This document shows, in pieces, positions 1-64,000 of a stretch of DNA of 64,000 nt. The stretch is from Undaria pinnatifida (lineage: Eukaryota > Sar > Phaeophyceae > Laminariales > Alariaceae). The stretch's first letter is position 1. The number at the start of each line of letters is the position of its first letter. Under the pieces are notes generated by a model. It searched no databases. It was not told where the DNA came from and saw nothing but the letters and a program-made list of their open reading frames with translations. The translations under genes were made by a program, and so were the position numbers. The DNA is taken from positions 4,292,200-4,356,199 of the forward strand of contig JABAKD010000023.1 of assembly GCA_012845835.1 (NCBI GenBank), in the 5' to 3' direction.

Positions 1-1205
1 ACACCTTAAGTTGTCGAAGTGCTGCCCTGCCCTACAGCCCTTGTATTGCTTGATAATGATGTCATGTCTCGTTTAGGGGCTATGCTCGATTGGAAAAATC
101 GGCGTTTGACTTTCTCGTCTAGTACTGTCACTATTTCAGCTACCCATAGGTCCCTGATGCTCGTTCTCAGGTGACCTCATCCACTGTATTGCGCTCCGTA
201 GCCGCAGTGCACAAAGATGCCGAGGTACACGCTGTAAAATTGTGCAATCGTATCGATTTACGCCCCCGTCACAATGCCGTGATCACTGCTTGTACAGACA
301 TCAAACACTTCAAGATACGTTCCAGTTATTTTTGAGCCGCGCATACTCTCGGAAAATGAGATGTCTTGCGACAATCGTCCGGTCGAATTTGAGCTCACGA
401 GGTATTGTAGCTCGCACCCTCATCACGTGGCTAGCAAGAGATGGATCAGTTCAAATAGCTAATCCATCGTCCGAGTCTCTTGCCCTCCACGCAGGATTAG
501 AGATTGGGAAATTGTCGAGTGTTGCCGTCGTGTCTCTTGCTCAGCTGCATGTGCATGCTGTAGCAGCAACACCTAATACCCCGACCGAAATTGCATCAGC
601 ACGAGCTGAAATTATTGCGCCACTATCCAGAGCATTTGTAGCGGATACTTTCACCGTTGAACAGCAGTCAGCAACCCTGGATTTATGTGCAAAATACCGT
701 CCTGTCTTATCGTTATCACGAGCGGAATTGGGTAAGTGCAATACTGATGAAGCAACGTTTCCCCTTCCCGCTCATACCAAACCTGTGAGCCATCGTCCGT
801 ATAGAGCTAACCCGGGCACTGAAGCCGTTATCAACAAGTGTGTTCAGGACATGGACATGCTCAACGATGATATAATAGAGGAGCACTCCAGCCCGTGGGG
901 ATCTCCCGTCACCATCGAGGCTCGCAAGGATGATCAACCTCGTTTTTGTGTTGATTATAGAAGTACAATCAACTAACACCTTATCCGCAAGACCCGGCCG
1001 ATGGCTAATCTTGAAGATAACATTGACATGTTCGGAGGCACCAAATTTATTAGTGTCGCTGACGTCCAAAGCGCTTATTGGCAGATTCCCGCTCACCCTG
1101 ATCATGTCGAGACTACAGCATTTGTCACTAATTCTGGCAAGTACTGTTATAAACGTATACCGTTTGGTGTTTGTAATGCCCCGTGGCTTTTTACAGAAAT
1201 GGCTC

Positions 1206-2114
1206 ATAATACTCCCTTACTCAAACGCCCCACCGAATATCGAAATCCGCCAGATTAATAAACACTTCACGCACAGGATATCACCTAATTATCTTTCGAG
1301 GGCCATCCATGCCGCTGTGTCCCCCCTCCCCCCCTCCCGCGTCGAACGCCCCCTTCTTCCCCATCACCAGCACTATCGCCTAGACCTAGCACCACACGTA
1401 TAACAAACCCCTCACCTAAAGCCCTTCCACCCCCCCCCCCAACCCATCCCAACCCCACCCCCTCGAACACTCCACCCTCTCTTTACTCACTGATTGTACG
1501 ACTTACCCCAGGATATACATGATAAACTGATGCATTATTTCCAAAACAGTCACATTTATCCCCTCAAAATAATGTATAGTTTCCACGCACATATTGAGCT
1601 GCCCCACACGCCTTCCCCCCCGCCCCAACCCCCCCCCCCAAATATGAGCTGGTGCCAAAACCGTCAGATTTATCCCCTTGAAAGGATTTTTACCTTACAT
1701 GCACAAATTGCCCCCCCCCTCCCCCTCCCCCCCCCCCCCCCCCCTCCAAACCCGCTCGCTTTTGATCAAAACCAGGCCCCCACGTCCTTCAAAACTCCGC
1801 CCCCCCCCCCCTCACCGGTTATTCGACTTACAAGATTCACTTGATAAAAGGATACATTTCCCTTCACAGCTGTCAGATTTTGTCCCCCTCAGAAACGGGT
1901 TTTATAGTTTCCGCGCACAGACTGACTAAAATCACCCTGTTGAACCTGATAGCTACATTGTAGTTGTAAGGGGAGTCGCCGACCTATATCCTTAATGAGG
2001 ACACACAACTCGTCATGCACGCGATCGGAGTATCACACACAGCTTGCAAAGATGAGTTTCGATGAAATCTTCGATCTCACAGCTGGAGTGAATTTTCATT
2101 TTTTAAAATAATAC
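1206..2114 (+). mobile_element. Poly-C repeat element, copy A, inserted in the gypsy RT
   Basis: The element spans 1213-2107 and is bracketed by a perfect 7-bp direct repeat, ATAATAC (1206-1212 and 2108-2114), the expected footprint of an insertion. It carries no protein I recognise. Inside are several C tracts and at least three degenerate copies of a sub-repeat built around GATAAACTGATGCATT, then a fixed 3' part (about 1860-2107) with CGATCGGAGTATCAC and CAGCTGGAGTG. Five more copies of the family lie in this window. The class is unknown: I see no terminal inverted repeats, A tail or tRNA head. A non-autonomous retroelement or a TRIM-like relic are possible. The intact duplication suggests a fairly recent insertion. 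Confidence 0.8.
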
Positions 2115-3751
2115 GTTGGGCAATATTCCCGAGTTGCTTATTTATGTGGATGACCTCTTCGTTTTGTCCACAACCTGGGAGAATCATACGAAACCGTTAA
2201 AAAGCATGTTTGCAGCGTTGCAAGCAGCTGGTCTAACCCTGAAGCCGTCTAAACTAGCGTTTGGTCCTAAATCGGTTGTAAAGTTAGGCCATGTTATTTC
2301 TGCTGAAGGGGTTGCAGTTGGGAAAGATCGTACATCTTTGAGCTATTCAAGAGCTACCTACTCCCACCTGCATCAAAGATCTTCGTTCCGTTCAAGGGGT
2401 GATGAATTTCGTGCGTCGTTTTGTGCCGAATTTCGCTGAAGTAACCGCACCACTCGATGATCTCACCCGTAAAGAGTTTGGAATTAGATCACGCTTTAAG
2501 AAAGCCTGGGGGAAAACGCAAGATACCGCGTTCGCTCACATCAAACGTTTACCGATGTCAGCCCCAGTCTTGAAATTCCCTGGTTATGAGCGTGAATTTA
2601 TTGTGCGTGTAGATGCCAGTGAGATAGGAGTTGGCGCTTTTCTTGCTCAGCCGTCGAAAAATGACGACTCGAAGTCTGATCTGGACATTATCGCGTATTT
2701 TAGTCAACGATTCAAGCATGGGCAACGCCATTACTCTGCGTCAATGAAAGAGTGTTGTGGAGTCGTACTTACACTCACTCACTGGAGACCGTTTTGCGGT
2801 GATCACTGATCATCAAGCATTGACCCATCTATACTACATGCAGGATACGTCCAATATGCTTACTCGTTGGGCTATTGCGTTGCAAAACTTTGATTTTACC
2901 GTTAAACACGTCGCGGGAAAATTAAATGTAGTACCCGACGCGCTGTGTCGATTGTTCAATGAAGTGGAAGAAGAACCGTTACCGCAAGAACCAGCCCTTG
3001 CATCTATCTGCCGAAACGTTCCGAGCGATAGACCGTATCGTGCACCTGGGCCTCGCGATTTTCCAAGTATCTTCACAAAACCTCGAAGACGTAGACCTTG
3101 TACAGAATGATAGCGAATTGTTTGCTACTGCAGTGTCTCTGTTTCCGTTGCTTGACCCAGAAAAATTATTGGAAGAACAACGTGCTGAGTTCGGTCCGTA
3201 TATCGAATACGTAAAAGCACCTGTTACCGTACCCGTCGAAGATGGTGAAACCGAGAACAGCATGAGTCGTTGTTTTTTGAACGAAGAAGTATTATTCCGG
3301 TCGTATTTGCCGGGTTATCTGCGCAAACGCAGTTCGTTCCGTGATCAACTCGTCGTGCCCACCGCTTTACGTGATTTAATCGTCCACTCGTGTCATGACC
3401 TACCGGCATCTGGAGGTCATCTAGCTTTTAAAGCTACGTTCGATAAATCCGAGATCGTTATTGGTGGTCTACTATGTCGAAAGACGTAGCAAGGCACATT
3501 AACAATGCTGTTTATAAGGCCAACACCTTAAGACGTCACACCGTCCTCCGAAATTACCTGTTGTCATCGTCCTGTTTCCTGTCCGTTTCAATGTGTGGCT
3601 ATCGACTTAGTAGAGTACAAATCGTCGTCGAATAACTCTAAGTATGTAATGTCCGTGATAGACCACCTGACTCGTTTTCTCGTATTAGTTGCGATTAGTG
3701 ACAAGACAGCTGCCACAACGTGTTTTCTCCGTTATCTCAGCTCCTGAAACC

Positions 3752-4459
3752 TTAGACCTACTATTATTATGGAAAATTTTTGAGCGATTATTTCTGGCGA
3801 TTATCTCTGTAGTTTTGAGGCTCCAGAAATACTGCATCAGAAATAAGGGGCGTCCATTATGGCTTCTGGTTTTTGGAAAGTTTTTTTTTTTTAATTGGTA
3901 GGGTCTTGTTTTGCCGTTTGCCTTTATTTAGAAAAATCTGGCACGTACACTGTCGCCGGCGACGTTAGGTCACCACCGCCTCTGCTGCTGTCTCTTCTGT
4001 TGCCCTGCTGCTGTGGTGCTGATGTGGTGTGCCTGTGGTGGTTTCGATGGTGGTGATGCTGCTGTTGTCGCGTTTGTGTGAGGATGAAGCTCTGTCTCGC
4101 ACACTACAAGCGCAGTATGCTGTCGTAGGTGTGTTTGTGATTCTATGTTGTGGGTGATGCGTGATGTGTACAGCAGACAAGTATCATACCAAGTACAGTA
4201 TAAGCAGTGGTGACATGTGATACTTGGTTCGAGGTAGTATCCAAAAGTCAAATAATCCCAGTTTTGAGAGGTTGGAAGAGCTGTTATTTCTGGGCTTAGA
4301 AATCACCAGATCCGTTGATTTCTGGCCTCGATTTTTTCTAAACCCAGAAATAACGATGATTTCTGGTCCCATAGTGGATGGATTTTATTATTGGCGTCGG
4401 AGATCCCGGTTAAAGAGAGAAATAATCGATGAAAATATTCGCCATAATAGTAGGTCTCA
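3752..4459. mobile_element. 702-bp DNA transposon/MITE with terminal inverted repeats, inserted in gypsy integrase
   Basis: The left end (from 3755) reads GACCTACTATTATTATGG and the right end (to 4456) reads CCATAATAGTAGGTC, its near-perfect reverse complement. The inverted similarity continues inward for about 38 bp to the shared GATTATTTCT. Flanking bases are TTA (3752-3754) and TCA (4457-4459), compatible with a 3-bp target duplication with one change, as in PIF/Harbinger-like elements, but this is inference. No transposase is visible, so it would be non-autonomous. The interior is rich in ATTTCTGG motifs and holds a strong hairpin. Confidence 0.8.
4283..4354. repeat. Hairpin within the 702-bp DNA transposon
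   Basis: Two 20-bp arms (4283-4302 and 4335-4354) are reverse complements with one mismatch, starting GTTATTTCTGGG and ending CCCAGAAATAAC. The 32-bp loop contains further CCAGA/TCTGG complementarity. It may be a small foldback element nested in the transposon, or part of its sub-terminal structure. Confidence 0.7.
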
Positions 4460-5475
4460 CACAGTGACCTGGTATGTGAATTCGAAAACGAGCTCGTTAA
4501 AGAATTTCAATCCGTTTTTGGGTTCGAGAAGACGCGCACGTCAGCGTATCGCCCACAAGGCAATTCAGTGTTAGAACGTGTGCATAGTACAATGCATAAT
4601 ATGTTGGCGATGTACGTAAACGTCAAGTACGACAATTGGGCAGAATTATTACCGTTTATTCAGCTTGCCCATAATACCGCCTACAACAAGACGCTCGAGG
4701 AAACCCCTCATTTTTTAATGTTCGGCCGTAGAGCTTCGTTACCCGTTGACATTATTCTCGGCGTCTCGTGTACGTCTGGTTCTGGAACCCGACAGGATTA
4801 TTCCTGTCGCACCGTTGAAAAGCTGCAACCCGTGTACGAAATTGCCCGTCGCAATTTACAGGAGCGCGCCGACAAACAGGCAGTCAGAATCTGATGAGAA
4901 ATTGTCGATTCCGCAATAACAGCCCGGGGACCAAGTGCTAGTACACCGTCCCTACACCGTTGCTGATGCACCTAACCCCAAACTAATTTGTCCTTGGCGT
5001 GGCCCCTATACTGTGCGTTCACAGTTATCACCAGTAATTTACGGTGTTGCAAGAGATGGTGAACTTGCGGAAACATCTGTTCATTTATTAGGTCGTATTA
5101 AGGCATACCATATTGACACGTCTAGTTCCGTATCAGATTTGACCGCACTCGATGATTTGTTCCTAGGAACTACGTTACCGGTACCTGCTCTAGACGGCTC
5201 TGTGCTTACCGTGCACATCGGCCCGTTTACTATTGAAGCCATCGCAGGTCACAAACGTGACCCTGGTAAAGCCTTACTGACGAATTTTCGATATCATTTT
5301 CTCGTCGAAGATAAGCCGTCCAATTTAGGCATTTGGAGACGCGTCAACGTTGTGCCTCAATGCCATGAGATGATCAGAGCGTATCGTTCAAGGATTCTAG
5401 CTGAAGATCCACACGCGTTTGATCCTCCCAAAAGTACAAAGAGTAAACGAGACGTCGTTGCTCAGTCGTCCTGAT

Positions 5476-7230
5476 ACAAGCCCCAGTACCACCCTCCGTC
5501 CTTCTGGGAGTCCTTAGTCATCAGTATCGTTGCACCACCTCCACTATTTTTGTTTTCCCGGCCGGGTTTCGTTCGTCAATAGTGCGTGGTTGACCCATGA
5601 GCCGCAACACTCATCAGTCCTTTTTTTTTGGTGGTTGCTTGGGCGTATTTTGTGGAGTATTGCCCACGTAATGAGTCATGGTTGGATACTCGATTGCTGC
5701 GGCCCAACAGCTGAGGTCGGGTTTTATACCAATAGTGGATGTTTGTTTTTGTTCGTTTCTTCGTGTGGAAGTACCTCACACAAAAAGATAGCATTTTTTC
5801 TCGTGAATAAAGTGCTATAGATTTAGAGACGCACACGGTTCAGAGACACTACTGCACATTGGAGTAGTAAGTGTTAGTGTGGGGGGCGTTCAACCAGTAG
5901 TTACGCAAGGGTGTGCATATACGAGCAGTATACACTCGGGCGTCATTGTTGGGTTAGTTGAGAAATTGTAACTTTGTACAGTGTGAATATACTTGATGTA
6001 TACATTGGCCGCAGTGAGGTTAATCAATGAATGATTATCGATTGTTCTGTATGAGATATTGGAGGCTCCTGGGTGCACTTGTAATGCATTCTCCAGTGTC
6101 AGAATCGTGTGTTGGATTGACTACAGAGTTACAGTTGAGCGCGTGAGCTGTATATTCCTAAGTAACAGAATCCACATATGGAATATTCCCCGGTCGTATC
6201 CCGTGTTACCGTGCGAACTGCACACAGTCAACCGTTAATTGACTGGCAGGAAGTCTCGTCATTCTGCAGATTTATCTGTGTACTGATTACGTTTGTCAGC
6301 CACCATCGTTGGCTGACCCGTGGTCATGATCTTGCCGTCCTATCGATTATGCCTTTTTCGATACTCGAGACATGCCACCTTATCGTTAACCATGCACCCG
6401 CAGTCCGTCATATTGCGCCGTCATCGTCACATCCACACTATCGTCAAGTCATGCAGACTCTTATCGTTATGATCGATCAATCATTTACCGTGTTGCATAC
6501 TCTGCTTGCATCGTTTTCTGGCAGATCGTAATTCAGCACATTTGTATACTCATCATTAAGTGTGTACCAAGCCTTGCAAGCAAATCGTCTCATACTCACA
6601 TCGTTTATGGTGAGGAATGTCCTGAGTATTGCCAAAGGTACTATCGTCCGTTATAACAGGTTGATTTTTATCGTCAAGTACGTGATTTCGGGACCGGATA
6701 ACCGTTCTGGTGAAGAATAAAGGTACATATCACTTGTAGTTCCTAGTGTGTGACTGACATCTTAAGTACAATTCGACTATGCTCATACAAGCCCGTGGTT
6801 CTAACTGCGCAGGGGATGACATGATTAGAAAATCAACAAGTGCAACACACACATTGACTACCACAGTACAACACAATACTCTGGCTTGTTACAGAACTTT
6901 GAAAACCTCTCTCCTCTTTAAATGTTTGAAAGCTGTGCTGGGTTCTCCAGTATGTAGGGTTCAAACGTTGGGGGGCGATATGGGTCACAGGTACACTTTC
7001 TACCGTTACGTAGACAGATCTTCTCGTGAAGACTTGTATGAACGGTAGCCGTTCCAGAGGTATTGGATACCGTGTCTTGTTGTACTTAAAGTAGTCGTGG
7101 AGTCCCCGTAGGTTCTAATGACAGAGAGGCGGGTAATCACGTTTCCCGCTGACAAGTAATCTCTGTCGACTCTCTGTTTAGGCTGCGAAGCACCTCTCGT
7201 TGCCTCAAGGCACTTCTATCATTACCGTCG
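5476..7230 (+). other. Sequence downstream of gypsy pol; LTR/UTR not delimited
   Basis: No gene is supported here. AATAAA signals occur at 5806-5811 and 6716-6721, and a G-rich stretch at 5880-5888 could be a polypurine-like site, but the 5' LTR is outside the window so no LTR pair can be compared. Part of this interval is probably the 3' LTR of the gypsy copy. Confidence 0.4.
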
Positions 7231-8377
7231 CTTGGTTCGCCGTCGAACCTTGCTCCAACCTGGCGTGTCCTTCACACTACGAAGAACAAGAAGAGAAGTA
7301 GTTGCAAGTGGCGAGTCGAACTTGTGTTACCCCAATCTCTCACAAAAGGAAGAAATAATCGCGATAAGGCTCAAACTCGTGTTGGCAGAAGAACCAAATT
7401 TATTTGCAGGAAGCAGCTGAAAGCTCGAGAAATAACTGGCAAAACGAGCAGAAGCAAAAACAGTAAAGGTCGATCCAGAAACCAAAGAAAAGCTAGACCG
7501 TTCCGCATATAGTCCGACCCCGGGAATGCCAGGGATGCACCAACCGAGCACTTTCAGCAGAAAAAAGTTAGTAAGTATATTTTCAAGGGCTCCGCTCCGC
7601 GGACGCTCGCGCAAGGCAAGGAAGAATGCAACACAAAACATGTAATGGAGGCAGAAAGAAGGACGCCCATGATTCGGTGCAAACAGCGCTTCGATAATGC
7701 GAAACGCTACTTGTGGAGAGCAATTTTCTCTGTTGTGCTCAGCTGTGCTGTGTGCTTTTGTTACCGGTGTTACGTTCTGATCGGCAGTAAATTTAAGAAG
7801 TAGAAAACGAACGAAGAAACAACTTTAAAAACGAAAAAAAATGCAATAATAATTGACGAAATGGAAGAACCAATAAAGTGTAGAGGAAAGCAAAGAAAAG
7901 GTAGAACGGTGAAAAAATGTTGCCAAGAGGTGCTCGTGCAGAGCTAATTGCACTCCGCTAGATGCTTGTTGATGTCACGTTCTGAACGGCAGTACGTGTG
8001 ACGAGGACACGACACGTACGTAATAAATGGTGCCTGGTACCCGTATCATACCTGGTACTACTGATGTATGTTCAAAAGAACGCACAGCGCCGCACGACAC
8101 AACGCCGCAAAACGATGGGCAAGGCACGGCACCGCACTATGCCGCGCTGCACTGCTGAGCTATTTATAACCGGGCTGACCTGAGCTGGGGGTGCGTTGTG
8201 ATGCAACAACGTAGTATGTACAAACTTATTAGTCTAATAGTACCGGTACGTGGGATGATACTGAGAATGAATGTTACTGGCATGTACGAACTAATAAAAG
8301 TACCGCGAAGCACGCAGCACGGCAAAGCAGCAAAGCACGTCAAAGCACAGCGCTGCGCTCTGCTAAGCTAGAGCTGC
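7231..8377. other. Non-coding, no recognised gene
   Basis: No protein family recognised. A short block near 7524 (ATGCCAGGGATGCACCAACC) recurs near 8613. From about 8085 the sequence becomes rich in GGCACGGC/GCGCTGC words, leading into the GC-rich duplication downstream. Confidence 0.4.
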
Positions 8378-8607
8378 AGGGCATCGCAGGGCACTGCACG
8401 GCGCTGCGTCGCTGCGAGCTAAAGCGATGCGGTGGGGTGCTGGACCGTGCGGAGCTGATGAGCCAAGCCCGGATCTCAGCTGACGAAACCACGTCAAGCA
8501 CGAAAGAAATGGTGGGCTACAGGGAATCGCAAGGCACTGCACGGCGCTGCGTTGCTGCGAGATATAGCGCTGCGGTGGGGTGCTAGGCGGTGCGGAGCTG
8601 ATGAGCT
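8378..8607. repeat. GC-rich direct duplication, period about 142 bp
   Basis: A block of about 86 bp (near 8378-8464) recurs at about 8520-8607. Both contain GGCACTGCACGGCGCTGCG and GGTGGGGTGCT and end in GCGGAGCTGATGAGC. The spacer holds ACGAAACCACGTC. Confidence 0.75.
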
Positions 8608-8837
8608 ACCGGAGATGCCAAGGATGCACCAACCCATCGCTTTTAGCACAAAGAGGTTTTTCCCCAGCAACGTTTTTTCTTAAGGAACTTCGGGACGGTT
8701 CTTTTCCCAAGCAACTAATTCTCTTTTCGGCAATAACGGGCTGAGAATGGCTGAGAGGGGGAAGAATATGCCGACCGAGACCTCCGAGGGGGTCGAGAAC
8801 GAAGTAATTATGTCTATGTTCGCCATCATTCTGGACT

Positions 8838-9210
8838 TGTTTTGGTTGCACCAAGATACTACATATCTTCTCGAGTACTGGCCCGTTTCGGCTGAGGGAT
8901 AGCTTCAGTGGCAGCCTTGCGCCATGCCGGCACACCCTAGGTAGTTGGGAGTCAAGCTGAGTTGTCCGTCGTGAACGCAGCGCGGTGTCGCCAAAAAGGG
9001 TTTTATCTGCGACACGGTCCGAACATTGGTCGGTTGCCCCATGACACGACATACCTCCTTGAGCACTGCCCCGTTTTGACTGCCCGATAGCTTCAATGGT
9101 AGCCTTACGCCATGCCGACACACCCTAGGCAGTAAGGAGTCAATCTGAGTTGTCTGCCGAGAACACAGCGGGGCGTCGCAAATAAGGGGCGTATTTGCGA
9201 CACCGTGTCG
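8838..9210. repeat. Two tandem copies of a 188-bp unit, with a conserved minus-strand reading
   Basis: GATAGCTTCAGTGG at 8898 recurs as GATAGCTTCAATGG at 9086, an offset of 188 bp. Similarity runs over most of the unit (CCATGCCGGCACACCCTAGG against CCATGCCGACACACCCTAGG). On the minus strand each copy reads a similar peptide (QLPRVCRHGARLPLKLS and LLPRVCRHGVRLPLKLS). The frames lie within minus-strand open stretches 8606-9121 and 8905-9228. The unit length is not a multiple of three, so the copies are in different frames. No family recognised; it may be a decayed exon duplication or chance. Confidence 0.7.
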
Positions 9211-9509
9211 CAAACAACTATTTGCCAAATCGGTGTGACAAATAGATGTACTCTAAATATTTGTTGGGTACGCGCCAACAACAACGTACACCAACGATGG
9301 ACAACCTATAAAAAAGAAATGAAGAAATAACGCGTGAGCGATGGCGTGTGTTTTTTACGCGTATGTATATACCACGACATAGGCGAAAGGTTCCCTACGG
9401 CCGGGAACGATAACGGGGATACATGTTTTTTGATGAACTAAAATTCTAGAAGGACATCCTTCATAAACAAACAAAAGATCCTGTATAACGTAAATGATGC
9501 AAATGGCCA

Positions 9510-9830
9510 GCCGAATTGCGACCGCGTAAATAATTGCGAGCTTAGTTAGTAGGCTTTAACCAGTTGATATTGTTCTTCTGAGTACCTCTAACTGTAGTAC
9601 GTGGAGAGGAAATAGCCCCGGAGATCTCTCTCACGAAGTCGGTGATAATCATTTAACAGACTGGAAAACATATTTTTTGATGGGTTGTTTATTTGCATAA
9701 CCCACTCACTGTGAGTGTTAGTGAGTCGAGTGACATTGGGTAGTGCTATGTGTTGTGAGTTCGATTCTCACCGACTTCACAATTGTCTTTTTCAAGTGTG
9801 CGCGCTGACGACATTATGAACGTTTTTTTG
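9510..9830 (+). mobile_element. SINE-like repeat R, copy 1 (tRNA T-arm-like motif)
   Basis: The sequence from AGCCGAATTGCGACCGCG onward matches 52197-52410 closely. Its distal part (9740-9830) carries GTGAGTTCGATTCTCACC, a perfect 5-bp T-arm stem with a TTCGATT loop, equivalent to a Pol III B box, followed by GCGCGCTGACGACATTATGA, which is also found at 22660. No coding potential. The T-arm and dispersal fit a tRNA-derived SINE; the A box is only weakly recognisable. Confidence 0.65.
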
Positions 9831-10375
9831 GTAGTTTTGTACCTCCGGGACCACCCTCTCCACTTCGACTCCGGGACCCCGTGAGAGACCTGGTTCCATA
9901 GTTTATCACATATATGTAGACTATATGCACAGTCTAATTGTGATTTTTGTTCTCATTTCAAGCACATCTCTTCGTGCTCGCGCCATTGTCCCAAACGTCG
10001 GGTGGTGTGGGCACAATTCGACCGTCGGGCTCACGTTGCCGGAGGTTTGGGCGCGATCCGTGCAGTGTGTCGCGCGTGGCAAGCCTTTCAAACTTTTTTG
10101 CCCTTGAGCACACTTGAGGCAAATCCCCGGGTTTCCACAACAGACCCGGGGATTGGGTTCCGGCATACCCTATCCCCATGCACGCACGTAAGGTTTGGAT
10201 GCAAACCGGGATTTCTGCTCGTAGAGGATACACGGGTACACATTTCCCTTCTTTTGCACAGAGCACTACGCTACGATCCTGCCTACCAGCACCAGTCCAT
10301 CCCCCAAGCAGCAGCAGCAGCGTGCAACTCTTATGCGCGTGCGGCTGCTGTTGTTGTAGGTGATTACTTTGATCG
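9831..10375. other. Non-coding, no recognised gene
   Basis: Open frames exist on both strands but match nothing I recognise and overlap each other. A CAG cluster lies at about 10308-10320. A diverged piece of the tandem unit described next (AGAGCACTACGCTACGATCC) begins near 10260. Confidence 0.4.
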
Positions 10376-11020
10376 GAGCCTGCGATGCTCCACCCGCCTA
10401 TACGCCACTACCTCCCGCTGCAGTTGCTTCTGTTGCTTCTGTCTAGTGATATGCCGGCGTCAGTTGGAAGGATCGTTTAAATATCACGTTGGTACTCAAA
10501 GGGTTCTTGAATTTATATTCATGTTGGTGTGTTTCTTATATTATACGGTACCATACCAAGAGAGCACAACGCTACAACCCTGCCGCACAGCAGCAGCGGT
10601 AGGCAACACCATTTATGTAAGACCGCAGATGACAGACAGCAGATAACATGCGGAGAGCACAGCGCTAGCCTGCGATGCTCTACCCGCCTATACGCCACTA
10701 CCTCTCGCTGCTGCTACTGCTGCTTCTGCTGCTTCTGTCAAGTGACATGCCGGCGTAAAGTGTAAGAATCGTTTGAGTATCACATTATCACTCAAACGGT
10801 CCTTATGTTTTCATGCTGGTGTTCTTCTTATATGACACCGTACCATACCAAGAGAGCACAACGCTATATACAAACTCTACCCCACAGCAGCAGCGGTAGG
10901 CAACACTATTTATGTAAGATCGCAGATGGCAGACAGCAGACAACATGTGGAGAGCACAACGCTACAACCCTGCTGCACAGCAGCAGCGGTAGGTGACACC
11001 ATTTATGTGCGCTTGGCGTG
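10376..11020. repeat. Tandem repeat, period about 290 bp, CAG/CTG-rich
   Basis: CCTGCGATGCTC at 10379 recurs at 10669, an offset of 290 bp. Each unit contains a CTG-rich block, GACATGCCGGCGT, ACCATACCAAGAGAGCACAA, CACAGCAGCAGCGGTAGG and AGATGGCAGACAGCAGA. A third partial unit runs from about 10950 to 11020, and an isolated piece lies at 11248-11295. No protein family recognised in the long frames that cross it. Confidence 0.85.
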
Positions 11021-11839
11021 TCCTCGCTATGCTGCCGCGAGTACCTTGTGTGAGAGCCTGTCACCCCACCATACCGTACATTCCTGCTGTGCTGCCGCTC
11101 TGGGTGCGCGTGTCCATCGATGCGGAAACATAGGGACGTTTGTAATAATGGTAACAATTTAGATACCAACGCATCCTTAGACTAGTCTATACATTTACGT
11201 CCACAGAGGCGGTTCTTCAAGGAGTACTTTTTCTGTTTTTTTTGCGAAGATCGCAGATGGCAGACAGCAGACAACGTGCGGAGAGCAAAACGCTAGGGGT
11301 AGGACCATGTGCGTGGGCGTGCTGTATCCTCCCTTTACGGCGGCGAGATGCAATTTTTTGTCACAGCATATGTCACGTGTTATTGTCCTCTTGCTCTCTC
11401 GTTCTCAAAAAGTGCCGTATCTCACGCCAGACGTGCCCCTTCTCGCTTGCTTGCGGTCGCTAATAAGCTGAAGTTCGATTTGCGACGTACGCTCTTCTCG
11501 AAATCACACATATATCATTCATACGGTGTAATAGTTTTGTGTGTGTTATCAAGTGGTGCTGAGTGTATTTTCTAAAGAACAGATCGGTCGTGGGCACGTC
11601 TATATCGACTATACCCAAGAAGTGCCGAAAGTGCTGCTGTTGAGTACACCCAAGAAGCACATTTTTGTGCCGGTGAAATGCGAATTCATTTTTTTTCCGG
11701 ACAGTTTTTGTTTTTTTTGTTAGACTAGGTATTAGAAACAAAAATGGTAGTCGCGTCGGCTAGTAAAAATAGTGTGTCCTTGCGCCACTCCCCTAGACAC
11801 TTACTTCCCGGAGGGGAACCTTTTATATAAATATAACAT
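11021..11839. other. Non-coding, no recognised gene
   Basis: Apart from the isolated fragment of the 290-bp repeat at 11248-11295, nothing is recognisable. Open frames are short and overlap on both strands. Confidence 0.4.
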
Positions 11840-12552
11840 TCCCTTGCTTCCTCTTGCTTAAACGCCCCACTAAGAGAATATCGAAATCCGCCAGAGTAAT
11901 AAACACTTCCACGCCCTGGATATCGCCTCGTTATCTTTTTAGAGCCGTTGATGCTGCTGCTGCAATTCCCACCCACCCCCGACCCCAACGCCCCCTCCTT
12001 CCTCGCCACCCGCAAGACCGCCTAGACCTAGCACCACGCGTATAGCAAACCCCTACATCTCTGCGACCTAAAGCCCTCCCCCCCCGCCCCCCGCCTCCCC
12101 CACCACATTCCCCCCCCCTCCCCCACAAGAAGGATTTGTAGTTTCCACGCACAAGTTGACCTGCCCCACCCATCCCCTCCCCCCTCTCCCCCCCTCAAGC
12201 CCCCCTTGGGATCAAAATCAGGCCCCCACGTCCTTCAAAACTCCGCTCTCCCCTCACCGGATATTCGACTTACAGGATTCACTTGATAAACTGATGCATT
12301 TCGTTCCACAGCTGTCAGAATTTGTACCCCTTAGGAACGGGTTTTATAGTTTCCGCGCACAGACTGACTAACATCACCCTGTTGACCCTGATAGCTACAC
12401 TGTAGTTGCAAGGCGAGTCGACGACCTATATCCTTAATGAGGACACACAACCCGTAATACGCGCGATCGGAGTATCACGCACAGCTTGCAAAGATGAGTT
12501 TCGACAAGATATTCGATCCCGCAGCTGGAGTGTATTTTAATTTTTATAATAT
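11840..12552 (+). mobile_element. Poly-C repeat element, copy B
   Basis: Same family as the copy in the gypsy RT. It starts with CTTGCTTAAACGCCCCAC and AATCCGCCAGAGTAATAAAC, has C-rich tracts at 12068-12125 and 12165-12205, and ends with the fixed 3' block (CGATCGGAGTATCACGC, CAGCTGGAGTGTATTTTAAT). It is shorter than copy A because it has fewer internal sub-repeats. No clear target duplication seen. Confidence 0.8.
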
Positions 12553-12700
12553 ATATGTAGTAGCACTACCCGCTGAGGTACTAAGTCAAGTTATTAAGTA
12601 GCTCAGTGGGCCGTTCTGTTGGATTTCTCCGTGAAATCACGTTGTTTGAAGGCCGTCGTTCGAGCGAGAAGCAAGCAAATTGTGTATTTTGAACGGCACT
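12553..12700 (+). mobile_element. tRNA-derived SINE-like fragment
   Basis: Contains TAGCTCAGTGGGC, a good Pol III A-box (tRNA D-arm) sequence, and a B-box-like GTCGTTCGAGCG downstream. A related copy lies at 22691-22815 (TAGCTTAGTGGGC, TTCGAACGGC). No tRNA cloverleaf can be drawn, so this is a SINE head rather than a tRNA gene. Confidence 0.6.
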
Positions 12701-13924
12701 CTCCAGTTATTGTTCAGATATTAGTGTATGGAGAGGATGCTAAAATAAAACTTGGCGACACATTATTTTCAAATTGGCGTCATCTGTTGTTCCAAAAAAA
12801 ATAATATGTCAACATCGAAATATTGTTTTTGGTTTCATTGTTGTCGTAATGATTGTGATTGTCGTTGCTTTTGTTGCTGTTGATAGTGTTCGTGTACCAA
12901 TTGCTATTGTTTTTGATGCTATTCTTGTTATGATTGCTGTTATTGATGTGTTGTTATTGTTATTTAGAAAAAAGTAGATTTATCCTAAGGTTAACGGATT
13001 AATGAAGTTACTATAATGTACAATAGATTAAACGACTGTCAAAATTCAGGAGCTTGAATGCATCCATGATCCACTGATGAAATACACCATACATCAAACC
13101 CCTAAAAACTATCTCCTATTTGTAACGCTTAACTACAAAAAAATGAATCATAACATAGCACAAATAAGGAAGGTATTATACACCAATATTTTTGAGAATA
13201 TTAGAGCATTATACCTGAATTGACTATGAGGGGGAACATTGAAAACCCAAAAATCCCTCAACATTTGATTAGGAGATACAAAATGATGCATTCCCAATAT
13301 CTAAGATAAAAGTCTAACTTATTTTTTCCTCAACAGACCCAACCTCAACAATATGAAATGTATACACTTACCAACACAGCCAACCCCACGCCTGCAAAAT
13401 TCAATAATAAGTACCAATAATATGACTCTTATAAATTACCGGCCTCTTACTGTCTAGAAGGTACCCACGAAATATACCGTGAAACAGATGAACTAAAATT
13501 TTTGCGTTTCCGTTTCGTGCACGGGTACTTCAATCAAGATCATGGAGAAACAACTACACGAAAAATAACCAATACACTTGTACATTCAGTCGGTATTGGT
13601 TCCTTGCTTCAACCTTCGTCGTGTGCGGAATCAAGGTTGTGAGCTCAGACTTCTGTGCTACAGTACCATCCGGTAGCGACTGAGGGAAAACAGGGAGCCT
13701 TAGTGACATGTTCAAGTGCAGTGCGAAGCGGTTCACGTCCTGTAAATTGAAAGACTTCCTTCGTCTGCGGCAAACATACAGGTGAACATTTGGTGGTGAA
13801 GGAGTTTATCATCCGATTGAATAGATCTGAAAATAAGTGTGGCCCAAGAAAAACGAGAATGACATGTCATGGATGGGATACAAACATTCATTTTGGAGCG
13901 ACCGTAACGAGTCAGGAAGGACCG
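12701..13924. other. AT-rich non-coding region
   Basis: Includes a degenerate ATTGTT/TTGTTG simple-sequence stretch at about 12830-12965. The AT-rich sequence from 12966 to about 13450 shows nothing recognisable. No supported gene. Confidence 0.45.
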
Positions 13925-14033
13925 GATGGACTGGATATACACTGCTGCTGTGCACTGGCTATACAGGGAAAGTACCATGAGTATACCACAGCATGCTGAT
14001 GATGCTCACTAGTAACTGCTGCTGTTCATTGCC
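13925..14033. repeat. Minisatellite, left part (about 74-bp unit)
   Basis: ACTGCTGCTG at 13941 recurs at 14015. The unit includes GTGCACTGGCTATACAGGG, AAGTACCATGAGTATACCAC, and CATGCTGATGATGCTCACTAG. The array breaks off after CATTGCCTATA exactly at the edge of the palindromic element and resumes on the other side of it. Confidence 0.8.
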
Positions 14034-15611
14034 TATAAGCTACTTGCATTAAGGATTTTAAATCGTAATTTCGGCTGTGGGGGGAGAAAAATCGAGAAAA
14101 TAATAACTTGGTTAATGTAGGGTCATGGCCCAGTTTGAGAGGAAAAAAAAGCATAGTAGAATCCCATATAAAAAAATTGAACAATCGACCAGCCAGCCAG
14201 GACACCAACACATCGAGGCACACATCATCTTCCACAGGGCATCCCGGACACACCAGACGGCATCCACAACACCCAAGCACCCTCCCAAAGAGGCTGCCAG
14301 GTTCCTGGTGGACGATCTGCGGGATTGCCCACGACAGACAGGCTGACGCGTCACCAAGAGTGCCCGAAGCGGCGCAAATTTAGCTCTTTGCTACGAACAC
14401 GTAGCAGCCAGCGAGCAATTTTCGAAATCAGAAAGCTCTTCTCACATTCTTTGGAGACCGACGAGCTGTGGCCCACACACAAACGCAACGCGCCACGAGT
14501 GCTCCACCCACGCCAACGCCACAGGTGCGGAAGGCTCAACCGGCCCCATCCCTGGCCCGCAGCAAAGCCTGTTTGCAGCCCACCAACAACAACAGCAGTA
14601 GTAGTATTGCGGCCTTTCAGCGTTTTTGAATATTTTGAGCAGTCTGCTCAATAATCAAAAAGCCACACCGTTTCATGAAAACCCGCGAACAGTTTGAAAT
14701 TCAAAAGCTCGGAGGTCGGAAGACAGGAGGACGACACCATGCAAGGCATACCATAGAAACGGCGGTGGTGCGCCTTTCTTCACCCTGAAGCAGCTCGTCT
14801 CTACCCCTGAGGCAGCCGGTCTCCACTCTTGAAGAAGCCGGTGGTCTCCATCGGTTCGAAGCCTCGAGTTTCCTCCTTTGGAACCCTCCTTGTGTCCCTC
14901 TTGCGCGGCCGTTTCCCATGTTACACCATCGGTGTATCGGCCACTTCCGGTCTTGCAAGGATGACGGCAAAGATGCAACCCTCGATCTTCGGCTAGACGA
15001 TCCAGCCAGATGTTTGTGGCTCGCGAGACGTCACCGGGATGACCAGCAGTGGTCAGGGAAAGACTCGAGAGTTTCATCACTTATTGATGTTGCAAACAAG
15101 ATCGACAAAATCGGCAACACAGATCTTGCCTTTATATTTCTACTGATGCTGTACATCATGACGTGGTAATCGATGACCCGTCCGAGGTGTGCACTTCTAA
15201 ATCGTTTCATATTGTTTTTAGTCTCTGTCGCGTCTCCCCCTCCTCTGGCATCAAACCCAATCCAACCACATTCTCCACATACATCAAACTTCATTGTCAT
15301 CAGAGCCTTCAAACCGTTTTGTTTTGTTCCCAGCAGTTTAGCACATCATCAACAGCAGTTGAGCACATTTTCAACAGCAGTTGAGCACGTCATCAACGCA
15401 CGAGAGTGACAGAAAATTGCGCCGCAGTAACCCACACAGCAGCAGCAGCACAGCAGCCTGTACGCGGTCGGTAGTCAGCGTCGAGGATAGGAACCGGTCG
15501 CTGGGCTCCCTGCCGTGTGTACTGATACCCTGCCGTGATGTTTGCTGCGGTGTAATTTTTCGTTCTGCAACAATACCTCTCGTTCATACTCCCAGCCTAA
15601 ACTTCCCAGAA

Positions 15612-16070
15612 TCATGAAAAATATACTACCAGGTACAGCACAGCCGGTAGCATGACCAGAAGATTGTTTGTTATGTGTGGTGAGTACACCCGGCGTCCGT
15701 GCTCATTATTCAACCTAGAGACATACAAAGTATATGTGAGACAGGGTAAACAACATAGTCTAATGAAGCAAGTCAAATGCCGGCGTACCGGGCACAACAG
15801 CAAAACAAAACGAGCGAGACCATAATATAAGGCAAAATTTGAAACTAAAAATGAAAACGCCAGGGGCCCTGAAGAAGGAGAGATGCAAAAAAGCCAGAAC
15901 GGCTGCAAGAGAAACAACCTACGTGCTGGTGAAGGGAAACAGCTAACTATTATTGCACGGACGAAACAACAGGAGACAGAGGAAGATACCGGCCTAAGGC
16001 CGGCGGGGAGGGAAAACAAGGAAACAAAGAGAGAAAAAAGGCAACAGCTGAAAACCAACAGAGAAAGCAA
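15612..16070 (-). CDS. Unrecognised 152-aa open frame, left arm copy
   Basis: The frame encodes a hydrophobic, Cys/Leu/Phe/Ser-rich protein starting MLSLLVFSCCLFSLF and containing several possible membrane-spanning stretches. Its partner in the right arm (19751-20209) differs at one residue. The DNA is pyrimidine-rich on the coding strand, which by itself favours hydrophobic open frames, so equal preservation may simply reflect the youth of the duplication. No family recognised; expression is unknown. Confidence 0.2.
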   Translation of the reverse strand: MLSLLVFSCCLFSLFVSLFSLPAGLRPVSSSVSCCFVRAIIVSCFPSPARRLFLLQPFWLFCISPSSGPLAFSFLVSNFALYYGLARFVLLLCPVRRHLTCFIRLCCLPCLTYTLYVSRLNNEHGRRVYSPHITNNLLVMLPAVLYLVVYFS

Positions 16071-16269
16071 TACAACAAGTAAATGGCATTACTGCCGCGT
16101 TCGCGCTTCCCCCTTCGATCTCGATGAATACACACAAAAAATAACATTTCCGCTCACTGTATTGTTTAGGGCTATACCATAGTACTTGAACATGCTCCAC
16201 AAAATAGTCAAACCGGTAGCTTACCACACCATGTACCATTTCGATTCGGCATTCATCTACAGCTGTATC

Positions 16270-17500
16270 GATACCCCCCCCCCCCCCCCCCCCCCCCCCC
16301 CTACCTCCAGTTTGCCCTTGTTGCTGTTCTTGGTGTCCACTGCTGTGTGGATTAGATAGCTCTTATCCGCCTCGGTCCTATGCCATTTCGCCATTAAGCG
16401 GCCCGCCGCGTTGACGACCCCCCGGTACCAGTTTCCACTGCTCTTAGCCGCCCCGGACCATAGCACACTCTTTACTCCCAACAGCAAAGCGGGGTTGTCC
16501 GTTGAATGCTTTGATATCGTCTGCTACAGCTTGGGCCCAGTTCTATTTCTGGTCGGCCTGGTCCCGGGTTTTACCCACACCAACCATCGTCCCGAACATC
16601 ACCCGATGAGTCAGCCGCTCAGTTGTCGTCCTTTGTACGGCTCCCGTGAAGAGGAGGTGGCTTTTTGCCTGGTCGTCTCAACGCTTTCACATGGTGTTGA
16701 GGGTCTTGGCGGTGGACTTATGGTGGTCGGTGCGTTGTCGGCGCTGGGAGCCAAAATCGGTCAGCAGGAGGTTTGAGGGTGCCGTTCATAAGTCAGCGAA
16801 GTGCCTCTGGCAGAGATCCCGAGCCACACGCCCGTACTGCAGGGTGTGTATCACCTCGGTCTTAGCAGGCGCACCTTCAGTATGAACGAAGCATCTTCCA
16901 TATCGTGCAGCTCACGCTTGGAACGATCGTAGAATGTCCAGCTTGAAACGATCGCAGCATGCCCACGCGATTGGGATCCGTCGATAATTTATGGCGTAAT
17001 GTCGGCGCTTTCGTTGATAAGACGGCGCGCAGGCACAGAAAATGCATCGTCTGCATACATACCTCTGGCTCGCCGTTTCGATAACAAGCGGTGGGGCCGG
17101 GAGAACCTTGTTGAGAGTGCGGGGCGGCGTTGTCTCTTTTTTCGTTTCGCGCACGGTGAGGCCTGCTGTTTCGAAAACGGTCACAATGACAGGATTTTCC
17201 GTTGATTTACACACAACGCCTGCATCGTCAGCGTACCGTATATCACGGACTGGCCTCCGTACATATGCCAGTGGTTCAACCTCCAACCCGCCCTCCCCGA
17301 AGTCCTCCTCGAGGTGCACCAAGTCCTCAAAAAATCTGGGTCCTCACTGCAACTTAGCGGAACGGAATGTATCGCTGTGCGGCGAAAAATACATTGCGAA
17401 GAAGCGGCGACAGTACACATCCTTGCCACAATCCCTGAGTGGCGTCATGCCATTCATAGTGTTCACCGTCATCCATACGCACGAGAGCTCGCATGCATTT
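16270..17500 (-). pseudogene. LINE reverse transcriptase remnant, left arm
   Basis: Read on the minus strand. At about 17380-17500 it has MDDGEH and QGLWQGCVLSPLLRNVFFA, the RT fingers/palm motif of non-LTR elements. At about 17216-17250 it has IRYADDAGVV, the catalytic motif. Further on, WYRGVV and LMAKWHKTE match the C-terminal region of the same kind of LINE (compare the element at 62963-64000). The QGLWQG and YADD segments are in different frames and stops follow, so it is inactive. It is truncated at its 5' side where the arm ends. No endonuclease domain is seen. Confidence 0.75.
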
Positions 17501-17542
17501 TCGTGGAACAGGCCAACAACGGAAAATATTTTCTCGGATACG

Positions 17543-18289
17543 CATTCCAACAACACACTCAACACTACGGCATATTTTTTTGTCATATATATCTTGATCA
17601 ATCAGCAGGCTCGGCGTAGATGAGAGGGGCAACAGCGCTGGGTTCAGTCAACGGCACAAACAAGCAGTTCCGCGAAACCCGTGCGAGCCCCTCCACAGTA
17701 AAGCGCGGTCCTACACTACCCAGCCCGCATCAAGGGGGTGCTGTGTTGTTTTTGTTGTACATGAATGAGAGTTTTTGCTTTTTCGGGAGAAGCGAGCAAG
17801 GGCCGCATTGAATATGTTTTGTCACAGCACTGTGGAGGTAAAGCGCGGACTCTAAGAAAGCAAGATGACTGTGAGATAGGCACACTCCACACAGACAAAG
17901 CACAGACAGTGGGCGCCCACGCCCACGCCGAGCACGCCATTTCTGCAGGCCTCTGGCATGGCCTGCACGATGGATTCCACAGATTTGTTTTTTTTTTCAA
18001 ATACGTGACATCATCGACCGATCGCTTCCTGCTTTGAATGGATAACGACCAATGACAGCGATTAGCCCATTTGTGGTCTATTCAACGACTGGGTACAGAT
18101 TGAATTTGGCTTTTGATTGCTATCGTAATAATTAAAAATATTTGAATTTTTTAGGAAAATACGGGCATGCGTTGGCTTTCGCGTCTACTCAGAAAAGCCG
18201 CGCGGGAGGTGGAACTGTGACGATGGCGCCATGGCGTCGTTCCTGTCGACGGCCACGTTCTCATGCACAAGTATCGAGCACGCGGATGA
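17543..18289. other. Unique spacer between the arms of the palindromic element
   Basis: 747 bp present once. It contains short open frames on both strands with no recognised family, and no transposase motif. It forms the loop of the potential hairpin. Confidence 0.7.
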
Positions 18290-18339
18290 CGTATCCGAGA
18301 AAATATTTTCCGTTGTTGGCCTGTTCCACGAAAAAGCTT

Positions 18340-19525
18340 GCGAGCTCTCGTGCGTATGGATGACGGTGAACACTATGAATGGCATGACGCCACTCAGGGA
18401 TTGTGGCAAGGATGTGTACTGTTGCCGCTTCTTCGCAATGTATTTTTCGCTGCACAGCGATACATTCCGTTCCGCTAAGTTGCAGTGGGGACCCAGACTT
18501 TTTGAGGACTTGGTGCACCTCGAGGAGGACTTCGGGGAGGGCGGGTTGGAGGTTGAACCACTGGCACATGTACGGAAGCCAGTCCGTGATATACGGTACG
18601 CTGACGATGCAGGCGTTGTGTGTAAATCAACGGAAAATCCTGTCATTGTGACCGTTTTCGAAACAGCAGGCCTCACCGTGTGCGAAACGAAAAAAGAGAC
18701 AACGCCGCCCCGCACTCTCAACAAGGTTCTCCCGGCCCCACCGCTTGTTATCGAAACGGCGGGCCAGAAGTATGTATGCAGACGATGCATTTTTTGTGCC
18801 TGCGCGCCGTCTTATCAACGAAAGCGCCGACATTACGCCATAAATTATCGACGGATCCCACTCGCGTGGACATGCTGCGATCGTTTCAAGCTGGACATTC
18901 TACGATCGTTCCAAGCGTGAGCTGCACGATATGGAATATGCTTCGTTCATACTGAAGGTGCGCCTGCTAAGACCGAGGTGATACACACCCTGCAGTACGG
19001 GCGTGTGGCTCGGGATCTCTGCCAGAGGCACTTCGCTGACTTATGAACGGCACCCTCAAACCTCCTGCTAACCGATTTTGGCTCCCAGCGCCGACAACGC
19101 ACCGACCACCATAAGTCCACCGCCAAAACCCTCAACACCATGTGAAAGCGTTGAGACGACCACGCAAAAGCCACCTCCTCTTTGCGGGAGCCGTACAAAG
19201 GACGACAACTGAGCGGCTGACTCATCCGTTGATGTTCGGGACGATGGTTGGTGTGGGTAAAACCCGGGACCAAGCCGACCAGAAAATACCTGGGCCCAAG
19301 CTGTAGCAGACGATGTCAAAGCATTCAACGGACAACCCCGCTTTGCTGTTGGGAGTAAAGAGTGTGCTATGGTCCGGGGCGGCTAAGAGGAGTGGAAACT
19401 GGTACCGGGGGGTCGTCAACGCGGCGGGCCGCTTAATGGCGAAATGGCATAAGACCGAGACGGATAAGAGGTATCTAATCCACACAGCAGTGGACACCAA
19501 GAACAGCAACAAGGGCAAACTGGAG
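18340..19525 (+). pseudogene. LINE reverse transcriptase remnant, right arm
   Basis: Mirror image of the left-arm remnant. QGLWQGCVLLPLL lies at about 18396-18436 and IRYADDAGVV at 18591-18620. Residual thumb and C-terminal motifs follow (DRSKRELHDMED near 18910, CESVETT near 19150, WYRGVVNAAGRLMAKW near 19400). Frameshifts and stops separate these motifs. The two remnants run head to head from the spacer outward, both 5'-truncated near the same point, showing that the LINE fragment was inside the arm before or during the inverted duplication. Confidence 0.75.
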
Positions 19526-19750
19526 GTAGGGGGGGGGGGGGGGGGGGTATCGATACAGCTGTGGATGAATGCCGAATCGAAATGGTACATGGTGTGGTAA
19601 GCTACCGGTTTGACTATTTTGTGGAGCATGTTCAAGTACTATGGTATAGCCCTAAACAATACAGTGAGCGGAAATGTTATTTTTTGTGTGTATTCATCGA
19701 GATCAAAGGGGGAAGCGCGAACGCGGCAGTAATGCCATTTACTTGTTGTA

Positions 19751-20209
19751 TTGCTTTCTCTGTTGGTTTTCAGCCGTTGCCTTTTTTCTCTCTTTGTTTC
19801 CTTGTTTTCCCTCCCCGCCGGCCTTAGGCCGGTATCTTCCTCTGTCTCCTGTTGTTTCGTCCGTGCAATAATAGTTAGCTGTTTCCCTTCACCAGCACGT
19901 AGGTTGTTTCTCTTGCAGCCGTTCTGGCTTTTTTGCATCTCTCCTTCTTCAGGGCCCCTGGCGTTTTCATTTTTAGTTTCAAATTTTGCCTTATATTATG
20001 GTCTCGCTCGTTTTGTTTTGCTGTTGTGCCCGGTACGCCGGCATTTGACTTGCTTCATTAGACTATGTTGTTTACCCTGTCTCACATATACTTTGTATGT
20101 CTCTAGGTTGAATAATGAGCACGGACGCCGGGTGTACTCACCACACATAACAAACAATCTTCTGGTCATGCTACCGGCTGTGCTGTACCTGGTAGTATAT
20201 TTTTCATGA
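19751..20209 (+). CDS. Unrecognised 152-aa open frame, right arm copy
   Basis: One-residue variant (Cys to Arg near residue 9) of the left-arm frame. Hydrophobic segments at roughly residues 1-25, 33-47 and 60-95. No homologue recognised. The frame begins just downstream of the LINE remnant and could be only a by-product of pyrimidine-rich DNA. Confidence 0.2.
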   Translation: MLSLLVFSRCLFSLFVSLFSLPAGLRPVSSSVSCCFVRAIIVSCFPSPARRLFLLQPFWLFCISPSSGPLAFSFLVSNFALYYGLARFVLLLCPVRRHLTCFIRLCCLPCLTYTLYVSRLNNEHGRRVYSPHITNNLLVMLPAVLYLVVYFS

Positions 20210-21772
20210 TTCTGGGAAGTTTAGGCTGGGAGTATGAACAAGAGGTATTGTTGCAGAACGAAAAATTACACCGCAGCAAACATCACGGCAGGGTATCAGT
20301 ACACACGGCAGGGAGCCCAGCGACCGGTTCCTACCCTGGACGCTGACTACCGACCGCTGTGCTGCTGCTGCTGTGTGGGTTACTGCGGCGCAATTTTCTG
20401 TCACTCTCGTGCGTTGATGACGTGCTCAACAACTGCTGTTGATAATGTGCTCAACTGCTGTTGATGATGTGCTAAACTGCTGGGAACAAAACAAAACGGT
20501 TTGAAGGCTCTGATGACAATGAAGTTTGATGTATGTGGAGAATGTGGTTGGATTGGGTTTCATGCCAGAGGAGGGGGAGACGCGACAGAGACTAAAAACA
20601 ATATGAAACGATTTAGAAGTGCACACCTCGGACGGGTCATCGATTACCACGTCATGATGTACAGCAGCAGTAGAAATTTAAAGGCAAGATCTGTGTTGCC
20701 GATTTTGTCGATCTTGTTTGCAACATCAATAAGTGATGAAACTCTCGAGTGTTTCCCTGACCACTGCTGGTCATCCCGGTGACGTCTCGCGAGCCACAAA
20801 CATCTGGCTGGATCGTCTAGCCGAAGATCGAGGGTTGCATCTGTGCCGTCCTCCTTGCAAGACCGGAAGTGGCCGATACACCGATGGTGTAAAATGGGAA
20901 ACGGCCGCGCAAGAGGGACACAAGGAGGGTTCCAAAGGAGGAAACTCGAGGCTTCGAACCGATGGAGACCACCGGCTTCTTCAAGAGTGGAGACCGGCTG
21001 CCTCAGGGGTAGAGACGAGCTGCTTCAGGGTGAAGAAAGGCGCACCACCGCCGTGTCTATGGTATGCCTTGCATGGTGTCGTCCTCCTGTCTTCCGATCT
21101 CCGAGCTTTTGAATTTCAAACTGTTCGCGGGTTTTCATGAAACGGTGTGGCTTTTTGATTATTGAGCAGACTGCTCAAAATATTCAAAACGCCGAAAGGC
21201 CGCACTACTACTGCTGTTGTTGGTGGGCTGCAAACAGGCTTTGCTGCGGGCCAGGGATGGGGCCGGTTGAGCCTTCCGCACCTGTGGCGTTGGCGTGGGT
21301 GGAGCACTCGTGGCGCGTTGCGTTTGTGTGTGGGTCACAGCTCGTCGGTCTCCAAAGAACGTGAGGAGAGCCTTCTGATTTCGAAAATTGCTTGCTGGTT
21401 GCTACGTGTTCGTAGCAAAGAGCTAAATTTGCGCCGCTTCGGGCACTCTTGGTGACGCGTCAGCCTGTCTGCCATGGGCAATCCCGCAGATCGTCCACCA
21501 GAAACCTGGCAGCCTCTTCTGGAGGGTGCTCGGGTGTTGAGGATGCCGTCTGGTGTGTCCGGGATGCCCTGTGGAAGATGATGTGTGCCTCGATGTGTTG
21601 GTGTCCTGGCTGGCTGGTCGATTGTTCAATTTTTTTATATGGGATTCTACTATGCTTTTTTTTCCTCTCAAACTGGGCCATGACCCTACATTAACCAAGT
21701 TATTATTTTCTCGATTTTTCTCCCCCCACAGCCGAAATTACGATTTAAAATCCTTAATGCAAGTAGCTTATA

Positions 21773-22200
21773 CAAGGGAAGTACCATGAGTATACCACAA
21801 CGTGCTGATCATTCCGAAACATGCTGATTATACTCACTAGTCACTGCTGCTGTGCACTGCCTGTACAACGGAAGTGCCACGAGTTTACCACAACATGCTG
21901 ATGATGCCCACTAGTCGGGATCATAACTCGTCGGCTCACAAGTCATGCTCACAACTCGGGGTTGTTTTCCATGATGAGTAGTGTACTTCCAGTTCATCGA
22001 CTCTATGACGGGATGGACCGGAAATACACTTCTGCTGTGCACTGCCTATACAAAGAAAGTATCGTTGAGTACCTGGTATACCACAACATACTGATGATCC
22101 TCATTTGTCACTGCTGCTGATCACTGCCTATGCAGAGGAAGTACCATAAGTATACCACAACATTCTGATCATACCATAACATGCTAACCATACCATCGTG
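21773..22200. repeat. Minisatellite, right part
   Basis: Continues the unit interrupted at 14033: CAAGGGAAGTACCATGAG, TATACCACAACGTGCTGAT, ACTCACTAGTCACTGCTGCTG, GTGCACTGCCTGTACAA, repeated about five times with decay. Together with 13925-14033 it defines the target of the palindromic element. Confidence 0.85.
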
Positions 22201-22319
22201 CAAAAATTGGAAACTAAACTTCTTCCCGACGACGCTTATTTCCTGGCTGCCTCGAGGCGCTTTTGCCCTCTATCGTAGCTACTACTGCTGCTGTGACTCG
22301 GTTCCCTTCGGCCCAGTGG

Positions 22320-22690
22320 GCATAGTGCTATATAACCAACGAGGGACGTGTAGTGAGTACGATTCTCACCGAGATCATATTTAGGATTCAGAAGAGTGCG
22401 CACTGGAGACGTTATGAATGGTTGTCATAGTTGTTAGTGTTTTCCTGAGTATTACTAGCGGTAGTACATGGAGAGGCGATAGCTCCGGATAATGCTCTTG
22501 CGAAGTCGGCGATAATTAATTAACGAACTCGAAAACATAGTTCAATGTTTTTCTAGCATAACCCAATAAGTTTCTGATACACGTGACAGTGGATAGTGCT
22601 ATGTGTCGTGAGTTCGATACTCACCGATTTCATATTTGTCTTTTCAAGCGTGCGCGCTGACGACATTATGACTGGCTGTTTTGGTAGATT
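22320..22690 (+). mobile_element. SINE-like repeat R, tandem dimer (copy 2)
   Basis: T-arm-like motifs GTGAGTACGATTCTCACC (about 22350) and GTGAGTTCGATACTCACC (about 22610) recur about 260 bp apart, each followed by a related body with GCGCGC/GCGCAC and GACG(AC)ATTATGA. Between them are GTAGTACATGGAGAGG and GCGAAGTCGGCGATAAT, which match copy 1 at 9600-9660. It is an older, more diverged copy than 9510 and 52197. Confidence 0.65.
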
Positions 22691-22815
22691 AACATACTAT
22701 ATAGCACTACACATTGAGCTACTGAGTTACGTGATTGAGTAGCTTAGTGGGCAGTGCTGTAGAATTTCTCGGTCAAATCGCTTTGTTCGAACGGCGCTGT
22801 CCAACTCCTTCCTTG
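22691..22815 (+). mobile_element. tRNA-derived SINE-like fragment
   Basis: Partner of 12553-12700: TAGCACTAC, TGAGTAGCTTAGTGGGC (A-box-like) and TTGTTCGAACGGC (B-box-like). No cloverleaf possible. Confidence 0.6.
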
Positions 22816-23133
22816 TCCATCCCTATCAATACCTACCTACGCGTACTACGTACGTACGGGAGGTAAGAAACACCTCCGGGAGTCTGCGACGATTTGGATT
22901 TTAGATGTCTCGGCATTTTTTTTTCCGAGAACGGGTCAACGCGTGGCGTACTAGTCTAATCGATGACACAGCAGCAATCCATAGCAGTAGTAATAGATAT
23001 ACCTTCTTGACAGCATGTCGTGTGCGCGAGCAATCGATGATACACAGCAGTAAATATTCTGTAACAATAGTCGACGATGCATAGTTTATACCTGGTACGC
23101 TGTTTTCAAATTCCGAGCGTCAGGAGCAGCAGT

Positions 23134-23205
<72 letters not shown>

Positions 23206-23290
23206 GCTGCTGTTATTGTTGTTGTTCTGACATAAACTAGCTAAATCAACTCCGTGGTCACGGGACAGGCTGCATCCGTGAAAAAAAAAT
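23134..23290. repeat. (GTT)n microsatellite plus a shared unique tail
   Basis: About 90 bp of GTT repeats with one GCTGCTGTTA interruption, followed by CTAAATCAACTCCGTGGTCA and GGGACAGGCTGC. The same arrangement of a short (GTT)n and this tail occurs at 62266-62345, so the microsatellite belongs to a dispersed repeat. Confidence 0.85.
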
Positions 23291-23521
23291 GTTGACTGAC
23301 ACCACATGCAACACCTCTCTGGGCAAAGCGGCGTCAACCATCGTAATATCATACACTTTCAGGGAAAGTTGATCTCTATGCAAAATATCCTATTCAGGGG
23401 GACGATAGTAAATAGGACCAAATATTGTTAGTAAAATAGATTGATATAGAGGTTTTTGTCCGTAACGTAGGTCCTACTTACTAGGGTCCCCTGTAATATT
23501 TTGTTTAATCAATTGTCAGCC

Positions 23522-23620
23522 AGTCGCCCGAGTGGTCTAGTGGTGACCCTCCAATACTGCTAACGTTTGTTTGTCCTTTAGTTCGATTCCCACCATGATG
23601 AGATTTTTTTTTTTGCAAAA
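23522..23620 (+). mobile_element. tRNA-Ser-like SINE head or tRNA relic
   Basis: GTCGCCCGAGTGGTCTAGTGG resembles the D-arm side of a serine tRNA, here in shorter form GCCCGAGTGGTCTAGTGG. TAGTTCGATTCCCACCA is a good B box, and CTGCTAA could be a loop with a GCT anticodon. The acceptor ends do not pair and the anticodon stem is poor, so it is not a functional tRNA. A T tract (23606-23616) follows. A related head lies at 52411-52500. Confidence 0.55.
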
Positions 23621-24389
23621 GTGCAAATGGTCAACTACCAAGAGCTCTATCTAGCAGCGTGGGTAGGTACAATTCAACGCGAGTCGACGAGGTAAGAAAA
23701 TGTTGACTTCTTCTCGCGATAAAAATGAAGGCACGTGCCGAAGTGGTGAGGGTGGAGGAGGGCCCGCTATGTGACCCCGGGTCTTTGTTACTACTGGGAG
23801 GGAGCGCGAGAGGGGTGCGACATTACTATAGTATGGGATGAAAGAAAAAAAGTGTTGCTAAAAGAGGCTGTATTATTACTACCACACGCAGCACCTCCAT
23901 CCTTATCCGGGATTATATTATTTTATAGAAATATTTCAAGGACGTCAGCCGTGACTTCGACGAATTTCGGGTCAATAAACATATTTGCAAGCTGAGTTAG
24001 TTGTTGTTGGTACTTGTATTATACTACTAGTATGTGTCCCGTCTTCTCCCTAACTAAGTTCCTAGGCATTGTTTTTTGACAGATTACATATTTTTGCGGC
24101 GGTAGTGTAATACATCCTGAAAGAAGATACTACTAGAGTGTCTGCGCCTATTTCTTTCTGACGTTGGACTTTCTGTCAGAAATGCAAAAATGGTTAACAT
24201 CGACTTTTTCGGCTATGTATGCGCGTATTTGGGTTTCGCAGGATCATTTCGGTTCTCTGATACACCACATGGTTCTGGAGATAACGCTTGGTTCTCATTT
24301 TAGGCTCCGTTCCCATTTTTCTGAAAACTCTGTTATTATTCCGAAATGAAAAAATGCCACTACCGGTAGCATGGAGCCTTGCCTCTCAC
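23621..24389. other. Non-coding, no recognised gene
   Basis: No supported coding or repeat feature. Frames are short and overlap on both strands. Confidence 0.4.
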
Positions 24390-24520
24390 GGATCCTGGTG
24401 TCGAAGTGGAGAGGGCTGTCTCGGAGGTCTTCTACTCGTCTCGTAGCTGGCGTCGGAGCGGAGAGGGCGCCGCGGAGCTGAAGTCGAAGCGGAGAGGGGA
24501 TCGCGGCGCTGAGGTCCCCT
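24390..24520. repeat. Short GC-rich minisatellite
   Basis: GTCGAAGTGGAGAGGG, GTCGGAGCGGAGAGGG and GTCGAAGCGGAGAGGG occur in succession, with CGGAGCTGA and CGGCGCTGAGG between them. About three degenerate units. Confidence 0.65.
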
Positions 24521-26039
24521 GACGAACGCCTTCGCAGCGGGCGCACGCTGAAACCTTTCTTGCTTAGATGTAGCAAGGAGATGCTAAATCTAGAGGGACG
24601 GTGGGATTAGGCCCTTTCGTCATGAGGCGGGATTATCTTTCGGTGGCTGACCATCCGGGGACGGGTCAACGCCGTCTATGATGGGTGCTACCCATCGCGA
24701 CCCGGGATCGTGTATTGCCTTACCGGTGACGTGTTCTCTCGCGCATGCGTGTACGAGATCTACGATAGGTGTCTACTACCCTGTCTTCCACATCACCCAC
24801 CTCTGTATTCGCTGTAAGCCCGTTTTAGCTAGGGATGGTATTGTAGCAGTCATCGGGAGGATGACAAATTTAGGAAACCGGGTGTGGATTTATCTGATCG
24901 AGACACAGCAACTGGTATATTTATATATATATATATGCGTGCATCAACTCCATATAACTGGCGTATTTAGTACACACGTGGGTGTGAAACACCGATCCAG
25001 CGAAGATGCTTACATTTTGGAGCTTGCATGCTAACAGCGTATTATGCTGGAGTCACTCGGAGTTGGCTCGGTTGATCTAGGTGCATCAACGTGTGACGTC
25101 GTTTTAGGTGGGGCGGAGTCGCGTGGGTCTCCTTCCCCGTGTGTGTTTAGTGTTCGAACATATTGTGGCTTGACGGTGGTGTTGCTGTTTTGTCCCGTTC
25201 GGAACGGAGTGTCGGGCGCGGGCATGATGTGTCACGCTTCTTACAGCCTCTCCCCGTAGGGTACGACAATTTTCTTCACCTCTCCTTGCCCTTGCTATTC
25301 CCGCCGGAATGCCGGGCAGAGCGCCCGTTAGACCATGGTAGACACGAGTGTGTACTGCCATGTCTGCTGGTGCTACTCTCATGACCGTTGTTGACTCTTG
25401 TACCTACAGCTGAGTTAACTGTGTTTGCCAACTTGATCGTTATTCGGTTACGCCGCGGAGCATTTGAGCATCTATTTGCGCTGTCTTAATTCGTGCTCGT
25501 CCCCACCTACTGCACGCTTCTGTTTTCCGAGAGAAGGGGGGGGGGGGCGAAGAAGGTTGGGGTGTTGAGCAAGGACATCGTTCCGCCGTTCGTTTGAACC
25601 ATGTCGAGGATGCCAAGCTTAGGAACCCTAATTTTAACGCGGTAGAAAGGTCTTGTACGAGGTGGGGTTTTAGATTATGTTCGTACCCAGGGTTGCTGTG
25701 CGATTTCGTGTTGCTGTTCCCAAAATACAACGATGCCGAAATGCGGACCTGGAACAACCTCTACCACTGACTTGTTTGAGTGCGATACTGCGATACTTCT
25801 ACGGCTCATCGTTCGTCGACGGACTGCCTCTGCTGCTGCTTGCTGTTGTTGTATGTATACGTAGGAGTAGTGCGGCTGCTGCTGTTGTTGCTGTTTTCGC
25901 TGCTGCCGCCGCCACACGACAAGTAGTGTATAGTACCAGTTGCTGCTGTACGTGTCACCCTGCGCGAAAGGTTCAAGGTCAATAGACACTCTAAAGGACC
26001 CTATTCAAATAGGAGGCCTATTTATGCTTGTGATATGTA
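24521..26039. other. Non-coding, with a CTG/TTG-rich patch
   Basis: No gene recognised. A trinucleotide-rich patch (CTGCTGCTG, CTGTTGTTGCTG, CTGCCGCCGCC) lies at about 25828-25915. TA repeats lie at about 24920-24935 and a G tract at 25542-25550. Confidence 0.4.
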
Positions 26040-26475
26040 TCGATATGCACTTTCCATAAGCTTATTGCCGAAGGCGGTACGTATCGATTGGCACCTTAAT
26101 TGATCTATTGTTCGGCCAATATCGTATTGACATGCAATATCGTCTAAACTCATATCGCTGAAACAGGTAACTACCCATAGGAATTTCCAGAGCATGCATG
26201 TTCGGGCGATATAGTATTGGAACTGCGTGATGAAACCTATCGTTTCTTGCGATAGGTATTGATATACCTTTCGCCAAACCAATCACGATTGTTTTGGGGA
26301 CGATAGGTACAGATAGAAATTTCACCAAACCTATTGTTTCGGAAAATGGGTGTCGATAGACCTTTCACAACTCTATTTTTTCGAACGATAGGTATTGACA
26401 GGCTGTTCATCATTCTGTTGTTTTGGGATGATAGGTATCGGTACGTGGACCTTTCGCCTTTTTATTGTTTCAGCG
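26040..26475. repeat. Degenerate minisatellite of about 60 bp, CGATAGGT motif
   Basis: Units share a pattern of TTGTTTCGG, then CGATAGGTATTGATAG, then ACCTTTCACCAAACC. At least six units can be followed. CCTATCG next to CGATAGG makes small palindromes in several units. Confidence 0.75.
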
Positions 26476-26954
26476 TTGGTGAGCAAAGGTTCTCGAAGAC
26501 AGCCCGTCTCGTTCCAATAAACTGGTAGTAACTCCAGTTCTCCATCCATCATCATCGCCGCACGCCCGTCCAGCCCGGCGCAGCATTCCAGATTTCTACG
26601 CTGTCTGTTCTTGTTGTGTCCTGACAAGCTTAAGGTGGATGGTCTCAAAAAGATGGAAAATACAATTACGTGTGTTCGATGCGACGCTCAAGGCTGCAGT
26701 GTTTTAGAGCGACCTGTTATTTTGTCGTTCAGTTCCTGTTGTGCCCTGGATAGTACCCTATCGAAGAGGCTATTTGGCCAACAGTTAAGAGGATCGATAC
26801 CTATCGCGGGGCACAATAGCTCGGCTTTGGGGTATATCGATAGGTGTAGTAAGCAACGATAAGGTAAGGGCAGTGAACACAATACGCTATTGTGCGACCA
26901 ATAACCTCGCAAAGGTGTACATCGATAGGTAATTTTGGGCACCAACATGAATTG
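26476..26954. other. Non-coding; inverted stray units of the CGATAGGT repeat
   Basis: No gene recognised. GATCGATACCTATCGCGG (26791-26808), ATATCGATAGGTG (26834-26846) and ACATCGATAGGTAATTTT (26919-26936) show the same motif, partly in opposite orientation. Confidence 0.45.
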
Positions 26955-27510
26955 AAAATGACTTCCGACATGCTACCAGCGTATTACGGGTTGTGTGCCT
27001 AATTAAAGATAGAGGTCGGCCCCGACTCCCCTTGTAACCACAGTGTAGCTATCGGGGTCAACAGGGTGATGTTAGGCGGTCTGCGCGCGGAAAATGTCAA
27101 ACCCGTTTCTGAGGGAGACAATCTGACAGGTGTGGAAGGAAATGCATCAGTTTATCAAGTGAATCCTCTACGTCGGATAACCGGCGAGGGGAGGGCGGAG
27201 TTTTGAAGGACGTGGGGGCCTGGTTTTGATCAAAATGGGGGCGGGAGGGGGGGCGGGGGAACGGAAAGGTGGGGCAGCTCAATTTGTACGTGGAAACTAT
27301 AAATCCTTCTTGTGGGGGATGGGGGGGTGATGTGGCAACGGGGGGGGAGGGGGGGGGGGGGGGGGGGGGGGAGCTTTAGGGCGCATAGTTGTAGGGGATT
27401 GCTATACGCGTGGTGCTAGGTCTAGGCGATGGTGCGGGTGGTGGGGAAGGAAGGGGCGTTGGGGGCGGGGGGGGGGTGGGAATTGCCGCAGCGGCATAGA
27501 CGGTTCATAT
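26955..27510 (-). mobile_element. Poly-C repeat element, copy C, reverse orientation, 3'-truncated
   Basis: Reverse complement of the family: ATGTTAGGCGGTCTGCGCG, AACCCGTTTCTGAGGG, GGATTGCTATACGCGTGGT, with G tracts at 27340-27370 and 27460-27480. The final block of the family is missing at the 26955 side. Confidence 0.75.
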
Positions 27511-27741
27511 ATTTATATATATTCATATATTGCCCAAGTTACTAGTCTAGTTCTTGGAAAATAGTCGTTTGTTATATGTTGGTTTCTTTGGGGTTTCTAT
27601 CTCAAGATTTGGGGGGGAAAAATATGTTTTGACATTTTTGTTGTTGTTTTTTTTTTCTCCTCGTCATATTCCACTCTGGCGTTTTACAAACAACACCCCT
27701 ATATGCCGTATATGTGTGTACTTCCGCCTGTCGTTGCCCAG

Positions 27742-28658
27742 ACCCTGATTGGTTCTACTTCGAGGTGATCGAGTGCGGCCAGAGGATGCTTTTGACGGGG
27801 GTGCTCGTTTTTGTTGCGCCGCATAGCTGGGTGCAAGCAGCGACGGCTTGCATTTTCGCCGTCGGTATCCTGCTGGGGTTTGAGCTCATGCGGCCCAATT
27901 TGGATCCAACAGACACGTTGCTCTACTACAGACTGGTGAGCCAAGAAACCTCATGTCCGCGATACTGTAGAACTTCTTAACGCTTCTTCGTATTTTCGTT
28001 GGCATATGTGCTGATTGCTAAACAATCACACGGGGGCTGTGTGTGGTGACGATCCCAAGCTAATTTCCTTCGCTGTTGTGCATGACTTATTTTGCGTCGT
28101 TTTTCATTAGCTGAACCCTGTTTGTCCACATATCCACGAAGGGTCGGGTGATAGGTTCTCTGGTCATCAAGATCACGTTTTTGCGTTGATTTTGTGACTC
28201 GTTTGGTTCGTTCCACCAACGACACAGAGACGTGTGCTGATAACTCTGACTAATTTCCCAGGTCAAATTCGTCAGACTCCGACTGTTTCAAAACCGCACA
28301 GGGCTGGGTGATAACGCCATTGAGCTCTTATCCAGGGCTGTCTTGTCAGACGTTCGCTCGTATCTAACAGTTTCGTGTGCACTGTGTGTGACAGTATTTC
28401 TTGAGCCACTTGTTGGGGGCTGAACTTGTCGTACTTGCTCCTTTTAACACCGCACAGGGCTGTGTAATAATATTTCTGAGCAATTTCCTGGCGCTGCTGA
28501 TTTTAAAAGATGGACGCCGCGGGAGAGGAGAACCGGTCCGCCCCAGGGAGACTGTTGGCAGCGCGGTCAATGTATTTCTGGTCCTCTTCGTCCTTTTAAC
28601 CTTTTGGTTTACCACCCAGCAATCCGTCGATGATTCCCGATACGTCATACTGCGGTAG
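27742..28658 (+). pseudogene. Decayed exons of a multi-pass membrane protein family
   Basis: Two exons join in phase. The first (27742-27935) follows a TTGCCCAG acceptor, ends before GTGAGC, and encodes FYFEVIECGQRMLLTGVLVF, then a hydrophobic segment and ELMRPNLDPTDTLLYYRL. The second (28458-28658) follows CACCGCACAG and continues with GCVIIFLSNFLALLI, VNVFLVLFVLLTFWF and TTQQSVDDSR. From memory this joint (YYRLGCV-IFLSNFLALL) typifies large multi-TM surface proteins common in Ectocarpus; I cannot name a function. In-frame TAG at 28656 stands where a related downstream copy (28795-28880, WLSTQHSVDYLREVKRRKRG) has a lysine codon, so this copy is probably broken. The rest of the gene is absent. 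Diverged echoes of the second exon start at about 28036, 28225 and 28297. Confidence 0.6.
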
Positions 28659-28794
28659 CGGCGGGCGCTTTGTTAATCAGGTGCGTGACACAACGGTCTC
28701 TATACATACCTGAGACTTGGTCATATCGTATGCTATGGCGAACAATATGTATACCATACAGCAGTATGTATATACGACATCAACGTAGTTCTGG

Positions 28795-28880
28795 TCCCCG
28801 CCGTCTTATTCAGGTCCTGGTTGTCCACCCAGCACTCCGTCGACTATCTCCGAGAAGTCAAACGACGGAAGCGGGGGCGT
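28795..28880 (+). pseudogene. Partial duplicate of the membrane-protein exon
   Basis: Reads VLFRSWLSTQHSVDYLREVK, matching the end of the exon at 28600-28655 (LLTFWFTTQQSVDDSRYV). DNA similarity continues to the GGAAGCG/GGTAGCG site. The rest of the exon is missing, so it is a relic. Confidence 0.55.
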
Positions 28881-31660
28881 AACTTTTCTTTTTGAGCAAG
28901 CCGCGATGCAGCACGATGGGCGAACCCGTGGCTCAGGAACACGGTAGGAGTCCCCCAGTATGGCGTTTGGTGTGATACATAGCAAACTGACCGCCTTTTT
29001 GTTCCACGTCGTATATTACGTGCAATTCCATTGTTGCGCACAAGGTGGTTTTTACCGACACATGTCGGGATACCGCTTGCTCCAAACGCCTCAGTGGATG
29101 GCCCCTAACACTGCATAGCATGCACAAAGCATTCACCCAGCAAGACAACAATAAGGGCTGTCCGACGAATTTGGGCAAATTGACCCTGCGCAAAACAATC
29201 GGTTTGCTAATCATAATGGCGCCAGTGCAGTCCGACGATCTCGGGCTAAAAAAGGGGCCGTACATGAGGTACAAATCGATCAGTTATCGAAATTAGAATT
29301 GACGATCCAACAGTTTTTGGGCTTAGATATCGGGCACAAAACGATCAGTCAGCAAAAACAAGAATGGCAGCGCAACCCGAACGATTTCGAGCTGAGAGGG
29401 GCCAGACACCAGGTACCTGTAGAACCATCAGTTATCAAAACAAAGATGACGGTCCGACGACTTTAGGTTAAGGACCCCCGTCATTCATACATTGTTTCTG
29501 CCAAAAAGTGTTACACCTCAGCACATCTATCGTAGCACGCGTCTCTATACCTCACCCCAACAAAAAAAAAACGGAGTCCAAATGGGGTGACTAAATGACG
29601 GCCTATGTATCATTGGCCTACCACCGTTATTAGTATATTTGTAGGAGGCAAAAGAAGGGCATTCCAAATCCGCCTGAGTCTGGGACAGCTGAGGTGTGCT
29701 GATCGTCGAACAAGGGTGTCCATTTTGTTTCCCCATCCATGTTACTGACGAATTAATCAATGAAAGCTACGTTTCGGTCGAGAACCAACGTTTGGAAGAC
29801 ATGTAAACGTTGTTCCGGTTCGCATACCGCCGCACTCCTCGGACAGATCACGATCTGGATGATCTGTAAACCAGACGAGGGCTACGATAGAGGCGGCACT
29901 TTTGGGCTTCAATATACCTTTTTTCTGAAACATGGGGCCCCTTCAACCAAAAATCGTCGCCGTATAATGCTTCTTGGTTATCGCAAATAAGTTTCGTCGT
30001 ATGCCTGAGGTCAGGCGATTGTTCGTCGGTCAGCACTTTTTGTGCTTCTCTTCGAATCAGCGTTTGGGTCGGGGTACCGAGCTCTTCAAGCAACATCCTT
30101 GAGAAGGGAAAAAGAGCCCGTGCATCTCTACCGCATCCTGTGTCATAATCTATATATCTGTCGACATTTTATGTTGTGCAAAGGATCTGTGTGGTTCGCA
30201 TCCAGCCCACCAGTACTTTTTTTTCTTGGCCGTGCATTTAATAAGGCTCCCACCGGTCAACGTGACCCAGGCCGTGCAGGTTGTGCAGACCACGGGTCTG
30301 TCTGATCTGAGACACGCACATCCCGTGTTCGCATCTAGCCTGTGATCTTATTTGTCCGACACATAAAGCTCCTTGGGCTATGCCGCGAAACCACTCCCTC
30401 GTGCAAATATTCATCTTGTATGGTATCTCCACGTCCTGGTAGGCTTTGTGTGAATCGTCGGTCGGCGAGTCCCGTCGTTCGATCTTCTGCGGAACCCCCC
30501 CTCCCCCCCCCCCCCGCCCATACCTGCCGTGCTCCGTGGCGAAAGGGTTGCGTGATCAATGGTCAAAGAGTCATTCCACCCTAGGAGGGCATCATTGGCT
30601 TATGAGTTCCTCACACTGAGCAGCTCAATATCTCCCCCGGGAAACGATTTCGAGAGAATTCGCTAGCGCAACCCGACCAGCATTAACATGCGCTGATCAT
30701 AAAAACATACAGACTTCATGCTCGTACAGTCATCGCAGTAACCGGTAGTTAGACGCTTGGGGAGCTCAACCGGTCGGGTATACCTTTTTTTTTTGCTTAA
30801 AAGGCGCAGCCCCCAACGTGACGGGATACCAAGTGCCTATGGAAAGCAACAGGCGATACGCGTGGCAATCAAGGCTACCGTGTAGGGGGTACTATCCATT
30901 TTACACTACCGGGTTTCCATCACTCGCGCGATTGGCTCTCTACGTCACCGACGAAAAAACGTTCCGCGATGCTTTTCGTGCAGCGCCGCCAACCATCCTT
31001 TCCATAATTCATTTCGAGGATGTTAAACAGCACGAAATGCTGTGATCGCAAAGAACACGGGGGTCACTCGCGCGAGGGACACCGAGCCACTGAAAAAAAA
31101 GTGCCGGAATAGGGGATGTCCACCGCCCCTAGCGTCGCATTGGTCGACTCCGCACTTGTGGACTTCGGTCGCCTCTTTCTGGACCATGGCGTGGATCCAG
31201 CGACGAGGATAATGTTGTGTTTGGCCTTGGTTGAGTCCAAGCCGGAATCCGCGCAAGGCGTTGCGCGAAGGGTGTTCCCTGATCTCGTGGTCACCTCCTC
31301 GTACACCAGACTCTTGTGATCTCTCGTATGCTGGGCACCTCTCCAATTCGAAGGGAACGCTCGCCCAACACCTGACGGTGCGCGCGATGTCAGCCTGGTC
31401 GGTGATAACCGTACGTGCTCCGTCCCGGCGCTGTAGGGCGACTACGGTCAGTGGTCTTAGCACTACGGCAAGTGGTTAAATAAGTACCCCCCCGCCCCGA
31501 CCCATTGAACGGTATCGTCCGTTTAAAGAACAACACGCCCAAGATGATGACGTACGTCTCATGTTGGCACGCCCCGTTTTTCACAGTGTGCACAGGTCAC
31601 CATGTACCGTCTGCTGAACAGCCCACGACGCTTCGCGCTTGATGCACACACACCCCACCG
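28881..31660. other. Non-coding, with half-copies of the MITE-like family
   Basis: No gene recognised. 29450-29541 (CGACGACTTTAGGTTAAGG to CTATCGTAGCACGCGT) is the 3' half of the TIR family found at 33615. 29879-29970 (GGCTACGATAGAGGCGG onward) is the same half in reverse. At 31063-31080 there is GGTCACTCGCGCGAGGGAC, part of another dispersed repeat. Frames at 31023-31463 match nothing I know. Confidence 0.5.
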
Positions 31661-31689
31661 GCCCGCCTGCCTGCCTGCCTGCCTGCTTG

Positions 31690-31761
<72 letters not shown>

Positions 31762-31786
31762 ACTGCCTGCCTGTCTGTCTTTCTGC
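31661..31786. repeat. (CCTG)n microsatellite
   Basis: About 30 tetranucleotide repeats with a few changes at the right end (CTGACTGCCTGCCTGTCTG). The long frames through it (Pro-Ala-Cys-Leu repeats and their complement) are by-products. Confidence 0.97.
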
Positions 31787-33614
31787 CCGGTGACAAATGC
31801 TACGATAGAGCTAGCACTGTAGTTTGCTGTCGGTGTTCGTCGACCTCGCCACCCCATGCAATGCATAATCCCGAAGGAAATCAATGAGGAGCATCCACAT
31901 GAGCAATCGAACTGGTTTCGTAGATACTTAACGTGCAGCACAACTACATGGACCTGGGATTGAGTTCGGTTTGTGTCTTCTCCGGTTGAAGTTGCCGCGG
32001 CGATCAAAACCACTTTTTGGTGGAAGTTGCTAACGTTATGGTAGCACCCCTCGGTGGAAACCCGACGGTCTCCATCCCAGCATGGTGGGGATGCGAAGGC
32101 CTATGGTCAATTTGAATACGGCCGGGCTGACACGGTGACCTCCCACCTCCCCACTCGCGCCTTTTTTCGTGGTATTGTGTGGTCGTCGGCTCTTATCCAA
32201 GCAGGTGAAATGCTAGTTCCGCCAACACGAGTGGCGATCCCCGACAGGAGATGCGCTTACTCACACCGAAGGCATCAGTAGGACGTGGACCAGGACTGGC
32301 GTATCGTATAAACATCCGAGTTTTGCACTGCTTTGTTATTTATATTTATGTATATGTGTATGTGGCGGCCGTCGTTCGTTAACACACTCCTAATAAGTGA
32401 CGTCGTGGCTGGGGTGAGGGGGAAGGGGTGTCGGGAGATGGGAATATTGCCATCATAAAGAACCGGTAGTGCGCTTTCGGAAAATATGAATGTGTGGCGC
32501 GCCCCATCGACTGAAGAACGACCCTATATCGTTGAGTGGTTTTAAATGTTTGTTTGATGATTGACATCGGCTACGACATGGGTTTCCACGTTTGGGCCGA
32601 AACGTTTTTTGCTACGGGGCACTGTAGAGTGTCGAAGTCCCTCTTATCGTGGTGATATCATTGTTGGTGTTTTCGTTTACTGGTATGTGTGTCTGTTGGT
32701 CCTGGACTTGTTCATTGGTCCTTTTGTTCCCCTTTCATGTTTTCCGCTCACTATAAGCTTATTTTTTGTGACAAGGTGTATAGCGCGCCTGACTAGAAGG
32801 GTTTCCCCGACAAAGCGGGCCCTACCTCTATCGTGCAGCATGTGTCTCTTTTCCTGCTATCTATTGCACACAATGGAACTGTTTATCCGGCAGAAAAATC
32901 AGCTATTTCAGCCTCAAATTCGGCTTTCTTGTGTGGTATATATACACGAAGGCTCTACCTCTATATCGTGTAGCATACATCTCTTCGTGCAATCTATTGC
33001 AGGCGATAAAATCGCAAATTCAAGCCGGCCGAGGAAAAAAACGGCTATCTTAGCCTCAAGTTCTGCTTTGTTTTGTGGGCCTCGAACGAGGACCCCCCGA
33101 AACATCGGGGGACGGATACCCTCCCGCCGCAAGCAACATGGCCACGGTGTCGCCCGCTAACCATGCTGTACTCTATACTCCGGGCAGTACTCACCCGGCG
33201 CTGCTGGACCTCTCAAGGGTTCGTGCTCGTTTTGCGTTCATTCGGATTTGTTACTGGGAATTAATTGTGACCACGAATCGCGTGATATGTATACATTCAT
33301 TTAGATATATATATGTATATATATATATCGTTTTCAACGTTGGATCTAGGCTAGGGTGAGCGGTCACTGTTCGAGGTACGATTCTGTGCAGTATGTCGGG
33401 ATCACTCGCGCGAGTGACCCTCCTTCGTTCCTTCGCCGTTTAAGACCTTTCGTGTAGTGTACGTACTTTATCAATGCTGTGGCAGCGCGATGTTAGTCCA
33501 CGATGGAATGGAAAACAAATCTAGCACTGCGCCGAAGCAATCTCCTGAACAATGTTTCTGTCATACGTGAGGTACGCAGTAACTCGTGCTCGAGTGCTTA
33601 TCATCCGATGGCGG
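31787..33614. other. Non-coding, with a tandem duplication of about 130 bp
   Basis: CCCTACCTCTATCGTGCAGC (32820-32839) with CTATCTATTGCA recurs as CTCTACCTCTATATCGTGTAGC (in pieces) with CAATCTATTGCA at about 32953-33003. Each copy is followed by a related AT-rich stretch and CTTAGCCTCAA/TTCAGCCTCAA. TA-rich DNA lies at 33302-33330 and the palindrome TCACTCGCGCGAGTGA at 33403-33418. No gene recognised. Confidence 0.45.
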
Positions 33615-33871
33615 ACGCGTGCTACGATAAAGGCGCGGCACCACTTTTCTTCTGAAGTTTCCTCATTTTTGGGAGCTTAAGACCTCTCCCGAAAACTGGT
33701 TTGGAGACAAACAACCACCTCTCTACCCGTTGAAAAATCCCATAATCAAGGTACACGACGAGAATCATGCCCAAAAAAGACCCGTCATTTACACGACGAT
33801 TATGTGTTAAGGAGCCCCGTCATTCAGAAACATTTTTCGACGAAAAGCGCAACCTCTATCGTAGCACGCGT
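33615..33871 (+). mobile_element. MITE-like element T, full copy 1
   Basis: Ends are inverted repeats of 19 bp: ACGCGTGCTACGATAAAGG at the left, and the complement of ACGCGTGCTACGATAGAGG at the right (one mismatch). CGG stands on both outer sides, a possible 3-bp target duplication. Internal landmarks: GGGAGCTTAAGACCTCTCCC, GGTACACGACGAGAAT, TTAAGGAGCCCCGTCATTCA. No coding potential. A non-autonomous TIR transposon is the simplest reading. Confidence 0.75.
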
Positions 33872-35147
33872 CGGCGAAAGCTGCAGGGGTGCCCCCCGCC
33901 CCCTACCGCGCAGTGTTGGTTGTGCACCGCGCCTGGCTACCTGATTACTTGTACGGCGTTGAACCAGTAAGGAGGCGTTTTCGTCGTGAGGGATATTGCA
34001 TAACCCGTCATCCACGCAACACGCAGTGATGGCGGTGCACGCCCTTGCCACATCACCGAGTTTTCTGCTTGTCCTGCATGGAGTTCCTGCCTCTCACAGT
34101 ATTGAATGTTATTGGGGGCCCACATTTGAGACGCAATCCGCGGTATTACGCCTCACCTTCGTACTGCTGTCATTTCCTGGCCGCTTTCCCTCGTGTTTCA
34201 CCGCTCGCCCACCAAGGATTGTTCCCGAGTCATTCCCAGAAACACACGTATGATTTACAGTAAAGGTCCATTTAGAGCTGATGTTTGAGCGGTGCCGATA
34301 GCTCGCAATAACTCCCGTGAAATAGCTTCGTGCAGGTGAAAACTACCGTTTTTTTTTTTTAGCGGGAGGAATGGTGCCGGCTGCAGCGCTAGAGTGCCTA
34401 AGTGAGGAGGGGACTCTACTTAGTTATATTTTACTTAATCACCGAACGGAGAACAGCGCGGACACACAGGAAAATTATTTCGATGGTTCGCCACATTGAG
34501 TACATGGGGGCGGGTGAGGTGCGAAGAGGGTGCTTTGGTATTGTTACTATGGTTTTGCGTTTGGTGTCTGTGCAACGCTGTGCATGAATGTGTTTACCTG
34601 CATCGCGGGCGGCCCATTAGCAATCCGCGTAGATGTTTGAGGTGGATTTCGTGCAAATTAAAGTGTCTCACATAGGGCTATTCTTCAAAAATATCGACAT
34701 GCCGAAAGTACGACAATGCGAGTTGACAAAACCAGATGCGAATCGAAGAGCAGCGTTGATGTTTAGCGTACCCTCTGTCACAAAACAAGGGTGTCGCGTA
34801 GCGTGGAGGGGCGCGGAGGACGAGAAGGAACAGTGTGTAGACACAGCTTCTCCAGAAGGTTGGCGGCGCTGAGGGTGGAGCCTCGTACATGTTGTGCATG
34901 CAGGACGCGTGCTACGATAGAGGTACTTGGATTTTCTTCCAAGTATAAACCCGCATGACTGGGCGAATTAACCCGAAATCGTTCGGTACTCCCCCCCCCC
35001 CCCCCCGCCTCGGTTTTGCGATTTTTGTTTTTAGTTGTACGTCAACAGTGGGTTCGGAGGCGTGGCACGATAGAGGTCCCACTCTTCGGCCGAAACCCTT
35101 TCTGAATTTGACGGGGCTCCTTGACCCAAATTGGGTTGGAAAACGGC
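33872..35147. other. Non-coding, with partial T elements
   Basis: GCGTGCTACGATAGAGGTAC (34909-34928) and GGCACGATAGAGGTCCCAC (35063-35081) begin reverse-oriented partial T copies that run into the C tract at 34991-35007 and to about 35135. No gene recognised in the rest. Confidence 0.45.
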
Positions 35148-35406
35148 GCATGCTACGATAGAGGTAGCACTTTTTGCCAGTTTTTCTTTCTGAATGACGG
35201 GGCTCCTTGATTTGACCCAAAATCGTCGAGAATAGCACCATTTCTTTGGCATGATTATCGTCGCGTACCTAAGCCATTGAGGTTTTCATCTGCCACAAGT
35301 AGTAGGGTGTTTTTCCAATTCACTTTTTAGGAGAGGTCTTGAGCTCTCCGCCCCCACCCCCCGAAAGGATTCATAGAAAAGGGGTGCACTTCTGTCGTAG
35401 CACCGG
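35148..35406 (-). mobile_element. MITE-like element T, copy in reverse orientation
   Basis: Starts CGCATGCTACGATAGAGG and ends GCACTTCTGTCGTAGCACCG. The landmarks appear in reverse order and complement (CTGAATGACGGGGCTCCTT, ATTATCGTCGCGTACCT, GAGAGGTCTTGAGCTCTCC). Same length class as copy 1. Confidence 0.7.
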
Positions 35407-35782
35407 TCAAAGATTCATGTTTTGATGCCGGAACATGTCTCCGCTGCATACCTACTGCAAGACATGAGATTTTCCGTCGTGTGGCACTCTCTTCTTTTTG
35501 TGAAAAACCAGTAGCTGGGTCAGTTGATGTGCTCTTCTTCAAGAGAGCAGTTTGATCTAGAAAAAGCGGTGCACGGCCTGTACCTTACCATGCGGCTTTG
35601 TCGTTGTACCCTTCGTTTCTCTCTGAATTTCCGTTTCGCTTTGCAGAGGCCGTAAGAAATTTCAGGCCTTTTCGCGGGCAAGTATCAGGCCCACGGATCG
35701 GGTTGGTTTGAGTCAGGAGCCATTAAAAACTCGCGAGTCACACGGGTCGAGTTGGGTCGAATCAAGAGGGCGCGAGAATGTT

Positions 35783-35822
35783 GCGGGTCGGGTCGGGTGG
35801 GGCCTGACCCGGCCCGACCCGC
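35783..35822. repeat. GGGTC-rich hairpin
   Basis: GCGGGTCGGGTCGGGT and ACCCGGCCCGACCCGC pair at 15 of 16 positions around an 8-nt loop. The surrounding 35690-35860 is rich in GGGTC and its complement. Function unknown. Confidence 0.75.
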
Positions 35823-36028
35823 GAGACATAATCCGACCCGCGAACAGCCCTGGATATTTGGAGCCTCTATAATCAACGGGTGCACCCTCTGCAGTAGCAT
35901 ACGTCTGACACGAAAGGTATACGAAACTGTGATTCCAACAAAAGAGAGGAGAGAGAAACAAGATTCGACGGGCGTTCGCAACATTTTGTGCCAAGATCGT
36001 ACGTAGCAGTGTAACGACGCTCGAGCTG

Positions 36029-36599
36029 GGCGTGCTGCGATAGAAGAGGGTGCACATTCCTTTTTTTTTTTTAGTACTACCCTTCATTCTTTTGGAAGGT
36101 TAAGACCTCTCTCTGCCGAAAAAAATGAATTAGGGGAAAAATGTTAAACCCCATTGCCTAGTTACCCGACGAGAGTGGTACACGACGAGAATTTTGTAAA
36201 AAAAATAGCAACGTCCGACGATTTTAGGTTCAGGAGCCCCCGTCATTCAGGAACTTTTTCCGCCAAAAAACGGTATACCTTAACACTTCTATACCGTAGC
36301 ACGCGGCATTTCCGACGATTTTGGGTTAAGGATCCCCCGTCATTCAGAAACAATTTCAGCCGAAAAACGGTATACCTTACTGCCTCGAATACCGTAGCAC
36401 GCGGCATTTCCGACGACTTTGGGCTAGGAAGCCCCGTCGTTCAGAAAATATTTTCGCCAAAAAGCGGTATACCTTAATACTTCTATACCGGAGCACACGG
36501 CATTTACGACGGTTTTGGGTTAAGGAGCCCCCGTCATTCAGAAACTTTTGCAGTTAAAAAAACGGTATACCCTAACACCTCTATACCGTAGCGCGCACT
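36029..36599 (+). mobile_element. MITE-like element T with 3' end amplified in tandem
   Basis: A T copy begins CGTGCTGCGATAGAAGAGG and reaches its first end near 36305 (ATACCGTAGCACGCGG). From there the 3' part is repeated: CGACGATTTT at 36216, CGACGATTTTGGG at 36313, CGACGACTTTGGG at 36411 and CGACGGTTTTGGG at 36507, periods 97, 98 and 96 bp. Each unit includes CCCCGTCATTCAG, CGGTATACCTTA and ATACCGTAGCACGCGGC. Long frames through the array are by-products. Confidence 0.75.
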
Positions 36600-36618
36600 T
36601 TTTTAGACGAAACGTTTT

Positions 36619-36893
36619 AGGCGCGCGTGCTACGACAGAGGTGAACCGATTTTCGTTTTTGATGTTCCTCAACCTTGGGAGCTTAAGACCTAATCCCAAA
36701 CACCAATTTGGACAAGAAAAAAAAAATGCTATCGGAGAGGTGAAAACTCCCGAGGTCTACGAGGCACACAACAAAACATCATGCAAATAAAAATAAAATG
36801 GCCTTGTTTGCGAAGATTTGTTTCGGTGAAGGAGCGCCGTCGTTCAGAAACCCTCTGCTGATGAAAAGTGCCATCTCGATCATAGCACGCGTC
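36619..36893 (+). mobile_element. MITE-like element T, copy 3
   Basis: Starts GCGCGCGTGCTACGACAGAGG and ends CATCTCGATCATAGCACGCG, with TTGGGAGCTTAAGACCT and AGGAGCGCCGTCGTTCAGAA inside (motifs quoted in part). More diverged than copy 1. Confidence 0.65.
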
Positions 36894-37760
36894 ACACGTC
36901 TGTAGTGTAGCGTTCCCAGCGTCGTCGTTGTAACCTTTTTAGCGCAGATACATTGTATTAGAAGACGGGCGTTCTTTATGCCAGTACGTAAAACGAGTAA
37001 CGGACACCTTGTTGTCGTTGAAGTCGGTTTCGAACTTTTGCAGCTATTGATCTTTGTATACTGGGGAAATGTAAGACGAAGCCGTTCAGGACAGGGGGTA
37101 GCAGCGGGTATTGTTACCCGGCCTGTCTGCAAATCGGGAGCAGTAATAATGCATGTAAAAGATCCAAACCTCAAGTTTTGGAACGGTCAAATAGCGTCGC
37201 CCATGCAGTGGCGAGGGTAGCCTCGAAGGAGACACGAAGCTTGGTACAGTCCTTGCGCCGTGGGTAACGTTGGAAGAAGTGGCCACCCCGCAAATCACGT
37301 CTTCGTTGCAGTGTTACAGCCTATCGCCAAGACAACACAACGATAAAAGAATTTGCTGCTACACATTACCTCGTCAACCAAAGATCCCGTAGACATCGAT
37401 GAATCTTATCGCGTACGCACTCAGCTATGGCGGTAACGTTGTTGCGATCTAGAGAGATATGGCATTCAGGGTGTTTCCTGCATCACCAGTGGGTGGTTCC
37501 GAAAATGGCAAGCGTGCTGAATTACTTCGTATAAAATACCCGTCAACATCATGCCTATTTTAAGCTGCTTTCTCCGCTGAAGATGAGCTACGACCTATAT
37601 TATAGCAAGCATCGCAAATTCTATGGTTCGTTACGTGCAACGTTTTCAATTGCAGACGAAACACGTACTACAGCTTTGGCGATACCAGCCAAAACGGGGC
37701 CGTCTTCGGTCGTCGTCTAACACCCCGAAGGTAGGTCGATTTTGAGCCCAAGGATGGGTC
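36894..37760. other. Non-coding interval downstream of the sulfotransferase-like gene
   Basis: Lies 3' of the minus-strand gene that ends at 37761. No clear gene or repeat. Confidence 0.4.
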
Positions 37761-40705
37761 CTACCTCTCGGCGCAGTACAAAGATTCAAACGAGTCCAAT
37801 TTACGTTGTAATCGTGATGCAATGACGTCAGCACCCTGGTATGGAAGCGTCTCATTCGATGCGTTATGCACGTGTCCAACTGCCATGAACGATTCTTGCA
37901 GCGCTTCAGCGACCTCTGCAGTGGGCGCGAGGAAGTCAGCGACTTTGGACGCCTGCTCGACGTCACCAATACGGGTATAATCGTGACAAACCACGAAGGC
38001 CGGATCCAGCTCGGCGAGAAAGGAGTGCATGACGGCGATGTCGGTTATCACAACTTGCATGTACTCCAAGTAGAGCTGCTCGCCCGACGTCACGTTCTGG
38101 CGTCCTGGTCCCCTGGATTAGTATTCAAATGCAGCCGGGAGAAACTGTGCATTGACGAATGGGTTGACGAAAATGTTGACGTGAAGCAGTTATGCACGTC
38201 GATCTTGGGACACCCTTGCTATCGGTATCATGGTCTAGGTAGTCCAAGTGTGTCCTGACCGTACGTGGCTTTGACACGCGAAGATGGACGAGAGTGGATA
38301 AGGTTCGATTTTTTTTTCGGTTCAACAGACAAAATGCTAGAAATATCGCACGAAGTACCTCAGAGTCTACACTTTTCGGCAATGGCATCTGGCATGATGG
38401 GTGCCGTTTGCGACGTAATACATTTCATAAATCGGCGTAGTAACTGAGTCCCCGCTCCCACGAACACCGCTTTTTTTAGTTTGAAACATATCTGCGTTGG
38501 CTGCAATGGGCACATTCTTATGGAGCAGATTTTTCAGCGTTTCCGGTTGATTTGATAAAGCAAACAGGCCTACCGCGAACAAAGCAGTCTGATACGCCAT
38601 CTATTACGCTGCCGAACAACGTGAAACACATGGACACACAAACAAACGCGGAAGCCTCACCCGGAAGCCACGCACTATGTATTTGCGGTCGACTTGTTCG
38701 CTATCGCTTCGCAAGTAAACAGACACGGCAGAAATTGACTGACACGCACAAAAGCAGCTTTAGAGCCTCGTCAAAAGCGTGGGACATTCATTCTTGTTAT
38801 AAAACACGTGACATAGTTAATCCCACAGCGGGCTGCACAGGTGAGTACTCGGTATAGTCTACACGTTCCACCGGATTTGCCTCGTTTTCCTGTAGGAATC
38901 ACCCATATCCGACGCCTGGTATTGAAGACACAGTACAAGAGGTGTGTAATGCATTGATACCGAAAAACCTTCCCCGACCATGCCTGCTTGTTAAGCAATC
39001 GTTGTTGTCGAGCAACCGTCTGGGGCCGCGTCGTCGAGTCCGTGATTCAACTGGGCGTATCATTGTACTTCGTAGTCTAAAGACACGAGGTTTTCACCTA
39101 TTGGTGGTAGCCAGTACACCGTCCGTCAACCCCAATCACTATAAGATCAATCTCATACAAGTATGGAGCCAGGTTCGACGACGCGTGCGAACATTGGACC
39201 AGGGCCACAGCCTCTCTTTTATAAAAATAAAATTTATTGACATGACCACTTGTTTCGACAGCGCAAACCAGTAGGACACTATCCCCGGCTTCATCATCAT
39301 GACATGCAGACGACACCCTCCACACATATTGGGCTATACCCAAACTGCGCGTATTGGCTCGGTTGCAGTCTACTACTTCCTGGTAGCATTGACATTTATC
39401 AGTTGCAGTTCTTCAATAGAATGCTCGATATGTCTATAGTCTAGTTCCCTAATTCACCTGCCCAAAGTTATTACAGTATGTGGCAGAAGTGATATATTGG
39501 GATGGTCCCTCACTAGTTGCATATAGAGGTCAAGATCGAGAGACCACGTATAAAGTTTGACCGTGTATTTACTTAATTGCAGAAAAACGTATCCGTCCCC
39601 TGAGCGACGCTCGACATCTCCCTCGAATACCAGCGCTACGGTGGGGCATTGCTAAAGGGGATGTTAACAAAAGTGCTAATTACTCCCATTTTCATAACCG
39701 CGTTTGAACCACCAGCACGCAATGATTCTGTTACTCGCGGACAAAGAACACAAGAAGGCGATTAATCGTGGGCAGCGTAGCTTGTTACTCCGTTTCGCAT
39801 ATGTACCGCCAACATTTCAACAGCATGAAAGCTGTAAAACTAAAAAGACAGCAAAAGAACGGTGGGTGCACTCGTGTGAGTGACCCCAAGGTCCTATAAC
39901 CCCACCCCCCCAAGCGGCCATGTGCATGAACCGAGCAAATCCCCACCCCTCCCGTCGGCCCCAAATTGGCTCCTCTGACACAACCTTGGTCCGAAGCAGT
40001 ATTGCTACTTTCTCATTTCATACTCTGAACTGTTTTTAAATTAGTATTGCGAGCTGCAAACAACTGTCACGAAAACCTCTGCAACACGAACGTACGTTAC
40101 GCCTGTTTCAATCAAGGTCGGTAGTTCACTCACATGTGGAAATGGCGATGAACGGTGTCGGCGATGATCAGCTCCTTAACGGGTCGCTGCAGGTACAGCA
40201 CGCGAAGGTCTACGCCCTCTGCCTCCGCCACCTCCGCGAGCATTCGTAGGTCGACGTACTTCAGCACCTTCTTTGGAGGGTGCCCATCAGGGTACGAGTT
40301 CTTTTTCTTGAATAGTGCTATTGTTCCAGGGAATTGTAGTTGCGCCCCGTGCTCCGCCATCTTCCGCATGTCCGTTTTGGCGGCGGCGAGATTAGAACTA
40401 TACCTAAGTGCTGTAGCGTCCATCGAAGTACGAATGTGGTAACGCCAGGAGGTGATCATATACTCGCTGGGCACTCCAACCAGCTGATCGTTGGTACGAA
40501 ACATGTGGTTTTTGACAGCAACAATGAAACCGTGCCCTGTTCCCTCCGCTCCAACCATCATAATCAGCCGCAATTTTGAGCTGAAAACGGTTTTAATGAC
40601 AGTTGATGTCTCACTCTCCGTGGTCGAAACGTTGACGGAGACACGAACGCCTGCCAAGCAGGTAGCCATACCCATCGCAGCGAACCCAACAGCGAACAGT
40701 TGCAT
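37761..40705 (-). CDS. Sulfotransferase-like type II membrane protein, two exons
   Basis: Exon 1 is 40705-40134 and exon 2 is 38112-37761. The donor reads CACAT|GTGAGT and the acceptor ACTAATCCAG|G, and the phases fit, giving 307 codons plus stop. I chose the ATG at 40705; an in-frame stop lies 36 bp upstream. Residues 1-24 are a hydrophobic signal anchor. LRLIMMVGAEGTGH (about 45-58) resembles the 5'-phosphosulfate-binding loop of PAPS sulfotransferases. KVLKYVDLRMLAE and RVLYLQRPVKELIIADTVHR (about 150-190) resemble the 3'-phosphate-binding part. EQLYLEYMQVVITDIAVM and FVVCHDYTR follow. NVS, NVT, NAS and NET are possible N-glycosylation sites, fitting a Golgi lumen enzyme. By family it would move sulfate from PAPS to a carbohydrate, plausible for sulfated fucans. 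The 2.0-kb intron shows no other supported gene. Substrate unknown; family call fairly sure. Confidence 0.7.
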
Positions 40706-42350
40706 TGTCACCACAACGACGTCTTCTCGTGCCGTCTGCTAGCGTATACGTTTAGCTTCACGTGATGCCTCAGTCTCCGGCTCGTTCCACGCGGGTCTCC
40801 AGTTGTACCTGCGCGCATTTGCCGACCATTTCGGACCAGAAACACGAACATGACAACCGGCCGATGGACTTATATCGCAATATGGCTTGGCGACAAACCT
40901 GCGCCATGCTTTCAAGAGGTGCATATATGGTGGAGTGCTATGTAGTTCGTGGTAAATATATTGGTAACAGTAGGATCGGACGTTTTTAGCGTGACGCGAG
41001 CAACTCAAGCTCTCTCCTGGCCCGCTCGAAAATAAAACGCTATACAAATAAATACTATCCGCTGTGCAGGAGGGGATCGCTGCAACCAGAATTTCAGAGG
41101 GAAGCGATATGGCGCTCATATTGAGCGCAATATGACAAACAGCGAATTGCCCCAGAGGTTTCTCAGGATAAGCTGACATAACCTTTTTGTGGAAGATACT
41201 TTTTGCGCCTTCGATCGCCTTCCCGTGCAGTTTGGTCTGCGAGCTCAAATGCCGCGCCTAGGGTTCATCATCACCGTTTGTTCACCCTCTTCGCGCCGCC
41301 CTGGCCCGCCCGATGCCTCGAGGCCGGTATTTGCACATGATAGGGTCCAGTGGTTAGGCGCTTTCATGGGCCCGTTGCCACAACACATATCTTGGTATGT
41401 GTATTCGTGAAATATGTGTTGCGCGTGCTTTCAGACGAGGCCATCTGAGACGTGCAAAGCGAGTCGTAATTTGGACTTCAACGTCAAGTGTAAGTACTAA
41501 GTCCGCCGCAGACTCGTTTTTGATGAAGTACAGGTAGGTACGACAATTAACGTCGGTCACCTAAATGTTGATGTTATAACACATCTTAGATTCATCGTAC
41601 AATGCCTCAAATCCATCCACGTTCGCAGCACATATCAAGTTTTCGCCCCTTTCAGGCGAACGTAGGACTTGCTAAAAGCCAATCAAACACCTGCCAAGAC
41701 GACTAGTGTTTTAATCACGCGTACTCCAAGAACGCCGTGCACAAGAGATATAACTCGATCAAAGAGGTACCAAGACCAAAATATCGGGCGAAGAACGCAT
41801 GATATGATACAGATGCATCGATTTATGTCTTACGCTCAACACTTGATGCGGCCTATGCCTCATCCAATACCTAACGAGTCGAGAAAAAAACGAAGCGCAA
41901 CGGAGTGTGAACCATCCCATCAAGTCAAAAGCCGTGAAACGACACGATGTAGAGAGACGAGAACAGTTTTCCGACGGTTTTGTGCAAACTGGTCCCTTCA
42001 CTGCAAATCTGAAAAAATATTACAGTAGCGAAATGTTGTTAGCCCTATCGCCGCAAGCGTCTAACACAACCAAGGTTTCCGACCTTTAGGTATTTTTTCT
42101 ACTCACTGACGTACGCCACATTAGCGAGGTATCATCACTTTTCGTGTGCAAATGTTTGGAAATGACATGGCTCCTCCACCCAAACCGTCGGAAAATGGCC
42201 GTTTCTTTGTGAGTTTGTGTTTACCTCGGCCGTCGGATTTTTCATCCGGTGAATGTAGCCGGTTAATTCTTCTCCTAAACAACAGTTTTCACGAGAGGTC
42301 TTAAGCTCCCAAAACGCAGAATCACAGAAAAGAAGTGGTGCGCCTATGTT
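40706..42350. other. Upstream region of the sulfotransferase-like gene; no other gene recognised
   Basis: A minus-strand open stretch (41248-40739) is in frame with the gene but ends in TAG just before it, so it is not an N-terminal extension. The plus-strand 119-aa frame at 41669-42028 is basic and unrecognised. A fragment of the T family (GAGAGGTCTTAAGCTCCC, about 42291-42308) lies near the right end. Confidence 0.4.
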
Positions 42351-42719
42351 ATAAGGCTTAGTTCGGGTAAGCTATTGGTTAACTCTTTGCAAGTGGTCAA
42401 ACGGGCTAAAACCCCACTAATACCTTGACAAATGGCGTCGTCGACATATCATGGGTTTTTGGGTCGTGGGTTCAAATCCCACATCCACCATAATAAACTT
42501 TTTCAGATTTTCCTCATGTCGAACTTGAAAAAAACTCTCCCCGGCATACCCAGGGGAAATTTAACGGCTTGGATAATTGACAGGTCCGCCCGTATATCCG
42601 GCCGACCTGCTATCCCGCCGTTTCAGGGGGGGGGGGAGTTATAAGGCTTAGTTTGAGTAAGGGATTGGTTAACCTTTTGCAAGTGGTCAAACGGACTAAT
42701 ACCCCACTACTAATACCCT
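42351..42719 (+). mobile_element. X-M-X repeat with tRNA T-arm-like motif
   Basis: A 78-bp block X (TAAGGCTTAGTTCGGGTAAG to CCCCACTAATACC) occurs at 42351-42428 and again at 42641-42719. Between them, block M (about 212 bp) contains TGGCGTCGTCG, GTGGGTTCAAATCCCAC (a perfect T-arm stem with a TTCAAAT loop), CTCTCCCCGGCATACCC and GACAGGTCCGCCCGTATAT. Further copies lie at 49305-50340. It may be a SINE-like unit growing in tandem. Confidence 0.75.
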
Positions 42720-42724
42720 AACAT

Positions 42725-42925
42725 CTATCGTAGCATGAGTCTCCTGTGTCGGTCAACAGTAGCTCGCCCCAAGTACTCTTTAACAAAATCGCCGGTCTTG
42801 AAACCAACTAACGGCCGCATATCCCGATATACGGTGCCCGTTGCCATCCCGACGTCATCGCTCGACACCCGTTTGCAAACAAGAAAATACCTGCGGGTAT
42901 GTTTTTCGCTGCATCCCTTCGTCAT
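42725..42925 (-). CDS. Unrecognised exon-like block 1
   Basis: Minus-strand frame reading SEKHTRRYFLVCKRV, GTVYRDMRPLVGFKTGDF, VKEYLG. Its DNA matches, in inverted orientation, a block at 44490-44656 (FSEEHMVKYFLVGKEL, GTVFWEIRPEAGFKIDYF), including GGGCACCGTAT and CGGCCG. A CCGCAG acceptor-like site lies just before RYFLV. Conserved reading in a second copy supports a coding origin. Family unknown; probably an exon or relic. Confidence 0.4.
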   Translation of the reverse strand: MTKGCSEKHTRRYFLVCKRVSSDDVGMATGTVYRDMRPLVGFKTGDFVKEYLGRATVDRHRRLMLR

Positions 42926-43939
42926 CTCGAGCAGCCATGAAACGTGCGTGAAATAAAATAGCTGGTGTGGGGAGACTACCGTATAACCCTAATCTAATTT
43001 GAACCCTACAGTTTTTCCCCCTAACGTGCGGTTAACCGTAAACCCTGCATACATATGGGCGAATCATGCAACTACCGTGGCACCAGCTAAGACTATGAGC
43101 TACAACAGCAACATACTGGATTGTCACCCGCGCACTGGTTCTGATCAGTGGCCGTATAGTCATCGTCACCCCCTTACCCAACACATAAAAACACACTAAT
43201 AAAGCAAATGACACCACCCAGGCGGCGTCGGTGCAGCACCCAGACTGGGTTCATAATGCAACTACTCTAGAAGAGGGGTTGGGAATATTGCTGCCTGGGC
43301 TGCCGTCTACATGCTGTACAGTATGGACACCCGTTAGGGTAGTATTATTAGTACAGACACTACGACAACACCACTACCAGCAGACGAGGTCCAAGCACCA
43401 GGAACCCGGATACCCGTATTCGAATACATGTCCATTGGTTGATCTCGTGTTCTCGCCTGCCGTACTCGACGAAATGCAGTCAGTCGTCCCCACGCGCGCA
43501 GAAAGCGCTCTAGCTGTATGCGCCATGGAGGTTGCTGCCTCTGGTTATGGTGGTGTGGCACCACCTCTGTACCAACGAAATCCCTTGCCCGGACTCACCC
43601 ATGAATCATACGTAGGCTTGCCTCGTAGCATGTCATGTCATATCATATCACCTCCTCTGTGTCGGTGTTTGTTGGGAAGAACGTAAAAAAAAAAAAAAAA
43701 ATTGCGGCAACAGCAGCAGCAGCAGCAGCAGCAGTGCCTCGAAGGAGATGTCAGATGATCCGATCATGCTTGGAGTCTCCACAGCGCGGGACCTTGTCAC
43801 GTCTCGGACAACGAAAGGCTAGATGGTGTAGCCGGAGCCAATCACCACTCGGATTGCAAAACAGGACTCCTGAACACGCAGTAAAGTGTAAGACTGTATA
43901 AACAACATGTGTTATGTCGGTGATCGACAGCATGCACTA
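42926..43939. other. Non-coding; (A)n and (CAG)n tract
   Basis: A run of about 17 A (43685-43701) is followed by (CAG)n at 43711-43734. A plus-strand frame of 151 aa (43231-43686) is unrecognised. Confidence 0.45.
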
Positions 43940-44056
43940 ATGGTTACCTCTTCTGAGATATTTAGTCGGTTTCAAGTTATCTAACACGAGGACGGCTTCA
44001 AAATATCCCGTCTTCTGGTCGACATATTTGAACACCTCATACAAACCTACCTTTTT
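43940..44056 (-). CDS. Unrecognised exon-like block 2
   Basis: The minus-strand frame reads VGLYEVFKYVDQKTGYF, then EAVLVLDNLKPTKYLRRG. It looks protein-like in composition and has a weak resemblance (YxxxxxxxxKTGxF) to exon-like block 1. No family recognised, splice borders uncertain. Confidence 0.3.
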
Positions 44057-44489
44057 ATGCAAGCTGTGCAGCTAGCAGCGTGACACATTGGTAGTACACA
44101 TGCTCTGATAGCGTTGGGCCGTAAGGGGCAGGCTAGACAAACGTGTGGGGGTCACTGTCTTGCTGGGTGTAACCCATTCACAGCAAGAACCTCGGGTCGC
44201 TCCTGCTGTAATTGCCCACCGTGACTGTCGTCGCAGCGGCGACAGGAGTACGCGATTTTCACGTATATGTTTAGGCAGATGTATCTGAAGACCGTATAGT
44301 CTAGATGTGAACAGTAATACGTAAATCATTCTTATCTCGTACTTATAGTCCAAAACGGTATTCTGCACACAATCTGAGACTAGCATAACACTACTACCAC
44401 TACCATTAATACTACCGCTGACTGATTCTACCACAGCCCCCCTACCCCCAAAATCAGCGATTTTCTTAAACGAACGCCTCATGGTTACT

Positions 44490-44656
44490 CGACGCGAGGA
44501 AGGGTTCTCTGAAGAACATATGGTCAAATATTTTCTCGTTGGAAAAGAACTTGTAATACTACTACTATCGAACGATGAAGTCAACAAGGGGGCAAAGGGC
44601 ACCGTATTTTGGGAGATACGGCCGGAAGCTGGTTTCAAAATTGACTATTTCGTTTG
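44490..44656 (+). CDS. Unrecognised exon-like block 3
   Basis: The plus-strand frame FSEEHMVKYFLVGKEL...KGTVFWEIRPEAGF (44505-44656) matches block 1 in protein and DNA, in opposite orientation. It has an extra run of TACTACTAC-type codons and ends in TGA. No start or splice context is certain; likely a relic of the same gene family. Confidence 0.4.
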
Positions 44657-44700
44657 ATAAAAGTTGAGGGGCTACTGTAAAAAGAAACCACCGTCGCCTA

Positions 44701-44758
44701 ATACTGCTGCTACTGCTACTACTGTTACACTACTACTACTGCTGCTACCACTGTTACA
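44701..44758. repeat. CTA/CTG trinucleotide-rich stretch
   Basis: ACTGCTGCTACTGCTACTAC and similar, about 58 bp. Confidence 0.85.
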
Positions 44759-45848
44759 GCGGCGGTATGGCGTAGAGGATAAAAGTACGGTGGATTATTC
44801 TCCATGGTTTCATGGGCTTGGCTTAAACCGGGCTCAGAGTAGTGACGGGTAGATCTATGGACTGGGAAAGAGGTTTTATCGGGGCGGCGAATTATGTTTG
44901 AAATAGTCAGTGTGGAAATAACCCCTTCCAAGCAGCTAGTGCAAAGCAGCATCGCTGGAAAATAAGCTCGGTGTTACGGTTGTGTTGCGCGGTCCAGTCT
45001 TTGAACACCCCACTGTCAAAATATTGTTAAAGCGTGACCAATGTTAATGGCGAGCCATAACGTGACGTGTGCATGAACACTGTTGTTTGATTGCATGCAC
45101 GTGCATCCGCATCAAACGTCAGCTGCAATCTGACGTGCTTGTGAGATTCAGCCATGAAACTTCGCTGTAAGTGTGCAACCTCGGACCAATCTGCGTGACG
45201 GATTACAAATCGGAGGAAGGAAAGGTACATGCGGAATCTGATTGCTGGACATTTCGAGCTTTCGCGGTGGCAAGGTGAGCGAGAAGTACGGCGGCCCGTC
45301 CATCTACCCTATCATGGTGAACCCATGGAGATCATCATGGTGACCCGGGGGATAGTTGGTGAACGGAGATTTTATGCTGCAAGAGACAGGTGGGTAGGGC
45401 CAGGTCATGGGCGTGGGAGTACTGGGTGGAACGTTGGGGTATGATATGATCAATAAGTGTCTGCAAACATTGGCGGAAAAGTCAGTGCTAGTTGAACCGA
45501 TGATTTTCATACTTTGTCTTCAATATAATGTTTTTAGCGTCTTTTTTTTGTCGGAGGGTTGAGATTGAATAGGTACTGGCTTTAGCATGCAACAAGCGTG
45601 TTTCTGGAACGATCACAACGATCGCTGAAATACACTGGCTTGAGTCAATTGATCAACGCGCAAACTGGGAGCATCACGTATGTACGTGCGTGCTGTTCGA
45701 GACGACCAGCTCTTGAATTTTAGGATGTACGTATGAGTAGATGCTCTATACCCCTTCCAAACTGTTGGCGAGTGAGTGCTTGTTGTGCAAATTACATCAA
45801 TGGCAGCACCAAGAAGTAAGATAATCATGACCCATCACCGCAGAGACC
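44759..45848. other. Non-coding, no recognised gene
   Basis: Short overlapping frames only. Nothing recognisable. Confidence 0.4.
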
Positions 45849-46346
45849 ATGACCTACTTTGTTGATGACGCTGATGTCGCTGCTGCCACGAACAAGGTCA
45901 ATAACAAAGCATCCCTGATCGGAAAAAAGGGTATCAAAGATACTGCGGTTGTTTTTGATTGTGTTGTCAACCCTTGCAAAGCTACCTACAAGCTGTGGGG
46001 TAACTTCAGCCGCGAAGCTAGAAGGGTCAACGAGAGAGCAAAGGAGTGGGAGTGTGCTTTTGAAAATGGTTTATTCTCCGATTGCTTTCTTCAGGACCAT
46101 TGCATGAAATGTAGACTACTGCTTTTACACTTCAGCTCATACATGCTACTTCTGAAGGCAGCAAGAAGCAAATTCGTCATGATTGATTTTTTCCAGTGGA
46201 AAGGCTACTGTGATACGCCATTAGGGCCGATAGCAGCACAGCGCCGGCTCGTGAGGAAGAGGATACTGCTGTTTCCATTGCTGGTGCATTATCAACCCTT
46301 TGTTTCTCTGTCTCTACCTATGGTACAAGGAGGATCATGTCATTAA
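45849..46346 (+). CDS. Unrecognised 165-aa protein or exon
   Basis: The frame starts ATGACCTACTTTGTTGATGA in a fair start context, just after an acceptor-like CACCGCAG. It encodes TYFVDDADVAAATNKVNNKA, then KDTAVVFDCVVNP, LWGNFSREARRVNERAKEWE and a Cys/Leu-rich C-terminal half. The first 80 residues have a mixed, soluble-protein composition free of low complexity. The second half is more hydrophobic and may be read-through into an intron. No domain or family recognised, and no partner gene nearby. Confidence 0.35.
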   Translation: MTYFVDDADVAAATNKVNNKASLIGKKGIKDTAVVFDCVVNPCKATYKLWGNFSREARRVNERAKEWECAFENGLFSDCFLQDHCMKCRLLLLHFSSYMLLLKAARSKFVMIDFFQWKGYCDTPLGPIAAQRRLVRKRILLFPLLVHYQPFVSLSLPMVQGGSCH

Positions 46347-46974
46347 TTTGTTTCCCTCTTTACAGGCTGTGCCTATGCAATTTGGTGTTATCTCTATACT
46401 ACGGTCTTCAAAAGGTTGTACTAAGTACGTTAATGTTTTGAGTTTGCATTTGATAATACATGGTCATAAAAACAGCATGTTATTTGCACGAGGTAATGCC
46501 GCAAAACACCACTAACTAGCACAGGTGAGGTGACCCCCCTGTGCCATGTACTGATGGTACAGGCTCGTGATTGACACTACTACTTGTCCCTCGTGCACTT
46601 ACCGACCAGTCGGCCGCCACGGTCTGTAGTGTGTTCGTGCGTGCGCTAGACGCCCTTTACTACGTGGCTACAGAATGGGAAATACACACAACACAGACCC
46701 AAGGGCAGCAGCTTTCTCGGAGCGGTATGTAACTGTTGAATTTTTTTGAAGAAAACTCTAAAAGAGCTCCGCTTTGCGGGCGGCTGACGTCCTCTGAAAA
46801 ATTCAAACGCTAAGACTATCTGATCGTTGTGCGTGTTGTAATCGTATCGTGCGTACGCATCGTTTCCTTTCATACAAAAATCCTGAATGTTATGCGAGCA
46901 CGGCTAAAAATATACATTGTGCTGAAATAAAAATGAATCTGACAGCCCGATTGACTATAATATTGCAGTACAAT
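46347..46974. other. Non-coding, no recognised gene
   Basis: Nothing recognisable apart from short frames. Confidence 0.4.
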
Positions 46975-47530
46975 ATTCTGCCCGTCCCCCCCGCCCCCCC
47001 CGCGCTCACCCCCAAACCCTCCAACGATCCGCCCTCTCCTCACTGGATTTACGACTTGCAGAACATAAATGATAAACTGGTGCATTCTTTCCAAACCGTC
47101 AGATTCATCCCCATAAAAGATGTATAGTTTCCACGCACAGCTTGAGTTGCCCCCCCCCCCCACCCCCCCGCCCCCCGCTCTCTCTTGATCCAACTCAGCC
47201 CCCCACGTGCTTAAAACTCCGCCATCTCCTCACCGTTTATTCGACTCACAGGATTCACTTGATGAACTGATTGATTTCCTTCCACAGCAAGCCGTCGATT
47301 TTGTCCCTCTCAAAAACGGGTTTTATAGTTTCCGCGCACAGACTGACTAACATCACCCTGTTGACCCTGATAGCTACACTACTGTAGTTGCAAGGGGAGT
47401 CGCCGACCTATATCCCTGATGAGGGCACACAACCCGTAATACGCGCGATCGGAGTATCACACACAGCTTACAAAGATGGGTTTCGACGAAGTCTTCGATA
47501 TCACAGCTGGAGTGTGTTTTTCTTGAAATA
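46975..47530 (+). mobile_element. Poly-C repeat element, copy D
   Basis: Begins inside the family with a C-rich tract (46980-47005), has two internal sub-repeats (TGATAAACTGGTGCATTC and TGATGAACTGATTGATTT) and the complete 3' block ending CAGCTGGAGTGTGTTTTTCT. The family's 5' start is absent. Confidence 0.8.
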
Positions 47531-48385
47531 TATTATTGCCAGCAATCTGCACTTGATGTTTTGGACGCAGATTTTATGTGAATTGCCGCGGGCGCATGCC
47601 GTGTTTACACTGCCGTTAACACTGATCATGCTCGGCAATCTGCATCGTCGGTGCTGCTGGTCTGGCGACACCACCATACCTAGCTAACCACATGGCAGCA
47701 TATAGCAAGGAGTCCCCCCCCCCACCCCCCCCAACATGCGCTCCTCATTGCGGCGGTGGACAAGATATTTCTTGGACATCTCTTGTTATTGAGTGAAAAA
47801 CAGATAAATTCAAAAACGGGGGGGGCGGGGGGGGTTAGGATAATACAAATGTTGAGTTTACTAACACGTACACTTTGTACTTGTAAGACTTTCAATTGCA
47901 TGGTAAATACCACGAAATGTTTGCCCAGCGTTGCTGGTATCGTACCTAGAATTATACCTCCTCGATGCCGATATCTGATATTTTACAGGATATCACAATA
48001 ATACAAATACTATGAGAATATGTTGTACAAAGACACAGCATCCTATCTATACGATGATACCACTTGAACATATATTATGATTGGCAAACCAAAGTATATA
48101 TTTAATCGATATGAGTGATATATCGTATTAACTATTCGGGTATATGACTACACGATATTATAAACAATACTAGTGAGATATCGGGCTTGCTAAGGGGTGC
48201 GATATTGCACGGCAGATCGCGAGAAAATAACGCTACCTCCCACATCAGACGAGACAGTAAGCAACGAAAAAAACAAGATCGATACATCTATCCATCCATG
48301 CCGTAGCTCCAACTTATTTCCGCCGTCCGCCCCCCCCCCCCCCCCCCCCTGCCCTCCCCCCCCTTTTATTTTGTTCTCGCCCATT
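47531..48385. other. AT-rich non-coding region
   Basis: C tract at 47706-47729 and G tract at 47819-47837. Several ATATCG/CGATAT palindromic words occur at 47970-48190. A C tract lies at 48328-48349. No gene recognised. Confidence 0.4.
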
Positions 48386-48682
48386 TCGTTTAAATGCCCC
48401 ACATACAATTGAAATCGGCTAGAGTAATAAACACTTGTACGCAATTAGTAACACGTCATATTTTTCTAGCCATCCATGGCGTAGCTTTCATTCATCCTCC
48501 TGTCCCCCCTCCAACGCCCCCTCCTTCTCCAGCACTTGCACGATCGCCTGGACGTAGCACCACACGTACATCAAACCCCTACATATATGATCAATACACG
48601 AGATAGGAGTATTACAAACAGTCTTGCAAGGATAAGTTTCGACCAAATGTTTGAACTCACAGCTGGAGCGTGTTTTAATAAT
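48386..48682 (+). mobile_element. Poly-C repeat element, copy E, internally deleted
   Basis: Joins the family's 5' part (CTAGAGTAATAAACACTTG) directly to its 3' part (GGAGTATTACAAACAG, CACAGCTGGAGCGTGTTTTA), lacking the central sub-repeats. Confidence 0.75.
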
Positions 48683-48740
48683 ATATGTGACCTAAACCTC
48701 TTAAAAACCTCCCCCCCCCCACTTTTTTTTGTTTTTTTTT

Positions 48741-49295
48741 CGCTCTCTCTTGCTTAAACGCCCCACCTCATATCGAAATCCGCCAGCGTAATGAACACTC
48801 CACGCACTGGATATCACCTCATTATCTTTCTAGGGCCATCCATGCCGCTGCTGCAATTTCCACCCCCCCCCGGCCCCCAACGCCCCCTCCTTCCCCACCA
48901 TCCGCACAATCGCCTAGACTCAGCACCACGTGTATAGCAAACCCCTACATCTATGCAACCTGAAGCCCTCCCCCCCATCGGCCCCCTCCCCCCCCGCACC
49001 TCTTTACCCCCCCACCACACCCCCACCCCCTCGAACACTCCGCCCTCTACTCACTGGTTGTACGGCTTGCACGATATACACGAGATAAACGGGTGCATTC
49101 TTTCCAAACTGTCACATTTATCCCCTTACAAGAGTTTAGAGTTTACACAAACAGATTGAGCTGCCCCGCCCGCCCCCTCCCCGCCCCCCCCCCTCGCCCC
49201 CATGATAAACTGGTGCATTCTTCTAAAACCGTCAGATTTAGATTCCACGCACAAAAATGAGCTGCCCCGCTCGTACCCCTCCTCCCCCCCCCCTC
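48741..49295 (+). mobile_element. Poly-C repeat element, copy F, 3'-truncated
   Basis: Starts CTCTCTTGCTTAAACGCCCC, has AATCCGCCAGCGTAATGAAC, several C tracts (about 48862, 48970, 48990, 49183, 49285) and internal sub-repeats (GATAAACGGGTGCATTC, GATAAACTGGTGCATTC). The 3' block is missing; the X-M repeat begins right after it. Confidence 0.75.
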
Positions 49296-49304
49296 CCCCC
49301 TCCA

Positions 49305-50340
49305 ATAACCTTACACAATGGCGTCGTCGGCAGGACCATGGTTTTTCAGTATCGTGGGTTCGAGTCCCATCATCCTAAACCATAAAAACCTTTTCAGACT
49401 TTCCCCATGTCGATCTGAAAAATATTCTCCCCGGTGTCCCAAGTGAATGAAACCGCTTGGATATTGGCAGGTCCGCCCGTATATCCGACCGACCTCCTAT
49501 CCCGCCGTTTCTGGGGGGTAGATTGTTGAAAGGCTCAGTTCGGGTGAGCTATTGGTTAACCTTTTGCAAGTGGTCAAGCGGACTAATACCCCACTAATAC
49601 CTTTCCAAATAACGTCGTCGGCAGGACTGGAACCTGCGCGTGAAATCCTTTATGTGTTTCGAATCCATTAGGTATTAGTTGGGTATTAGTCCGTTTGACC
49701 ACTTGTAAAAGGTTAACCAATAGCTTACCCAAACCATGCCTTACAACACTCTCTCCCCGTGAAACGGCGGGATAGCAGGTCGGCCGGATATACGGGCGGA
49801 CCTGTCAACATCCAAGCGGTTTCATTTCCGGGAGTTACCAGGGAGAAGAGCATTTTACAAGATCGACATGGGGAAGTCTGAAAATGTATGATATTGTGGA
49901 TGGTGGAATTTGATCCAACGACCCAAAAGAAACAGGGTCTGTCGACGACGCCATTTTTTAGGGAACAAGAGGGCTATTAGTGCTTTTGGCCACTTGCATA
50001 AGGTTGACCGATAACTTACCCAACTTAAGCCTTATTACTACACACCTCCTCCGCTCAAACGGCGAGATAGCAGGTCGGCAGGATATACGGGCGGACCTGT
50101 CAATATTACGGGCGGACCTGTCAATATTACGGGCGGACCTGTCAATATCCAAGCGGTTTCATTTCCTGGGTATACTGGGGAGAGTATTTTTAAAGTTTAG
50201 CGTGGGGAAAGTCCGAAAAAGTTTAGTATTGTGGATTGCGGGATTTGAACCCACGACCCAAAAAACCCAAGATCTATCGACGACGCCATTTTTCAAGGTG
50301 TTCGTAGGGGATTAGTCTGTTTGACCACTTGCATCAAGTT
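49305..50340. mobile_element. Opposed tandem arrays of the X-M repeat
   Basis: The plus-strand part reads M (about 49305-49515), X (about 49520-49600) and the start of another M (to 49665). From 49668 the order is reversed and complemented: X', M', X', M', X' up to 50340. T-arm motifs: GTGGGTTCGAGTCCCA (plus, about 49356) and GGGATTTGAACCCAC (minus, about 50239). The unit is about 290 bp. Two tandem arrays meet tail to tail. Confidence 0.75.
50086..50148. repeat. 21-bp triplication inside the X-M array
   Basis: ACGGGCGGACCTGTCAATAT plus one base is repeated three times in direct succession; other M copies have it once. Confidence 0.9.
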
Positions 50341-52196
50341 TACATTACAGCGTCGTCTACAGCTAAACGTGCTACTGTGGCAGCGTTCCTCTAATCTCTT
50401 CGATATTTTTTTCGTAGCGATTCCGTTTTTGCTTTTCATCGAGCTCACAACCCCTGTTCTTTCACGGGTGGCTTGTCAATGGAGGGAGCGCCCTTCCTCC
50501 TACAACGGCGACCACAACAGCAGCGAGATGGCAGGGGCCCCTCCTGTTGGTCGCCGGTCACGTACCACACGGACGACACCTTCAAAGTACGTGCGAACGA
50601 CACTAATCTTCGGAGCGCACTCGTCCTCTCGGCTTTTGGTCGTATCAGTCCCCCGCCAGCTTTGTCACCTAGAGCACTCCGCACCGGAACTGCCCAGGGT
50701 CAACCCATCAGACTTGTTTACTCCGGGCTCAGCCAGCATGTTGCACTGCACATCTCCGCGAGCTGCCAGCACAAGCCCCACGATCGCTCGTCGACCTGTA
50801 CTTCTTTTGTGCTTCGGGGCTGCGGCATATGCACGACGCGCCACGGACAAGCATACTAGAATCAACCCTTCGCAAGACCAGCGACGTGGACTTCGCTTGC
50901 TGAGAAAGCCCATCGGCCTGCAAACACATTTGCTGACGGAGCCAGACCGACCTTCGCAGAACCCCCTTGGACTACGGGCACCGTGCTCTAGGTGCTCATG
51001 TCGGGGCTCCCTCCTTGTGGTCCTTCCTGGGAAGGAACAGGCGGTGCTCGTGGAATGTGGGGGTTTTTAGTTTAGCGATTTTTTTCAGTATACGCGCTAT
51101 CGTATGTGTTCCGTGCATACGTCGATCCGTCTTGCGCGTCGAAAAACTGCTGTGTTCCCTTTCTGTTGAAAATAGTACAGCTACAAATTTGTCGCAACCC
51201 GGGCCCCTTCCCGATCTTTCGCGATCAACAGCGTTCCACTGCGTCACGTATGTTAAACCACCATCATGTTCGCAGGGCTACCAACTCTAGTGTAGCATAT
51301 TGGGCTCGCTGTCAATACTTGCCATATACCGCCGGATTTTCTGCCGTAGAGGTCACTGCACAGCAGCCGAGCCGCCTACTTTGCTCCTGCGCATCCACGA
51401 CATTGCTCGACCCTTCACACCCTCAGCTGCTGTGCGAGTGCTTTTTTCAAGTTCGATTCGAGAGTTATTTTTTCGTCTTGGCCCCCCCTGTGACTAGAAG
51501 TTGAATTTAGTGGACGCTGAGATTCTGTACTGCGCTTTTGGGGCAAGGCTGTCGGCGTGCGCCACGCCCTATACTCGACTTTTCATGGGTACGCTTGGGC
51601 CAATACCAATTTCTCTATGGGCACAGCTGCGATAGTGCGGCACTCTACACTGCTGTCGACGTAATGGTGCCTTTATAGTGCGGTCGATGTGGGTACGGAA
51701 TTGTTTCATCTGTCCAGACGTTGAGCCGTCTTCCTACTGTTGGTACATGTGCTGCCCTTCCACGACGCCGCTAGGATAAATGCTGCTTTTCTTTTTTGCA
51801 GCTGTCACGACGGATAGTCTCAGTTGCAATGCGGTTTACAGTTGGCGGAGATGCTCAGCACAATACTTTTGGCGCAAACGCTGCCTTTCTGCTGATGTTG
51901 ATACATGTGCTGCCCTTCACGATGCTGCTAGGTTTTATACTGGCATTTTTTTTTTCTGCCCATTTTCGGACCGCAACCGCCCGTTACAGAGCGTTTACTA
52001 CAGCTGGCAGAGATACTGCGCTTAGCAGCTTTCAATAGTGCAAGTAAGTGGGGATCAGCCCGATTGACGCGGTACTTGGCGGCAAACAGCCTTTCTATTC
52101 GTCTGCGGGCGTACACGTCTTTTCTACAGCCGGTCTTGGTATTTTACTATCCTTTTGTAAGCGGTTGGTGTTGTCGTCACCCGTGGTCATATGACC
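50341..52196. other. Non-coding or unrecognised; long overlapping frames
   Basis: A plus-strand frame of 249 aa (50321-51070), a shifted one of 128 aa (50473-50859) and a 132-aa frame (51106-51504) match nothing I know. They start within repeat DNA and are rich in Arg/Ser/Pro, so I do not call a gene. Confidence 0.35.
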
Positions 52197-52500
52197 AGCC
52201 GAATTGCGACCGCGTAAATAATTGCGAGCTGAGTTAGTAGGCTTTGACCAGTTTTTTGTGTTCTTCTGAGTACTACTAACTGTAGTACGTGGAGAGGAAA
52301 TAGCTCCGGAGATCGGTCTTACGAAGTCGGTGACAATCATTCAACAGACTGGAAAACATATTTGTTGATTTGTTTATTTGCATAACCCACTCACTCTGAG
52401 TGATACTGAGTCAAGGCCGGTCGCCCCGGTGGCGTATCAGGTTATCCTCGAGCCTGGTATAGGTCAGTTTCGTGATTTCAAATCCCCCCGAGTGCATACT
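52197..52500 (+). mobile_element. SINE-like repeat R copy 3 joined to a tRNA-like head
   Basis: 52197-52410 is about 90% identical by eye to 9510-9730 (AGCCGAATTGCGACCGCG to CATAACCCACTCACT). It is followed at 52411 by GGTCGCCCCGGTGGCGTATC and a B-box-like GTGATTTCAAATCCCCC, related to the tRNA-Ser-like head at 23522. Confidence 0.65.
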
Positions 52501-52713
52501 CGTATACCTTTTCTTGCGCACAAATTGACTTGCGGAAAGCGATAAAGCGTGAGTTAGCAACACTCGATGAAAAATCGATGAGCAGTGGGATTGCTGAACC
52601 CTATGCGCGATAAAAATTGAACGCAAGAACCGGGGGCGAGAAGGGACGACACCTGTGACCACGGGCTTGTCCAGAAGCCGGAAATTAGAAATGTGCGAAA
52701 AAAAAAAGTACAG

Positions 52714-52985
52714 TGGGTAGTGTAATGGAGTGCCCTCCGTAGAAGGATAGTTTATAGTTTCGACGTGAAACCATGTCATGGTTGAGGTGAAACCGCGTGA
52801 TATGAGATGTCACATTCACGTCAAGGCCATCATAGATGGACCATAATGTAGGTGACGATGATGGGACAAGCAGGACGCCCCACATCTCACTACCTGCTGT
52901 ACCTGACGTACCTGCTCTACCCTGCCCTATCGTGTCTAGGCCTGTTTTGTCTGTCTTTTAGAGTTTAACGTAGAGGAAATAATGT
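52714..52985 (+). mobile_element. tRNA-derived SINE-like repeat S, copy 1
   Basis: The head GTGGGTAGTGTAATGG is A-box-like and GTTTCGACGTGAAACC lies at B-box distance. The body contains CAAGGCCATCATAGATGG, TAGGTGACGATGATGGGAC and TCTACCCTGCCCTATCGTG, ending GTAGAGGAAATAATG. A second copy at 62003-62265 matches over its whole length, about 10% diverged by eye. Confidence 0.7.
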
Positions 52986-53689
52986 ATAAGCTTTGGAGTC
53001 TATCCAGCGAGCCTTGAGGAGAGACCAAACAAGGGCACCGGAACCCCGACCAACCACGCGTCCCACTCGGAGTACCACTACAATTGACGTCGTCGGCAGG
53101 ACTACTTGTACTACATCCTACTTTCCTATCCATTCCGGCCCAACATGGACCCCCGCATAACCTTGGCGGTAAATCCTGCACCAACCAGGAGCCAACCTCT
53201 CAATCCTCACAATGAACAGTGTGCTTCGCGTTCTTCTCCTGCTGTAGTCATGGGTGGTACAGTTACGGTGAAGGATCTTGTCAATGTTCAATGAAAATTG
53301 AAATAATGGTCGGAGCGCATTTTTGCGACCGGGGGCGTTGACGGCATTTCCACCATCGCCACTGTCCCCGATCCATATCAGTCAACCCGGATCCCTCGAC
53401 ATTTGATACAGCCACCTTACACGCCGAGAATAGGGAGCACGGATCCCGCTACGTGAGACGCCCACCTTATGCGACTGCTATTTTTGTTTAGCGCCTGAGG
53501 ACAAGAGGTTACTAATTTTTTGCCGTGGGGGATCGCAACAACGCCGCAAGTACAGGGACGACTACCACTGAGTGTGTCGACGAAACGGCATCCATGAGGC
53601 CAGTGCCGCGATGGCTTCCACGTATTATGCCACCGCGTAACAGCCTTTTGTACACCGATAGCTCGTGTACTCGAGTTTGACCGTCTCTT
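52986..53689. other. Non-coding, no recognised gene
   Basis: ATTGACGTCGTCGGCAGGAC (53083-53102) matches the start of repeat block M. Nothing else is recognised. Confidence 0.4.
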
Positions 53690-56600
53690 GCACCCCCCCC
53701 CCACCACCCCCCATCTGAGCCACGATTACCGTCCCAACAGACATGTTGCTGCTCACATTTCCATCCCCGGCTCTCATAGCTGTCTACCCCGCGCCGCCGC
53801 GTCTATCACCACAGCGTTTTTTTGCCCGCCCATCACTGCGCTTAACCCCCTGCGCCCAATCGCCCCTGCTTTTGTTTGCTGGTACTTGCTCACACAACTG
53901 CATCCGGCGCACCCACGGTCTCGACCGGGCGGCACCCAAAGACACCTTTGTCTCCGGTGAAATGTTTTTCGGTTATTGGCCACGTCGTACCTACCCACCT
54001 ACGACTCATGTCGGCATCGTTAGACGGTCCGTCTGCGGTGATCTGCCGGTCCGGTCTATTCCCTTCAAATTCCGACCCCCTCCCGCCGCTACTACAGTTG
54101 TCAAAACGCCCACAGAGTCCGCCAAACCAACTTTGTTGCCGTATTGCCCAACACGCCCCAAGCCCCAGTGCCCACCTCCCGTGAACCGACGGCTTAAAAA
54201 CGCCGCACGCACCCCCCCCCGGCATCACCTACTCCTCGGGTCAAGACCACCGTTCTTCTCCGACTACTACCTACACCACCATTCGTCTCCGCCTACCACC
54301 TACATCACCGATGCTGACCGTTGTAACAGCGACAGCAAGATCGTCCAACGACGCAGACGCCGTTCTATCCGTAGTGGCCGAGGCGACGGTCGCGACCACC
54401 CGAATTGTGACGCCCAAGACGCCTGCGTCTGTCTCCAGAACCGCAGAAAGTGGTGGCGCGCGACCACCACATTTTGCGATACGGGACACAACCTGCGACG
54501 GATCATCATTATCAACCACCTGGCCATTGAGTTCCTCCTGACGTCTGCATCGTGCCGGCGACACTTTCACACTGTAGCAACACTGCTAAGCCTATGGTGC
54601 GCTCAACCCAGGTATGGGCATACTTCAGGATGTTGTTTTTTATTTATGGTATTTGGGGAAACGTGCGGACCGTAAACCCGGCGCTGTTACCCGGCAATAA
54701 CCCGCGACAACCAACGCCGCTCGTTATAAATGTCGTGGCACCTATTTTTTGGGTCGAAAGCGCCATGATCGCCTTTCTTGCTCGGGCAATTACTGCGACA
54801 ACGACGACCACATCGGCAGCAACAGCGTGACCGGCCGATAACCACTACGGCGCAAATCCCTGGACGCTTCACGCTGATCAACAGATACAGCACTACCAGC
54901 GCCTGGACATCTCATCGCGCGACGAGGCTGCAGCTTCAACTTTGATAGAACTAGCTCCACCCCCGCCCCCGCCCCCCAACAATCTACCCCCCCCGCCCAG
55001 CCCCATACATGCGATATCGCTTTTCCAAGCCTGATCCCCTTGTTTTGGCGATGGTCTTGAGGTGTGGGTGTGAGGAGGTCAACACGTCGAGCCCTACTGG
55101 AATGCTCCACTCGACGCCTGTCACCGATGAGCAACGTTACCTGACGAGGACTACGGCTACCAGCGGTTTCGGACTGCAGCACGAATCTTCTGCTTCCAAT
55201 TCCGGGCCATCGCATCCTGAGCCCGCCTCGCCTATTTATCGGCGGCTACACCCGCGCTCGTCATAGGACGTGCGCGTTTTTCAGTGACAATGTTGGGCCC
55301 GCGAGCGACGGATTCCCACTCGCTGCCACGGTGTTGACAGCACCACTGGCCCTGAGCCCAAGGGACAGTCCCGTCTAACAACAGAAGATTTGCGATCATC
55401 GTTGACCAGGATATGCCCTGAGCCCCCTGCTCCGTCTTCCTCGCAACCCTCGTGGATTGCGTGGACACGGACCACAGGTACGGCACTTCCTAGCGAGTTC
55501 TATCCTGCTCATCCAACGCCGCTTGGAGACAGGACCCTCAGGGTATCTTCGCCCCGCTTCTTTAAACGCAACCCACGGAAACCCTCCTAGAGCCTCGGTG
55601 ATACAATACCGAAACTCCCTTTGCCATCACGTGGACCTAGCCGGCTCTTTTCTCTAGATCAGCCAGCTGCACCCTCGCCTTCGCCAAGCGATAGTCATAC
55701 AGACAGCCGCAACTGACCACTGCTTGGCGGCTCACTGCAGTCAGACTACACCGAACTACCTCTTCTGGGATGTTCAACGTTTAGCAGTGCCACCCTTTTG
55801 GATTCTTCCTCTACGGTTTTTTCTTATCACCGTACGCAGTAGTTCTCAACATCGCCCGAGACCGACATTTTGAGCGACACCACGACCCCGTAGCTCACCC
55901 GGCTTCGACCAGGTATCGGAACCGTTCGTACGACCAGCCATGGATATTTGTTGCGAGGGTCACAAGAGCCGGAGCTACTTCATTACCTACCTGGAACACT
56001 GGTTCCGAGGCCGACAAACGCCGGAAAATATTCCCGTACCACCACCCAACGACCCTCGACATCTACCACCGCCCTCCCAGTTCGTCTCTCTGGCTTCAGC
56101 AACGGTACACCCAACACTGGCAATCCCATCCATAGGCAGAAGCAATAACTGCTTCATTCGGTTGGCAGCCGCCTTGTACCCCCAACCTGCCGCGTTGCAA
56201 TCGAGGCATCCCTTTTCGGTCTCGGCATTTCTCACCGAACCCTCGTACTACCGATCTCGTTCCGACCTTTTCCAACGCGACAGAACAACTCTGCCGCGCC
56301 CCCCCCCTTCAACGCGATCGGTTTCCACGGAGCACCTCTGTCCCGGCCCCCTCCATTGCCACCGAGGCGCACCTGCCGAATCCCCCAAGCCGTTCTCCAC
56401 CCCGACGTGCTACCCCAGAGCCGCCTTGCTCCGGTCCCCGCCGACCATCTGGAGGATGCAACCACCCTCCCGGTCACGGTCTGGTTAGTTCTCATTTCGG
56501 AAAACGTTGGACCTCCTACCGCCCCCTTTTCACGGCTACCCTGGCCCGAACCCTCCCGCCTACACCAGACCACCAGCGGTACCTCCCGGCCATTGTTTCC

Positions 56601-59600
56601 GTTTACCCACCGGCGTGCCCTGGTTTCCCCAACCACAACAAACCCACGGCTTATCGCTCCTGACCCAGGTCTTTAGCTGCCCCCTCCATTAACCGGATCC
56701 TTGCCACCAACAGCCCTTCAGCTTTCCTCGACGACCCGACCACGGACGATCCCGACTGATTATGTTTCCGTTGCCAGTGAACACCGAACAGTCCCCCTCC
56801 AACCCAACATTCGCGAATACCCGTTCGACACCAAAACCGCCACCCCCCTTTTGCCTCAACAACCCTGTAGGTTACCACCTGAACCTAGGCAACCCCTAAC
56901 CGTCCCTGAAGGCACCTCTGTGACGCCACTGTTGCCACCCCCCCCCTTCCCTAACATTTCTATAGGTTCACCATGTTAACCTGTGGTTTTGTTCCTTCCC
57001 GGTTATAACCTCTCCGAGCCGGGCATCGGCTTGGGTGGGCTCGTTCCCCCGTCTCTCCCAACCCATCACCACATCCCGCCGCTCCCATATTCTGAGTTGG
57101 AGTTAATTTGTTTTTCACGGGTATGAGCGTTTCGAACCGACTATCGGTTCGGGTGGGCTCGCTACCTCTCCACTACGACGCACTTCTGCCATTCCACCGC
57201 CCTCATTGTCCGAGTTTGTTACTTTTGTTGCCTCGGGCTCTTGACCCTCCCGAGCCTGGTACGTATGAGACCTTTTAAGCCAGAAACTGGGCCTTGCCGC
57301 GGCCTCTTCGTTGCCCACGTCAAAACATGTGAGCATTCCATCCCGGGTATCGTTTTGGGTGGGCTAGTTTCCCCTCCCTTTCGACCCACCATCACTAATC
57401 GCCCCCATCCACCAGCGACGCGCAAACCGTGCACCCTTCCTGTTAGGAATTTGCTTGGGTGTGCTCAACCCCCCCCCCTCTTGCACCATGCACCACCACG
57501 TTTCGCTGGAAATACTTCCGGCGACTCACCGTTGCGGACCATACCAAACATCCGTCGAACTCTTCTCCGCCCCAAAACCTCCGTCGGGTCTATTTCGGCC
57601 CATGACATCATCTCCGGTTCGCGAGCCACCTCCGAGAAAGGCGCCGAGGACGCTAGCGCTTCTCCTGGATCGACTTTCAGGCCGTCCTTCATTCTCTCCA
57701 GCGCCCACCATTGACGCATACCTTCTTGACCCTCCTCATCCTTCGTCGAACCATTTTTTTGCCCAGAGCCGTCATCGCTCCACAGCCGCCGCTGAAAACT
57801 GTGAACTGCCCTTCCGACTACGGTTTTTCTCGCCAGTACCTGTGGCTACACTTCCAAGATCATCGAATCCCCCCCACTGCCGCGCGAACACCGCGACCAG
57901 AGCTCCATCGTCACCTGAGCTTCGTCGTCCCCTGAGCTTTGCCACCAGAGCTCCATCGTAACCTTAGCTTCGACGTCACCTGAGCTTTGCCACCGGAGCT
58001 CCATCGTCACCTGAGCTTCGCTGTCACCTACGCTTCTCGACCAGAGCTCCACCTTCACCGGAGTTCCACCTTTCACCAGAGCTTCGTCGTCACCTGAGCT
58101 TTGCGACTAGAGCTGCATCTTCGTCAGGGCTTCGCCGTCACCTGAGCGTCGGGACCAGAGCTCCACGTTCACCGGAGTTCCACCTTTCACCAGAGCTTCG
58201 GCATCACCCGAGCTTCAACATCAGGTGATTTTTGAGGCGTCGTACTTTTTTCTCTTACCACTGTGGTATATGTGCTCTGGCCCTTCCTCTGTTTTCCGCA
58301 CTACGCACGCCGTAGGTGCTTATAGAGGCGTGTTGTCCACTTTGTCTGCGCCGTATCGCCCTGCACAAGTCCCCTCTTCTCGATTGGACATCCAAGTGCT
58401 TTCGCGTATGTTTTCCCCGATTTTTCGTGGCTTAGCTTCCAATATGAATGGCTCTATAGTAGACCACATTTTCGGAGTTTCACGACATCAACGTTTTGCC
58501 AGTATTTTCGGGTCCGTCGTTTATTTGCGAATCCCCCCTCTAGGCTCCTTTATAGTATCACCCCCCGAAACCATGTTAGTTTCGCTTGGTCCTTATTAGC
58601 CTGAACTTCGCTTGCACGCTGTGCATGTGCGCAGCTAACATTATTAAAGTTGTATGTTACTTGCCCCCTCCCTCTGTCCGGCTTACGGTATCAGTCCGCG
58701 ACATCGTAACAGTTTTGTCTGATTCTTCTTCAGCCGAGATATCGTCTGCACCATGTGCGTGCTCTTTCGCAGATTTTCTGAGCCCTCCGTTGTGTTTTTA
58801 ACGCTCTCACGGTATGAGTTAGCTCTCACGGTATGAGTTAAAAATGATATCGTGTTGGCTTGGTTTTTTATCTTGGTTTTACTTTCCCCTGCACTATGTG
58901 GCGGATGGGAACGTACACCCCCTCCCCTCTGCAGTGTGGGCATTTGTTTTTTCGGAATGTATTTCCTCCCGACTCTGGCGTTTGTGCATTTTCGGAACCT
59001 ACCTGTGTCTTCCGCGTTCGCGTCCATGCAACGCGGGTATTAGTTTTATTTTTTCTTGTTTTTTTCTTGATGCGCTTGCTCCTCAATGGTTATCGCTGTG
59101 TGCAGCTAGCGACCGACCGTAATACCCTTCTCTCCTTCTTCTAGGAAAATTTGTTCGTGAACGCCTAGTGCGCGTATTGTACTTGGAACCTACTGTCTCA
59201 GTACAAATCTACCTGCTAGGTTCCAGTATATTCAGTGATATCGCCTGGCGGCTCCCCAAAGTACCCCCTTAACGTCTGACTGTCGTTGAGGCTCCAAAAA
59301 CGTTTACCGTAGTAGTATGCCGTCTGTCGTCTTTGCCGCATTCAAAGTATGGCATTTGTTCGTCTTTCGGTGATATTCATAGGTGCCTTGATCTCGAACT
59401 TGTGCCCTAAGTTGTTCTACGTTTCTTCAGTACGACGAATGTTCGCCCTTTTGGTTGTGCTTCCGCCTTCTACCGCCGTTGTAGTCTGCCCACGTTTCGT
59501 GAATACCGACGAACCATGGCGTTTTTGAGCCATGTCGAGGTTTTCCATCGTCTCGTTCCCACCTCGCCTTATGCGATTGGTGACAACATGGATGCTTTCC

Positions 59601-61760
59601 GCGTTATTTCGCTTCGTTTTTCGCGAAGCATTACCTCCTTTCTTGTTGTTGCTGTTTGACTTTCCTTTCCCCTTGGCATACACCCCTTTGTTGTTGGACC
59701 TTTCTTGCTTCTCGGCGTACTTCTTCCTCAACCACTTGGTATTACAGCATTCCAGCTGTTGTTACTGTCTATGGTCCCACGTTGTCAACGACTGGCATCA
59801 CGTTGAGAGCCCCCCTTAGGTTTCACGTTAGCGGTTCCGTGCTGACTCTCCAGCCTATCTGTCGGTTCTCTTTGGCCTCTACCTTCTTGTTTGGTTGTAC
59901 CTGCCTCCAAGAGCCCCTTGCTGTCGGGCTCCGTTCTAGCTCTGTAGCCAGCGGATCTATTTCCCTGGACCACTATCTCTTACCTTTTCCTCTGGGCACC
60001 CCTGCCCCTACGGTCCAACGACATTGACCCCCGTCCTGGCCTTGCAACTAGCAGGTCTTGTTTCTTTCGACCACTTTTCCTTGTTTCTTTTCGGCATACC
60101 CGCCCATAGGGTTTAACTACATCGGCCTTAATGATGGGATTACAGCCCGTTCGGACTGTGCAGTCCACAAGCCGTCCCCTCTTGGCGCCAGTTTTTCTCT
60201 TGCCTTGTTGGCGTACCTATCGTATCTCGGTCCCACGTTTTTTTTTCAGTTTGGCTTCGCAGCCCACATAGGTCGTTCCCTGTTGACCTCCTTTCGTGTT
60301 GTATTTTTTTCGGCGAAATCGCTTTCGGTGGTACGCCTTCTCTACGTACCTAGTGCCGCTCGTTTTCTGAAAGTAGCCTTTCAACGTCCCTTGCTATGGG
60401 TCTACCCTCCTTTTTTTTTGTCAGGGTGCAATACGTTGCTATGACACGATTTTCTTACTTCCTGTTTTCCCGTGTATTTTGCCCGGTTACCTTTTTAGGG
60501 TTGAGCACTCCACGTTAGCGACCCCGCGTTCCCGACGAAGAATACCCAGCTGCGGCTTTCTTCATATTATTCTTCTCTGTTCCCGGCATTCTTTCTGAAG
60601 CTAGACACTTCCAGTGCTGCTTCCAGCTGAACGAGTATCTCCTTGTTGACCCCATTTTTGGCTCGCTTTGTCATGGTTGAATAGCCTCGCTGCGTTTGCT
60701 GGCATTGTTCCCATTTTTTTATAGCCTCTCAAGGTGCCATATGTCGACTCTCTTTCCGGCTTCCGATAGTACCTTCCGTCTTTTTGTGCCTACGTTTCAG
60801 TTTCGTCCTTGATTGCGTATTGCTTTGGCTAGGTGACCTCACCACTTATCTATTCCCGTTTTCCTGGTACTGTACCCAGATAGCTTCTAAGGGTACTCCA
60901 CTGTTGCCCCCCGGTTCAGCTTTCCGGCGTATCACACACGCCTCCCGCACCACCGTTTTGGTGGTGTTTGTGTCACTTTTTTTTTTTTTTTATATACTCC
61001 GGCGGATGGGGGAAAAAAAAGCTTTAGCTCACCACACTTCCACGTATTTATATACGCGTCGTGTGTCGATTTAACTCAGTTGCTTTCGCAGCCCAACGCT
61101 AGCTGGCGCACCCTTCGGGTCTCATTGTAGGTATAGCGTAAGCTAGTCACTGTTTAGGTGTTGTATTCCTATGCGTTTTCGCGATTTGTTTCGATTGCCT
61201 CGGTTTCCCATTCTACAGTTCGACCAAGGACCTTATGCTAGCCTCCTAGGTCCCACATTACGGCCCCTGTGCTTCCGTTACACCTCAGCGTACTGTTTCT
61301 TTACAGTTTCGCCTTTGGACCAATGGTACCACGTCAGCCTTCCCGGTCCAACCTTGCGGACCCTGGCACTATCTTAGGCACTGTTCTTTGTTTTCTCTTG
61401 TTTCAAGCTCTTTCTCTTCTGCCTTTCGACCAATGGCCCGACGCTCGCGTACTTCCTTGCGTCTTGATCGTTTCTCTTTGCCCGTCTAACCGATGGCCCC
61501 ACGTCAGCTGTCCATGTCCAATGTAGCGGACTCTGGCGTTCTTTTTAGGCAGTGTTTCTTGATTTCTCTCTTGTCTTCCGGCAAACGGACCGACTACCAG
61601 CCCCTTCCGCACTACGCTTCAGGCCGTAAACTGGCCTCACACAGCGTGACACGGGTTTCCTTCTTCTCTTCGGACTTGGTTTCCGCGTCTATACCTTCCT
61701 CTTTGGCCCCCTTCGCATCCTTGCCCTCAGTTGCCGCGCCTTTCGTGTTTTTGTAGGCCG
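53690..61760. other. 8-kb pyrimidine-rich tract without recognised genes
   Basis: The plus strand is C-rich from about 53.7 to 57.9 kb and T-rich from about 58.2 to 61.8 kb; purines are clearly under half throughout. Stop codons are depleted in the C-rich half, so long Pro/Ser/Thr/Arg-rich frames arise (310 aa at 53743-54675, 182 aa at 55940-56488, 157 aa at 57241-57714, with antisense ones too). None has a recognisable domain and I do not call genes. Degenerate internal repetition is visible: a GGGTGGGCTCG motif at about 57037, 57152 and 57358, and a period of about 170 bp at 61320-61580 (CCACGTCAGC, GCGGAC, TTTTAGGCA). Confidence 0.55.
57900..58226. repeat. Minisatellite with a 48-bp unit
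   Basis: GAGCTCCATCGTCACCTGAG starts three successive exact 48-bp units from 57900. Two later units are 66 bp because of an inserted CCGGAGTTCCACCTTTCA. Sub-repeats of GAGCTTCG with TCACCT lie within each unit. Confidence 0.9.
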
Positions 61761-62002
61761 ATTGCTACTGGTATACCGTAGGTACATACCCTTTCTCGAG
61801 CTCTCATGGTTGTGAGCTCCTTCATAAGCTTGTAAATCTTGCGATGAGGCATTTTAGCCCCTCATTATTGCGAGGTGTGGGGGAATCTATAGCATCGTCT
61901 TCATTTGTTTCGAATAGCCGCATCTTCGATCCCCTTTGCAATTCCGGATGTTTTGTTGGCATCCTTTGATTGGCAGGTGATCTGCATCTACGACTATTTA
62001 AG

Positions 62003-62265
62003 GTGGCCTAGTGTAATGGAGTGCCTTCCGTAGAACGATCGTTTATAGATTCGACGTGAAACCATGCCATGTTTGAGGTGAAACCACGTGACACTAGACG
62101 TCACATTGACGTCAAGGCCATCATACATGGGCCATAATGTAGGTGACGATGATGGGACAAGCAGGGCGCCCACATGTCAGTACCTGCTCTACCTGCTCTA
62201 CCCTGCCCTATCGTGCCTAGGCCTGTTTTGTCTGTCTCTAGAAGTTTAATGTAGAGGAAATAATG
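62003..62265 (+). mobile_element. tRNA-derived SINE-like repeat S, copy 2
   Basis: GGTGGCCTAGTGTAATGG is a good A-box-like head and TAGATTCGACGTG a B-box-like motif. The body matches 52714-52985, and the copy ends in a (GTT)n tail at 62263-62279. Confidence 0.75.
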
Positions 62266-62345
62266 TTGTTGTTGTTGTTCTCACATTAACTCGCATAATC
62301 AAGTCCGTGGTCACAGGACAGGCTCCAGTCACTCTGGAGCTGAGG
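62266..62345. repeat. (GTT)n tail plus the unique block shared with 23134-23290
   Basis: ATAATCAAGTCCGTGGTCAC and AGGACAGGCT match the block after the long (GTT)n at 23226-23275. Confidence 0.75.
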
Positions 62346-62589
62346 AATACCCCAGGGAAAAACACACACAACCCAAGGTGGTACACGCATATATCACAGC
62401 TGACGCAATTCATGCCTCCACCAGAAACATATAAAAGTGAAATCGGGAGTCAGTCTACGATGTGCCAGGTCCAGGCCGGTGCATACGTCTCACTACTCAC
62501 GCCTGGAGAAACCAAATATTCCGATTGCCACCCAGGGAAGACTACCACGTATATATTACACGTAGTATCTATCACTACGCATACGCACG
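62346..62589. other. Non-coding, no recognised gene
   Basis: The plus-strand frame through it (62307-62813) runs into the polypurine tract and is not supported. Confidence 0.4.
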
Positions 62590-62810
62590 ACAGGCATAAG
62601 TCAATTGGAGAAAAAGAAACAAAGAAAAGAACAGAAGATAAAGGAAAGGAAAGAAAAGAGAAGAAAAAAAACGAAACAAGACGAAAAAGGCAAGCAAAGA
62701 GAAGAAAAAGACAAGAAAAGCAAGAAAAGACAAGACAGGAAAGCAAGGAAAGAAGAAGAGAAAAAAAGAAAAAAAGTTATAGAAAAAGAAAAGAAAGAAA
62801 AATGTCATAC
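62590..62810. repeat. Polypurine (GAAAA)-rich tract
   Basis: About 200 bp almost wholly A and G on the plus strand. The Lys/Glu/Arg frame and its Phe/Leu complement are compositional. Confidence 0.95.
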
Positions 62811-62962
62811 TAGCAGACCCTAGGAACTGGCTAAGGATGGCATTGGACTAACAGAGGGTATCACGTCCATCATCAATGGCACCTGGGAGAGAACGCGACA
62901 TTACGAAGAAGTCAGGGCGGTCTTATGCTATCTTGTGATGGCCATTAGAAAGCCCACAACTT

Positions 62963-64000
62963 TCAATACGATGATGGCCAAACCCAGACTTCAGTCTCTT
63001 GGGCATGACGCTCCCCCTTCCGCCCCTCCCCCCTTCCTCCCTTTCCCCCTCCCCCCTCCCCCCCTCCCCCAGTCCCCTCCCCGCCCCCCCCCCTTCCCCC
63101 TCTCCCCGGCCGCTTAGAGATGCCAACGGTGGATGACGCTGCCGCAGCCTTTGCGCGTCGCTCTGCAGCTTTGCGTCTCTCCGTTTCATGCCAATTCCGC
63201 ATGAACAACTCGGCTCCCTCCTCTACTCTTCGAAACCATCTGCCAGCCTTCTGAGCAGCCTTTCGCCATCCTTCGAATTTCATTCCAAAAACCGACATAT
63301 CCTCCTTCAGATGATCCATCCAGTCTTTCTCTTGCCCCCCTGAGTAGCCTTTACCCCCAACAAACTCCCCAAACATCACCCTCTGTGGCAGACGCTCCTC
63401 CCCCATGCGTGCCACGAATCCCGCAAACAAAATCCTCCGTTTGCGCACTATCACCTCAACGCTCTCGGAATCTGTCTGGGCAAGCGCGTCGGCGTACGAT
63501 AGGGTGTGGTCGTCGCGCTTCCGTTTCCGACATCCAAGGCATCGGAGGAGCATGGAGTGGTGAACCCGTCGTAGCCTGTCATAGTCAGGCTTCTTCGGGC
63601 TCCACGTCATGCAACCGTACAGCAGTGTCTCGACCACCTCAGCTTTCAGCAACCGCACCTTCAACCGTAAACGCACACCCGGGCGATCATAGATTTCCAT
63701 CTTGTACCGCTGGAAACACGCCCAGGCCCTCTGAAGACGCCGCGTTATTTCAGTGCTAAGGTTTCTGTCTGCGGTGATAGCCCCGCCCAAGTATACAAAC
63801 TGGATTGTTTGTTTGTATACCTGGTCGGCTGCATTGATCGTGAAGGACACCTTCCCCCCGCTTTTGGTTTTCAGGCACATTATCTCTGTTTTTGCCTCGG
63901 ATACTGTAAGCCCGAACGACGAACACGCAGTCACGATCGTCGTCATCATCCTCTCCAGACCTTCTGATGATCGCGATACGATGCCCGCATCGTCCGCGTA
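62963..64000 (-). mobile_element. LINE (non-LTR retrotransposon), 3' part of reverse transcriptase ORF
   Basis: The minus-strand frame is open from the window edge (64000) to a stop at 62963. It starts at the catalytic motif, YADDAGIVSRSSEGLERMM, then FGLTVSEAKTEIMCL, FVYLGGAI, YDRPGVRLRLKVRLLKAEVV, LLYGCMTWSP, LLRCLGCRKRKRDDH and RRILFAGFVARM (thumb and C-terminal region of non-LTR RTs), then WHETERRKAAERRAKAAAA. The last 45 residues or so come from a Gly/Arg-rich low-complexity tract and are probably expansion rather than domain. The finger domain and any endonuclease lie beyond the window. No stop or shift is seen, so the copy may be young. Clade not certain (RTE- or Jockey-like). The remnants in the palindromic element are relatives. 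Confidence 0.9.
63016..63113. repeat. Polypyrimidine (CCCCTCCC)-rich tract
   Basis: Nearly pure C/T on the plus strand, inside the 3' end of the LINE frame, where it gives the Gly/Glu/Lys-rich tail. Could form G-quadruplexes on the minus strand. Confidence 0.9.

Follow-up and report, generated by a model that had tools for sequence, protein, structure and literature searches.

Structure of the palindrome

The window, the whole stretch of 64,000 nucleotides that was analysed (C30:4292200-4356199), was compared with itself and with the assembly, which comprises 511,146,479 bases in 68 contigs. Self-comparison revealed a single long inverted pair, far above chance expectation, in which positions 14034-17545 match positions 18286-21772 with 97.4% identity over 3516 columns (60 mismatches, 9 gap openings). 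The arms are near-perfect, not perfect, reverse complements. A preliminary description had presented them as full-length reverse complements, and pairing does extend over the whole arms, the identity being short of a perfect match. Its arm coordinates and 747-bp loop were correct, as judged by the self-comparison and by a repeat search, which recovered the same arms piecewise. The element proper, AAGCTACTTG...CAAGTAGCTT, extends from 14037 to 21769 (Table 1). It has the characteristics of a foldback element: very long inverted arms, a small unique middle and presence in multiple copies.

The impression that the element lacks a visible transposase held up in the profile search. Fifteen of the 84 stop-to-stop frames of at least 60 aa overlapping the region were scanned, and none of these 15 matches a transposase in Pfam.

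Table 1. Coordinates of the element, its parts and target sites, and of the transposase loci paired with XPG matches. Positions refer to the window unless a contig is given.
Feature	Position	Strand	Basis
Left target-site duplication AT	14035..14036	.	AT/AT in 15/15 tabulated copies; three targets with empty paralogues
Left arm of foldback, start AAGCTACTTGCATTAAGG	14037..17542	+	self-comparison, genome matches
Arm part also present at each end of the 16.9-kb coding element	14034..14728	+	92.6%, arm 1-695
THAP-like transposase exon remnant, left arm, open frame, putative	14918..15079	+	first 53 aa 62% identical to C32 exon
Two stretches collinear with coding-element interior	15163..15676	+	arm 1130-1325, 1496-1643 vs C32 6213-6406, 6529-6662; 74-76%
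Degenerate LINE-type reverse transcriptase fragment, left arm, two frames	16915..17601	-	frame alignment
Unique loop	17543..18289	+	in 40/40 places scored, 87-100%
262-aa frame, loop into right arm, degenerate RT fragment with YADDAG motif	18132..18917	+	frame alignment
Right arm, inverted left-arm copy, end CAAGTAGCTT	18290..21769	-	self-comparison
THAP-like exon remnant, right arm	20734..20895	-	frame comparison
Right target-site duplication AT	21770..21771	.	same table of 15 copies
Element-free neighbouring target-repeat copies (empty sites)	21820..22185	+	flank alignment
Empty relative 1	repeat around window copy	.	joined flanks continuous
Empty relative 2	arm of sister copies at nested-insertion site	.	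joined flanks continuous
Empty relative 3	repeat at window 1438-1636, matching L011 target	.	joined flanks continuous
XPG-paired transposase loci	C32:22.54M, C56:6.46M, C30:10.52M, C33:12.23M, C27:14.26M, C38:16.04M, C34:2.67M, C30:8.43M, C28:3.19M		

Copies in the genome

The left arm has at least 54 matches on several contigs, down to fragments (40 scored of 1232 candidates), and the loop at least 40 matches with 87-100% identity (40 scored of 135 candidates). Allowing up to 2 mismatches, the terminal 17-mer was found 134 times in forward and 131 times in reverse orientation, compared with 16 and 16 for a reversed-pattern control. Twenty stretches were fetched, and 13 of them hold a copy that was tabulated with both ends. 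These 13, the window copy and a coding element on contig C32 constitute the 15 tabulated copies. Identity to the window copy is 99.2-99.7% for eight copies, 96.1% for two and 93.4-94.0% for three, and nine young foldback copies agree with each other at 98.8-99.8%. One copy is nested within the arm of another (L012/L013). The likeness of the copies suggests that the family moved recently.

Comparison of arms, loop, 17-mer and flanks showed many copies whose ends agree while their surroundings differ, the pattern that the preliminary description had expected of a mobile family. Shared flanks, which it had named as the sign of a misassembly or a one-off duplication, were also looked for, and the flanks differ between copies.

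Target mark and ends

All 15 tabulated copies fit the pattern AT-A[AGCTACTTG...CAAGTAGCT]T-AT, the right end of L011 being damaged. The element hit by the nested insertion likewise has the expected context at both ends (left end in L012; position 9622 in L013). Six further single ends were inspected: four fit (L018, L022, L023, L024), and two left ends (L028 and the second end in L017) read TAAA, not ATAA. The base preceding AT is T in 9/15 and A in 1/15 copies, and the base following it is A in 9/15 and T in 3/15.

Empty relatives were found for three targets, and in each the joined flanks cross the junction with AT present once (Table 1). Target repeats without the element at 13941-14000, 21820-21902 and 22007-22185 align gap-free over the junction of the joined flanks. 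The target duplication had first been taken to be TATA; the actual mark is AT, and TATA shows up solely because the target of the window copy reads T-AT-A. A 4-bp TATA duplication was rejected, as the flanks of most tabulated copies show no such repeat. A Tc1/mariner-type TA duplication with symmetric ends was rejected as well, as it would require an extra TA at the nested site (L012/L013) and in the window repeats, and the ends do not fit the criteria for a Helitron. Duplication of AT and insertion at A^T without duplication (element TAAGCT...AGCTTA) predict identical filled and empty sites; we prefer the former, since published ISL2EU transposons bear this mark.

A coding relative of 16.9 kb

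The coding element at C32:22523759-22540655 has the same ends as the palindrome. Its terminal repeats, 738 bp long and starting with AAG, are 100% identical to each other. One end matches the window arm with 92.6% identity over arm positions 1-695, the other with 86% over 1-1042; homology to the end carrying the THAP exon alone extends to arm position 1042 (~15075, 86% overall). Ten of the 34 stop-to-stop frames of at least 120 aa were scanned in this element. The transposase frame matches DDE_Tnp_4 (1.8e-32, profile positions 1-155 of 158) and HTH_Tnp_4 (1.1e-4), the latter with 22.2 bits, under its own cut-off of 27 bits. A THAP-like exon gave E-values of 0.018 (whole frame) and 0.0038 (trimmed) against THAP, its 16.2-18.4 bits lying under the Pfam cut-off of 23.9. 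The nuclease frame matches XPG_N (1.3e-8); its best solved relative is Exonuclease 1 (3qea, 3.8e-16), and the acidic positions of EAD, DSDL and GxDY are retained in the alignment. The other frames among the 10 scanned had no Pfam match above cut-off. A second element, on C56, is flanked by AT too and has a transposase frame 96% identical to that of C32; its terminal repeats are 93% alike, and stops interrupt its nuclease region.

To look at the pairing of the two genes, 34 transposase matches were merged by hand into 18 loci (within 20 kb), and XPG was sought within 10 kb using 113 XPG matches scored of 153 candidates. An XPG match was present at 9/18 loci, always in convergent orientation (Table 1); the remaining 9/18 had no nearby XPG among the matches listed. 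YqaJ gave 0 matches in the genome in a search that was positive in 2/14 control genomes.

The C33 and C30:10.52M copies represent a sister coding lineage with 56% transposase identity. Both begin with AAG and finish with the complement of that triplet or a near match to it, and their repeats are short and imperfect. AT flanks both (2/2) where inter-copy homology stops, the right end of the C30 copy being one T short. The sister-lineage exon had no THAP match in Pfam. Since these copies with short, imperfect ends are also AT-flanked, the AT mark seems to follow the transposase lineage, and long terminal repeats seem to be a property of the branch comprising C32 and the foldbacks.

Contents of the arms and the loop

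Arm positions 1130-1643 and the loop are collinear, piecewise, with C32 6213-7860, ending within the start of the nuclease gene; the loop pieces correspond to 7118-7860, the stretch leading into the XPG gene. A LINE-type reverse transcriptase (RT) fragment sits between the two. Sequence comparison therefore shows the arm to be composed of coding-element sequence in rearranged form together with a LINE fragment, the whole being present twice as an inverted duplicate.

Most genomic matches of the THAP-like exon span only about the first 53 query residues, as the foldback arms do (150 scored of 255 candidates). Its pooled pN/pS was 0.71 in frame (19 sequences, 159 pairs) and 1.10 and 0.97 in the shifted frames, a signal too weak for a claim of selection, and a coding role of the arm exon was not accepted. 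The RT-like frame that runs from the loop into the right arm had no direct Pfam match, and a PDB search returned only enolases at 0.04, nothing meaningful. A frame at 62966-64000 of the window does align with it (domain E 1.9e-8 when the two are compared singly, 4.5e-5 among 4274 frames), and that frame in turn matches RVT_1 at 5.5e-6, under the cut-off of that family. A coding role was dismissed here as well: pN/pS of 1.19 (6 pairs), against 0.54 and 0.99 (20 pairs) for the shifted frames, is uninterpretable and gives no usable sign of selection.

Likeness of the two arms

Across the nine young copies, 82 columns separate the two arm types. Arms of the same side, left or right, are on average 99.35% identical between copies, compared with 98.5% between left and right arm within a copy. 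Long blocks of the other arm's type occur in L009, L010, L016, L019 and L020; the window copy, L011, L013 and L014 have only scattered columns of this kind. The blocks suggest gene conversion from arm to arm; chimeric assembly of the arms may also produce such mosaics.

The C32 element contains 213 of the 3485 21-mers of the arm, 204 of these lying in its terminal repeat, and a silencing effect of the foldbacks on the parent element is possible. A comparable structure is Mu killer of maize, in which the end of a transposon that holds the transposase gene is duplicated as an inverted repeat; it is a single silencing locus.

Relation to known transposons

The coding element has in common with ISL2EU the AT duplication, a transposase with DDE_Tnp_4 and HTH_Tnp_4, and a nuclease as second gene (PMC4482050; PMC9179366, both as far as their accessible text goes). 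The published ISL2EU transposase (DDE/HTH/THAP) may also resemble it in a THAP-like N-terminal region, the THAP score here being under the curated cut-off. The differences are several. The second gene is XPG/EXO1-like, whereas ISL2EU has a YqaJ ORF; the coding element measures 16.9 kb against ~4840 bp; the terminal repeats span 738 bp, or 3.5 kb in the foldback, instead of 6-259 bp; the ends read AAG, while those of ISL2EU usually start with GG; and the target leans towards T-AT-A instead of A|AT|T (PMC4482050). The host is probably a brown alga, and the 14 ISL2EU species in the accessible part of the 2015 survey are animals only (PMC4482050). We would describe the lineage as ISL2EU-like within PHIS, not as a member of ISL2EU, the PHIS placement being made through the single Pfam profile DDE_Tnp_4. 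If so, ISL2EU-like elements would extend from animals to a probable brown alga, with another nuclease partner.

Neither XPG linked with Harbinger or ISL2EU DNA transposons nor ISL2EU in brown algae was found among the best-matching papers of the open literature. Academ elements carry XPG nucleases. On XPG in Academ and related elements, the titles and opening abstract lines of the best-matching papers held nothing bearing on the present case.

Arms of this length had been called rare, yet there is a precedent in Galileo, a foldback-like DNA transposon of the P superfamily in Drosophila: one copy has 4.2-4.7-kb arms. This longest copy (9021 bp, arms of 4246 and 4680 bp) has no transposase, and Galileo arms lengthen by recruiting internal sequence (PMC4168063, accessible text). 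Galileo belongs to a different transposase superfamily, and its long arms are reported for a single copy in which they contain tandem repeats, unlike the present multi-copy family with common 3.5-kb arms and one loop. Tetris and the Mutator/Foldback Tm1 are likewise called foldback transposons, the likeness being one of description.

Origin and mobility of the palindrome

We consider it highly probable (about 0.86) that the palindrome descends from an ISL2EU-like (PHIS) cut-and-paste transposon as a non-autonomous foldback element, mobilised in trans by related 16.9-kb elements. An ISL2EU-like end with the THAP-like transposase exon would have been joined to the internal stretch upstream of the nuclease gene. 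The joined stretch would then have acquired a LINE fragment and been duplicated as an inverted repeat flanking the 747-bp loop, after which the complete palindromic unit would have spread. Related 16.9-kb elements would supply the transposase, which would recognise the common AAGCTACTTGCATTAAGG ends, excise the element and insert it into AT, and arm-to-arm gene conversion would keep the arms alike. The actual mobilising partner may be a copy other than C32 or C56, since these two match the window arm at only 84-93%, compared with 98.8-99.8% identity among the nine young foldbacks. Ends, target mark and a common exon tie this giant foldback family to a specific coding transposon.

A further reading, which we regard as speculative and rather unlikely, is that a distinct PHIS lineage outside animals builds the palindromes with its own EXO1-like nuclease. 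The nuclease would resect the break left by excision, and the exposed single strand would fold back and be copied to give a giant foldback. Foldbacks with the transposase exon in both arms would yield double-stranded RNA that restrains the parent element. The recurrent XPG-transposase pair makes the origin of foldback palindromes testable, an element-borne resection nuclease being a concrete candidate.

The preliminary description had proposed a new family of giant foldback elements. A mobile-looking, multi-copy foldback family is indeed present; a self-standing new class, moved by an unrelated, unseen transposase, whose ends the 16.9-kb elements merely took, is improbable. Foldback matches do far outnumber matches to the transposase of the coding element, and the young foldbacks show more likeness among themselves than with the coding copies. 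However, the ends, the AT duplication, the THAP-like exon remnant and the interior beyond the terminal repeats are all common with the coding element, which argues against a class of its own, as do the AT flanks of the two sister-lineage coding copies.

Spread by copying of a hairpin single strand (rolling-hairpin or peel-and-paste) instead of cut-and-paste appears very improbable. Near-perfect 3.5-kb arms could fold, and insertion at A^T without duplication fits the data equally; but the related elements encode a DDE transposase, no replication initiator was detected in the 10 scanned C32 frames, and AT is the published mark of ISL2EU (PMC4482050, accessible text).

Long palindromes are difficult to assemble, but a misassembly, or a segmental inverted duplication that happened once, is scarcely credible. 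Arms and loop occur together in many copies, which lie on several contigs, differ in their flanks and show AT duplications; one copy lies nested in the arm of another; and the mosaic of left and right type in the arms varies from copy to copy.

The probable placement of the host among the brown algae comes from one motif family. The EsV_1_7_cys family, expanded in brown algae according to the accessible text of an Ectocarpus paper (PMC7457493), was found in 0/14 control genomes and has at least 150 matches in this one (150 scored of 2164 candidates).

Clustering of THAP-like exon matches

A manual tally of the 150 THAP-like exon matches listed (from 255 candidates) places 47 on C30, the contig containing the window, which makes up 5.4% of the genome; the tally counts matches, not elements, each element having two arms. 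The clustering is strong: among the matches listed, 46 of these 47 lie within one 7-Mb stretch that includes the window (C30:3.79-10.64 Mb). Local hopping or a region of poor recombination could account for it.

Related elements and other repeats

Among the terminal 17-mer and XPG nuclease matches listed, XPG fragments lie no more than ~7 kb from terminal 17-mers at five places. The fragments comprise only the N-terminal part, interrupted by stops, and the loci apparently represent another non-autonomous subfamily, which retains part of the nuclease gene. The inverted pair of distant DDE_Tnp_4 transposase relatives on C50 is possibly a further PHIS element with long inverted arms. Elements of the sister lineage (56% transposase identity to the coding element on C32) carry, upstream of the nuclease gene, tandem units of about 307 bp, whose number varies between the L035 and L036 copies and whose arrays are interrupted by insertions.

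Self-comparison of the window revealed a dispersed repeat family with copies ~75-86% alike in both orientations; one copy of this family constitutes the empty site of the foldback insertion in L011. The window also contains a retrotransposon remnant with an RT_RNaseH match and an open frame of LINE-type reverse transcriptase, which has the motif YADDAGIVSRS and extends past the window end.

Coordinates of the related elements and repeats
Feature	Location	Strand	Remark
Terminal 17-mer near XPG fragment	C33:9889732-9896353		
Same	C1:3983506		
Same	C20:8194802		
Same	C30:5636648		
Same	C35:5089107		
DDE_Tnp_4 inverted pair	C50:156311-156808 and C50:159361-159858		314-aa frames, 27% identity
~307-bp tandem units	L035 6516-7800		
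Same	L036 5766-7822		
Dispersed repeat copy	window 1212-2110		
Same	window 11849-12553		
Same	window 26979-27506		
Same	window 46980-49203		
Retrotransposon remnant frame	window 2757-3107	+	RT_RNaseH match 2.2e-7
LINE-type reverse transcriptase, C-terminal part, open frame	window 62966-64000	-	RVT_1 5.5e-6, under family cut-off
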